From positions 1-35,779 of the IMG/VR virus record IMGVR_UViG_3300031754_000014: a stretch of 35,779 bases of DNA, one strand, 5' to 3'. The notes beneath the pieces are model-generated. The model made no database searches. It was not told the origin of the DNA and saw nothing but the letters and a program-made list of their open reading frames with translations. Both the position numbers and the translations under genes were made by a program. This stretch comes from a virus. Below are positions 1-35,779 of this stretch, piece after piece. Position 1 is the first letter of the stretch. Each line of letters begins with the position of its first letter.

Positions 1-127
1 ACGGGAACTGAGTCTAATAATATTGTTATATCAAACACAGGAAGTAATGGAAATAGTGGCGAAATACGCATTGGTACCAATGGAACTCATACAACCGCTT
101 TCTTTCAAGGAATAGCCGGCGTGACTG
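1..127. repeat. Left copy of 127-bp terminal identity (circular closure)
   Basis: Bases 1-127 are identical to 35653-35779. A perfect 127-base end overlap is what k-mer assemblers leave on circular or circularly permuted molecules, so one copy is redundant. The repeat lies inside a fiber reading frame that stays open through the join, which supports circularity over a biological terminal repeat. Confidence 0.93.
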
Positions 128-468
128 TCACAAGTACCTCAGCTGTTCTTGTTAATACATCTACAGGTCAATTAGGTACTGTTATTTCATCTGCTCGTTT
201 TAAAGACACTATAAAGGATATGGCCAATTCAAGTTCTGCTCTTTTGAGTTTACGTCCTGTCACCTTTACCTATAAATCAGATACAACAAAACAACAACAA
301 TACGGATTGATTGCTGAAGAAGTTGCTCAACTATTTCCAGATCTTGTTGTATATGATAAAGAAGGTAAACCAGAAACAGTACAATATCACTTATTACCAT
401 CACTCTTGTTGAATGAGCTTAAGAAAGCGATTAAACGTATCGAAGTCTTAGAAAAGAGAGGAGCATAA
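1..468 (+). CDS. Fiber protein with C-terminal S74 chaperone domain (3' part; 5' part at 33409-35779)
   Basis: This is the last 155 codons of the fiber gene that begins at 33409. The frame is open from base 1, and the join at 35652/1 keeps frame, giving a full product of about 903 residues. The segment begins in a beta-roll cap (SNNIVISN, then IRIGT) and passes through a TGQLGT linker. It ends in an S74-type intramolecular chaperone (endosialidase CIMCD-like): SSARFKDTI, then LRPVTFTYKSD, YGLIAEEV and a helical tail with LLLNELKKAI. In this family the domain drives trimer folding and then cleaves itself off with a Ser/Lys pair. Here Ser811 and Lys816 of the full protein have the right spacing, but the residue after Ser is Ser rather than the common Asp. 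It is followed two bases later by the next fiber gene, so the two are cotranscribed. Confidence 0.9.
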   Translation, partial: TGTESNNIVISNTGSNGNSGEIRIGTNGTHTTAFFQGIAGVTVTSTSAVLVNTSTGQLGTVISSARFKDTIKDMANSSSALLSLRPVTFTYKSDTTKQQQYGLIAEEVAQLFPDLVVYDKEGKPETVQYHLLPSLLLNELKKAIKRIEVLEKRGA

Positions 469-470
469 GA

Positions 471-3400
471 ATGAGCTTACGATTATCCGGTCTTAATCCT
501 CTATCCTATTTAGGGGTAGAGCCGTTGCAGGTTTCCGCTGATGTTGCCTTTGATAGAGATCCTAATTCTAATGATAGTAAAAACTTTATCTTAATGACGC
601 GTTGGCTTAATAAGACAACTCAGACTTATTGGGTATTAGTAAGCTTATCAGGTGGGGTTGCTAATTGGGTACAATTGGCAGCTGGCTCTGGTTCTGTTGA
701 TGATATTCATACTGATAGTGGTAATGCTGCTCCTGTTGCTGGTGTTATTAATGAGTTCGGTGCCCATGGAATTAACACTGCGGGTTCTGGCAATACTGTC
801 ACCATAGCTATTAATAATGCAATAACTTTAGGTGATCTAGCTCCAATTGCTGCTAATGCGGGAGCGGTAACTGCTCAAACAGGAGACGTTATAATCACTG
901 CCGGCGATCTTACATTACCGAATACAAATACAGCAGCAAATGAGGGTATCATCAAATTCGGTGGTAACCGTTTTGTGAGTAATTACGGTACAAGTAATAC
1001 TTTTGTTGGATCGGGTTCTGGTAATACAACATTGACTACGGCAAGCGCAGTTGGAAATAGTTCTTTAGGCGCAGGTTCATTAGTTTCGCTAACTACAGGT
1101 AATGATAATACAGCTGTTGGATTTGCTACTTTGAATGCGACGACTACGGGAGCGTTTAATGTTGCAGTTGGCGCTAATGCTCTTACTGATACGACTACAG
1201 GTGGTAATAATACCGCAGTTGGATTTGGATCAATAGCATCCAACACAACTGGATCAGATAGTACTGCGGTTGGTTATCAATCTTTAGGTGCCAATACTAC
1301 GGGTACGGGTAATACGGCATTTGGTTCTGGAGTTCTATCATCCAATACTACCGGAGACAACAATACCGCCTACGGGTTTGATGCTTTATCCGCAAACATA
1401 ACCGGATCAGATAACGTAGCAATCGGTGCTAATGCATTAGAAAATAATGATGTATCGGACAATGTCGCAGTTGGATCCGCCGCATTGAAAAATAATACTA
1501 CCGGAACGCATAATACCGCTATAGGTACATCTGCTCTTCAATCAACAGCTACTTCAACAGATAACACTGCTGTCGGATATCAATCGTTATCCAATGCATT
1601 AGCTGGGGGATTTAATACTGCTGTCGGATCACAATCTCTTGAAGCTCTTACAAGTGGAACTAATAATACGGCTGTCGGAGCCGATGCACTCAATAATAAT
1701 GTGAGTGGCGCTAACAATGTTGCAGTTGGTTCATTGGCCCTTTCTTCTGTAACTACAACATCAGGTAATACTGCTATTGGTGCATCTGCTTTAAGCACAG
1801 CACTTGGTACTGATAATGTTGCTGTTGGATTTAGGGCTAATGGTTCAAGTAGCACAGGCCTTGAAAATGTGGCTGTTGGTGCAAATGCAATGCAAAATGC
1901 TTCCACAGCTCGTGATTGTGTTGCAGTTGGATTTGCTGCGCTTAATCAAAATACAGTTACGGATGCACTAGTTGCTGTCGGACATGGGGCTCTTGGTGCA
2001 AATACTACCGGTATAAGTAATACAGCAGTTGGTGATGAATCGGGGGCTAATATTACAACTGGTGGTCACAATACATCAGTTGGTGATAATACATTACATC
2101 TTCTTACAACAGGAAGTCAGAATACTGCTGTGGGGTCTGAAGCTTTAGATGGCATTACGACTGGTAGTCATAATGTTGCTCTTGGTGATGGAGCCGGTGG
2201 AAGTTATACCACTACTGAAAGCAGTAATATTGTTATCGGTAACGATGGAACCATTGCTGATGCCAATACTATTCGTATCGGAACCGAGGGTTCTGGAGCT
2301 GGTCAACAAGATAAATGTTTCATAGCTGGTATAGCGGGTGTAACAGTAAGTAATCTTAACTTAGTTACTATAGATACTACAACCGGACAACTTGGCTCAG
2401 AAGCAAGTGGTGGCATGACAAGTAGCTTTCATACAGATAACGGAACTGCTACTCCTTCTGCAGGTGTAATAACATTTACTGCTATTCCTGCCGGCGGAAC
2501 TATGGAATTTACTGGTTCTGGTTCTACGGTAACTTTAGACTCTACTGATGCTCATAATAACGTTGGATTAGGAGCTGGATCTCTTGCCTCATTAACTGGT
2601 ACAACAAATAATAATACAGCTGTGGGTGTAAATGCACTTCATAGTAATTCAACTGGGACTGATAACTCTGCTTTTGGATTGAATGCTTTGGATGGTAATA
2701 CGACCGGAGGAGCAAATACAGCAGTTGGCTTGGCAGCTTTATCAACAAATACTACGGGATCAGATAATACAGCGGTGGGACATGCAGCTTTGTCTTCCGC
2801 AACGACAGCTAATAATAACACAGCTGTTGGTGCTGGGGCTTTAGCGCAGAGTACGACCGCAACTCAGAATACTGCCATAGGTGCTGATGCTTTAAATTCT
2901 TTAACTACAGGCAATCAGAACACAGCTATTGGATTTGAAGCTTTAGATAGTATAACAACCGGGGCTGACAATATTGCTATCGGGGAAATATCTGGATCTG
3001 CTTTAACCGCAGGCGATAGCAGTAATATCGTGATTGGTAATAATGGGGTTGGTGGCGATAACAATACTATACGTATAGGAACCCAGGGTTCTGGTGGATC
3101 ACAACAGAATAAATGTTTTATAGCGGGCATTACTGGTGTTACGGTCTCTAATAGTAATTTTGTGACTATTGATACTACTACAGGTCAATTGGGAGCCACA
3201 ACAGGGGGATCTGAAGCAAGTAATTTTATTACTGATTCTGGAACTGCCACTCCATCTGGAGGTAATATAACTTTCTCAGGATTAAACGGCGGTGCAACTC
3301 TAAAATTCTCTGGAAGTGGCGCTACAGTTAATTTAAATACGTCTGATGGAAATAATAATACCTTTATAGGGATTCTATCGGGAAATAATACATATACTGG

Positions 3401-4196
3401 TCTTAATAATGCGGGATTTGGAGCAGCGACTCTTGATGCATTAACGAGTGGATCTCAAAATACGGGTATTGGCCATCAAGCAAGTTCAAGTGTGACGACC
3501 GGTGATTATAATACCGGTGTTGGTAATAGTGCGTGTGGTGGCGTTACTACTGGAACTGGTAATACCGGTGTTGGTAACAGTGCTTGTGGTGGTGTTAGCA
3601 CTGGGGATGGAAACACAGCTGTTGGATCAAATGCTTTAGCGGGTCCCGGTCCAATAACGGGGGCTCATAATATAGCTATTGGTCAGAATGCAGCAAGTGC
3701 TTACACTTCAACTGAAAACAGTAATATCATCATTGGTAATGTTGGTGTAGTTAGCGAAACAAATACCATAAGAATAGGTACTTCTGGTAGTGGTGATAGC
3801 CAACAAAATAGATGTTTTATCGCAGGAATTAGTGGTGCTACTTCATCGGGTGGCGTTGGTGTATTCGTAAATGCATCTGGTCAGCTAGGAACGACTACTT
3901 CATCTATACGTTATAAAGAAAATATTAAAGATCTTAGAGATGGTTCTGATATTTATAAATTACGTCCAGTATCATTTACCTATAAGTCGGATCCAGCAAA
4001 GCGCGTGACATTAGGATTAATTGCTGAAGAAGTGGAAAAAGTAATACCTGGATTGGTAATATATAATAATGAGAATCAGGTAGAAACAGTTAGCTATCAG
4101 GAATTGCCAATACTTTTACTTAAAGAACTACAAAGACAACAACAAACAATACAGCAATTACAACAACGATTAGATAAGTTAGAGTCAAAGAAGTAA
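471..4196 (+). CDS. Giant repetitive fiber with three beta-roll cassettes and S74 chaperone domain
   Basis: This is a 1241-residue fiber. Residues 1-70 form a non-repetitive head (NPLSYLGVEPL, then RDPNSNDSKNF and WLNKTTQTYW), probably the virion attachment part. From about residue 160 (FGGNRFVSN) it consists of NTAVG-xxAL-type repeats of about 15-17 residues, like the NSVAIG beta-roll of YadA-type trimeric adhesin heads. Three cassettes each end in the same cap, SNIVIGN ... NTIRIGT ... QQ(D/N)KCFIAGI, near residues 583, 850 and 1082, and a TGQLG linker follows. The C terminus is an S74 intramolecular chaperone (SSIRYKENI with Ser1144 and Lys1149; LGLIAEEV) plus a Gln-rich coiled coil to 1241. 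The start ATG has a good ribosome site (gagaggagcataag). It is likely a trimeric receptor-binding fiber, and a hairpin terminator follows. Confidence 0.9.
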   Translation: MSLRLSGLNPLSYLGVEPLQVSADVAFDRDPNSNDSKNFILMTRWLNKTTQTYWVLVSLSGGVANWVQLAAGSGSVDDIHTDSGNAAPVAGVINEFGAHGINTAGSGNTVTIAINNAITLGDLAPIAANAGAVTAQTGDVIITAGDLTLPNTNTAANEGIIKFGGNRFVSNYGTSNTFVGSGSGNTTLTTASAVGNSSLGAGSLVSLTTGNDNTAVGFATLNATTTGAFNVAVGANALTDTTTGGNNTAVGFGSIASNTTGSDSTAVGYQSLGANTTGTGNTAFGSGVLSSNTTGDNNTAYGFDALSANITGSDNVAIGANALENNDVSDNVAVGSAALKNNTTGTHNTAIGTSALQSTATSTDNTAVGYQSLSNALAGGFNTAVGSQSLEALTSGTNNTAVGADALNNNVSGANNVAVGSLALSSVTTTSGNTAIGASALSTALGTDNVAVGFRANGSSSTGLENVAVGANAMQNASTARDCVAVGFAALNQNTVTDALVAVGHGALGANTTGISNTAVGDESGANITTGGHNTSVGDNTLHLLTTGSQNTAVGSEALDGITTGSHNVALGDGAGGSYTTTESSNIVIGNDGTIADANTIRIGTEGSGAGQQDKCFIAGIAGVTVSNLNLVTIDTTTGQLGSEASGGMTSSFHTDNGTATPSAGVITFTAIPAGGTMEFTGSGSTVTLDSTDAHNNVGLGAGSLASLTGTTNNNTAVGVNALHSNSTGTDNSAFGLNALDGNTTGGANTAVGLAALSTNTTGSDNTAVGHAALSSATTANNNTAVGAGALAQSTTATQNTAIGADALNSLTTGNQNTAIGFEALDSITTGADNIAIGEISGSALTAGDSSNIVIGNNGVGGDNNTIRIGTQGSGGSQQNKCFIAGITGVTVSNSNFVTIDTTTGQLGATTGGSEASNFITDSGTATPSGGNITFSGLNGGATLKFSGSGATVNLNTSDGNNNTFIGILSGNNTYTGLNNAGFGAATLDALTSGSQNTGIGHQASSSVTTGDYNTGVGNSACGGVTTGTGNTGVGNSACGGVSTGDGNTAVGSNALAGPGPITGAHNIAIGQNAASAYTSTENSNIIIGNVGVVSETNTIRIGTSGSGDSQQNRCFIAGISGATSSGGVGVFVNASGQLGTTTSSIRYKENIKDLRDGSDIYKLRPVSFTYKSDPAKRVTLGLIAEEVEKVIPGLVIYNNENQVETVSYQELPILLLKELQRQQQTIQQLQQRLDKLESKK

Positions 4197-4206
4197 TTAT
4201 ATAAAT

Positions 4207-4238
4207 AATCCCCCTGCGATCTCTTAAACAGGGGGATT
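4207..4238. terminator. Bidirectional hairpin terminator between convergent genes
   Basis: A perfect 10-bp stem (aatccccctg / cagggggatt) with a 12-base loop sits between the end of the fiber operon (plus) and the end of the recombination operon (minus). Neither side has a strict T run. The minus-strand exit is U-rich (attatttatat), so it may work best for the leftward operon. Confidence 0.7.
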
Positions 4239-4340
4239 CGAATCATGCCATGACTTATAAAACTGGAGGTTGGATCAATAGAAGTGATAGCATTGAAATC
4301 AATGAGAATAACAACATGATGGTTCCTTTCGAGTTTGCTA

Positions 4341-4625
4341 CTATAGATTAATGAGCTTATCCAATTCACTTATGTCATCTTTATTCTTATATAACCTTAA
4401 GCACATTTCTATAAACTTTTGATCGATATATAAATGTTCGAATGCTTTTTCTAGAACTTCTCCCATTCTCTTCCATGAGGGTGCTTCACTATCAGGTGAT
4501 GTCTGGATATAGATCTGTATTCCCTTCTCTTCTTGGAAGATCCATATAGCTCCATGAACGTCCTTATTAAAGTGGGTGGGGACGCTATATTTCACATCTG
4601 ACCCATGAAATCTTGTCTTGGTCAC
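4341..4625 (-). CDS. Conserved-looking hypothetical protein, last gene of leftward operon
   Basis: This is a 94-residue soluble, mildly acidic protein of no family I recognise. The start is GTG with a clear AAGGAG five bases upstream. Its middle holds an aromatic beta-like stretch (GAIWIFQEEKGIQIYIQT), followed by helices to the C terminus (LDKLINL). It lies just downstream of the ERF recombinase with an 18-base gap, so it is probably cotranscribed and may serve recombination or early takeover. That role is inferred only from position. Confidence 0.75.
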   Translation of the reverse strand: MTKTRFHGSDVKYSVPTHFNKDVHGAIWIFQEEKGIQIYIQTSPDSEAPSWKRMGEVLEKAFEHLYIDQKFIEMCLRLYKNKDDISELDKLINL

Positions 4626-4642
4626 ACTAACTCCTTTTATGG

Positions 4643-5380
4643 TTATTTACTGTTCATACTCTCTTTAATATTACGGATCTGCTTGACGGTAGCCTCGTAA
4701 TATTTAGCGGGTATTTCCCCTATTTTTTCTATCTTCAATATCTCGAGTATGCGATCGTGTATTTCTGGATAACCATCAAGTTCGTAAATGATATTACTTG
4801 CTTGCGTACTATTTATGAAGACTTCAGGCTGTTTTGGTGTATTTGTGGGTGCTGGCGTTGGTGCTGGCGTTGTGTAAGTTGGTTTACGATAATCACCGTC
4901 GTCATCGATCGTATCATTGCTTATAGTTATACCAAGTAATGACATCAACGAGTAACGGCGATAATATGTCAATGCAGAGCCATATGCTTGGTGTTCGTTG
5001 GGAGACTTTAATACAATCACCTTCTTGCGCGATTCTATCCATTGCCCAGATTTATGCATAAGAATCGTGTGGAGAATGGTTGAACTATCTTGAAGGACTC
5101 GCTCTTGCTGAATAACACAAAGACTATTCTTGGTCAAAATTGGCCTAAGCTCATTCATAATGGCATCAATATCTGCATACTTATAATTGTGGCCCTTGCG
5201 ATTTTTGCCGATTTCTGGAAATTCGCTTTGGGCAAGACATAAAGCATTGGCAAGTTCATTGAGTTGGATAGAAGAATACTCACCATTGAATATTCGTTCT
5301 GTTCGGAGATATTCTAGCTTTTGTCCCAAGTTACTTATTGAGGCATCAATATCGCTTAATTGTTGTTGTAAGTTTTCCAT
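4643..5380 (-). CDS. erf: ERF-family single-strand annealing recombinase
   Basis: This is a 245-residue protein of the ERF family, the P22 Erf-type annealing proteins that pair complementary single strands and can circularise or repair phage DNA. Visible marks are the early block KGHNYKYADIDAIMNELRPI, then QWIESR, then the signature GSALTYYRRYSLMSLLGI, followed by an acidic NDTIDDDGD. A Thr/Pro-rich linker (TTPAPTPAPTNTPK) leads to a small helical C-terminal domain. I start it at the ATG at 5380, which has AAGGAT upstream and overlaps the previous stop (TGATG), rather than at an upstream in-frame codon at 5419. It is the only recombination-mediator gene in the genome. With the RusA resolvase at 7971 it could form a phage recombination pathway. 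Confidence 0.9.
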   Translation of the reverse strand: MENLQQQLSDIDASISNLGQKLEYLRTERIFNGEYSSIQLNELANALCLAQSEFPEIGKNRKGHNYKYADIDAIMNELRPILTKNSLCVIQQERVLQDSSTILHTILMHKSGQWIESRKKVIVLKSPNEHQAYGSALTYYRRYSLMSLLGITISNDTIDDDGDYRKPTYTTPAPTPAPTNTPKQPEVFINSTQASNIIYELDGYPEIHDRILEILKIEKIGEIPAKYYEATVKQIRNIKESMNSK

Positions 5381-5619
5381 CACATATCCTTTTTGTAGAT
5401 TTTGTTTAACCAATAACAACCAAACATCAATACACTAAAAACAAACCCAACAAAACATATACTCTTCATCACTTCAGGCGGAACTTCTTTGTAGTTATCA
5501 CACTTTGTAGAATACCTACCATCAACATGGCCAATCTTTTCCCTTTCTCCACGAAGATTATGGTATTCATCAGCGGCGATTCGGACTATACGTCGTATTT
5601 CTTGTTCACTTAGTTGCAT
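5380..5619 (-). CDS. Small protein with C-terminal membrane anchor
   Basis: This is a 79-residue protein with a charged cytosolic N-terminal helix (LSEQEIRRIVRIAADEYHNL) and one hydrophobic segment near the C terminus (CFVGFVFSVLMFGCYWL) followed by a basic tail. The topology is N-in, tail-anchored. Its TGA overlaps the ATG of the ERF gene by one base, a sign of translational coupling, and its own start overlaps the end of the upstream 39-residue ORF. No family is recognised. Confidence 0.7.
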   Translation of the reverse strand: MQLSEQEIRRIVRIAADEYHNLRGEREKIGHVDGRYSTKCDNYKEVPPEVMKSICFVGFVFSVLMFGCYWLNKIYKKDM

Positions 5620-5725
5620 GTTTGGTCTCTTGTTTTACTTCCACTTCTCCATAAATTTCTTTGATAAGATCTAATATTTTCGGGTCGGTTACTTCTATGA
5701 CCTTAACGGTTTCTTTGTTTTCCAT
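5606..5725 (-). CDS. 39-residue acidic/basic small protein, first gene of leftward operon
   Basis: This short ORF has a very good ribosome site (AAGGAG, five bases before ATG) and lies immediately downstream of the leftward promoter. The product is mixed-charge (ENKETVKVIEVTDPKILDLI) with a Glu/Val-rich end, probably a beta strand followed by a helix. It overlaps the next gene by 14 bases. It could be a small regulator or host-takeover peptide, but no function can be read from the sequence. Confidence 0.65.
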   Translation of the reverse strand: MENKETVKVIEVTDPKILDLIKEIYGEVEVKQETKHATK

Positions 5726-5760
5726 AACAACTCCTTGTGTTATATTTTAAACTTAATTAC

Positions 5761-5788
5761 ATTATATAACACAATTAAATAAAATCAA
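5761..5788 (-). promoter_or_regulatory. Leftward sigma70-like promoter for the ERF operon
   Basis: On the minus strand TTGATT (complement of 5783-5788) and TATAAT (complement of 5761-5766) are separated by 16 bases, close to the sigma70 consensus. Transcription would start near 5754 and lead into the 39-residue ORF at 5725. Confidence 0.75.
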
Positions 5789-5796
5789 CTATTGAT
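5784..5796. promoter_or_regulatory. Candidate operator: palindrome joining two divergent -35 boxes
   Basis: ATCAA-CTA-TTGAT is a perfect 5-bp inverted repeat whose arms are parts of the leftward and rightward -35 boxes. A dimeric repressor bound here would block both promoters. The HTH protein encoded at 5855 is the obvious candidate. Back-to-back -35 boxes give some symmetry by themselves, so binding is only inferred. Confidence 0.45.
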
Positions 5797-5819
5797 ATTA
5801 AGTAAATTTTGTATATTAT
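5792..5819 (+). promoter_or_regulatory. Rightward sigma70-like promoter for the HTH regulator operon
   Basis: TTGATA (5792-5797) and TATTAT (5814-5819) are spaced by 16 bases and lie about 35 bases before the HTH gene start. The -35 box is only three bases from the -35 box of the leftward promoter, so two polymerases could hardly bind at once. Confidence 0.65.
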
Positions 5820-5854
5820 ATTTCATAAATGGTATCTATACCTGAGGAGATAGT

Positions 5855-6055
5855 ATGCATACTGCAGAAAAGATACAAGATGTGCGAACAAGGCTGCTTA
5901 CTTTGTTACACAAACGCCCAAAATCAAGCCGTGAAATTGCTCTGGAGATAGGTGTATCGTCCCTGGTGATTTCACGGTTTCTACGGGGAGAGACAACACC
6001 TAACTTGAAATCATTACTAAAAATAGAAAACTACTTAGAGGGAAATAGTATTTAA
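5855..6055 (+). CDS. Small HTH (Cro/CI-type) transcription regulator
   Basis: This 66-residue protein is nearly all DNA-binding domain. The HTH is at about residues 24-44 (SREIALEIGVSSLVISRFLRG), followed by a fourth helix (NLKSLLKIENYL), as in XRE/Cro-type repressors. It has no dimerisation or RecA-cleavage domain, so it resembles Cro rather than full-length CI. A strong ribosome site (GAGGAG) precedes the ATG. The gene sits beside a divergent promoter with a palindrome over both -35 boxes, which suggests it controls itself and the leftward recombination operon. Confidence 0.85.
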   Translation: MHTAEKIQDVRTRLLTLLHKRPKSSREIALEIGVSSLVISRFLRGETTPNLKSLLKIENYLEGNSI

Positions 6056-6079
6056 CATTATTACTATAAGGGACACGAT

Positions 6080-6253
6080 ATGATGTATATTTTCTTTGTT
6101 GCTTCACTCATTATGGCGCCCATCATGGCAACTACTAATGTCTTCCTTCCGGATGAGATTGTGGTGCCGACTCCAAAGCCTAAACGCCCGGTGCCGTTTG
6201 TCTTTAAAAGGGTCTTAAGGAAGATCAATGTTACCAACACTTATGCGAGATAA
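6080..6253 (+). CDS. Tiny exported protein with signal sequence and basic Pro-rich tail
   Basis: This 57-residue ORF is too short for most callers. AAGGG precedes the ATG. The N terminus is a hydrophobic signal-like stretch (YIFFVASLIMAPIMA), then TTNVFLPDE, then a Pro/Lys/Arg-rich segment (PTPKPKRPVPF). It is probably exported or anchored in the inner membrane. It overlaps the next small ORF by 26 bases in another frame. The pair could act in the envelope, for example in superinfection exclusion or lysis, but that rests only on topology. Confidence 0.6.
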   Translation: MMYIFFVASLIMAPIMATTNVFLPDEIVVPTPKPKRPVPFVFKRVLRKINVTNTYAR

Positions 6254-6350
6254 TATCTATCTAGAATTTTACGGTATCGATATTTATTCTTTTACATTGG
6301 CTGTGATTGTATTTTTTTCAGTCAAGCTGATATACGAATGGCTTAAGTAG
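6228..6350 (+). CDS. 40-residue single-span membrane peptide
   Basis: AAGGA lies upstream of the ATG, and the start is inside the preceding gene. A short polar head (PTLMRDNIYLEFYG) is followed by one membrane span (YSFTLAVIVFFSVKLIY) and a three-residue polar end. It is cotranscribed with the exported peptide at 6080 and is followed by a rho-independent terminator. Function unknown. Confidence 0.55.
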   Translation: MLPTLMRDNIYLEFYGIDIYSFTLAVIVFFSVKLIYEWLK

Positions 6351-6689
6351 CTCATCAAAACGCGCGTCTGGGGATAGCAATATCTCTGGATGCGCTTTAT
6401 TATTATTTAGAATCTTTAGTACAGTTGGCCTGGTAAATGGCATCCCAGGCCTTCTTTTTTGTTGACTAAAAAAATAGCCATTGGTAGCTTTCTTGTCGAA
6501 AGTGGCCAATGGCTCAGAACTTTTACCATAGAGAATTTGTAAAGCGTCCACTCTATGATGTTTAACAGAGGTTGCATAGCATAAGAATGGTTCAACATTC
6601 TTATTTAGCACAAAAAATGCATAACCCAAAAGATGAATGACAATTAATAAACGAAAGTATAAAAATACAGACGAAAATAAATGTATCAT
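6318..6689 (-). CDS. Possible minus-strand protein with N-terminal membrane segment (uncertain)
   Basis: An open frame of 123 codons from an ATG at 6689 (or a TTG at 6707) shadows no plus-strand gene. It starts hydrophobic (FSSVFLYFRLLIVIHLLGYA) and continues with protein-like sequence (VDALQILYGKSSEPLATF, later FTRPTVLKIL and LLSPDARFDELLKPF). Against it, there is no convincing ribosome site, and the frame runs through a plus-strand terminator and two long inverted repeats. It is either a real gene with structured coding DNA or a chance frame over a structured noncoding region. Confidence 0.4.
   Translation of the reverse strand: MIHLFSSVFLYFRLLIVIHLLGYAFFVLNKNVEPFLCYATSVKHHRVDALQILYGKSSEPLATFDKKATNGYFFSQQKRRPGMPFTRPTVLKILNNNKAHPEILLSPDARFDELLKPFVYQLD
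6427..6460 (+). terminator. Rho-independent terminator of the HTH operon
   Basis: GGCCTGG / CCAGGCC forms a 7-bp GC-rich stem with an 11-base loop, followed directly by ttcttttttg. It lies about 75 bases after the 40-residue ORF and would end the rightward HTH transcript. Confidence 0.75.
6476..6514. repeat. Long two-part inverted repeat (9 bp + 5 bp stems)
   Basis: AGCCATTGG pairs with CCAATGGCT. Inside a symmetric 3 x 3 mismatch, CTTTC pairs with GAAAG around a 5-base loop. There is no T run, so it is not a simple terminator. It sits between a terminator and the replication-type gene and could belong to an origin or a structured RNA. Confidence 0.6.
6581..6604. repeat. Perfect 9-bp inverted repeat, 6-base spacer
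   Basis: ATAAGAATG-gttcaa-CATTCTTAT is an exact palindromic pair about 100 bases upstream of the winged-helix replication-type gene. The size and symmetry suit a dimeric protein site (repressor or initiator) or an RNA hairpin. Confidence 0.55.
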
Positions 6690-6700
6690 CGAGAGGATTG

Positions 6701-7984
6701 ATGACAATTAATAGTAATGAATATAGTTTAAAAAATCATACACGTCAAGTTTTAGAGAATGTCGGTTTCCATAGTGCAAACCGTAGATTAAATTCTATTG
6801 GCAACAAGGTTCGCAGAAGAAGAACAATTCCTGTAAAAAGATGGAACGAGTTGCAGCCAGTTCCAGAAAGCGCACTGCTTACATCCCGGTTGTCCACTCT
6901 ATCGAGCGTTCTTACAGCATCAGAACGAGTACTATTGAATATCATGATAGAGTGCGACAACCGTTATCCGGTTATCTACGTTAGCCAAGAAACACTTGCT
7001 GATTATGTGGGTATAAGTCGCCAGCATGTTAATAAGTCATTACATGCCTTAGAAGCAAAGGGCTTGATAGCTATTAACTATCGCCACATGAACTCTTGTA
7101 TCTACAAGATATCGTCAGTTTTCCATCTTAAAGAGATCCGTGATCGTCTCAAGAATTACCTCCCATCATTGAATAGTCTTTACATCACCATGTTAGTCCC
7201 ACTCATGTTTTCAGTGTGTAATTATTCCAGGTTCAAACATAGAAAGACGACACAATTATATAAAGAACAGAATGTTATTTATAACAATACAACAACAACT
7301 GTAAGTCATACACGGAGCGATACAATGTCCGACCAGGCAAAAAAGACCAGAGTTAGTATTCCCGGTTTAATCTTCACTGAACAAGAACAAGATCAGATTG
7401 ATCAGTACTCAGACAAAACCATTTCCTATGCAAAAGAGGTGTTTTACAAAGCAAAGAACATCAACAATCCAACCAGATTCTTCTTGGGGATATGTAGAAA
7501 ACATGCGAATGGGTTGTTGTTTGATAATAAAAAGGGTGGTGGGTTTGTTTCACCTACGTTGCAACCAAATAAACCAGCAGATGTTGGTTCAAGAACTTCA
7601 TCAATGGGAAAGACGGATGCAATTCCGTCTTACATGAAGCCACAACCACAATTGCAAGAAAAAGTAGAGTATCATCCGGTAGAAGAGTACTACCGATCAG
7701 AGTTGTTACGAGAAACACCGAAGTACAAACGAGCAGTTGCTATCTTGAAGTACCATCCGGATAATCCATTTGCCTCGCACATGACTCGTTTAGGTCTTCC
7801 CCTTACCTGTGATCCCAAAATACTGGCAGCGATGAGGGAACGTGAAAGGTTATGCCACTTTCAAGGACAGAAGTCGTGCCCTATGAATACCCAACCATCC
7901 AAGGATTGTGCCTTTGCGGAGTTGTTTAATCCAGCAGAAGATGCGTCAAATTTGACTCAGGAGAAACAAAATGACGTCTTTTGA
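6701..7984 (+). CDS. Winged-helix DNA-binding protein, probable replication initiator/organizer
   Basis: This is a 427-residue protein. At about residues 95-130 it carries a clear winged helix-turn-helix (YVSQETLADYVGISRQHVNK, then ALEAKGLI), the arrangement found in phage replication proteins of the O/replisome-organizer type and in plasmid initiators. A basic N terminus (KVRRRRTIPVKR) precedes it. A polar linker and a C-terminal region with Cys residues (CHFQGQKSCPMNT) follow. It is the first gene after a hairpin-rich stretch, and the RusA gene overlaps its 3' end by 14 bases. No helicase or primase is encoded, so recruiting host factors is a reasonable but inferred role. The start is ATG with AGAGG upstream. 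Confidence 0.7.
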   Translation: MTINSNEYSLKNHTRQVLENVGFHSANRRLNSIGNKVRRRRTIPVKRWNELQPVPESALLTSRLSTLSSVLTASERVLLNIMIECDNRYPVIYVSQETLADYVGISRQHVNKSLHALEAKGLIAINYRHMNSCIYKISSVFHLKEIRDRLKNYLPSLNSLYITMLVPLMFSVCNYSRFKHRKTTQLYKEQNVIYNNTTTTVSHTRSDTMSDQAKKTRVSIPGLIFTEQEQDQIDQYSDKTISYAKEVFYKAKNINNPTRFFLGICRKHANGLLFDNKKGGGFVSPTLQPNKPADVGSRTSSMGKTDAIPSYMKPQPQLQEKVEYHPVEEYYRSELLRETPKYKRAVAILKYHPDNPFASHMTRLGLPLTCDPKILAAMRERERLCHFQGQKSCPMNTQPSKDCAFAELFNPAEDASNLTQEKQNDVF

Positions 7985-8426
7985 TATGGAACACCGGGAC
8001 AAAGAAAATCTTTCGTCTAATGACAACGTCTTTGGTTTTTCAATACCGGGCGATCCTATACCTTTACAAAGGGCGCGACATGGTAATAAGATGACGTGGG
8101 ATCCGCAAAAGCAGATCAAAGAAGAACTACGACAGCGATTTACACACTATTATCCCAATCATGTACCATGGGAAGGTCCTTTAGGTCTTGAGGTAACCTT
8201 TTATATGAAAGTTCCTATTTCACTAAGTCCTAAGAATGCCCAGGCAAAATACAATAAACCTCATATTTTTAAGCCAGATTTGAGCAATCTGATTAAATTT
8301 GTTGAAGACGCTTTTAATGGGATTTTGCACAAAGACGATAGCTTATTTGCTAAGATAACTGCTTCAAAAGTATATACCCATTTAAAGCCACGAACTGATG
8401 TAGTTATACGAAAGATAGAAAAATGA
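7971..8426 (+). CDS. rusA: RusA-family Holliday junction resolvase
   Basis: This is a 151-residue RusA-type endonuclease, which cuts four-way junctions formed in recombination or replication. Family marks are the N-terminal FSIPGDPIPLQRAR strand and turn, the core KPDLSNLIKFVEDAFNG (from about residue 101) and the later HKDDSLFAK ... SKVY. E. coli RusA uses Asp70, Asp72 and Asp91. Here the first (PD) and last (KDD) positions are kept, but the second is Ser. The Lys of the core is present. Its start overlaps the preceding gene, and CAGGAG lies upstream. It probably works with the ERF annealing protein and debranches DNA before headful packaging. Confidence 0.88.
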   Translation: MTSFDMEHRDKENLSSNDNVFGFSIPGDPIPLQRARHGNKMTWDPQKQIKEELRQRFTHYYPNHVPWEGPLGLEVTFYMKVPISLSPKNAQAKYNKPHIFKPDLSNLIKFVEDAFNGILHKDDSLFAKITASKVYTHLKPRTDVVIRKIEK

Positions 8427-8584
8427 GTATATTGATTATGTATGTTTTGGCGTTAGTGGCTCCTTCTGTTATTGATATTCAGGAGACTTCTATGAACGTG
8501 GAGAGAAAAGAACCTTCATTTATATCAATTGAAGATAATTGGCATAGATGTATTTTCGAAGAAGTAAAGTTGAAAGATGAATAA
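8423..8584 (+). CDS. Small protein with EDNWHRC motif, copy 1
   Basis: This is a 53-residue ORF starting in the RusA stop (ATGA overlap). An internal ATG at 8492 has a better ribosome site (CAGGAG) and gives only 30 residues. The long form begins with a hydrophobic stretch (ILIMYVLALVAPSVI). The C-terminal part, PSFISIEDNWHRCIFEE, recurs at 8902-8946 as PSFTYIEDNWHRCVFQE. Its stop overlaps the next ATG (GATGAATAA), so the two genes are coupled. Function unknown. The repetition suggests a selected unit. Confidence 0.6.
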   Translation: MSILIMYVLALVAPSVIDIQETSMNVERKEPSFISIEDNWHRCIFEEVKLKDE

Positions 8585-8828
8585 AGTAATTAATTTTGAA
8601 GATATTAGAGATACTATTATTGCTGAGCTCAAAAACCCAGAGCGTAAATTTGATATACGAGAACCAGTAGTTCTATTTGAAGGTGTTGTTGATATGCCTT
8701 TCTTTAAAGAGATATCAAGTTCTCCTCATTTTAGCGGGGCTACTGTTCCCATGATTATGCTTATAGGCAAGAGCGGCCAGCTCTATTTTTTATCCCTCAA
8801 GGTTATCTTGCCGGATCTGATATTTTAA
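8577..8828 (+). CDS. Hypothetical protein following EDNWHRC copy 1
   Basis: This is an 83-residue protein. It begins with a charged helix (FEDIRDTIIAELKNPERKF), followed by mostly hydrophobic beta-like sequence (VVLFEGVVDMPFF, VPMIMLIGKSGQLYFLSL). The ATG overlaps the preceding stop. I do not recognise it. The abrupt hydrophobic end and the rearranged DNA just downstream suggest its 3' end may have been altered. Confidence 0.65.
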   Translation: MNKVINFEDIRDTIIAELKNPERKFDIREPVVLFEGVVDMPFFKEISSSPHFSGATVPMIMLIGKSGQLYFLSLKVILPDLIF

Positions 8829-8840
8829 GGGGTTAAAACT

Positions 8841-8970
8841 ATGCAAAAAAAAAAGACAGAGAGAACAGGAAAGCCCTACAAATTCGGATAAAAAACTACC
8901 TTCATTTACGTATATCGAAGATAATTGGCACAGATGTGTCTTTCAAGAAGGAAGGCCAAACGATGAATAA
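8841..8970 (+). pseudogene. EDNWHRC small ORF, copy 2, interrupted at an A10 run
   Basis: The ATG at 8841 opens a frame that stops after 16 codons. In the +1 frame, the sequence from 8887 to 8970 encodes PSFTYIEDNWHRCVFQE and ends DE-stop, as copy 1 does, but that frame has no ATG, GTG or TTG of its own after the stop at 8818. A run of ten A at 8845-8854 follows the ATG, and losing one A would join the two frames into a 42-residue protein. It is a pseudogene, a sequencing or assembly error in the homopolymer, or a gene read by polymerase slippage. Confidence 0.6.
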
Positions 8971-9397
8971 ATCAGTTCTTTCAATTCATTCTATCAGTAA
9001 AAAATGTCAAAAGTGCAGTTCTGATTTTTTTGGCAATGAAAGTCATGACAGAATATATATAGATGATTTTAATGGCGATATTTACTGTTATAAATGCTAC
9101 CAATCTTTTTCTGGATCGGGCAAGAAGTTTTCAGTTCAATTTATATTCAAGCCTACGTCATTCGAAAAATACGAACAGTTTCCCAACCAAATGTGTTATG
9201 GATGTGAAGACTTTATTAAGAGGGCCTCAGACAACTTCAAGAATATGGAAGATTTTCCAAAAAACAGAGAGAGGAAATATCTTATAGATTGTTATTACCC
9301 TTCCTCTAATAAAAAAGTATTTAATACTTCTTTCTGTGTCGATTCGTTTATAGGGTTTTTGATGGGGAGTATTACGCTGAAAGATAAAAGGATTTAG
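8963..9397 (+). CDS. Zinc-ribbon-like hypothetical protein following EDNWHRC copy 2
   Basis: This is a 144-residue protein. CQKC (about residue 16) and CYKC (about residue 43) form a C-x2-C ... C-x2-C pattern typical of a structural zinc site, and another Cys pair (CYGC) occurs mid-protein. The rest is aromatic and Lys-rich (KYEQFPNQMCYGCEDF). The start is the ATG at 8963, which overlaps the preceding stop and has AAGGAAGG upstream, not the GTG at 8936. It may bind nucleic acid or protein through zinc; no family recognised. Confidence 0.7.
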   Translation: MNKSVLSIHSISKKCQKCSSDFFGNESHDRIYIDDFNGDIYCYKCYQSFSGSGKKFSVQFIFKPTSFEKYEQFPNQMCYGCEDFIKRASDNFKNMEDFPKNRERKYLIDCYYPSSNKKVFNTSFCVDSFIGFLMGSITLKDKRI

Positions 9398-9399
9398 AA

Positions 9400-9873
9400 A
9401 TGGCTTTTAAAAAAAAGACAGAGAGAAATGAAAAAAGGCAATTAAATCCACCGAGTATTCTAACAAAGTGGCGTCCAAACTACGATCCAACCGAGCAAGA
9501 GATGGAAAGACTCGCACAAGAATTGTTGGACTGGAGTGATACAAAGGAAGCTCTAAAAATGTCTCAGTTCCATTCCTTTAAGGCGATTGACCATACCACG
9601 TACGATAAATGGTGCGACAAATATCCAGTATTTGGGAAAGCACACGAAGTTGCTTTTGTCAGAGTGGCAAATAATAGAGAAATTGGTGCACTTACAGGGG
9701 AGTTAAACTCCGGTGTTGTATTGGCTACCATGGGAATGTATGACAAGAGCTATCGTAGTTACTGGAAATGGAAAAAACAGGTATGCTCTAAAGATCAGAC
9801 AAAACAACAAGATATCAAGGTCGTTATAGAAGCTGTGCCTCACAGTGATAAAGTACCGAAGATGGAAGATTGA
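9400..9873 (+). CDS. terS: Terminase small subunit (P22-like)
   Basis: This is a 157-residue packaging recognition subunit. The N terminus is basic (MAFKKKTERNEKRQ). At about residues 25-85 there is a helical HTH-like region (EMERLAQELLDWSDTKEALK, then YDKWCDKYPVFGKAHEVA), followed by ANNREIGALTGELNSGVV and MGMYDKSYRSYWKWKK. This layout matches P22 gp3-like small terminases that bind pac DNA and form rings. It lies about 1.6 kb upstream of the large terminase, with micro-genes and the endolysin between. A pac site often lies in or near terS, but none can be read by eye. A 19-base stretch near its start is repeated at 8847. Confidence 0.75.
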   Translation: MAFKKKTERNEKRQLNPPSILTKWRPNYDPTEQEMERLAQELLDWSDTKEALKMSQFHSFKAIDHTTYDKWCDKYPVFGKAHEVAFVRVANNREIGALTGELNSGVVLATMGMYDKSYRSYWKWKKQVCSKDQTKQQDIKVVIEAVPHSDKVPKMED

Positions 9874-10175
9874 TGATAAAACATACGCCACATTGTCCTG
9901 CGCAGATTGCTTTCACTAAAGCAATCAGATCCCTCACACAAGAGCAAAGATATCAGCATGACAAAGACATAAAAAAAGCACGGCAAGAATACGGCTTACG
10001 CACAAATGATGACTTCAGTGTTGATATAATATGCACGGAAAAGTTGACTGATTCACAGGTAGATGATCTATTTAGTAAGTGTGAAGAGATACAAAAGAAG
10101 TATGGATTTCCAACTATGGATGAAGAAGAAGTTTTGTGCCTTTGTGGACGTTTGAGTAAAATTGGGACTACATGA
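9873..10175 (+). CDS. Small protein, paralog of the 10606 gene
   Basis: This is a 100-residue protein whose ATG overlaps the terS stop (TGATG). The N terminus has TPHCPAQIAF. The C-terminal half, VDDLFSKCEEIQKKYGFP, then EEEVLCLCGRLSK, matches the C-terminal part of the protein at 10606 (LDDLFKEYGYPSWQEIEKMC, TCGYFK). The shared PHC, Asp-Leu-Phe helix and paired Cys suggest a small zinc-binding fold with ligands from both ends. Function unknown. Confidence 0.7.
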   Translation: MIKHTPHCPAQIAFTKAIRSLTQEQRYQHDKDIKKARQEYGLRTNDDFSVDIICTEKLTDSQVDDLFSKCEEIQKKYGFPTMDEEEVLCLCGRLSKIGTT

Positions 10176-10312
10176 TGTGCCGCTGTTGTTTAGGTAAACT
10201 CGCTGAACAAGAGCAACAGTTCGTTTCTCAGTTTTATAGTCCATGGGTTCATGAGTGGACACACCAAGTTGAATCGTTATTAGAAGAATATAAGAGACAG
10301 TGTGATGAGTGA
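10172..10312 (+). CDS. 46-residue Cys- and Glu/Gln-rich micro-protein
   Basis: It starts inside the previous stop (ACATGA) and ends inside the next gene. The N terminus has MMCRCCLGKLAEQEQQF and the rest is a charged helix ending in KRQCDE. Cysteine pairs at the start may bind metal. It is part of a tightly overlapping string of micro-genes between the terminase subunits. Confidence 0.6.
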   Translation: MMCRCCLGKLAEQEQQFVSQFYSPWVHEWTHQVESLLEEYKRQCDE

Positions 10313-10649
10313 TTCATATAAATACCATTACCAACCATCAATAGCATGGAAACCGTTAACCACTACCAGACATCTGGAAAAGAAAGAGGGCGTTTATTAT
10401 CTCTTGATGCCATCTGATGATTTTCCTGAGGGACACATGTTTCCTCGGGTTCTTCATTGGCAACAGCAAAACAGAGAATGGTTTCTTGATGGATTTTTAA
10501 GTGCTAAAGATAAGGACGTGCTCAAGTTCGCATATTTCTGTAAAATAGACTTTCCAGGTGAGTATCGCGAATATCCTATAAATCCTGCTTATTGTGGAGA
10601 TCATTGTGAACGACTGTCAGCCTCACTGCGAAGCACGAAAAACGTTTGA
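10305..10649 (+). CDS. Hypothetical protein, aromatic-rich
   Basis: This is a 114-residue protein starting at the ATG at 10305, eight bases before the end of the previous gene. It is rich in Tyr, Trp and His (YKYHYQPSIAWKPL; VLHWQQQNREWFLDGF), with Cys and His near the C terminus (YCGDHCERL). It looks globular and cytosolic. The next gene starts inside its 3' end in another frame. No family recognised. Confidence 0.65.
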   Translation: MSDSYKYHYQPSIAWKPLTTTRHLEKKEGVYYLLMPSDDFPEGHMFPRVLHWQQQNREWFLDGFLSAKDKDVLKFAYFCKIDFPGEYREYPINPAYCGDHCERLSASLRSTKNV

Positions 10650-10824
10650 ATGTGCGCTCTATGAAGACGAACATCGGGCCATGCAGTTTATTAAAAAGAT
10701 GCGTACGGTACGACAAGAAGAAGCGAAGCAGGATCTCGATGATCTGTTTAAGGAATACGGCTATCCTTCTTGGCAAGAAATAGAAAAGATGTGTACGTGT
10801 GGTTATTTTAAGAGTAAGCAATGA
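10606..10824 (+). CDS. Small protein, paralog of the 9873 gene
   Basis: This is a 72-residue protein. I chose the GTG at 10606 (GGAG six bases upstream; the product then begins NDCQPHCEARK, matching the PHC of the paralog) over the GTG at 10594. The C terminus (DDLFKEYGYPSWQEIEKMC, TCGYFK) aligns with the 9873 protein. It is a second copy of the same small fold, set 0.7 kb away, and it overlaps both neighbours. Confidence 0.65.
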   Translation: MNDCQPHCEARKTFECALYEDEHRAMQFIKKMRTVRQEEAKQDLDDLFKEYGYPSWQEIEKMCTCGYFKSKQ

Positions 10825-10952
10825 AAGAGTGTAGTTTTTGTGGAGTTAATCTCACTAATATTCCCGATGATTATGATCTTCCTGTTTTTTGTTATTCTTG
10901 TTATGACCTTATGAGTCAAGAAGAACTCGAAGCATGGGAGAATATTCAATGA
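10821..10952 (+). CDS. 43-residue zinc-ribbon micro-protein
   Basis: ATGA overlaps the previous stop. ECSFCGVNL near the start and FCYSCYDLM later form a C-x2-C ... C-x2-C zinc ribbon that fills most of the protein, with an acidic helix after it (SQEELEAWENIQ). Such micro-ribbons often bind nucleic acid or proteins. It is likely real because of its coupling, ribosome context and Cys pattern. Confidence 0.65.
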   Translation: MKECSFCGVNLTNIPDDYDLPVFCYSCYDLMSQEELEAWENIQ

Positions 10953-11290
10953 GCCTTTCAAGCAATCAGCAACAGTTTGTATTAGACGTTGCCAAATTAA
11001 TAAGTTTTATTTATGAATCTGGTTATTTCTGTACCTTTGGAGAAGCTTACCGAACCAAAGAACAGGCGATGATCTATGCCAAAGAAGGTAAGGGGATAAT
11101 AGATTCACTTCATTGTCAACGGCTTGCTATAGATTTGAATATCTTCGATAACAAAGATAATTTTCTTACGCAGTTAAAAGATTATGAAAAGTTTGGTGTT
11201 TATTGGGAAAGTATTGATCCCATAAATAGGTGGGGGGGCAGATTTTCTCGTCCAGATGCAGATCATTTTGAACGTAACTATAAAGGATAA
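10949..11290 (+). CDS. Endolysin, M15-type L,D/D,D-peptidase
   Basis: This is a 113-residue peptidoglycan peptidase of the M15 (VanY / T5 endolysin-like) group, which cuts peptide stems during lysis. Marks are FGEAYRTKEQA (about residues 30-40), the zinc motif SLHCQRLAIDLNIF with His55 and Asp62, and the C-terminal DADHFE with His106. It has no signal peptide, so it would need a holin or other export route. The start is the ATG at 10949 with GGGAG upstream and overlap with the previous stop. It is unusual in sitting between the two terminase subunit genes. Confidence 0.85.
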   Translation: MSLSSNQQQFVLDVAKLISFIYESGYFCTFGEAYRTKEQAMIYAKEGKGIIDSLHCQRLAIDLNIFDNKDNFLTQLKDYEKFGVYWESIDPINRWGGRFSRPDADHFERNYKG

Positions 11291-11292
11291 TT

Positions 11293-11478
11293 ATGGAAAT
11301 GAAACAACAAGCACTAACCTTAATGTGTGATGTTTTAAAAGCCGTTGTTAATTTGAGCTTAGAGGCACTTAAAGTAGAAGACGTTGATCTTTATAACAGC
11401 CTCATGAAGATTCACGATGATATCGTTACTACTCATTTACCTTCTCTTTACAGTAACAAGCAAAACAGCCAAGAATAA
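11293..11478 (+). CDS. Small helical hypothetical protein between endolysin and terL
   Basis: This is a 61-residue, mostly helical protein (MKQQALTLMCDVLKAVVNLS, LEALKVEDVDLYNSLMKI). Its TAA overlaps the terL ATG by one base (TAATG), so it is coupled to the terminase. It is too polar for a classic holin. Function unknown. Confidence 0.65.
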   Translation: MEMKQQALTLMCDVLKAVVNLSLEALKVEDVDLYNSLMKIHDDIVTTHLPSLYSNKQNSQE

Positions 11479-12824
11479 TGTCAGAGATCGTTGTTAAACT
11501 TGATAAGTTTAAGCCACGCTTCTATCAACTTCCCCTTCTTGATGCTATTGAAAACAAGGGGTATAAGCGCGTCTTTGCGGTTATGCCCCGACGAAGCGGC
11601 AAAGACATCACGGCATTTAACATCTGCATTCGCCAGTGTTTAAGTAAAGTATGCGTGGTGTATTATATCTTCCCCACTTATAGCCAGGCTAAGAAGGTTA
11701 TTTGGGACAGTATTACCACTGACGGTGAGCGCATCCTTGATTTTATTCCTGAACAGCTCATTCAATCTAAAAACTCTCAGGAAATGAAGATCTGGTTTAA
11801 GAATGGATCTTTGTTACAATTGGTGGGATCTGATTCTTATGATTCGTTAATGGGTACTAACCCTATTGGATGTGTGTTTTCTGAATATGCGTTACAAGAT
11901 CCGCAAGCCTTTAAGTATCTTTCTCCTATTCTTCGCGCTAATGGCGGTTGGGCTATTTTCCTTACGACCCCGCGAGGTAAAAACCATGCCTGGGAATTGT
12001 TTAAGCTTGCACAGTCTGCGCCAAATTGGTTCTGCTATCGTCTCACGCTTGATGACACCCAGCATGTATCATTATCAGAAATTGATGATGAGCGAAGATT
12101 GGGATTAATATCGGAAGATCTTATCCAACAAGAATATTACTGTTCATTTGAGATGGGTGTAGAAGGCGCCTACTATTCTAAGTATATCGATAGCCTTCGC
12201 TTTAAGAACCAAATTGGGCCGGTGCCGTGGAATCCCTCACACAAAGTCCATACCGCGTGGGATCTCGGAGTTAGAGACAACACTTCCATTATCTTCTACC
12301 AAACTTTTGGACAATCTATTAACATTATTGATTACTATGAGAAGAACAAAGAAGGCCTTGAACATTATATACAAGTGCTTCAATCTAAGCCTTATACTTA
12401 TGGTAAGCATATTGCTCCTCACGATATTGCGGTTCGTGAATTTGGTTCGGGCATTACCCGTCTAGATAAAGCACGCCAACTCGGCATTAACTTTACGATC
12501 TCAAACGATGCAAGTCTTATGGATGGTATTGAGCAAGTTCGTTCTAATCTTCCCAGAATGTGGTTTGATGACGTGCGATGCTCAAAGCTGGTCACAGCTT
12601 TGGAGAACTATCGCCAAGAATATGACTCCAAGAAGAAAGTTTACAAAGCTCATCCTCTCCATGATTACTATTCACATGCGGCAGACGCTATGAGATACTT
12701 ATGCGTCTCTTTGTCCAAAGTGAAAGAAGGGGCAAGCGCTGAAGATATTGAGCGGCGATATCTTGAGACTCGCATGGGATCACAAGCAAATTTACCTTCA
12801 TTTTTCAGAGATGATTTTAGATAA
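11478..12824 (+). CDS. terL: Terminase large subunit
   Basis: This is a 448-residue packaging motor. The N-terminal ATPase has a Walker A-like AVMPRRSGKDI (residues 34-44), a Walker B region with hydrophobic strand and catalytic Glu (IGCVFSEYAL, about 129-138), and the coupling motif TTPRGKNHAW. The C-terminal RNase H-like nuclease begins at HTAWDLGVRDNTSIIFYQ and ends with YSHAADAMRYL, supplying acidic metal ligands. The length is normal for the family. It translocates DNA into the prohead through the portal and cuts it. Together with the circularly permuted assembly, this fits headful packaging. Confidence 0.95.
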   Translation: MSEIVVKLDKFKPRFYQLPLLDAIENKGYKRVFAVMPRRSGKDITAFNICIRQCLSKVCVVYYIFPTYSQAKKVIWDSITTDGERILDFIPEQLIQSKNSQEMKIWFKNGSLLQLVGSDSYDSLMGTNPIGCVFSEYALQDPQAFKYLSPILRANGGWAIFLTTPRGKNHAWELFKLAQSAPNWFCYRLTLDDTQHVSLSEIDDERRLGLISEDLIQQEYYCSFEMGVEGAYYSKYIDSLRFKNQIGPVPWNPSHKVHTAWDLGVRDNTSIIFYQTFGQSINIIDYYEKNKEGLEHYIQVLQSKPYTYGKHIAPHDIAVREFGSGITRLDKARQLGINFTISNDASLMDGIEQVRSNLPRMWFDDVRCSKLVTALENYRQEYDSKKKVYKAHPLHDYYSHAADAMRYLCVSLSKVKEGASAEDIERRYLETRMGSQANLPSFFRDDFR

Positions 12825-12833
12825 GGAATATTA

Positions 12834-13067
12834 ATGAGTTTTTTACGCAGGATTTTGGGTATTCAAGAATTAGTTGATGCTGTCTTTATGTTGGGCAAAA
12901 AAATAGAAATTAATGAAAGATTTATTGATGCGCTCTTTAAGACTCAAGAAGATCAACAAGCTAAAATAAAAGAATTAGAGATGGTGCTTAAAAATGCAAT
13001 GAACTGTTCAAAGAAAAAACCAGGAAGAAAACCAAAGGAAGGCAGTGTTAAAGAACAAGAATCGTGA
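12834..13067 (+). CDS. Small coiled-coil protein with basic tail
   Basis: This is a 77-residue protein with a hydrophobic start (SFLRRILGIQELVDAVFML), a coiled-coil middle (TQEDQQAKIKELEMVLKNA) and a basic AT-hook-like tail (KKKPGRKPKEG). It could bind DNA or contact the terminase or head, but only position suggests that. The start has AAGGA upstream. The next gene begins 23 bases before its end. Confidence 0.65.
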   Translation: MSFLRRILGIQELVDAVFMLGKKIEINERFIDALFKTQEDQQAKIKELEMVLKNAMNCSKKKPGRKPKEGSVKEQES

Positions 13068-13284
13068 TATTACATTACATCTTCCCGAAGAACTCTTTAA
13101 GGATCTTCAAAAGATTGCCGATGATAGTAATAGGCCACTAGCGCAAATGCTGACCGATTGGTCTGAAACTATTGTTAATACTATCGAGTACGGTTCGAAC
13201 GTGTTTTATTGCGATAATTGTGAAGAACATTATTTCTTTAAGGGATTCTTTTTAGAATCGGAGTGTCCTAACTGTAAGGAATAA
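13045..13284 (+). CDS. Ribbon-helix-helix protein fused to a zinc ribbon
   Basis: This is a 79-residue protein starting at GTG with AAAGGAAGG upstream. Residues 8-45 look like an Arc/CopG-type ribbon-helix-helix (DITLHLPEELFKDLQKIADD, then RPLAQMLTDWSETIVN). Residues 55-78 form a zinc ribbon (YCDNC ... CPNC). This pairs a DNA-binding dimer module with a zinc module in one very small protein. It may regulate the nearby late region, where a promoter lies 210 bases downstream. Confidence 0.7.
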   Translation: MLKNKNRDITLHLPEELFKDLQKIADDSNRPLAQMLTDWSETIVNTIEYGSNVFYCDNCEEHYFFKGFFLESECPNCKE

Positions 13285-13286
13285 CT

Positions 13287-13487
13287 ATGAAGTGGAATAA
13301 AGTTATCTGCATAGAAGACATACCAAAGAAGAAAGACATTCTACTTGCCTATAGTGATCATCCTAGGTATACCATTATGTATTATGATCACTCTGACAGA
13401 TTTTGGACTACTAACGGTCACGAAGTATCAGATGAATATATATTAGATACTTTTAGTCATTGGACTGCTATTTATGGACCTCGATAA
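13287..13487 (+). CDS. DUF551-like small protein
   Basis: This is a 66-residue protein with the DUF551 pattern: a Trp/Pro-containing N terminus (CIEDIPKKKDILLAY), a central strand with Tyr residues (YTIMYYDHSDRFWTT) and a C-terminal THW-like motif (FSHWTAIYG). DUF551 proteins are common in phages and have no known function. It is the last gene before the promoter of the structural operon. Confidence 0.65.
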   Translation: MKWNKVICIEDIPKKKDILLAYSDHPRYTIMYYDHSDRFWTTNGHEVSDEYILDTFSHWTAIYGPR

Positions 13488-13496
13488 TAGTTCAAC

Positions 13497-13526
13497 TTGC
13501 CCCTTTTTAGTAACTAATCCTATACT
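13497..13526 (+). promoter_or_regulatory. Candidate promoter for the portal/structural operon
   Basis: TTGCCC (13497-13502) and TATACT (13521-13526) are spaced by 18 bases and lie 40 bases before the portal start, in a 78-base gap. The -10 box is good, and the -35 box matches only its first three bases. The placement, just before the first structural gene, supports it. Confidence 0.45.
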
Positions 13527-13565
13527 ATCCGTGAGTACAACAATTTTTTTGAAAGGATAGTAGCG

Positions 13566-15629
13566 ATGCTTTTCCCTCAGCTTGGCCCCAAATATTATGA
13601 TGAAAAAGATCGGGGCATTTGTGAACGAATGGAAGTCTTTTACTCTCAGGCAATTACTATAAATCAGGCTTTTTGGGGTGAGGCCGATACTGATACTCGA
13701 TTCGAATGTGGCGACCAGACATTGTGGAATGATATCTATGGTAACCTTCCTTCTAATCGTCGCCAGCAATTCAATTTCAATCGCATTCGTCGTGTCTGTA
13801 ACATGGTAGATGGCCAGCAACGACGCAGTCGTAAGTCAATGGTGGCGACGCCGAGAGAAAACGGTAATGCAGACACAGCAGATCTTTTTTCTAGCATTTT
13901 TTCTTTTCTTGGTGATCAGGGAATGTATGAAACAATATCAGAAGCATTCCACGGTGGCGCATTAGTAACGGGCATGAATCTTTTAGAGGTCTGGATGGAC
14001 TACCGTCAAGATCCGATCAATGGTGATATTCGCATTGACAATAATAACTATAATGCCTTTCTTATAGACCCATTCTTTAAAAAGAGAGATCTTTCAGACT
14101 GTAACGCTGTCTGGAGAAGGCGTTATATAACCAAGCACGAAGCACTATCATTATTTCCTGATCGCGCTGAAGAAATTGTATCATTACCTACAAGCGATCC
14201 GGGTAATGGACGTGATGGCAAATTCCAATACCTTCCTGAGTCGTTCAATTATGGCTTTGTTAATCTTATTACCTGTGACAATTTCTATTATCGTGACTTT
14301 AGAACACAGAAGATGCTTGCAGATTCTCAGACGGGTGAAGTGACTGAGTGGACGCTTGATGATAATGATCGCTTAAAGCATTTCTTATCATTGTATCCCC
14401 AAGTTACGGTTATTGAACAAGAAATTCCTACCGTCAGATTAGCCATTGTTCTCCAAGGTAGAGTATTTTACGATGGTCCAAATCCAATGGGTATAGATAC
14501 TTATCCGTTTGTTCCGGTTATGGGTTATTACAATCCACAGCTTCCCTATTTCCCGTGGCGGGTTCAAGGCGTTGTCCGTGGTTTGCGTGATGCGCAATAT
14601 CTCTATAATCGTCGTCGTATTATTGAACTCGACATCTTAGAGTCTCAAATCAATTCTGGTTGGAAGTACAAAGAAGGCGCTCTTATCAATCCAAAAGATG
14701 TCTTCTTGAATGGTCAAGGTCGTGGTCTTGCTCTTAAAGATGAAGCAAACATGACCGATGTTGAACAAATACAACCGCCGCAAATACCACCATCAATGAT
14801 CCAACTTTCAGAGTTATTAGCTCGGGAAGTTATGGAAATATCTGGTGTAAATGAAGAGCTTCTTGGTTCAGCTAATGATGACAAGGCTGGCGTTCTTGCA
14901 ATGTTACGTCAAGGTGCCGGACTTACTACCTTACAGATCCTTTTTGATCAACTTGATTATTCACAGAAACTTCTGGGCAAAATTGTTATTGATCTGGTTC
15001 AAAAGAACTGGACCCCCGCAAAAGTAAGTAAGGTTACACAAAAGGAAATAACTCCTGAATTCTACAATAAGCTTTTTGGACAATACGATGTGGTAGTAGA
15101 AGATGGTTTAAATACTTCAACCCAACGTCAAATGCAATTTGCTCAAGCACTGCAATTGCGTGAACTTGGTGTTCCGATACCTGATCAATTCTTGGTAGAA
15201 GCAGCTACATTACAGAATAAAAAAGATCTTGTTGAGCAATTACAACAGCAGCAACAACAACAACAACAAATGCAGCAGATGCAAATGCAATCAGCTATGG
15301 CACAACAACAAGCTGAAACCGAACTCACACAAGCGCGTGCAATTGCTGATAGAGGTCTTGGACTTGAGCGTACAAGCCGTGTCGAAGAAAATAAAGCATT
15401 GGCAATCGAACGTCGTTCTGCTGCGCTTAAAGATCAAGATATTGCATTCTTGAATCTGGTTAAGGCATTGAAAGAGATAGACACTATCGATCTGAACCAC
15501 ATAGAAAAGCTCTTGACGCTTGCCAATGTTATGAAGCAAACTGATACCAAAATAAATCAACCTATGGTGAGCACCAATAATGATTTAGTGAATAGACTCA
15601 CCCCGCAGAATGTATCTGCACAAGGGTAG
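13566..15629 (+). CDS. Portal protein (P22-like)
   Basis: This 687-residue protein forms the dodecameric vertex through which DNA enters and leaves. The sequence resembles P22-type podovirus portals in size and order: an N-terminal helical part (FYSQAITINQAFWGEADTD), the QFNFNRIRRVCNMVDGQQRR segment, a wing region, a clip/stem part (FPWRVQGVVRGLRDAQYLYN; RRIIELDILESQINSGW) and a long Gln-rich C-terminal helix (about 555-600), like the P22 barrel. The ribosome site is AAAGGATAG. It follows a candidate promoter and starts the structural operon. CAA/CAG repeats at 15240-15300 code for the Gln run. Confidence 0.9.
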   Translation: MLFPQLGPKYYDEKDRGICERMEVFYSQAITINQAFWGEADTDTRFECGDQTLWNDIYGNLPSNRRQQFNFNRIRRVCNMVDGQQRRSRKSMVATPRENGNADTADLFSSIFSFLGDQGMYETISEAFHGGALVTGMNLLEVWMDYRQDPINGDIRIDNNNYNAFLIDPFFKKRDLSDCNAVWRRRYITKHEALSLFPDRAEEIVSLPTSDPGNGRDGKFQYLPESFNYGFVNLITCDNFYYRDFRTQKMLADSQTGEVTEWTLDDNDRLKHFLSLYPQVTVIEQEIPTVRLAIVLQGRVFYDGPNPMGIDTYPFVPVMGYYNPQLPYFPWRVQGVVRGLRDAQYLYNRRRIIELDILESQINSGWKYKEGALINPKDVFLNGQGRGLALKDEANMTDVEQIQPPQIPPSMIQLSELLAREVMEISGVNEELLGSANDDKAGVLAMLRQGAGLTTLQILFDQLDYSQKLLGKIVIDLVQKNWTPAKVSKVTQKEITPEFYNKLFGQYDVVVEDGLNTSTQRQMQFAQALQLRELGVPIPDQFLVEAATLQNKKDLVEQLQQQQQQQQQMQQMQMQSAMAQQQAETELTQARAIADRGLGLERTSRVEENKALAIERRSAALKDQDIAFLNLVKALKEIDTIDLNHIEKLLTLANVMKQTDTKINQPMVSTNNDLVNRLTPQNVSAQG

Positions 15630-15682
15630 TTAGAGGCACAACCTTGTCCTTTAAGGGACAGTTTCTACCAAAGGAGCCAACA

Positions 15683-16009
15683 ATGGCTAAACGTTATCAT
15701 CAATCTTTCCGTGACAGAATGCATGAACATGATGCGATGGAACATAAGAGAGCTTCTATGCGCGGCGATACTAATCCTACAATGATGGATCCACGACGAC
15801 GCATGGAGATGGAAGATTCTGGTATGATCTCAGAAGATCATTCAGCTGTTGCTAACCTTCCACAACAACAAGTTTACCGTCCTTACGGCTACAGCTATAA
15901 GTGGACACCTGAAGTTATTGATGACACTATTGCAGGTGTTGATCGTCAAGAAAACAATGACAACAGCATCAAGATGAGAGATTTCCACCCAGGCAAGATT
16001 GCTAAGTAA
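15683..16009 (+). CDS. Small virion-associated-type protein downstream of portal
   Basis: This is a 108-residue protein starting at ATG 15683 with AAGGAG upstream (not the codon at 15644). It is rich in Met, Arg, His and Asp (DRMHEHDAMEHKRASMRGD; PRRRMEMEDSGMISEDHSAV) and has a Pro/Tyr-rich end (YRPYGYSYKWTPEV). Proteins of this look often lie between portal and capsid genes in environmental podoviruses. A head or packaging role is inferred from position only. Confidence 0.65.
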   Translation: MAKRYHQSFRDRMHEHDAMEHKRASMRGDTNPTMMDPRRRMEMEDSGMISEDHSAVANLPQQQVYRPYGYSYKWTPEVIDDTIAGVDRQENNDNSIKMRDFHPGKIAK

Positions 16010-16017
16010 GGTATGAC

Positions 16018-16167
16018 ATGGCAATGCCCAGGCCTTCTGGAAAGGCGTCTAAGATTGCTTTTGGTATTATTGGCGTACCACCCGCTTTGCGTGTCACGCG
16101 TGGCAATAAGAAGCTTGGTAAGATCCAGGCGTTGTTGCGTCAGCAGGACAACATGCGTATACGATAG
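16018..16167 (+). CDS. 49-residue basic protein
   Basis: It starts nine bases after the previous stop. The sequence is basic and small (PRPSGKASKIAFGIIGVPPA; VTRGNKKLGKIQALLRQQ). An open frame in a different phase across this area joins it artificially to the next gene and should be ignored. It is one of three successive Lys/Arg-rich micro-proteins before the scaffold and capsid genes. Confidence 0.55.
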   Translation: MAMPRPSGKASKIAFGIIGVPPALRVTRGNKKLGKIQALLRQQDNMRIR

Positions 16168-16174
16168 GAAGTCG

Positions 16175-16363
16175 ATGAAAAACAAAAAGTGGATTCAAGC
16201 AGCTTTAAACCCAGCACATAAGGGCGAGTTGCATGAAGAGCTTAAAGTGAAGAAGGGCAAGAAGATACCTATGGCCAAATTAAATGCTGCGGCAAAAAAA
16301 GGCGGCAAAGTAGGTAAACAAGCTCGTCTTGCTAAGACATTACGTAAGTTACGCAAAAAGTAA
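16175..16363 (+). CDS. 62-residue Lys-rich protein
   Basis: TAGGAAG precedes the ATG. The protein is strongly basic (KNKKWIQAALNPAHKGELHE, then KKGKKIPMAKLNAAAKKGGK, then a TLRKLRKK end). It may be a DNA-binding or DNA-condensing head protein; that is inferred from charge and neighbours. A long hairpin follows it. Confidence 0.65.
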   Translation: MKNKKWIQAALNPAHKGELHEELKVKKGKKIPMAKLNAAAKKGGKVGKQARLAKTLRKLRKK

Positions 16364-16377
16364 TTTTGGTTTCATAT

Positions 16378-16411
16378 GCGGCGGTAGAGATCTAGCGGCC
16401 TCTACCGCCGC
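16378..16411. repeat. 12-bp GC-rich perfect hairpin without T run
   Basis: GCGGCGGTAGAG pairs perfectly with CTCTACCGCCGC around a 10-base loop. It lies between two genes of the same operon. Without a U tract it may attenuate, protect the 3' end of the upstream mRNA, or mark an RNA cut site. Confidence 0.65.
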
Positions 16412-16429
16412 TCCAAACTGAGGTGTAGT

Positions 16430-16597
16430 ATGAAAGATAAAAAAGAGAAGAAAAAAAAACAAAAAAAAGTAAAAATTGTTATGGAAGAGTATAAACGTGG
16501 TGAGCTACCTATTGGTAAAAGTAATAGAAAAGTTACTAATCCTAAGCAAGCTATTGCGATTGCTCTTTCAGAAGCGCGTAAAGTTGGGAAGAAATAA
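16430..16597 (+). CDS. DUF6496-like small basic protein
   Basis: This is a 55-residue ORF. A poly-Lys start (KDKKEKKKKQKKVKI) is followed by VMEEYKRGELPIGKSNRKV and QAIAIALSEARKVGKK. The VM-E-K-GEL and QAIAIALSEA signatures match the DUF6496 family, small proteins common in environmental phages and some bacteria. Their function is unknown. High charge suggests DNA or RNA contact. It is cotranscribed with the other basic micro-proteins. Confidence 0.75.
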   Translation: MKDKKEKKKKQKKVKIVMEEYKRGELPIGKSNRKVTNPKQAIAIALSEARKVGKK

Positions 16598-16625
16598 ATA
16601 ACCCATTTTCGCTAGGGAGGCTTAT

Positions 16626-16862
16626 ATGAACACTAGATTAGTTGTTGTGATGTCATTAATGACGTTACCAGCTCTTGCCGATACAACACTTCCTGTAAAT
16701 ACAATATCAGATGTTGTTCAACATCCTGACGTCACTAAGCTTATTGATAAACGAATCAAAAAGAAAAAGGAGTCGTCGTTGTATAGAATAGGTGTCTCGG
16801 CAGGTGTTTCGGCATTAGTTTCGGTTGTGTGCTCAGCGGTAACAACACGTTTGATGTCGTAA
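16626..16862 (+). CDS. Exported small protein with C-terminal membrane segment
   Basis: This is a 78-residue protein. A clear Sec signal peptide (LVVVMSLMTLPALA, likely cut before DTTLP) is followed by a short polar domain, a basic patch (KRIKKKKES) and a second hydrophobic segment (IGVSAGVSALVSVVCSAV). GGGAGG lies upstream. It could be a lysis (holin- or spanin-like) or envelope protein, and it sits next to a lipoprotein-like gene. A head role is unlikely given the export signal. Confidence 0.7.
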   Translation: MNTRLVVVMSLMTLPALADTTLPVNTISDVVQHPDVTKLIDKRIKKKKESSLYRIGVSAGVSALVSVVCSAVTTRLMS

Positions 16863-16876
16863 ATCTAGGATTTCGT

Positions 16877-17134
16877 ATGAGAATAAATAGGTATCTTCTT
16901 GGTTTAGTGGTTGTTCCTGTTGTTGTCTATTCTTGTTGTTGGCGTCCTACTACGCCAGTAGACGATGTGCCAGCTCCTCTCTTTAAGAAGAGAAAACTGG
17001 TTCATTATATTAATACTTCCATAGTTCAGCGGCAGCCCTCAACTCCTCCTCGTGTATCCGTATTAGCAGCACGAACGAGAAGCGAACCGTCGATATCCCC
17101 ATTTTCTCCTAGAAGTCCAGATATTCAGAGATAA
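16877..17134 (+). CDS. Lipoprotein-like, Pro/Ser/Arg-rich exported protein (possible outer spanin)
   Basis: This is an 85-residue protein starting at ATG 16877 (TAGGA upstream), not at the upstream in-frame codon. A hydrophobic leader (YLLGLVVVPVVVYS) ends in Cys-Cys, an imperfect lipobox with Tyr at -2. The mature part is rich in Pro, Ser and Arg (PTTPVDDVPAPLFKKRK; STPPRVSV; SPFSPRSPDIQR). Small Pro-rich lipoproteins are typical of outer-membrane spanins in two-component lysis systems. The 16626 protein would be the partner, but it lacks the usual periplasmic coiled coil, so the match is tentative. A strong terminator follows. Confidence 0.6.
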   Translation: MRINRYLLGLVVVPVVVYSCCWRPTTPVDDVPAPLFKKRKLVHYINTSIVQRQPSTPPRVSVLAARTRSEPSISPFSPRSPDIQR

Positions 17135-17171
17135 GATAGGCTTCATTCTCTCCTTCAAATCCTCAAGGATT

Positions 17172-17213
17172 AAATCGCCATATGTGTTTAAACTTTTGCA
17201 CATATGGCGATTT
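17172..17213 (+). terminator. Strong hairpin terminator (15-bp stem)
   Basis: AAATCGCCATATGTG pairs perfectly with CACATATGGCGATTT around a 12-base loop, and the stem runs into TTTATTTG. It ends the transcript carrying the basic and exported small proteins. The next gene starts 46 bases later, so a new promoter or readthrough is needed. Confidence 0.85.
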
Positions 17214-17258
17214 TTATTTGTATATGCTATTTTCAACGCAATCAAAGAGGAGTTTTTG

Positions 17259-17873
17259 ATGACTGAAACAGTAAAAAGTACTATTGGCTCTCAAATTTAT
17301 GATCATCTGGTTAAATCGGCTGATACATATCAAGTGCATATAGCAGATCTTCAACAAGAAATTCAAAAGAAGTGGCCTGAAAAGGTTGGTGCGTTTTTTA
17401 ATCATTATTCTGTTGATGGAGTATGTGCCGAATCTCCTACGTGCGATTGCGCTACTACCTGGGGATTCATGAATAAGCGTGGCGCTATTCAAGGCGATTT
17501 TTATTTAGAGATACTACTCAAATCCGAGAAAGCGTTATCAAAAGGTACTACCTTTAATGCCAAGTTTATTAAGCCAAGAAGAAGTTGCCCTACTCCCTTT
17601 TATGATCAGACAGTGTATGGATATGATTCTAGTAAAAAGAAATATGAATTACTGTGGTCGATTCCTGATTGGGTGACTTGTGAGTTGATGGAAATGAATA
17701 AGGGCAAAGTTCCTCCAAGTGAATATCAGTTATTGGAATTTGTATTAAAGTATAAAGACGGAAGTCTTCTCCATGAATGTAAAAAGTTGAATGGTGAGTA
17801 TATAAAAGATAAAAAGGACGCATATGGAAAATCAACCGGAACAAGTAGTTCAGGAATCATCACAACCGACTGA
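17259..17873 (+). CDS. Hypothetical protein overlapping the scaffold gene
   Basis: This is a 204-residue soluble protein with a strong ribosome site (AAGAGGAG) at ATG 17259. The N terminus is helical (HLVKSADTYQVHIADLQQEI), followed by a Cys-containing region (VCAESPTCDCATTWGF) and an alternating polar/aromatic core (YGYDSSKKKYELLWSIPDW). Its last 50 bases overlap the scaffold gene in another frame, which suggests a shared transcript and a role in head assembly. I do not recognise the family. Confidence 0.75.
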   Translation: MTETVKSTIGSQIYDHLVKSADTYQVHIADLQQEIQKKWPEKVGAFFNHYSVDGVCAESPTCDCATTWGFMNKRGAIQGDFYLEILLKSEKALSKGTTFNAKFIKPRRSCPTPFYDQTVYGYDSSKKKYELLWSIPDWVTCELMEMNKGKVPPSEYQLLEFVLKYKDGSLLHECKKLNGEYIKDKKDAYGKSTGTSSSGIITTD

Positions 17874-18576
17874 GCAAGTGGAACAACAAGAAGAAGTTGT
17901 TCAAGAACAACAACCCGATACTTCTCACAAGATTCAAACCAATAAAGAAGAGAACCTTCGTTTGATTCGCATGAAAGCAGAGCAAGCGGATCGCCTTCAA
18001 AAAGAACGTGACGATGCTTTGTTTAGACTTCGTGAATACGAAGCTCGTTATAATCAACAACAACCGCAACAACCGGTTGATGATACCTTTAATGTTGACG
18101 ATGATGGATTGGTTGAAGGTAAACATCTGAAAAAGATGTATAACCAGATGAAGAAGTTGGAAGCACAATTGAGCCAACAAACACAAGCTTCAACATCAAT
18201 TGCAGTAGAAGCACGCCTTAAGGCACAATTTCCTGATATTGATGCGGTTCTTTCTAAAGAGAATATTGAAACATTACGAGCTACCGAGCCTGAACTTATG
18301 CAGACACTTGATTCGGATACCAATTCGTATACAAAGCTGGTGACTGCCTACAAATTTATCAAGAATTCTGGTATCTATAAGGATTCTGATATGTATAATA
18401 AAGATATTGAAAGAATTCAAAATAACGCTAGAAAACCTAAACCACTTTCTAGTATTGCCACCCAACCGGGAAACTCTCCTTTGACGAGCGCTAATGCTTT
18501 TGCCAATGGATTAACACCCGAGCTTAAGAAAAAGCTGGCAGAAGATGTTGCACGGTATCGTGGCGGGGCAATGTAA
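17824..18576 (+). CDS. Probable scaffold protein
   Basis: This is a 250-residue, very acidic and Gln-rich protein. The N terminus is disordered (QVVQESSQPTEQVEQQEEVV), followed by a long helix (LIRMKAEQADRLQKERDDAL), a KKMYNQMKKLEAQLSQ coiled coil and a C-terminal domain ending LTPELKKKLAEDVARYRGGA. Composition, size and position directly before the major capsid gene match phage scaffolds that guide prohead assembly and then leave. The ribosome site is AAAGGA. No protease is encoded nearby, so exit is probably without cleavage. A terminator follows. Confidence 0.75.
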   Translation: MENQPEQVVQESSQPTEQVEQQEEVVQEQQPDTSHKIQTNKEENLRLIRMKAEQADRLQKERDDALFRLREYEARYNQQQPQQPVDDTFNVDDDGLVEGKHLKKMYNQMKKLEAQLSQQTQASTSIAVEARLKAQFPDIDAVLSKENIETLRATEPELMQTLDSDTNSYTKLVTAYKFIKNSGIYKDSDMYNKDIERIQNNARKPKPLSSIATQPGNSPLTSANAFANGLTPELKKKLAEDVARYRGGAM

Positions 18577-18600
18577 GTTCTTCATTACTTATTCCTTTTT

Positions 18601-18642
18601 TCCCTCACAGCTTTCCTCCAGGCTGTGAGGGATTGATTTTTT
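18601..18642 (+). terminator. Rho-independent terminator between scaffold and capsid genes
   Basis: TCCCTCACAGC pairs with GCTGTGAGGGA (11 bp, 10-base loop), followed by ttgatttttt. It separates scaffold from capsid. Partial readthrough or a capsid promoter in the following 150 bases would set the scaffold-to-capsid ratio. Confidence 0.85.
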
Positions 18643-18706
18643 AAATATTGTATTCATACTCTCAGTGAGCAGTATCAGGAATTCGCTCTTCCTAAAAGGC
18701 TGTAAA

Positions 18707-18750
18707 GCACACTCGCCATGTGTAGGCTGAAACGTAATCTCGCCAATTAC
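18707..18750 (+). promoter_or_regulatory. Two leader hairpins with the same CTCGCCA loop, upstream of capsid gene
   Basis: GCACA-CTCGCCA-TGTGT (18707-18723, one G-U pair) and GTAAT-CTCGCCA-ATTAC (18734-18750) show different stems but an identical 7-base loop. They lie in the roughly 215-base gap before the capsid start. The gap otherwise holds the terminator and no clear sigma70 promoter. This looks like a repeated RNA element, perhaps a protein-binding or stability signal for the capsid mRNA. Confidence 0.5.
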
Positions 18751-18795
18751 TGTCGCTAACATTTTTTAAACGTTAATACATAAGTGAGGCCACAC

Positions 18796-19743
18796 ATGGC
18801 TATAACAACCACTTCGGTATTGCCGGCGCCAGTACAACAAAGCTTTTCTTATAAATTATTATCTGTCCCAGTACCGAATATGATTCACTGTATTCCAGCG
18901 ATGCTAAAACGCATGCCACGTAATGGTGGTACAACGCTGAGAATGCGTCGTTACAACCCTTTAAATACAGCAACAGTTCCATTGGGAAATACGGGTGTTA
19001 CACCTCCAGCTCAAACACTCACTGCTGTCGATATAGATGCTACTATTTCATTTTATGGCACATATGTGATCTTGAATGAGCAAGTTACCTTGCAAGACCA
19101 AGATCCAGTTCTTAATGAATGTGCTGCTCGTCTTGGCGTTTCATTGCGTCAAACAGAAGATGAGTTGACTCGTGATATGTTGGCAGCGACAGCGGCATTC
19201 ATTAACTGCGTTGGTGGTGTTAATGGTGATAACCCAACAGAAATTACTCGTTCTGATGTTGACGGTATCGTTGCAACTTTAATGGATAATAATGCTTATA
19301 CCATTACACAAACTATTGAAGGCCAAAATAAATTTGGTACTTCTCCAGTTCGTAATGCCTACTTTGCATTAGGTTCTACCCAACTTATTGGTCAACTTGA
19401 AGTCGTTGCGGGATTCATATCTCAAGCTCAATATCCTTCTAACGTAAGTGTTCTTGAGTCTGAATGGGGTAGCATCAGCAACCTTCGCTTCTTGTTATCA
19501 TCAATTGGTTCTGTAACACCAAATTCATCTAATCTTGGTGCAGATGTATTCAATATATTCTGTGCTGGTTTGGAAGCATATGCGGTGGTAGAACAAGATG
19601 GTTATAAAGATACCTTTATCTACCGTCCTCCAATGTATGATGGTCCATTAGCATTGAATGCAAGCGTTGGTTGGAAGACAGCAATGGTTCCTCGTATCAC
19701 CAACGACGAATGGGTCATTAACCTTCGTTGTACCAAATCATAA
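18796..19743 (+). CDS. Major capsid protein (N4-gp56-like, HK97 fold)
   Basis: This is a 315-residue protein. Family-like landmarks are the N-terminal SVPVPNMIHCIPAMLKRMPR, the loop segment MRRYNPLNTATVPLGNTGVT, the block ISFYGTYVILNEQVTL with DPVLNECAARLGVSLRQTED, TRDMLAATAAFINC, and the late VVEQDGYKDTFIYRPP. These resemble the N4-gp56 family of major capsid proteins, which adopt the HK97 fold. The true start is the ATG at 18796 with AAGTGAGG upstream, not the GTG at 18784. It follows the scaffold gene and terminator and is probably the most highly expressed gene. Confidence 0.88.
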   Translation: MAITTTSVLPAPVQQSFSYKLLSVPVPNMIHCIPAMLKRMPRNGGTTLRMRRYNPLNTATVPLGNTGVTPPAQTLTAVDIDATISFYGTYVILNEQVTLQDQDPVLNECAARLGVSLRQTEDELTRDMLAATAAFINCVGGVNGDNPTEITRSDVDGIVATLMDNNAYTITQTIEGQNKFGTSPVRNAYFALGSTQLIGQLEVVAGFISQAQYPSNVSVLESEWGSISNLRFLLSSIGSVTPNSSNLGADVFNIFCAGLEAYAVVEQDGYKDTFIYRPPMYDGPLALNASVGWKTAMVPRITNDEWVINLRCTKS

Positions 19744-19754
19744 AGGAGATACCT

Positions 19755-20717
19755 ATGGATAATACAATCATACAACAAGGTACTTTCACGAGTGATGGTA
19801 CTGAAAGAATACTGCAACTCCGCAATGGCGTTGATTGGATTAGAGTTGTTAACTTTACCCAATCAGGCGCTCAAAATAACGCTGGCGTTAACTTCTACTG
19901 GCAAGCAGGCATGGCTAATGGAAGTGCTGTTGTTCAAGCAAAAGTTGGCGGTGGCGATGATATAGAACAGATAACGGTGACGAGCGGTGGATTTAGTTTC
20001 ATCGATATTTCATCAAATCCTGTTGGAGCTTTAGCTGCTTTGACCTCTATATCAAATGCTACTCCTCCTCGTGTGTTAGTAGCTTCTACAGCAGGTCTAA
20101 CAGATGGCGATGTTGTTAGATTTATCAATGTTACTGGTGCTCAGCAATTAGGCGGTATCGATTTTGAAATAGATGTAATCGACGGAACTCATTTTGATCT
20201 ATCATTTATGAGTGCCATCGTTGCAGCTACAACAGGTCATTATCGTGTTATTGCTCACGGACCTTTGTTCGAGCCAGTGACAAGATTTATTACCGCTATT
20301 AGCAACGCAACTGAAGCAGTTATTACTTGCTCAGTTACTCCTAAGTATTCAGTTGGACAAAAAGTGCGTATCGTTAATCCTGATCCTGCTTATGGCATGA
20401 ATGAGATTAATGGTTTAGCGGCAACTATCTTGGATGTTGATGAAACTAATGCAGAAATCACTGTTAATATTGATAGCAGTGCGTTCTCTGCGTTTGCTTT
20501 CCCAGTAACAGCTGAGACACCATTTACACCAGCTCAAGTAGTTCCTTTTGGTGAAGATACCGGAGAAGCTAATCTTGCTGCTGTGAATCCACTTGGAGAT
20601 TCAGTAGAAAATACTGGATTTATTGGTGTTGCTCTTGCAGCGGGTGCAGATTCCCCTGCAGGTCAAAATAACGATGTGATTTTCTGGACAGCGGGAACAT
20701 CATTTAGTGATCTTTAA
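19755..20717 (+). CDS. Virion protein with two FCCH-like beta domains
   Basis: This is a 320-residue protein starting at ATG 19755 (AAAGGAGA upstream). After an N-terminal beta domain (QGTFTSDGTERILQL; GVDWIRVVNF) there are two tandem repeats of about 75-80 residues, at about 95-162 (ITSI-type start, VRFINVTGAQQLGGIDFEI) and 178-250 (ITAISNATEAVITCSVTPKY; VRIVNPDPAYGMNEINGLAA). They match the small barrel called the E1 FCCH domain in phage annotations. The second repeat is close to the whole of the 21230 protein. Its position after the capsid suggests a decoration or minor head protein. Confidence 0.75.
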   Translation: MDNTIIQQGTFTSDGTERILQLRNGVDWIRVVNFTQSGAQNNAGVNFYWQAGMANGSAVVQAKVGGGDDIEQITVTSGGFSFIDISSNPVGALAALTSISNATPPRVLVASTAGLTDGDVVRFINVTGAQQLGGIDFEIDVIDGTHFDLSFMSAIVAATTGHYRVIAHGPLFEPVTRFITAISNATEAVITCSVTPKYSVGQKVRIVNPDPAYGMNEINGLAATILDVDETNAEITVNIDSSAFSAFAFPVTAETPFTPAQVVPFGEDTGEANLAAVNPLGDSVENTGFIGVALAAGADSPAGQNNDVIFWTAGTSFSDL

Positions 20718-20729
20718 TTTGTAGACTGT

Positions 20730-20749
20730 GAGGGGGCTCGAGCCCCCTC
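20730..20749. repeat. 20-bp perfect GC-rich palindrome
   Basis: GAGGGGGCT-CG-AGCCCCCTC is perfectly self-complementary and lies 12 bases after the stop of the 19755 gene. As RNA it folds into a stem with a minimal loop. There is no T run, so it may act as a weak terminator or 3' end stabiliser for capsid-region mRNA. Confidence 0.65.
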
Positions 20750-20768
20750 CATAATTTGAAGGCGTACT

Positions 20769-21215
20769 ATGAATTCAGAACAAAGAGTTTCCTCGGGTCT
20801 TTTATCAGCGCGTAATATGACGCCTATGAAAAAGGACCAAAAACAGCCAAAAATTGACCTCAAAAAGCAGCGTGATCGTGATCGTGAGATGGTGACGGGA
20901 GTTTTCCGGTTCCTTGAGATCCCGGGCGGTGTGGTGAGATTTCCTTTTAGAATGTATCGTGAAGATCCTATTGAGCGTTATGAACTTCATGATGGAAGGA
21001 TTTATAAAATACCTCGTGGCGTAGCTCGTCATTTGAATAATAACTGTTTCTATATAATCCACCAATATCAAATGGATGAAGCTGGTAAACCAGTTGTAGG
21101 CATCGGCAAGAAAGTTCATCGGTTTATGTTTTCTAGCACCGATTTCTTGGATATTGAAGCATATACCGATATTAACCGTGCTCCTGATTTGGTAACCGTA
21201 GAAACTATTAAATAA
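20769..21215 (+). CDS. Hypothetical structural-region protein
   Basis: This is a 148-residue protein. The N terminus is basic and disordered (KKDQKQPKIDLKKQRDRDRE), followed by a compact beta-rich domain (FRFLEIPGGVVRFPFRMYRE; YELHDGRIYKIPRGVARHLN) and VETIK at the end. The order capsid, decoration-like protein, this, then connector suggests a head-completion or head-surface role. No family recognised. Confidence 0.75.
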   Translation: MNSEQRVSSGLLSARNMTPMKKDQKQPKIDLKKQRDRDREMVTGVFRFLEIPGGVVRFPFRMYREDPIERYELHDGRIYKIPRGVARHLNNNCFYIIHQYQMDEAGKPVVGIGKKVHRFMFSSTDFLDIEAYTDINRAPDLVTVETIK

Positions 21216-21229
21216 GGCGTCCTTCTTTT

Positions 21230-21601
21230 ATGAGCACCTGTTATGCAAATCCGAATCCTATTTTTCAGCCAGCCATGAGGTTGATAGCGTCGATAACTAA
21301 AAGCCCGAATGCTATTGTTACAACAACTTTCGCTCACCAGTATGTTGATGGCACTATTGTTCGTTTTGATGTTCCCCAGGCTTGTGGTATGCAGCAGATA
21401 AATGATTTGATATCGCCGATTATGGTAACAGGTGCTACTACGTTTGAGATATTTATAGATACGACTAATTTTGACACATTTGCTATACCAGGATCACCTA
21501 ATCCGCATGATAATACCTGTGCACAGGTAGTTCCTATTGGTGAAGTAAATGAAACATTGAAAGCGTCATTAAGAAACGTTTTACCGTTTAATGCTACTTA
21601 A
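21230..21601 (+). CDS. Small protein made of one FCCH-like domain
   Basis: This is a 123-residue protein. Residues 18-90 (IASITKSPNAIVTTTFAHQY; VRFDVPQACGMQQINDLISP) align with the second repeat of the 19755 protein, including the shared CAQVVPIGE / AQVVPFGE end. It is likely a duplicated and split paralog that serves as a minor head or tail protein. Confidence 0.75.
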   Translation: MSTCYANPNPIFQPAMRLIASITKSPNAIVTTTFAHQYVDGTIVRFDVPQACGMQQINDLISPIMVTGATTFEIFIDTTNFDTFAIPGSPNPHDNTCAQVVPIGEVNETLKASLRNVLPFNAT

Positions 21602-21610
21602 GGAGTGAGT

Positions 21611-22627
21611 ATGCCAACAGCACCTTCAAGTACTCTACAAACAATACAAAACAAAGTACGTCGTTTAACACGAACTCCTTCTGAAGCACAACTTTCAAAC
21701 GATGCCTTACAAGAGTACATAAATACCTTTCTGGTCTATGACATGCCAGAACATCTAAGATTATTTAATCTCCGCACAACCTTCAGTTTTTACTGTGCTC
21801 CCAATATTGATACGTATATAACAGATGATACGCTGCCAACAACCGATCCATTATATAATTTCAAGAACATCTATCTGTCTATGGCGTCACCCATTTTTAT
21901 TGCGGGTTATCAACGTCAATTTAGCGAATCACGATCTGAATTTTATGCTCAATATCCTCTTATAAGTAATATTCAGTCTATTGGGGTTAAGGGTAATGGA
22001 TTAAATACTATTTACTCTGGTACCTTATCAGCAGTTCCTGTTTTACAGAATCAAGTTCTTTTTAGCTCTGTTGATGTTAATAATGGTCCCTTAACCATTA
22101 TCGACAGACCAGTAAGCGCGTTGGTTGGTGACTTATATGATGTTATTACGGGTAATAATGCAGGACTTATTAACTATATTACAGGAGAGTGGGATCTTGA
22201 ATTCCAAACAGCTCCTGCAGATGGTCAGGCTATAAATTCTCAAACGGTTCCCTATCAAGCATCTTTGCCCCTAGCGCTTCTTTATTATGATAATAAGTTC
22301 ACCCTACGTCCTGTTCCCGATCAACCATATAAGATAAACTTTGAAGCTTATATTAGACCAACATATTTGATGTCTACTAATCAATCTCCCTATCTTGAAG
22401 AATGGTGGCAATATATTGCCTACGGAGCGGCTAAGAAGATATTTGAAGATCGTATGGATATGGAATCGGTCCAAATGATTATGCCTGAATTCAAAAAGCA
22501 AGAGTTGTTAGTTCAACGTAGAACTATAGTTCAATATACATCTCAACGAGCAGCAACTATCTATACTGAGTATTCAAATCTTGGTGGTGGTATTGGTGGC
22601 TGGGGTTGGGGTGGTGGGTTGTTTTAA
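21611..22627 (+). CDS. Probable head-to-tail connector protein
   Basis: This is a 338-residue protein starting at ATG 21611 (AAGGAG upstream; the in-frame GTG at 21605 is too close to it). It begins with a helical segment (LQTIQNKVRRLTRTPSEAQL), then DALQEYINTFLVYDMPEHLR, aromatic beta stretches, and a C-terminal Gly/Trp-rich tail (GGGIGGWGWGGGLF). The opening resembles P22 gp4-like adaptors and similar environmental phage proteins with a KVRRLT-type start. Position between capsid and tail genes supports an adaptor role. Confidence 0.6.
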   Translation: MPTAPSSTLQTIQNKVRRLTRTPSEAQLSNDALQEYINTFLVYDMPEHLRLFNLRTTFSFYCAPNIDTYITDDTLPTTDPLYNFKNIYLSMASPIFIAGYQRQFSESRSEFYAQYPLISNIQSIGVKGNGLNTIYSGTLSAVPVLQNQVLFSSVDVNNGPLTIIDRPVSALVGDLYDVITGNNAGLINYITGEWDLEFQTAPADGQAINSQTVPYQASLPLALLYYDNKFTLRPVPDQPYKINFEAYIRPTYLMSTNQSPYLEEWWQYIAYGAAKKIFEDRMDMESVQMIMPEFKKQELLVQRRTIVQYTSQRAATIYTEYSNLGGGIGGWGWGGGLF

Positions 22628-22637
22628 AGGAGGTACT

Positions 22638-22724
22638 ATGGTAAATCCCTTACTTATTTGTGCGTTACCTATTATCTTTATGATGGTAGTAATTGTTATG
22701 ATTCTCTATAAAAAGGATAAATAA
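22638..22724 (+). CDS. 28-residue single-span membrane peptide
   Basis: A very strong ribosome site (AAAGGAGG) precedes ATG GTA AAT. The peptide is almost entirely one membrane span (LLICALPIIFMMVVIVMIL) with a basic end (YKKDK). It lies in an 11-base to 3-base tight fit between two tail genes. Such peptides can be holins, lysis regulators or exclusion peptides. It is a plausible holin candidate because no other single-span peptide is so well initiated. Confidence 0.65.
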   Translation: MVNPLLICALPIIFMMVVIVMILYKKDK

Positions 22725-22726
22725 CC

Positions 22727-23329
22727 ATGGCCTATAATCCTAATATACCTCAGGCTGGGGATATAATATCCCAATCTCAGGCTCAGATTCTCCAAAACTT
22801 TCAAGAAATAAATACGCTTATTGGTGTCAATCATATCGACTTCTCTGATCCTACAAACGAAGGTAAACATAAATTTGTTACGATGCCTGAACAAGGATCC
22901 GATCCTGTTACTGGAGCTACAGAATTAGCTCTTTATGCTAAACACTCTATATATGGTCAAGTTACTACAGAGTTATTTATAAGAGATCCAAGCAATGGCG
23001 GTGTTTTTGATATTACTTCTTCATTTGCAGGAGCTAACGGTTGGACATTTTTATCATCAGGTCTTTTGATGATGTGGGGATTCGGTAATGCGACTGGAGA
23101 TACAGGGAATGTTACTATAACGCAGTTACCAGGTGGCACAGGACCAGTCTTCTCTGCTATTTACTACTTTTCTGCTCAATCTTATAGATTTGGCGGTGTT
23201 CCAACCAACGATTATGTACAGGTAACTAACTTCACAGCTACTACCTTCCGTCTTTTCTGTAGTGAAAGAACAACAACAAATCCGGCAAACGTTAATTACC
23301 GTTGGTTAGCTATTGGCGCTGTAGCTTAA
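22727..23329 (+). CDS. Tail fiber/tip protein with gp53-like C-terminal domain
   Basis: This is a 200-residue protein. The N-terminal helix (IISQSQAQILQNFQEINTLI) is a likely trimer or attachment element. The linker ends in NGWTFLSSGLLMMWGFGNAT, a form of the W..LP.GL..QWG motif of the gp53-like fiber C-terminal domain. The remaining beta-rich part ends in VNYRWLAIGAVA, again typical of that small lectin-like fold. It is probably a short receptor-binding or tail-tip protein. Confidence 0.75.
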   Translation: MAYNPNIPQAGDIISQSQAQILQNFQEINTLIGVNHIDFSDPTNEGKHKFVTMPEQGSDPVTGATELALYAKHSIYGQVTTELFIRDPSNGGVFDITSSFAGANGWTFLSSGLLMMWGFGNATGDTGNVTITQLPGGTGPVFSAIYYFSAQSYRFGGVPTNDYVQVTNFTATTFRLFCSERTTTNPANVNYRWLAIGAVA

Positions 23330-23338
23330 AGGATTATT

Positions 23339-25585
23339 ATGCCGTACGATCGTTTTCTGATTGCACCAATAAATACTGGTTATGAAACAGATCTTAAACC
23401 GTGGCTCATACCAGATGATGCGTTTGCTCAATTAACCAACGCCTACGTTTTTAGAGGAAGAGTAAGAAAACGATTTGGTACCGTGTTATCAGGAACTGCT
23501 GGCTCCACTGCTGATACTCGGTATCTATCTTCACGACTTGCAGTTAATATCGGTACAACTTCTGGTGCAGGCGGACTAACAGCTACGGTACCAGGTGTTA
23601 TTGCCACCAGTAGCATTGGAAATCAGTTTTCTGTTGGCGCTACTATATTTACGGTAGTCTCCCAAGGAACACCTTCAAATATGATTAGAAACACGGGAGT
23701 CGGCGTTTCTACCTATAACACAACAAGTGGACAAGTTGTTATAGTGGGTGCTCCTGCAAATACCGATGTATATTGGTATCCGGGTAACCCAGTAATGGGA
23801 GTGACACAATACCTCATAGGAGAGGTTAACAATGATCCTACGTATGCCTTTGATACTCAATTTGCCTACACATATGATGGTTCTAGGTGGGTAAGATCAG
23901 TATTGGGAACGCCTCCTATATGGCATGGTGATGATACACAGTTTTTCTGGTGCGAAAATTATAGTGATTTTGCTAATGGAAATCCGTATATATTTACTAC
24001 CAACTTTAATGCTTCCGTTCCTACACCTTCTGGTACTGACGATCCTATATGGTATTTTAATGAAACTTCTGGATGGGCTGCATTTTCTCCCGTTGTTCGT
24101 ACAAGCGGTCAATTTGTTGCATCGTGTCGTATTATAGCATTTTATAAAGAGCGGCTATTGTTAATAAACACCATTGAAAATAATGGTGATATGATGACAC
24201 CAGTTAATACCGCTTATAAAAACAGAGTCAGATGGTCACATTGGGGAAGCGCTTTTGATGCTAATGCTTTCCTGGAGCCATTTAATACAACAAGTGGCCT
24301 TGAAGGTGATGGTGGTTGGTATCTGGATCTTACGACCGATGAAGAGATTATTAGTGCTGAATTCATTAAAGACCGTTTAATATTGTTCTGTGAAAATAGT
24401 AGTTGGGAAATAGTGTTTACTAATAACCCATCCGCTCCTTTTCTGTCACAAAAGATCAATACGGAACTTGGATCAGAAGCGAGCTTTTCTTCCGTTCCTT
24501 TTGACAAGTTCATTCTGACTATGGGTAACATTGGTGTGCATTCATGTACAGGTGCAAACGTACAACGCATCGATGAAAAGATTCCTGATCAGGTTTTTGA
24601 TATCGCTGATAAAGAAGAGGGTGTTAAAAGAGTTTATGGTATACGGGATTATTTTACTGAGTTAGTGTATTGGACTTTTCCAACTGATAACCAGAAAGAT
24701 TTTAATAAGTTTCCTAACCGCATACTAGTATTCAACTATAAGAATCAATCGTGGGCTCTATTTGAAGATACCTTTACTGCTTTTGGATATTTTGGACAAC
24801 AGCTAGGACTTACATGGGCAAACGCAGATTATAGCTGGGCACAGGCCAATTCGACATGGAGAAGTGGTATTATTAATGCCCAGTTCCGTCAGATTGTAGC
24901 AGGAAATCAACAAGGGTTTATGTTAATAGTTAACCCTGATTTATCGTTTAATGCACAGTCTCTGGTCATAACTAATATTATGGCTGCAGGACCGGTAGTC
25001 AATCTAACTATTATTAATCATAATTTGGTGCCCGGTGATTTTATTAAACTCTTTGGGTTTAGTAATCCTGACCTTAATGTTATATATAAAGTATATGATG
25101 CTATTGATGCCAACACTATAAGTATTAAAGATTTTGATCTTTCCTTTGTATATGCTGGCGGCTGTACAGCGAGTCGAGTGTCCAATATTAATATTACTTC
25201 TAAGCAGTGGAATCCCTATGTTGGGCAAAGCAGAAACGTTTACTTGGCTAAGATAGATTTTGGAGTATTTAAGACATCTGATGGTGAAGTTACTGTTGAT
25301 TATTTCCCGTCTTCAAGCAACTTTTCTATGTTAGAAAATACGGCCCCGGGGACTGCTGTGGGAACTGGAACTCTAGAGACCTCTCCTTACAGGGAGTTTT
25401 ATCCATTGGAGTTGCAACAAGAACTGTTATGGCACCCTGTTTATTTTCAGACTGATGGCGAGTTCATACAAATAAAAATATATATGTCAGACGATCAAAT
25501 GCTGGATCCTTTGATAGCCGAATCTAAGTTCGAGTTTCAGGGTCTTGTGCTTTATACGCAACCAACGACGAGTCGCTTACAGTAA
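23339..25585 (+). CDS. Large tail protein, probable nozzle/tail-hub
   Basis: This is a 748-residue protein. The N terminus reads INTGYETDLKPWLIPDDAFA and AYVFRGRVRKRFG, common in podovirus tail proteins. The central region has repeated beta segments (WYLDLTTDEEIISAEF; LILFCENSSWEIVF; VHSCTGANVQRIDEKI) that resemble a beta-propeller. P22 gp10 and T7 gp12 nozzles are built that way. An FCCH-like domain is inserted at about 540-615 (LVITNIMAAGPVVNLTIINH). The assignment is by size, place and fold-like pattern, not by a clear family motif. Confidence 0.65.
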   Translation: MPYDRFLIAPINTGYETDLKPWLIPDDAFAQLTNAYVFRGRVRKRFGTVLSGTAGSTADTRYLSSRLAVNIGTTSGAGGLTATVPGVIATSSIGNQFSVGATIFTVVSQGTPSNMIRNTGVGVSTYNTTSGQVVIVGAPANTDVYWYPGNPVMGVTQYLIGEVNNDPTYAFDTQFAYTYDGSRWVRSVLGTPPIWHGDDTQFFWCENYSDFANGNPYIFTTNFNASVPTPSGTDDPIWYFNETSGWAAFSPVVRTSGQFVASCRIIAFYKERLLLINTIENNGDMMTPVNTAYKNRVRWSHWGSAFDANAFLEPFNTTSGLEGDGGWYLDLTTDEEIISAEFIKDRLILFCENSSWEIVFTNNPSAPFLSQKINTELGSEASFSSVPFDKFILTMGNIGVHSCTGANVQRIDEKIPDQVFDIADKEEGVKRVYGIRDYFTELVYWTFPTDNQKDFNKFPNRILVFNYKNQSWALFEDTFTAFGYFGQQLGLTWANADYSWAQANSTWRSGIINAQFRQIVAGNQQGFMLIVNPDLSFNAQSLVITNIMAAGPVVNLTIINHNLVPGDFIKLFGFSNPDLNVIYKVYDAIDANTISIKDFDLSFVYAGGCTASRVSNINITSKQWNPYVGQSRNVYLAKIDFGVFKTSDGEVTVDYFPSSSNFSMLENTAPGTAVGTGTLETSPYREFYPLELQQELLWHPVYFQTDGEFIQIKIYMSDDQMLDPLIAESKFEFQGLVLYTQPTTSRLQ

Positions 25586-25594
25586 GGAGATGGT

Positions 25595-26134
25595 ATGGTG
25601 TCACCTGTTATCAATCAAAGCTTCTCAATACCAACAACTAACGTATGGGATCTTAGTGCGGTAGAATCTTTGGAAATTAATGCGGATCTTAAAGAGCTGT
25701 TGGTTCGTCTTTATCAGAATGTTAATAACATATCTTTGGCAGTGAATGGCAAAGAGACGTCTTATTACAATACAAATGCCTTCCTGAATAATCAGTTTTA
25801 TTTTCCCAATCCATCATTGAATTCGTCTACAGGAACTCAGCCATCGTGGCGACCAGTAATTCGTACAGTTGTCAATTTTGGTGCATTACCTAATGCGACT
25901 ACTAAAAGCGTACCCCATAATCTTCCCTTAAATACCGTCAGTAGTGCTACCAACTATTACGGTGCTTCTACTGATCATGTTGCTATTGAGATGATAAAGC
26001 TTCCTTTTTCAAGCCCTACACTTAATAGAAATATAGAAGTAACTATTGATGATACTAATGTAAATGTAACTACTGCTATTGATTGGACTGCTTTTACTGA
26101 TACGACAATAGTTATTGAGTATTTAAGTAGTTGA
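25595..26134 (+). CDS. Virion-associated beta-rich protein, tail region
   Basis: This is a 179-residue protein with AAGGAG upstream. The N-terminal helix (ALEINADLKELLVRLYQNVN-like segment near residues 25-45) is followed by a beta domain with VVNFGALPNATTKSVPHNLP and VAIEMIKLPFSS and a DDTNVNVTTAIDWTAF end. The FGALPN ... VPHN pattern recurs in short tail proteins of environmental podoviruses as I remember them. The function is not known. Confidence 0.65.
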   Translation: MVSPVINQSFSIPTTNVWDLSAVESLEINADLKELLVRLYQNVNNISLAVNGKETSYYNTNAFLNNQFYFPNPSLNSSTGTQPSWRPVIRTVVNFGALPNATTKSVPHNLPLNTVSSATNYYGASTDHVAIEMIKLPFSSPTLNRNIEVTIDDTNVNVTTAIDWTAFTDTTIVIEYLSS

Positions 26135-26139
26135 TCTAC

Positions 26140-26158
26140 GATTATAGGAAAGATAATC
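26140..26158. repeat. Short 6-bp inverted repeat before the ejection-protein genes
   Basis: GATTAT-aggaaag-ATAATC lies in the 45-base gap before the 26180 gene. It may be a small operator or hairpin. The arms are AT-rich and short, so chance is possible. Confidence 0.25.
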
Positions 26159-26179
26159 AGGTTTATTCAAGGAGATAGT

Positions 26180-26968
26180 ATGGCTGATCAAAAGGGATAC
26201 GTACAAGCAGTAATGGATAATCTTAAGGGTTCTATACCTCAAGGAGCACAAGATTTCTTTTTGGGTACACCGGGAAGAAATTTACAGCTATCCAAACTAA
26301 ATCAACCACAACAAAACCTACAACAACGACTATTGGAAAGCATAGATCCTGAAGTTATCAATAAGTCATATAATTACGCTCCTATAAAACAAGAAGCATA
26401 TAGAAATTTTGCCACCCAAGAACTTCCTGCGCTAAGTCAAAGGTGGTATGGACCCAATGGTGCAAGTATGGGCCGACCTGGCAAAAACTTTGCCGATGTA
26501 GAAGCTAATGCTTTAAGTAATTTCAAATCTAAGCAAGATTACTATGAGTCTCTTTTCAATGCTCAAAAGGGCGATAAGTATTTGAATCTTATCTCTACCC
26601 TGATGAATCCATCTAATGAGAACATATATATGCCTCGGGAACCGGGTTTTATTGAGAAGAATGCCCCTGGCGGTGCAGCTAATGCTTTAACTGCATGGAA
26701 CGGTGATGAATCGTGGTACCAAAAGTTGCTACCTGGAATTTTAAGTACAATTGGCGGCTTTGTGTTGGGACAACCAGGAGGACAGTTGGGTCAATGGCTT
26801 GGTAGTAGATTTAATCAGGCATTCGGTTGGACAGGAGACAAAATTAGAGAGCTATTTAGCAAAATTGCTGGTATCAATTCATCCGGGCAACAGCTGCCAC
26901 AACTTGCAACTGGTCAGGGATCACTACCAACATTTTCTCAATATCTTGATACAAATGTTAAGAGGTAA
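26180..26968 (+). CDS. Probable internal virion/ejection protein A
   Basis: This is a 262-residue protein. It has Gln/Asn-rich N-terminal helices (QPQQNLQQRLLESIDPEV) and then a Gly-rich hydrophobic stretch (LLPGILSTIGGFVLGQPGGQ) followed by QWLGSRFNQAFGW, a possible membrane-inserting part. It is the first of three consecutive soluble-plus-amphipathic genes at the end of the structural operon. That is where P22 keeps gp7, gp20 and gp16, the proteins ejected with DNA. The match is by position and composition only. Confidence 0.55.
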   Translation: MADQKGYVQAVMDNLKGSIPQGAQDFFLGTPGRNLQLSKLNQPQQNLQQRLLESIDPEVINKSYNYAPIKQEAYRNFATQELPALSQRWYGPNGASMGRPGKNFADVEANALSNFKSKQDYYESLFNAQKGDKYLNLISTLMNPSNENIYMPREPGFIEKNAPGGAANALTAWNGDESWYQKLLPGILSTIGGFVLGQPGGQLGQWLGSRFNQAFGWTGDKIRELFSKIAGINSSGQQLPQLATGQGSLPTFSQYLDTNVKR

Positions 26969-26970
26969 CC

Positions 26971-28146
26971 ATGGCACAAATATTACGAGAACCAGGACTT
27001 GCGGCAAATTTAGCAGATGCTCTTGGATCAGCTTCCAGCAATGCTCTCCTTCAACTTGCGGATAGAAAAATTTATGAAGCGCATAAAAAGCAACTACATA
27101 AAGAGAAAACTGAGGCTCTCCAAGGACTTGGTTTAAGACCAGAAGAAGCTTCCCATTTGGCTAATCTTGATCCACAGCTTGCCCAGATGTATTTGAGTAA
27201 TCGCAACTTTGGTGTTCCAGAATATAACCCACAAATTGATTTTGGTCCTGAATTATCACAACCAAACTTGCCCTCATTTAATCAAGGGTTAGTTGACCGT
27301 TTTGGTACATCACCACAACAACAATTACAACAACAGTTACAATCGGTTTTCCCTAGAGGTGGTATACCAAAACAGGGATTACCAGAATTTCAGTCTGGTC
27401 CACGAGAACCACAACTAGAAGATTTTCTTAACGACCCAAGATTAACTCCTGCACAAAGAGCAAATTTGGCATTAAAGATTTCACAGGCTAAACAAAAAGC
27501 TACAGGATCCGCTTCTAATAATGCTGCTGGTATAACTCCTTACCAGCAGCGTCAATTAGAGGAACGTAAGAGAAAAACGGTGCGTCAGGAAAATAAGAAG
27601 TTCAATGAGGATTTGGATAAAGAATTATTGAATGTCACTAAGGTTGATAAAGTTCTTGATGAAGTAGAATCGTTACTCGATAAGGTTGGGTACTTTGATA
27701 CAGGTCTTATTGGTAGCTCAAAGCCAAAAACATTACGAAGCAATGTAGCGCAACGACTTGATCAAGAATTCAATAAATTGATTGTACTTGAATCTAAAAT
27801 CCAAGGACAAGGACGTGGATCAGATTTACTTAGACGAATGGTTAAAGAAGGTAAATTCTCTCTTGAGCAAAGCCCAGAAGTTATGCGAGAAAATCTTCGT
27901 GAACTCAGAGGTGTTAATCAGTCAGTTAGAGATTTAGGTGAAGCTCGTAAGCGCGTTCTCAAACAAGCTGGTGGCGAACAACCGGAAGATCTTTCTTCGT
28001 TAGTTCTTCAAGAAGTAGAAAAGAATGAATTTTCAGATTATGACTGGCAACATCCAGAGCTTTGGGAGTCGGGTTCGGTAATAGAAAAAGATGGTAAAAC
28101 ATACCGTCAAAATAATAATAAGTGGGTTCAAGTTAAAAAGGGATAA
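26971..28146 (+). CDS. Probable internal virion/ejection protein B
   Basis: This is a 391-residue, Gln- and Lys-rich protein. The N terminus (LREPGLAANLADALGSASSN) leads to an AHKKQLHKEKTEALQGLGLR helix, a low-complexity Gln/Pro middle and a long charged coiled-coil region (QRQLEERKRKTVRQENKKFN; LDKVGYFDTG; LDQEFNKLIVLESKIQGQGR). The C terminus has YRQNNNKWVQVKKG, a small strand motif often seen at ends of virion proteins. It could be an ejection or internal scaffold-like protein. Confidence 0.55.
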   Translation: MAQILREPGLAANLADALGSASSNALLQLADRKIYEAHKKQLHKEKTEALQGLGLRPEEASHLANLDPQLAQMYLSNRNFGVPEYNPQIDFGPELSQPNLPSFNQGLVDRFGTSPQQQLQQQLQSVFPRGGIPKQGLPEFQSGPREPQLEDFLNDPRLTPAQRANLALKISQAKQKATGSASNNAAGITPYQQRQLEERKRKTVRQENKKFNEDLDKELLNVTKVDKVLDEVESLLDKVGYFDTGLIGSSKPKTLRSNVAQRLDQEFNKLIVLESKIQGQGRGSDLLRRMVKEGKFSLEQSPEVMRENLRELRGVNQSVRDLGEARKRVLKQAGGEQPEDLSSLVLQEVEKNEFSDYDWQHPELWESGSVIEKDGKTYRQNNNKWVQVKKG

Positions 28147-28148
28147 GC

Positions 28149-29477
28149 ATGGCTAAAGTTCTCTATGGTGGTCGTCGTAAAGAACAATTATCTCCTGTTC
28201 AAGAACCACAAACCCAAGAGGATACTTCTTTTAGTGTTCCCCATACTGCTGCTTCTACCGCTTCGCGTGTATTTGAATCTTTGGGTGGACTTCCAGGGAA
28301 TATACTTTCATTAGGTTTAGGGGCTACCAATTATCTTACTGGCGGTAGAACTCCCACGTATGAAGAATTTCAAGAAGGTAGGCCTCTTGCCCCGAGAACT
28401 TCAGCCCAGATACGAAGTGCAACTAAAGAACTTTCTGGTGGTTATACAGAGCCCAAGAACAAAGTTGAAGCATTTATAGGAGATGTCGGAGAAGATTTGC
28501 CATTATACTTGATCAGTGGTGGTTCATTTTTGCCCAGCCTTGGACGATCAGTGAGTAGTAATGCAGCTAGAACTGCAGCTAAAGAAGTTGGCGCTGGATC
28601 CTTAGGTCAAGCCGCAGCCGGTATTGCTGGAGGCGCAACATTTGATGTTATTAACAATAAAAGGTCTTTAGCTAACTTACGACCTAAGAATGTAAAAGAT
28701 ATAGCTAAGAAAAAGATGACCGAAGAATACAGTAAGGCTTCAGAGTTATCTTCAGAGTTAAAGCAAAATGCTCAAGGTCTTATAACGAATGTTGCTGATG
28801 ATATTGATAAGCTTTATGGTGCAAGCGGTCTTCCATCACGTAAGGAAAAAGAAGTTATAAAGCAGCTTGAAAGAGTATTGGATTCTATCCGTGGCGATTC
28901 TATTAATGTTAAGAAGGCGTGGGATCTCAAGAAGCATTTTAATAAGTTGTCTCGAGATGAACTGAATTCAACAGCCAAAAACTATTACAATAGCACAGCT
29001 AAAAACCTTAACAACATAGTTCAACAATCAGCCAAAGCACATCCAGAATTTGGCCAAGCATTCAATACAGCAGAAGATCTTTATATATCCCTTAATGGTC
29101 AATCAGCTATTCGTGAAATATTAGAAAAGAATAGTGATCTGAAAAAAATCCTAGAAAATCCAGTTTCAAAGCTATCAACTCTTGGTGGTTCTTATTTGTT
29201 AGGAGGAACAAAGGGGGCTATTTCATCTATACCGATTACCGTTGGATTACGTCAAGCGGCTAGAACATGGGATTTTTTTAAGGGAAGGCCGGCAGCAAAA
29301 GAACTATTTAAGGATTTGGCGTATAGCGCTCTTGATGAAAATAAGGAGCTCTTTGCTAATACTTTACGTAAATTCAATCAAGAGGCAGCTTCTTTTGAAC
29401 AAGAGAATCCAGAAGTTACTGATCAGCCAATTGGAAAAGTCCTTAAAGGTGGTCGTAAATCAATCAAGGCACACTAG
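28149..29477 (+). CDS. Probable internal virion/ejection protein C
   Basis: This is a 442-residue protein beginning two bases after the previous stop. The first 170 residues are Ala/Gly/Ser-rich with amphipathic segments (ASRVFESLGGLPGNILSLGL; AAKEVGAGSLGQAAAGIAGG). The rest is mainly coiled helices (KKKMTEEYSKASELSSELKQ; YYNSTAKNLNNIVQQSAKAH) plus a Gly-rich segment (STLGGSYLLGGTKGAISSIP). The amphipathic, membrane-active look and last place in the structural operon fit an ejection protein. No enzyme motif is visible. Confidence 0.55.
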   Translation: MAKVLYGGRRKEQLSPVQEPQTQEDTSFSVPHTAASTASRVFESLGGLPGNILSLGLGATNYLTGGRTPTYEEFQEGRPLAPRTSAQIRSATKELSGGYTEPKNKVEAFIGDVGEDLPLYLISGGSFLPSLGRSVSSNAARTAAKEVGAGSLGQAAAGIAGGATFDVINNKRSLANLRPKNVKDIAKKKMTEEYSKASELSSELKQNAQGLITNVADDIDKLYGASGLPSRKEKEVIKQLERVLDSIRGDSINVKKAWDLKKHFNKLSRDELNSTAKNYYNSTAKNLNNIVQQSAKAHPEFGQAFNTAEDLYISLNGQSAIREILEKNSDLKKILENPVSKLSTLGGSYLLGGTKGAISSIPITVGLRQAARTWDFFKGRPAAKELFKDLAYSALDENKELFANTLRKFNQEAASFEQENPEVTDQPIGKVLKGGRKSIKAH

Positions 29478-29585
29478 CCAGATAATATACGATAGTATCC
29501 ATCCCCAGAATAAGAACATATTGTCGCTGCACCAGAAGGCCCCAGTAACGGCCGCCATTCCGTATAAAAATATCTTTAATATCAT
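29460..29585 (-). CDS. Small two-span membrane protein in the minus-strand island
   Basis: The frame gives a 41-residue protein from the ATG at 29585, with two hydrophobic stretches (LKIFLYGMAAVTGAF; MFLFWGWILSYIIWLVCL) split by CSDN. A longer form from 29723 would overlap the RHH gene stop by 17 bases and add 46 mostly polar residues. The short form is more protein-like, but coupling could favour the long one. Convergent with the 28149 gene. It may be a superinfection-exclusion or holin-type peptide. Confidence 0.5.
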   Translation of the reverse strand: MILKIFLYGMAAVTGAFWCSDNMFLFWGWILSYIIWLVCLD

Positions 29586-29706
29586 GTTTTTCTCGCTACC
29601 ACTAATATAAATATCGTTACTGCAATCGCAAATAGGTAAGGCACAAGATGAAATGGAGAGCAGCTGCATTGAAGAATCTCTATTTCTAATGGTGGCATAG
29701 TTCCCC

Positions 29707-29877
29707 CTAGTCCACGGTATCATGAGCTATTTGTTGGATAATAGCCTGTAAAATATACGTTCTCATATTACAGTTCTTTATGATATTTATCTCTTTCATA
29801 CGCTTATATATATCATAAGGTACATCCAGAGTAATACGAACTATATTGGTTTCTTTCTTACGGTTTATTATTTTCAT
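29707..29877 (-). CDS. Ribbon-helix-helix repressor (Arc/CopG-like)
   Basis: This is a 56-residue protein, too short for standard calling. A basic N terminus (KIINRKKE) is followed by the DNA-contacting strand TNIVRITLDVP, helix 1 (YDIYKRMKEINII) and helix 2 (MRTYILQAIIQQIAHD), the full RHH pattern. AGGGA is upstream. The start lies close to a palindrome that overlaps a good -10 box, so it probably represses itself. It is alone on the minus strand inside the late region, between the ejection and fiber genes, and may also influence the plus-strand fiber promoter. Confidence 0.75.
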   Translation of the reverse strand: MKIINRKKETNIVRITLDVPYDIYKRMKEINIIKNCNMRTYILQAIIQQIAHDTVD

Positions 29878-29894
29878 TTCTTATCCCTATAATC

Positions 29895-29922
29895 AGTATA
29901 TACTCTTTTTTCATTAATTCAA
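29895..29922 (-). promoter_or_regulatory. Promoter of the RHH gene with palindromic operator
   Basis: On the minus strand TTGAAT (complement of 29917-29922) and TATACT (complement of 29895-29900) are spaced by 16 bases. The -10 box lies inside AGTATATACT (29895-29904), a perfect 10-bp palindrome 17 bases before the RHH start. RHH dimers often bind such short symmetric sites, so autorepression is likely. The rest of 29905-30022 holds only AT-rich sequence and the ribosome site of the 30023 fiber. Confidence 0.55.
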
Positions 29923-30022
29923 TATTTCAATAAAACATTCAATACAGATGTTTTGCCTTTATTATAGGCTTTTTGTTTACTAGGGCCAAGAATATTTACT
30001 TACCCTTAACAAGGAGATACTA

Positions 30023-30862
30023 ATGGCAGTTAATTATCAACCTAATACGGACGTATATGGGTTAGGCCAACCTATTAAAAATTATTTTCCTGTACCAATA
30101 GTTGCAAAGAGAAGTCCTACAACATCTGATAAGGCACAAATTGGTACTATTTGGATTAACACAGTATCAAACTCTTTTTTTGTTTTGACTTCTATTGTTG
30201 CAAATTCTGCTACCTGGACAGATAATTTGTCAGTTGCCAATCTTACTGTTGGTGGCAATTTAACTGTGGCTGGAACATCAGCTCTTAATGGCGGTGCAAC
30301 CATAACTGGCACCACAAATATTAATACTTCTGGTGCTGCTGTAACTACCATAGGTACCGGTGGAACAGGTGCAGTCAATATAGGTAATGCAACTGGAAAT
30401 ACCGCTGTGACAGGTTCCGTGACAGCTTCCACAGGATTTGTGGCTACAACCGGTGGTTTAACTGTTACAGCCGGTGGTGCCGGTATAACAGGTACTACTA
30501 ACATTAACGTAAGTGGTACAGGTATAACTACCATAGGAACTGGTGGTACAGGAGCTACTCGTATCGGTAATGCTACAGGAAATACTGCGGTCACAGGCTC
30601 ATTAACAGCATCTACAACTCTTACAGCTACTTTAGGAAATGTAACTGCTGCAAACGGTGATTTTGTTGCTTCTACTGCGGGTAAAGGTGTTGTATTAGGT
30701 GGTGGTGCTAAAGTTGTATCTGGAACAGGTGATCCAAATACTGTTGTTACAGCCCCACAAGGATCTCTCTATCTTCGTCTTGATGGTAGTAGTTCTTCTA
30801 CGCGTGCTTATATTAATAGTGATGGCGCAACTACATGGATTGCCGTAACAACAGCTTCATAA
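30023..30862 (+). CDS. Fiber protein with attachment head and repeat shaft
   Basis: This is a 279-residue protein. The head, residues 1-70, has the same plan as the head of the 471 fiber (SPTTSDKAQIGTIWINTVSN, FFVLTS, SATW), probably the virion anchor. The shaft has a near-exact 61-residue duplication (TTNIN-SG, TTIGTGGTGA, IGNATGNTAVTGS, TAST) starting near 30308 and 30491. The C terminus (SLYLRLDGSSSSTRAYINSD, TWIAV) is a common fiber end domain. AAGGAG precedes the ATG. It begins the fiber region, and a terminator follows. Confidence 0.8.
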   Translation: MAVNYQPNTDVYGLGQPIKNYFPVPIVAKRSPTTSDKAQIGTIWINTVSNSFFVLTSIVANSATWTDNLSVANLTVGGNLTVAGTSALNGGATITGTTNINTSGAAVTTIGTGGTGAVNIGNATGNTAVTGSVTASTGFVATTGGLTVTAGGAGITGTTNINVSGTGITTIGTGGTGATRIGNATGNTAVTGSLTASTTLTATLGNVTAANGDFVASTAGKGVVLGGGAKVVSGTGDPNTVVTAPQGSLYLRLDGSSSSTRAYINSDGATTWIAVTTAS

Positions 30863-30874
30863 GAATATGATACT

Positions 30875-30906
30875 ATCCCTCTGGCATAGTGCTGGAGGGA
30901 TTTTTC
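30875..30906 (+). terminator. Rho-independent terminator after the first fiber gene
   Basis: ATCCCTC pairs with GAGGGAT (7 bp, 13-base loop), followed directly by TTTTTC. It is probably partial, since the following genes have no obvious promoter. Confidence 0.7.
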
Positions 30907-30916
30907 TAGGATAATT

Positions 30917-31102
30917 ATGGTAAAGACACAGCATATTATTGAGATCGTTAAAGGTGACCGTACTTATACCTTTGTCATGCCATTGCAGGCGCCTCTTGGT
31001 GAGGCTTATGATGCAGCGTTTCAGGTACTTAAAACAGTAACTGAACTTGCGTATCAAGCAGCTGAAGGTGCTCGAGCTAAATCATTAGAAGAACATAATT
31101 AA
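30917..31102 (+). CDS. Small acidic hypothetical protein between fibers
   Basis: This is a 61-residue protein. A beta start (TQHIIEIVKGDRTYTFVMPL) leads to a helix (GEAYDAAFQVLKTVTELAYQ) and a charged end. The start has TAGGA upstream. Short proteins of this look often lie next to fiber genes, and a chaperone or assembly role is possible but unproven. Confidence 0.65.
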   Translation: MVKTQHIIEIVKGDRTYTFVMPLQAPLGEAYDAAFQVLKTVTELAYQAAEGARAKSLEEHN

Positions 31103-31120
31103 ATAGATAGGAGAGTAGAT

Positions 31121-31459
31121 ATGGCTACAGCTAGCGGGATACAATTGAGAGCAGATCCACAAAGATCGATTGCCTTCGGATCAATTGGTAGCAGTTATTC
31201 TGCTATTGGAACTCAATTAGACCAACCAATGCGCATTGTTTATATAGTGAATGGCACTGATGCATTACTTCAGTTTTCATTCACAGGTAATACAGATCAT
31301 TTCGTTATACCAGCACAATCATATATTCTCTTTGATGTTTCCAGTGATCAGGCTCTAACTCAAGGATTTTATATATCAAAGGGTACTACCGTCTATGTAA
31401 AAAGAATTGGTACTCCTTCAAGCGGAACTGTCTATTTGTCTGCCTTTTATGGTGTTTAA
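31121..31459 (+). CDS. Small beta-rich virion-type protein
   Basis: This is a 112-residue protein with AGGAG upstream. The sequence is beta-rich (RSIAFGSIGSSYSAIGTQLD; RIVYIVNGTDALLQFSFTGN; FVIPAQSYILFDVSSD), ending in SGTVYLSAFYGV. It looks like a small jelly-roll or decoration-type domain, possibly a fiber cap or tail component. No family recognised. Confidence 0.65.
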   Translation: MATASGIQLRADPQRSIAFGSIGSSYSAIGTQLDQPMRIVYIVNGTDALLQFSFTGNTDHFVIPAQSYILFDVSSDQALTQGFYISKGTTVYVKRIGTPSSGTVYLSAFYGV

Positions 31460-31474
31460 TAGAAAGGATTCGCT

Positions 31475-33400
31475 ATGTCACAGTTATCTAATTTCTCGCT
31501 AGGAACCGGTTCAACAGATGTTCAGACGTTAACTGGTAACACTGGTGGTGCGGTTGGACCTACGGCGGGTAATATTAATGTTGTTGGTTCAGGAAATATC
31601 ACGATAGCCGGAAATCCCGGAACATCTACGTTAACAGCAACCGTTGTTGGAACAACTAATCATGCTGTCCAGATTGGAAATGCAAGTGGTAGTTTGACTT
31701 CTATTGGAGTTGGAACTACTGGTCAAGTTCTTACGGGGGTTACCGGCGGTGATCCTGTATTTGCATCACCTGCTGCTAGCTCAATCACCATAACTGGTGA
31801 TACTGGTGGTGGTTTAACCGGCAATAGTTTTACCTTTACTGGTGGAGCTACCGGATTAACGTTTAATGGTGCGGTAAGTACTGAAACTTTATCGGGTACA
31901 TTAGTAGTAGCACACGGTGGTACGGGGGCTACTACATTAACAAATCATGGTGTTGTTATAGGACAAGGTACTTCGGCAGTCCATATAACTACTGCTGGTA
32001 CAAACGGCCAGCTTTTGATTGGTGGTAATAGTGCCGATCCAGCATTTGCCAGTTTAACATCAACTGGTGGAACTATTGTCTATACTCCTGGTCTCAATAC
32101 TTTAAATCTAGAGACATCCGGAGCAACGGCAAATTCATTTGTCACAGGAAGTGGTACTGCGACGCCATCTGCTGGCGTATTAACGGTGCCTAATGGTAGC
32201 AATATCAATACGACTGGATCCGGATCAACATTAACTATTAATCTAGTTAATAGCCCTTCAGTATCAGGCTCAGTCACCGCTGGTACGGGACTTGTAGCAA
32301 CAACCGGTGGTGTGACAGCGACTGCGGGAAATATCGTAGCATCTGCTGGTAATATAAATGCAACTGTAGGCTCAATGTCTGCAGGAACAACCGTAACTGC
32401 TGGTACTGGTGTAACAGCAACAACTGGCAATATCACGGCGTCATCAGGCAATGTCGTAGTAACAGCTGGAAATGTTACATTGCCAAACACAAATGGTGCC
32501 GGCACTCAAGGCGAAATCACCTTTGGTGGAAATCGTTTCGTTACTAATGCCGGAACTTTGAATACGTTTGTTGGTCAGTCTTCAGGTACTACTAATAATA
32601 CCGGAGCAAGTAATACCGGTCTGGGAGCTTCTGCCCTTGGATCATTGACGAGCGGTAATAATAATACAGCTGTAGGTGATCATGCGCTTGGGGCTAAAAC
32701 ATCAAATGATTTTAACGTTGCTCTTGGTGCTTCTGCATTATCTTCTCTTACTACGGGAGATAATAATATAGCCATAGGTTACAGTTCAGGTTCAAATTAT
32801 ACGAGTACTGAAACATCAAATATTGTCATAGGAAATCTAGGAACAGCTCTTGAAGGTAATACTATACGGATAGGAACATCGGGTTCTGCCGGTGGTCAAC
32901 AGAATAGATGTTTTATAGCTGGTATTGACGGGGTTAATGTTGGATCAACAGCTCAAGTTGTTACTGAAGTTAGTGGACAATTGGGTTCAGCGGTTATAAC
33001 AGCAGGTACCAATATTAGTGTTACTCCGGGTGCAAATACTATAACCATAGCGGCAACTGGCTCAGCATCGTTTTCGTGGAGTGTTGTAACTGGCGCTACA
33101 CAATCAATGGCAGTTAACCATGGATATATTGCTAATAATGGTGGAACGTGTGTCATGACACTGCCTGCTACAGCGGCGGTTGGTGATATCCTTGAGGTGA
33201 CTGGTATTAATAATGCTACTGGATGGCAAATAGCCCAGAATTCAGGTCAAACAGTTCATTTTGGGTCATCTAATACAACAACAGGAGCTACTGGCTCATT
33301 AACATCTACTGCAACTCGAGATTCAGTTCGATTGGTGTGTGTAGTTGCTAATACTGATTTTAATGTACTATCAAGTATAGGAAATATAACTGTTGCTTAG
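31475..33400 (+). CDS. Repetitive fiber with non-S74 C-terminal domain
   Basis: This is a 641-residue protein. The N-terminal 200 residues are a Gly/Thr-rich shaft (GTGSTDVQTLTGNTGGAVGP; IGNASGSLTSIGVGTTGQVL). Then come a TATPSAGVLTVPNG module, an FGGNRFVTN start block, two or three NTAVG-type beta-roll repeats, and the cap (SNIVIGNLGT, NTIRIGT, QQNRCFIAGI) shared with the other fibers. The last 110 residues differ: MAVNHGYIANNGGTCVMTLP, then GDILEVTGINNATGWQIAQ, then FNVLSSIGNITVA, a fiber-end domain known from other phages as a separate trimeric cap. It has no S74 domain. Confidence 0.85.
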   Translation: MSQLSNFSLGTGSTDVQTLTGNTGGAVGPTAGNINVVGSGNITIAGNPGTSTLTATVVGTTNHAVQIGNASGSLTSIGVGTTGQVLTGVTGGDPVFASPAASSITITGDTGGGLTGNSFTFTGGATGLTFNGAVSTETLSGTLVVAHGGTGATTLTNHGVVIGQGTSAVHITTAGTNGQLLIGGNSADPAFASLTSTGGTIVYTPGLNTLNLETSGATANSFVTGSGTATPSAGVLTVPNGSNINTTGSGSTLTINLVNSPSVSGSVTAGTGLVATTGGVTATAGNIVASAGNINATVGSMSAGTTVTAGTGVTATTGNITASSGNVVVTAGNVTLPNTNGAGTQGEITFGGNRFVTNAGTLNTFVGQSSGTTNNTGASNTGLGASALGSLTSGNNNTAVGDHALGAKTSNDFNVALGASALSSLTTGDNNIAIGYSSGSNYTSTETSNIVIGNLGTALEGNTIRIGTSGSAGGQQNRCFIAGIDGVNVGSTAQVVTEVSGQLGSAVITAGTNISVTPGANTITIAATGSASFSWSVVTGATQSMAVNHGYIANNGGTCVMTLPATAAVGDILEVTGINNATGWQIAQNSGQTVHFGSSNTTTGATGSLTSTATRDSVRLVCVVANTDFNVLSSIGNITVA

Positions 33401-33408
33401 GAGATGAC

Positions 33409-35779
33409 ATGTCTACGAATAATAGTATAAATAACGCAGTCGTTGCGAATAATTTTTCATTACCAAATACCAATTCGGGTGGTTCTCAAGGAGAGATAAC
33501 ATTTGGCGGTTCCCGTTTTGTAAGTAACTTTGGAACGAGCAATACTTTTCTTGGAGCTGGATCTGGAAACACATCATTAAGTACCGCTGGGCAAAATGTT
33601 GGCGTTGGAAGTCTTTCATTAACTCTTCTTACAACGGGTGCTGCGAATACAGCTGTAGGTAGCCTGTCTCTTAATGCATTACAAAGCGGATCTGACAATA
33701 CTGCAGTTGGGTCGGTCGCATTAACTGCGTTAACAACTGGCGGCAATAATACTGCGGTTGGATATAATACTCTTGCTACTTCAAGTACCAATTCCCACAA
33801 TACGGCTGTGGGATCAACGTCTCTTAATCAGTTGAGTGGTGCCAATGATAATAGTGCATTAGGATTTGCAACACTGACTGCTTTAACAACGGGACCTCAA
33901 AATACTGCCATTGGTAGTAATGCATTAAGTACGGATACTACGGGTTCTGGTAATACTGCTGTTGGTTATAATTCCATGGCAAATTATAACGATTCTTCCA
34001 ATGGTAAAGGACATAATGTTGCTATTGGATGGAATTCATTGCGTGATGGTAACGGTTCTCTTAGTGGCAATATAGCCATTGGTCAATCATCATTGCAAAA
34101 CTTGAACGGTACCAGTTCAGATCGGGCGGGAAATGTTTCTGTAGCGTCTTATCCGAATACAACTCAGCAAATTACTACCGGTACATTCAATACTAATATT
34201 GGCCATCAATCATTGAATAATCTTACTACCGGAAGTACTAATATAGCTATCGGATCATCTGCTGGAAATTCTTATACTTCTAGCGAATCATCCAATATTG
34301 CCATAGGTAATAGTGGTACCGCAGCAGAATCTAATGTTATCAGATTGGGTACGTATGGAACTAGCTCTGGTCAACAAAATCAATGCTTTATAGCTGCAGC
34401 CTATAGTAATTTTGGAACTCAAAATGCTTTTGTAGGTGAGTTGGCAGGTAATACTACTCTTACAACTGGATCAGCCACTGAGAACACCGCAGTTGGATAT
34501 AATTCACTTCATGCACTAACAACAGGTGGTAGTAATACTGCTGTGGGCAGAAATGCTTTAACGGCTCTTACCACTGGAACAAATAATGTAGCTGTTGGTG
34601 AATCTGCACTTGCTACGCTTACAACGGTAAGTGGTCTTACGGCTATTGGTGAGCAAGCATTAACTAATAGTACAACGGGAACATCACTTGTCGCCGTTGG
34701 TAATGGGGCGTTGCTTTCTAATACAACAGGGAATAATAATACAGCTGTTGGATATAACGCATTAAATTCTAATAGCACGACATCGGATAATACCGCTGTT
34801 GGTGCTGGTTGTCTTAGTTCAAATACTGGCAATAGAAATAGTGCAATAGGAAAAAATGCTGGGCAAGCATTAACTGGTGATGATAATACAGCTCTAGGAT
34901 CTAGTTCTTTGTCAGGTGGTAGTAATAGTGCAAGTTCTAATACTGCAATTGGTTCAGCGTCTGGCGTGGCGATAACGAGTGGCGCAAATAATACGCTGGT
35001 TGGTTACAATAGTGGTAATGCCGTAACAAGTGGTGCTTCAAACATTGCTGTAGGTAAAGATGCTATAAAGCTTGTAACTACAGGAAATAGAAATATAGGC
35101 ATCGGTGTATCTACCTTAGCTGCTCTTACTACGGTGGGTGATTTGATTGCTATTGGAGATAGTGCTTTAACTGCTAATACTTCTGGAACAGGAAATATTG
35201 GTATAGGGTCAAGCGCATTGAATGCTACTACTACCGGTACTAATAATATAGCTATTGGATTAAATGCTCAGATTACGGCTACGGGATCTTCAAATGTTGG
35301 TGTTGGTGGTGGTACATTATCATCCGCCACTGGTGGATCAAATGTTGCCGTCGGTTATTTAGCTCTTTCTAAAAATAATGTTGGATCTAGTAATACAGCT
35401 GATTTTAACATAGCAATTGGAGCCAATGCCTTATCGGCACTAACATCAGGTACTCAGAATGCGATTATTGGTTCCAATGCTGGAACATCTGTGACTACAT
35501 CCACCAATAACGTTGGAGTAGGGCATGCTTGCCTTAATGCAGTCACAACCGGTTCCGGAAATAACGTTGCGCTTGGATCAATGTCATTACAGGGAATAAC
35601 AACGGGAACTGGCAATATAGCTATAGGGGCTAATGCAGGAAATTCATATGCAACGGGAACTGAGTCTAATAATATTGTTATATCAAACACAGGAAGTAAT
35701 GGAAATAGTGGCGAAATACGCATTGGTACCAATGGAACTCATACAACCGCTTTCTTTCAAGGAATAGCCGGCGTGACTG
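33409..35779 (+). CDS. Giant repetitive fiber, 5' part (continues at base 1-468; S74 end)
   Basis: The ATG at 33409 (GGAGATGAC upstream) begins a frame open to the window edge and joining 1-468 through the 127-bp overlap, for about 903 residues. The N terminus (NAVVANNFSLPNTNSGGSQG, EITFGGSRFVSNFG) lacks the attachment head of the 471 and 30023 fibers, so it probably assembles onto another fiber. Some 40 beta-roll repeats follow (NTAVG-xxAL, with NVAIG, SALGF and NIAIG variants) and one internal cap (SNIAIGNSGT, IRLGT, QQNQCFIA) at about residue 310. It is not listed as complete only because the window cuts it. Confidence 0.88.
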   Translation, partial: MSTNNSINNAVVANNFSLPNTNSGGSQGEITFGGSRFVSNFGTSNTFLGAGSGNTSLSTAGQNVGVGSLSLTLLTTGAANTAVGSLSLNALQSGSDNTAVGSVALTALTTGGNNTAVGYNTLATSSTNSHNTAVGSTSLNQLSGANDNSALGFATLTALTTGPQNTAIGSNALSTDTTGSGNTAVGYNSMANYNDSSNGKGHNVAIGWNSLRDGNGSLSGNIAIGQSSLQNLNGTSSDRAGNVSVASYPNTTQQITTGTFNTNIGHQSLNNLTTGSTNIAIGSSAGNSYTSSESSNIAIGNSGTAAESNVIRLGTYGTSSGQQNQCFIAAAYSNFGTQNAFVGELAGNTTLTTGSATENTAVGYNSLHALTTGGSNTAVGRNALTALTTGTNNVAVGESALATLTTVSGLTAIGEQALTNSTTGTSLVAVGNGALLSNTTGNNNTAVGYNALNSNSTTSDNTAVGAGCLSSNTGNRNSAIGKNAGQALTGDDNTALGSSSLSGGSNSASSNTAIGSASGVAITSGANNTLVGYNSGNAVTSGASNIAVGKDAIKLVTTGNRNIGIGVSTLAALTTVGDLIAIGDSALTANTSGTGNIGIGSSALNATTTGTNNIAIGLNAQITATGSSNVGVGGGTLSSATGGSNVAVGYLALSKNNVGSSNTADFNIAIGANALSALTSGTQNAIIGSNAGTSVTTSTNNVGVGHACLNAVTTGSGNNVALGSMSLQGITTGTGNIAIGANAGNSYATGTESNNIVISNTGSNGNSGEIRIGTNGTHTTAFFQGIAGVT
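35653..35779. repeat. Right copy of 127-bp terminal identity
   Basis: It is identical to 1-127 and should be removed to give the circular sequence of 35,652 bp. Confidence 0.93.

What the first reader, a model, noticed from the sequence alone, without database searches (positions are those of the whole stretch)
30023..35779. Fiber superlocus built from exchangeable cassettes
Four fiber genes (30023, 31475, 33409-468, 471-4196) take about 9 kb of 35.65 kb. Three of them share a start block (F/FGGxRFVSN), NTAVG repeats and a cap (SNI-IGN, IRIGT, QQ, FIAGI). The 471 gene has three such cassettes in a row. N-terminal heads (two types) and C-terminal ends (S74, or a different cap) are combined differently. 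This looks like a system for changing receptor-binding fibers by recombination between DNA repeats, with the phage's own ERF protein available to promote it.
Basis: partly seen in the sequence, partly recalled or inferred. Interest (0 to 1): 0.75.

Follow-up and report, generated by a model that had tools for sequence, protein, structure and literature searches.

The report
Modular tail-fibre locus of uncultured phages
A quarter of this small phage genome encodes tail fibres built from repeated adhesin-like blocks; related phages carry the blocks in different numbers and combinations, so the fibres evolve by swapping parts, but nothing in this genome points to a dedicated switching system.

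Summary
Four fibre genes (9,204 bp, 26% of a circular 35,652-bp genome) form one locus; three carry 17-residue NTAVG repeat arrays ending in a conserved cap. Gene 471-4196 has three caps in series, but only its first array has the FGGxRFVSN start block.

In 49 of 53 genomes examined the arrays recur, 1-4 per gene, with different heads and ends. Relatives G042 and G060 have identical portal proteins, yet one has two fibre genes and the other a single fused gene with different cassettes. One shaft repeat of G060 is a clean hybrid of two neighbouring units of G042. G032 and G037 have 4 versus 3 cassettes in the same gene.

For the window itself, recombination through DNA repeats is not shown. Its cassettes are saturated at silent sites, share no exact stretch above 18 bp, and five of six caps are nearer to caps of other phages. 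No invertase, reverse transcriptase or inverted-repeat pair was found. ERF is not specific: 34 of 50 related records have it, and recombination traces are not confined to the fibres. Best reading: vigorous but ordinary mosaic evolution of receptor-binding fibres.

The parts
30023..30862 (+). Fibre gene A, 279 aa: head of the class shared with D, two GTTNINxSG..TTIGTGGTGA repeats, no NTAVG cassette
   Evidence: head profile found in 47 of 53 genomes
31121..31459 (+). 112-aa small protein conserved between gene A and B in the fibre locus of relatives
   Evidence: profile in 47 genomes
31475..33400 (+). Fibre gene B, 641 aa: B-type head, one SITGDTGG shaft unit (31781-32065), linker (32138-32245), start block (32477-32587), short NTAVG array (32612-32815), cap (32798-32986), knob-type end (33068-33397)
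33409..35652 (+). Fibre gene C, first part (continues at 1-468 across the circle junction; 903 aa in all): stub head, start block (33457-33576), NTAVG array, truncated cap (34276-34398)
34393..34461 (+). Junction in gene C where a cap cut after FIA is followed directly by a start-like block (AAYSNFGTQNAFVGELAGNTTL): likely old in-frame deletion between two cassettes
1..468 (+). Fibre gene C, last part: degenerate second cap (1-177) and S74 intramolecular chaperone (187-465)
   Evidence: PF13884, E 5.9e-13
471..4196 (+). Fibre gene D, 1241 aa: head (471-689), linker (705-821), start block (912-1028), three NTAVG arrays with caps at 2208-2396, 3006-3194, 3705-3890, linkers before arrays 2 and 3 (2427-2555, 3225-3350), S74 chaperone (3900-4193)
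   Evidence: (PF13884, E 2.2e-10)
3518..3625 (+). Only tandem array the repeat finder reports in the fibre genes: 51-bp (17-codon) unit, 2.1 copies, 78% match, inside D cassette 3
4643..5419 (-). ERF single-strand annealing protein
   Evidence: PF04404, E 1.1e-25
7971..8426 (+). RusA Holliday-junction resolvase
   Evidence: PF05866, E 1.6e-20
13566..15629 (+). Portal protein, used to define the phage family

Best explanation
The locus encodes several tail fibres or spikes of an uncultured phage, podovirus-like by its distant portal relatives (inferred). Each fibre is a chain of modules: a virion-anchoring head, shaft units, one to several YadA-like beta-roll segments (17-residue repeats closed by a conserved cap), and a C-terminal end (S74 chaperone or a knob; in relatives also a Gly-rich tip). 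Over evolutionary time the modules are gained, lost, fused and exchanged, mostly between phages of the same family, by ordinary homologous and homeologous recombination and occasional unequal recombination between repeat units. The phage's ERF and RusA could take part but are not specific to this. Function by inference: receptor binding, with diversification driven by host surface change. Shown: module anatomy, different combinations in relatives, breakpoints in fibre genes, one hybrid repeat unit. Inferred: receptor binding, trimerisation, S74 self-cleavage, ERF involvement.
For: Same portal family in 48 of 50 cassette-bearing contigs. 114 caps in 49 genomes, 1-4 per gene, with varied heads and ends. 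G042 against G060: identical portal proteins and 92.8-98.2% DNA over most of the core, but two genes (590 and 465 aa) against one fused gene of about 950 aa; identity falls off through the head toward the start block and resumes sharply at a shaft unit. Informative sites fall in uniform blocks upstream of and in the head (z -15.9). G060 shaft unit 3 is 92% like G042 unit 2 in its first 100 bp and 92-100% like unit 3 from 150 to 250 bp; independent contig G063 shares the register. G032 against G037: 4 against 3 cassettes in one gene; cassette 3 of the latter is nearest to a cassette of the other fibre gene (238 against 186 bits). G039, G078 and G066: 90-94% portal identity, no nucleotide match across the fibre block. 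Fold: beta-roll; the top structural matches are mostly YadA-type heads.
Against: No close relative of the window's own phage was found (best portal about 70% aa), so exchange in this genome is inferred from its family. All genomes are metagenome assemblies, and repeats can mis-assemble. Module profiles are short and repetitive, so some calls are uncertain. Caps in one gene are slightly more alike than caps of different genomes (nt 0.58 against 0.53), so old tandem duplication also contributed. The beta-roll model is a single chain, and its cap is poorly predicted.
Confidence: 0.8

Rival explanations
1. A dedicated diversity system: cassettes within one genome recombine often through their DNA repeats, promoted by ERF, so a population carries many fibre versions.
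For: Serial cassettes and three cassette genes in one genome; a hybrid shaft unit in a sister phage shows that repeat-on-repeat recombination happens; ERF and RusA encoded; a 51-bp tandem duplication.
Against: Within the window no exact repeat above 18 bp, best cassette pair 71% nt, silent sites at random expectation. Over 49 genomes no same-gene cap pair exceeds 72% nt. ERF found in 34 of 50 records; recombination traces also in the ERF region and portal.
Confidence: 0.1
2. Old tandem duplication of a start-roll-cap block inside the lineage, followed by plain divergence, with little exchange between phages.
For: D caps 1 and 2 are the closest same-gene pair of the survey (72% nt); nearest neighbour of 11 of 114 caps lies in the same gene against 0.7% expected by chance (before removal of four duplicate entries).
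Against: 93 of 114 caps are nearest to a cap of another genome; five of six in the window. Heads and ends are recombined in relatives.
Confidence: 0.09
3. A known targeted system: diversity-generating retroelement or invertible fibre segment.
For: Only the location in fibre genes.
Against: No reverse transcriptase or site-specific recombinase among the scanned window proteins; no inverted exact repeat of 16 bp or more in the genome, and no template-like direct repeat.
Confidence: 0.01

Closest known systems
Domain mosaicism of phage receptor-binding proteins (Smug et al. 2023, PMC10684548)
   Same: Heads, shafts and ends exchanged between phages, including recent events, tail fibres among the strongest classes
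   Different: That work measures domain sharing across all phages; here serial beta-roll cassettes in one uncultured family, with breakpoints and a hybrid unit seen in sister genomes
YadA-like heads of trimeric autotransporter adhesins (YadA, BoaA, EibD, AtaA)
   Same: Predicted beta-roll of short repeats; several heads in series occur in large adhesins (own knowledge)
   Different: 17-residue repeat, no Pfam match, own cap motif, phage fibre heads and S74 or knob ends instead of a membrane anchor
Pelagiphage tail fibres with a YadA-type C-terminus in metaviromic islands (Mizuno et al. 2014, PMC3909814)
   Same: YadA-type fibre region variable between related phages
   Different: T7-like fibre head and marine hosts; no serial cassettes described in the passages read
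Rad52-like relaxed recombination in temperate phages (De Paepe et al. 2014, PMC3945230)
   Different: Tested in lambda and phi80; the window's own cassettes fall below the homology that recombined there, and ERF action here is untested

Membership tests
S74 (endosialidase-type) intramolecular chaperone | C-terminal PF13884 domain above the curated cut-off | tested here: met
   Genes C and D, 49.3 and 41.1 bits against a cut-off of 22
S74 (endosialidase-type) intramolecular chaperone | Self-cleavage after trimer assembly | not testable with these tools
   Needs expression
YadA-like head domain | Match to a curated sequence profile of the family | tested here: not met
   No such match for fibres B, C, D or any of 48 cassettes
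YadA-like head domain | Left-handed parallel beta-roll, trimeric | tested here: inconclusive
   Single-chain model with one strand per 17 residues, pLDDT about 90 in the repeats; YadA Z 9.2, BoaA 9.0, EibD 8.6, AtaA 8.5, but an ice-binding protein also 9.0; no PDB match at Foldseek E 0.001; trimer not modelled
Mosaic receptor-binding fibre | Same domain joined to different partners in related phages | tested here: met
Mosaic receptor-binding fibre | Protein binds a host receptor | not testable with these tools
   Host unknown
Diversity-generating retroelement | Reverse transcriptase and template/variable repeat | tested here: not met
   Large ORFs scanned, none an RT; no repeat above 19 bp apart from the end overlap
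Invertible fibre segment (Mu Gin type) | Invertase gene and inverted crossover sites | tested here: not met
   No inverted exact repeat of 16 bp or more; no recombinase among scanned proteins

The most novel reading that the evidence does not exclude
The family keeps a shared pool of beta-roll cassettes, and its members gain, lose and trade whole cassettes fast enough that single populations carry several fibre versions, through repeat-on-repeat recombination within or between co-infecting genomes.
Probability: 0.15. Interest if true: 0.65.

Novelty: new member of a known kind. Interest (0 to 1): 0.36.

Why it matters
Fibre mosaicism in phages is known, so the principle is not new. The useful part is a widespread uncultured phage family (dozens of 34-41-kb contigs) in which a single module type recurs 1-4 times per gene with interchangeable heads and ends, and in which sister genomes expose breakpoints and one hybrid repeat unit. 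That makes the pace and route of fibre change measurable from metagenomes, and shows that a repeat-rich fibre gene can be mosaic while its own repeats are too diverged to be likely recombination substrates today.

Tried and rejected
Cap search in cellular genomes gave three loci in MAG or uncultured-bacterium contigs only, too little to name a host. PDB by sequence: no relevant match. A broad repeat-motif DNA scan hit 14 contigs and was not used. First pass of the module profiles did not iterate and was redone. Counts held four circle-wrap duplicates, removed. The link of G032's extra cassette to G037's other gene (167 against 161 bits) is too weak to claim. DGR and inversion were considered and rejected.

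Full report
What is there. The window is a complete circular virus record: its first and last 127 bases are identical, giving 35,652 bp. Four fibre genes lie in one block: A 30023-30862 (279 aa), B 31475-33400 (641 aa), C 33409-35652 plus 1-468 (903 aa) and D 471-4196 (1241 aa), with a small gene at 31121. They take 9,204 bp, 25.8% of the genome. B, C and D hold arrays of 17-residue repeats of the type NTAVGxxALxxxTTGxx. Each array ends in a cap, SNIVIGNxG...NTIRIGTxGSGxGQQNxCFIAGIxGVT...GQLG. The start block FGGxRFVSN stands before the first array of B, C and D only. Arrays 2 and 3 of D start with another linker, TDxGTATPSxG. In C the first cap is cut after FIA and runs straight into a start-like block, which looks like an old in-frame deletion. 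C and D end in S74 chaperones above Pfam's cut-off; B ends in a different knob.

DNA-level test in the window. No exact repeat above 18 bp exists in the fibre genes. The best cassette pair (D caps 1 and 2) is 76% identical in protein and 71% in DNA; four-fold sites agree at 11 of 24. Over all pairs they scatter around the 35% expected from codon use alone. So the cassettes are old relative to each other, and no recent copying between them is visible. The only tandem array reported inside the fibre genes is one 51-bp unit in D, 2.1 copies at 78%. There are no exact inverted repeats of 16 bp or more, and no reverse transcriptase or site-specific recombinase among the proteins scanned.

The family. 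Portal searches found no relative above about 70% amino-acid identity. A cap profile hit 108 places in viral contigs, many of them in contigs of 34-41 kb, but only three in cellular genomes. Of 50 cap-bearing contigs, 48 encode a homologue of the window's portal. I compared 53 genomes with short module profiles (short and repetitive, so approximate). Caps occur in 49 genomes, 114 in all, with 49 genes holding one, 20 two, 7 three and 1 four. They are joined to different heads and to S74, knob, Gly-rich or other ends. By DNA, the nearest cap lies in another genome for 93, in the same gene for 11 and in another gene of the same genome for 10. In the window, five of six are nearest to another phage.

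Direct evidence for exchange in relatives. (1) G042 and G060 have identical portal proteins and 92.8-98.2% DNA identity over most of the core. G042, like the more distant G076, has gene X (590 aa, two cassettes, its own end) followed by gene Y (465 aa, shaft units, knob). G060 and G063 have one fused gene of about 950 aa (968 in G060 if counted from the furthest ATG) with X's head, two different cassettes, the shaft units and Y's knob. Identity decays through the head toward the first start block and resumes sharply at a shaft unit. (2) Upstream of and within X's head, informative sites fall in nearly uniform blocks (G060 like G063, then like neither, then like G042, then like G063), a clear mosaic (runs test z -15.9). 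The same test gives -13.7 for the downstream fibre genes, -11.4 for the ERF-replication region, -4.5 for the portal and +0.4 for the terminase. Recombination is therefore not confined to the fibres. (3) The shaft units are out of register between G042 and G060. G060's third unit matches G042's unit 2 at 92% over its first 100 bp and G042's unit 3 at 92-100% from 150 to 250 bp, with 14 runs against 39 expected. G063, from another metagenome, has the same register, which argues against a single assembly error. (4) G032 and G037 (83% portal) carry 4 and 3 cassettes in the corresponding gene, and G037's last cassette is nearer to a cassette of G032's other fibre gene. (5) G039, G078 and G066 share 90-94% portal identity and about 71-83% DNA in the core, but no nucleotide match across the fibre block.

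Fold. A model of B's cassette (48-sequence alignment, mean pLDDT 76.7, about 90 in the repeats, low in the cap) is a beta-roll with one strand per repeat. Structural comparison puts YadA, BoaA, EibD and AtaA heads at Z 8.5-9.2, tied with an ice-binding beta-roll at 9.0. Foldseek finds no PDB match at E 0.001 but finds viral proteins annotated as YadA-like or S74. No Pfam YadA match was seen. I describe it as YadA-like in predicted shape, not as a member of that family.

Mechanism. The most likely account is that the locus makes several modular receptor-binding fibres whose parts are exchanged between family members by homologous and homeologous recombination, with occasional unequal exchange between repeat units. 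The published limits for a related annealing protein (about 30 bp minimum for Red-beta; no recombinants detected with 67% identity and an 11-bp longest exact stretch; PMC3945230) make present-day recombination among the window's own cassettes unlikely. This is not absolute: units 2 and 3 of G042, the pair nearest to the hybrid, share only 14 bp exact today. ERF was found in 34 of 50 related records, so it does not look required; other recombinases were not searched for.

Verdict. The modular reading is supported in the family. The reading as a system for changing fibres through DNA repeats in this genome is not shown. Mosaicism of receptor-binding proteins is established (PMC10684548), and YadA-type variable fibre regions in marine phages have been described (PMC3909814), so this is a new member of a known kind, with good material for measuring fibre turnover.

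Noticed in passing
L086:6603-10835 (relative G020): Terminase large subunit split into four homologous pieces in one open frame of 1426 aa, with three intein-splicing stretches and LAGLIDADG: apparently three inteins in one terminase gene
   Followed up: partly
L044:4323-6476 (G025); also G005, G008 and G029: Terminase reading frame enlarged by an insert; an intein-splicing domain is confirmed only in G025
   Followed up: partly
Relatives G001, G002, G003: Two ERF matches each, one of them with in-frame stops: a decaying second copy
   Followed up: no
window 7971-8426: RusA resolvase gene (PF05866), a second recombination gene beside ERF
   Followed up: no
L183, L184, L185: The only cellular-genome contigs with the cap motif are from a Holophagaceae MAG, an Acidobacterium MAG and an unnamed bacterium; possible host hint or binned phage contigs
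   Followed up: no
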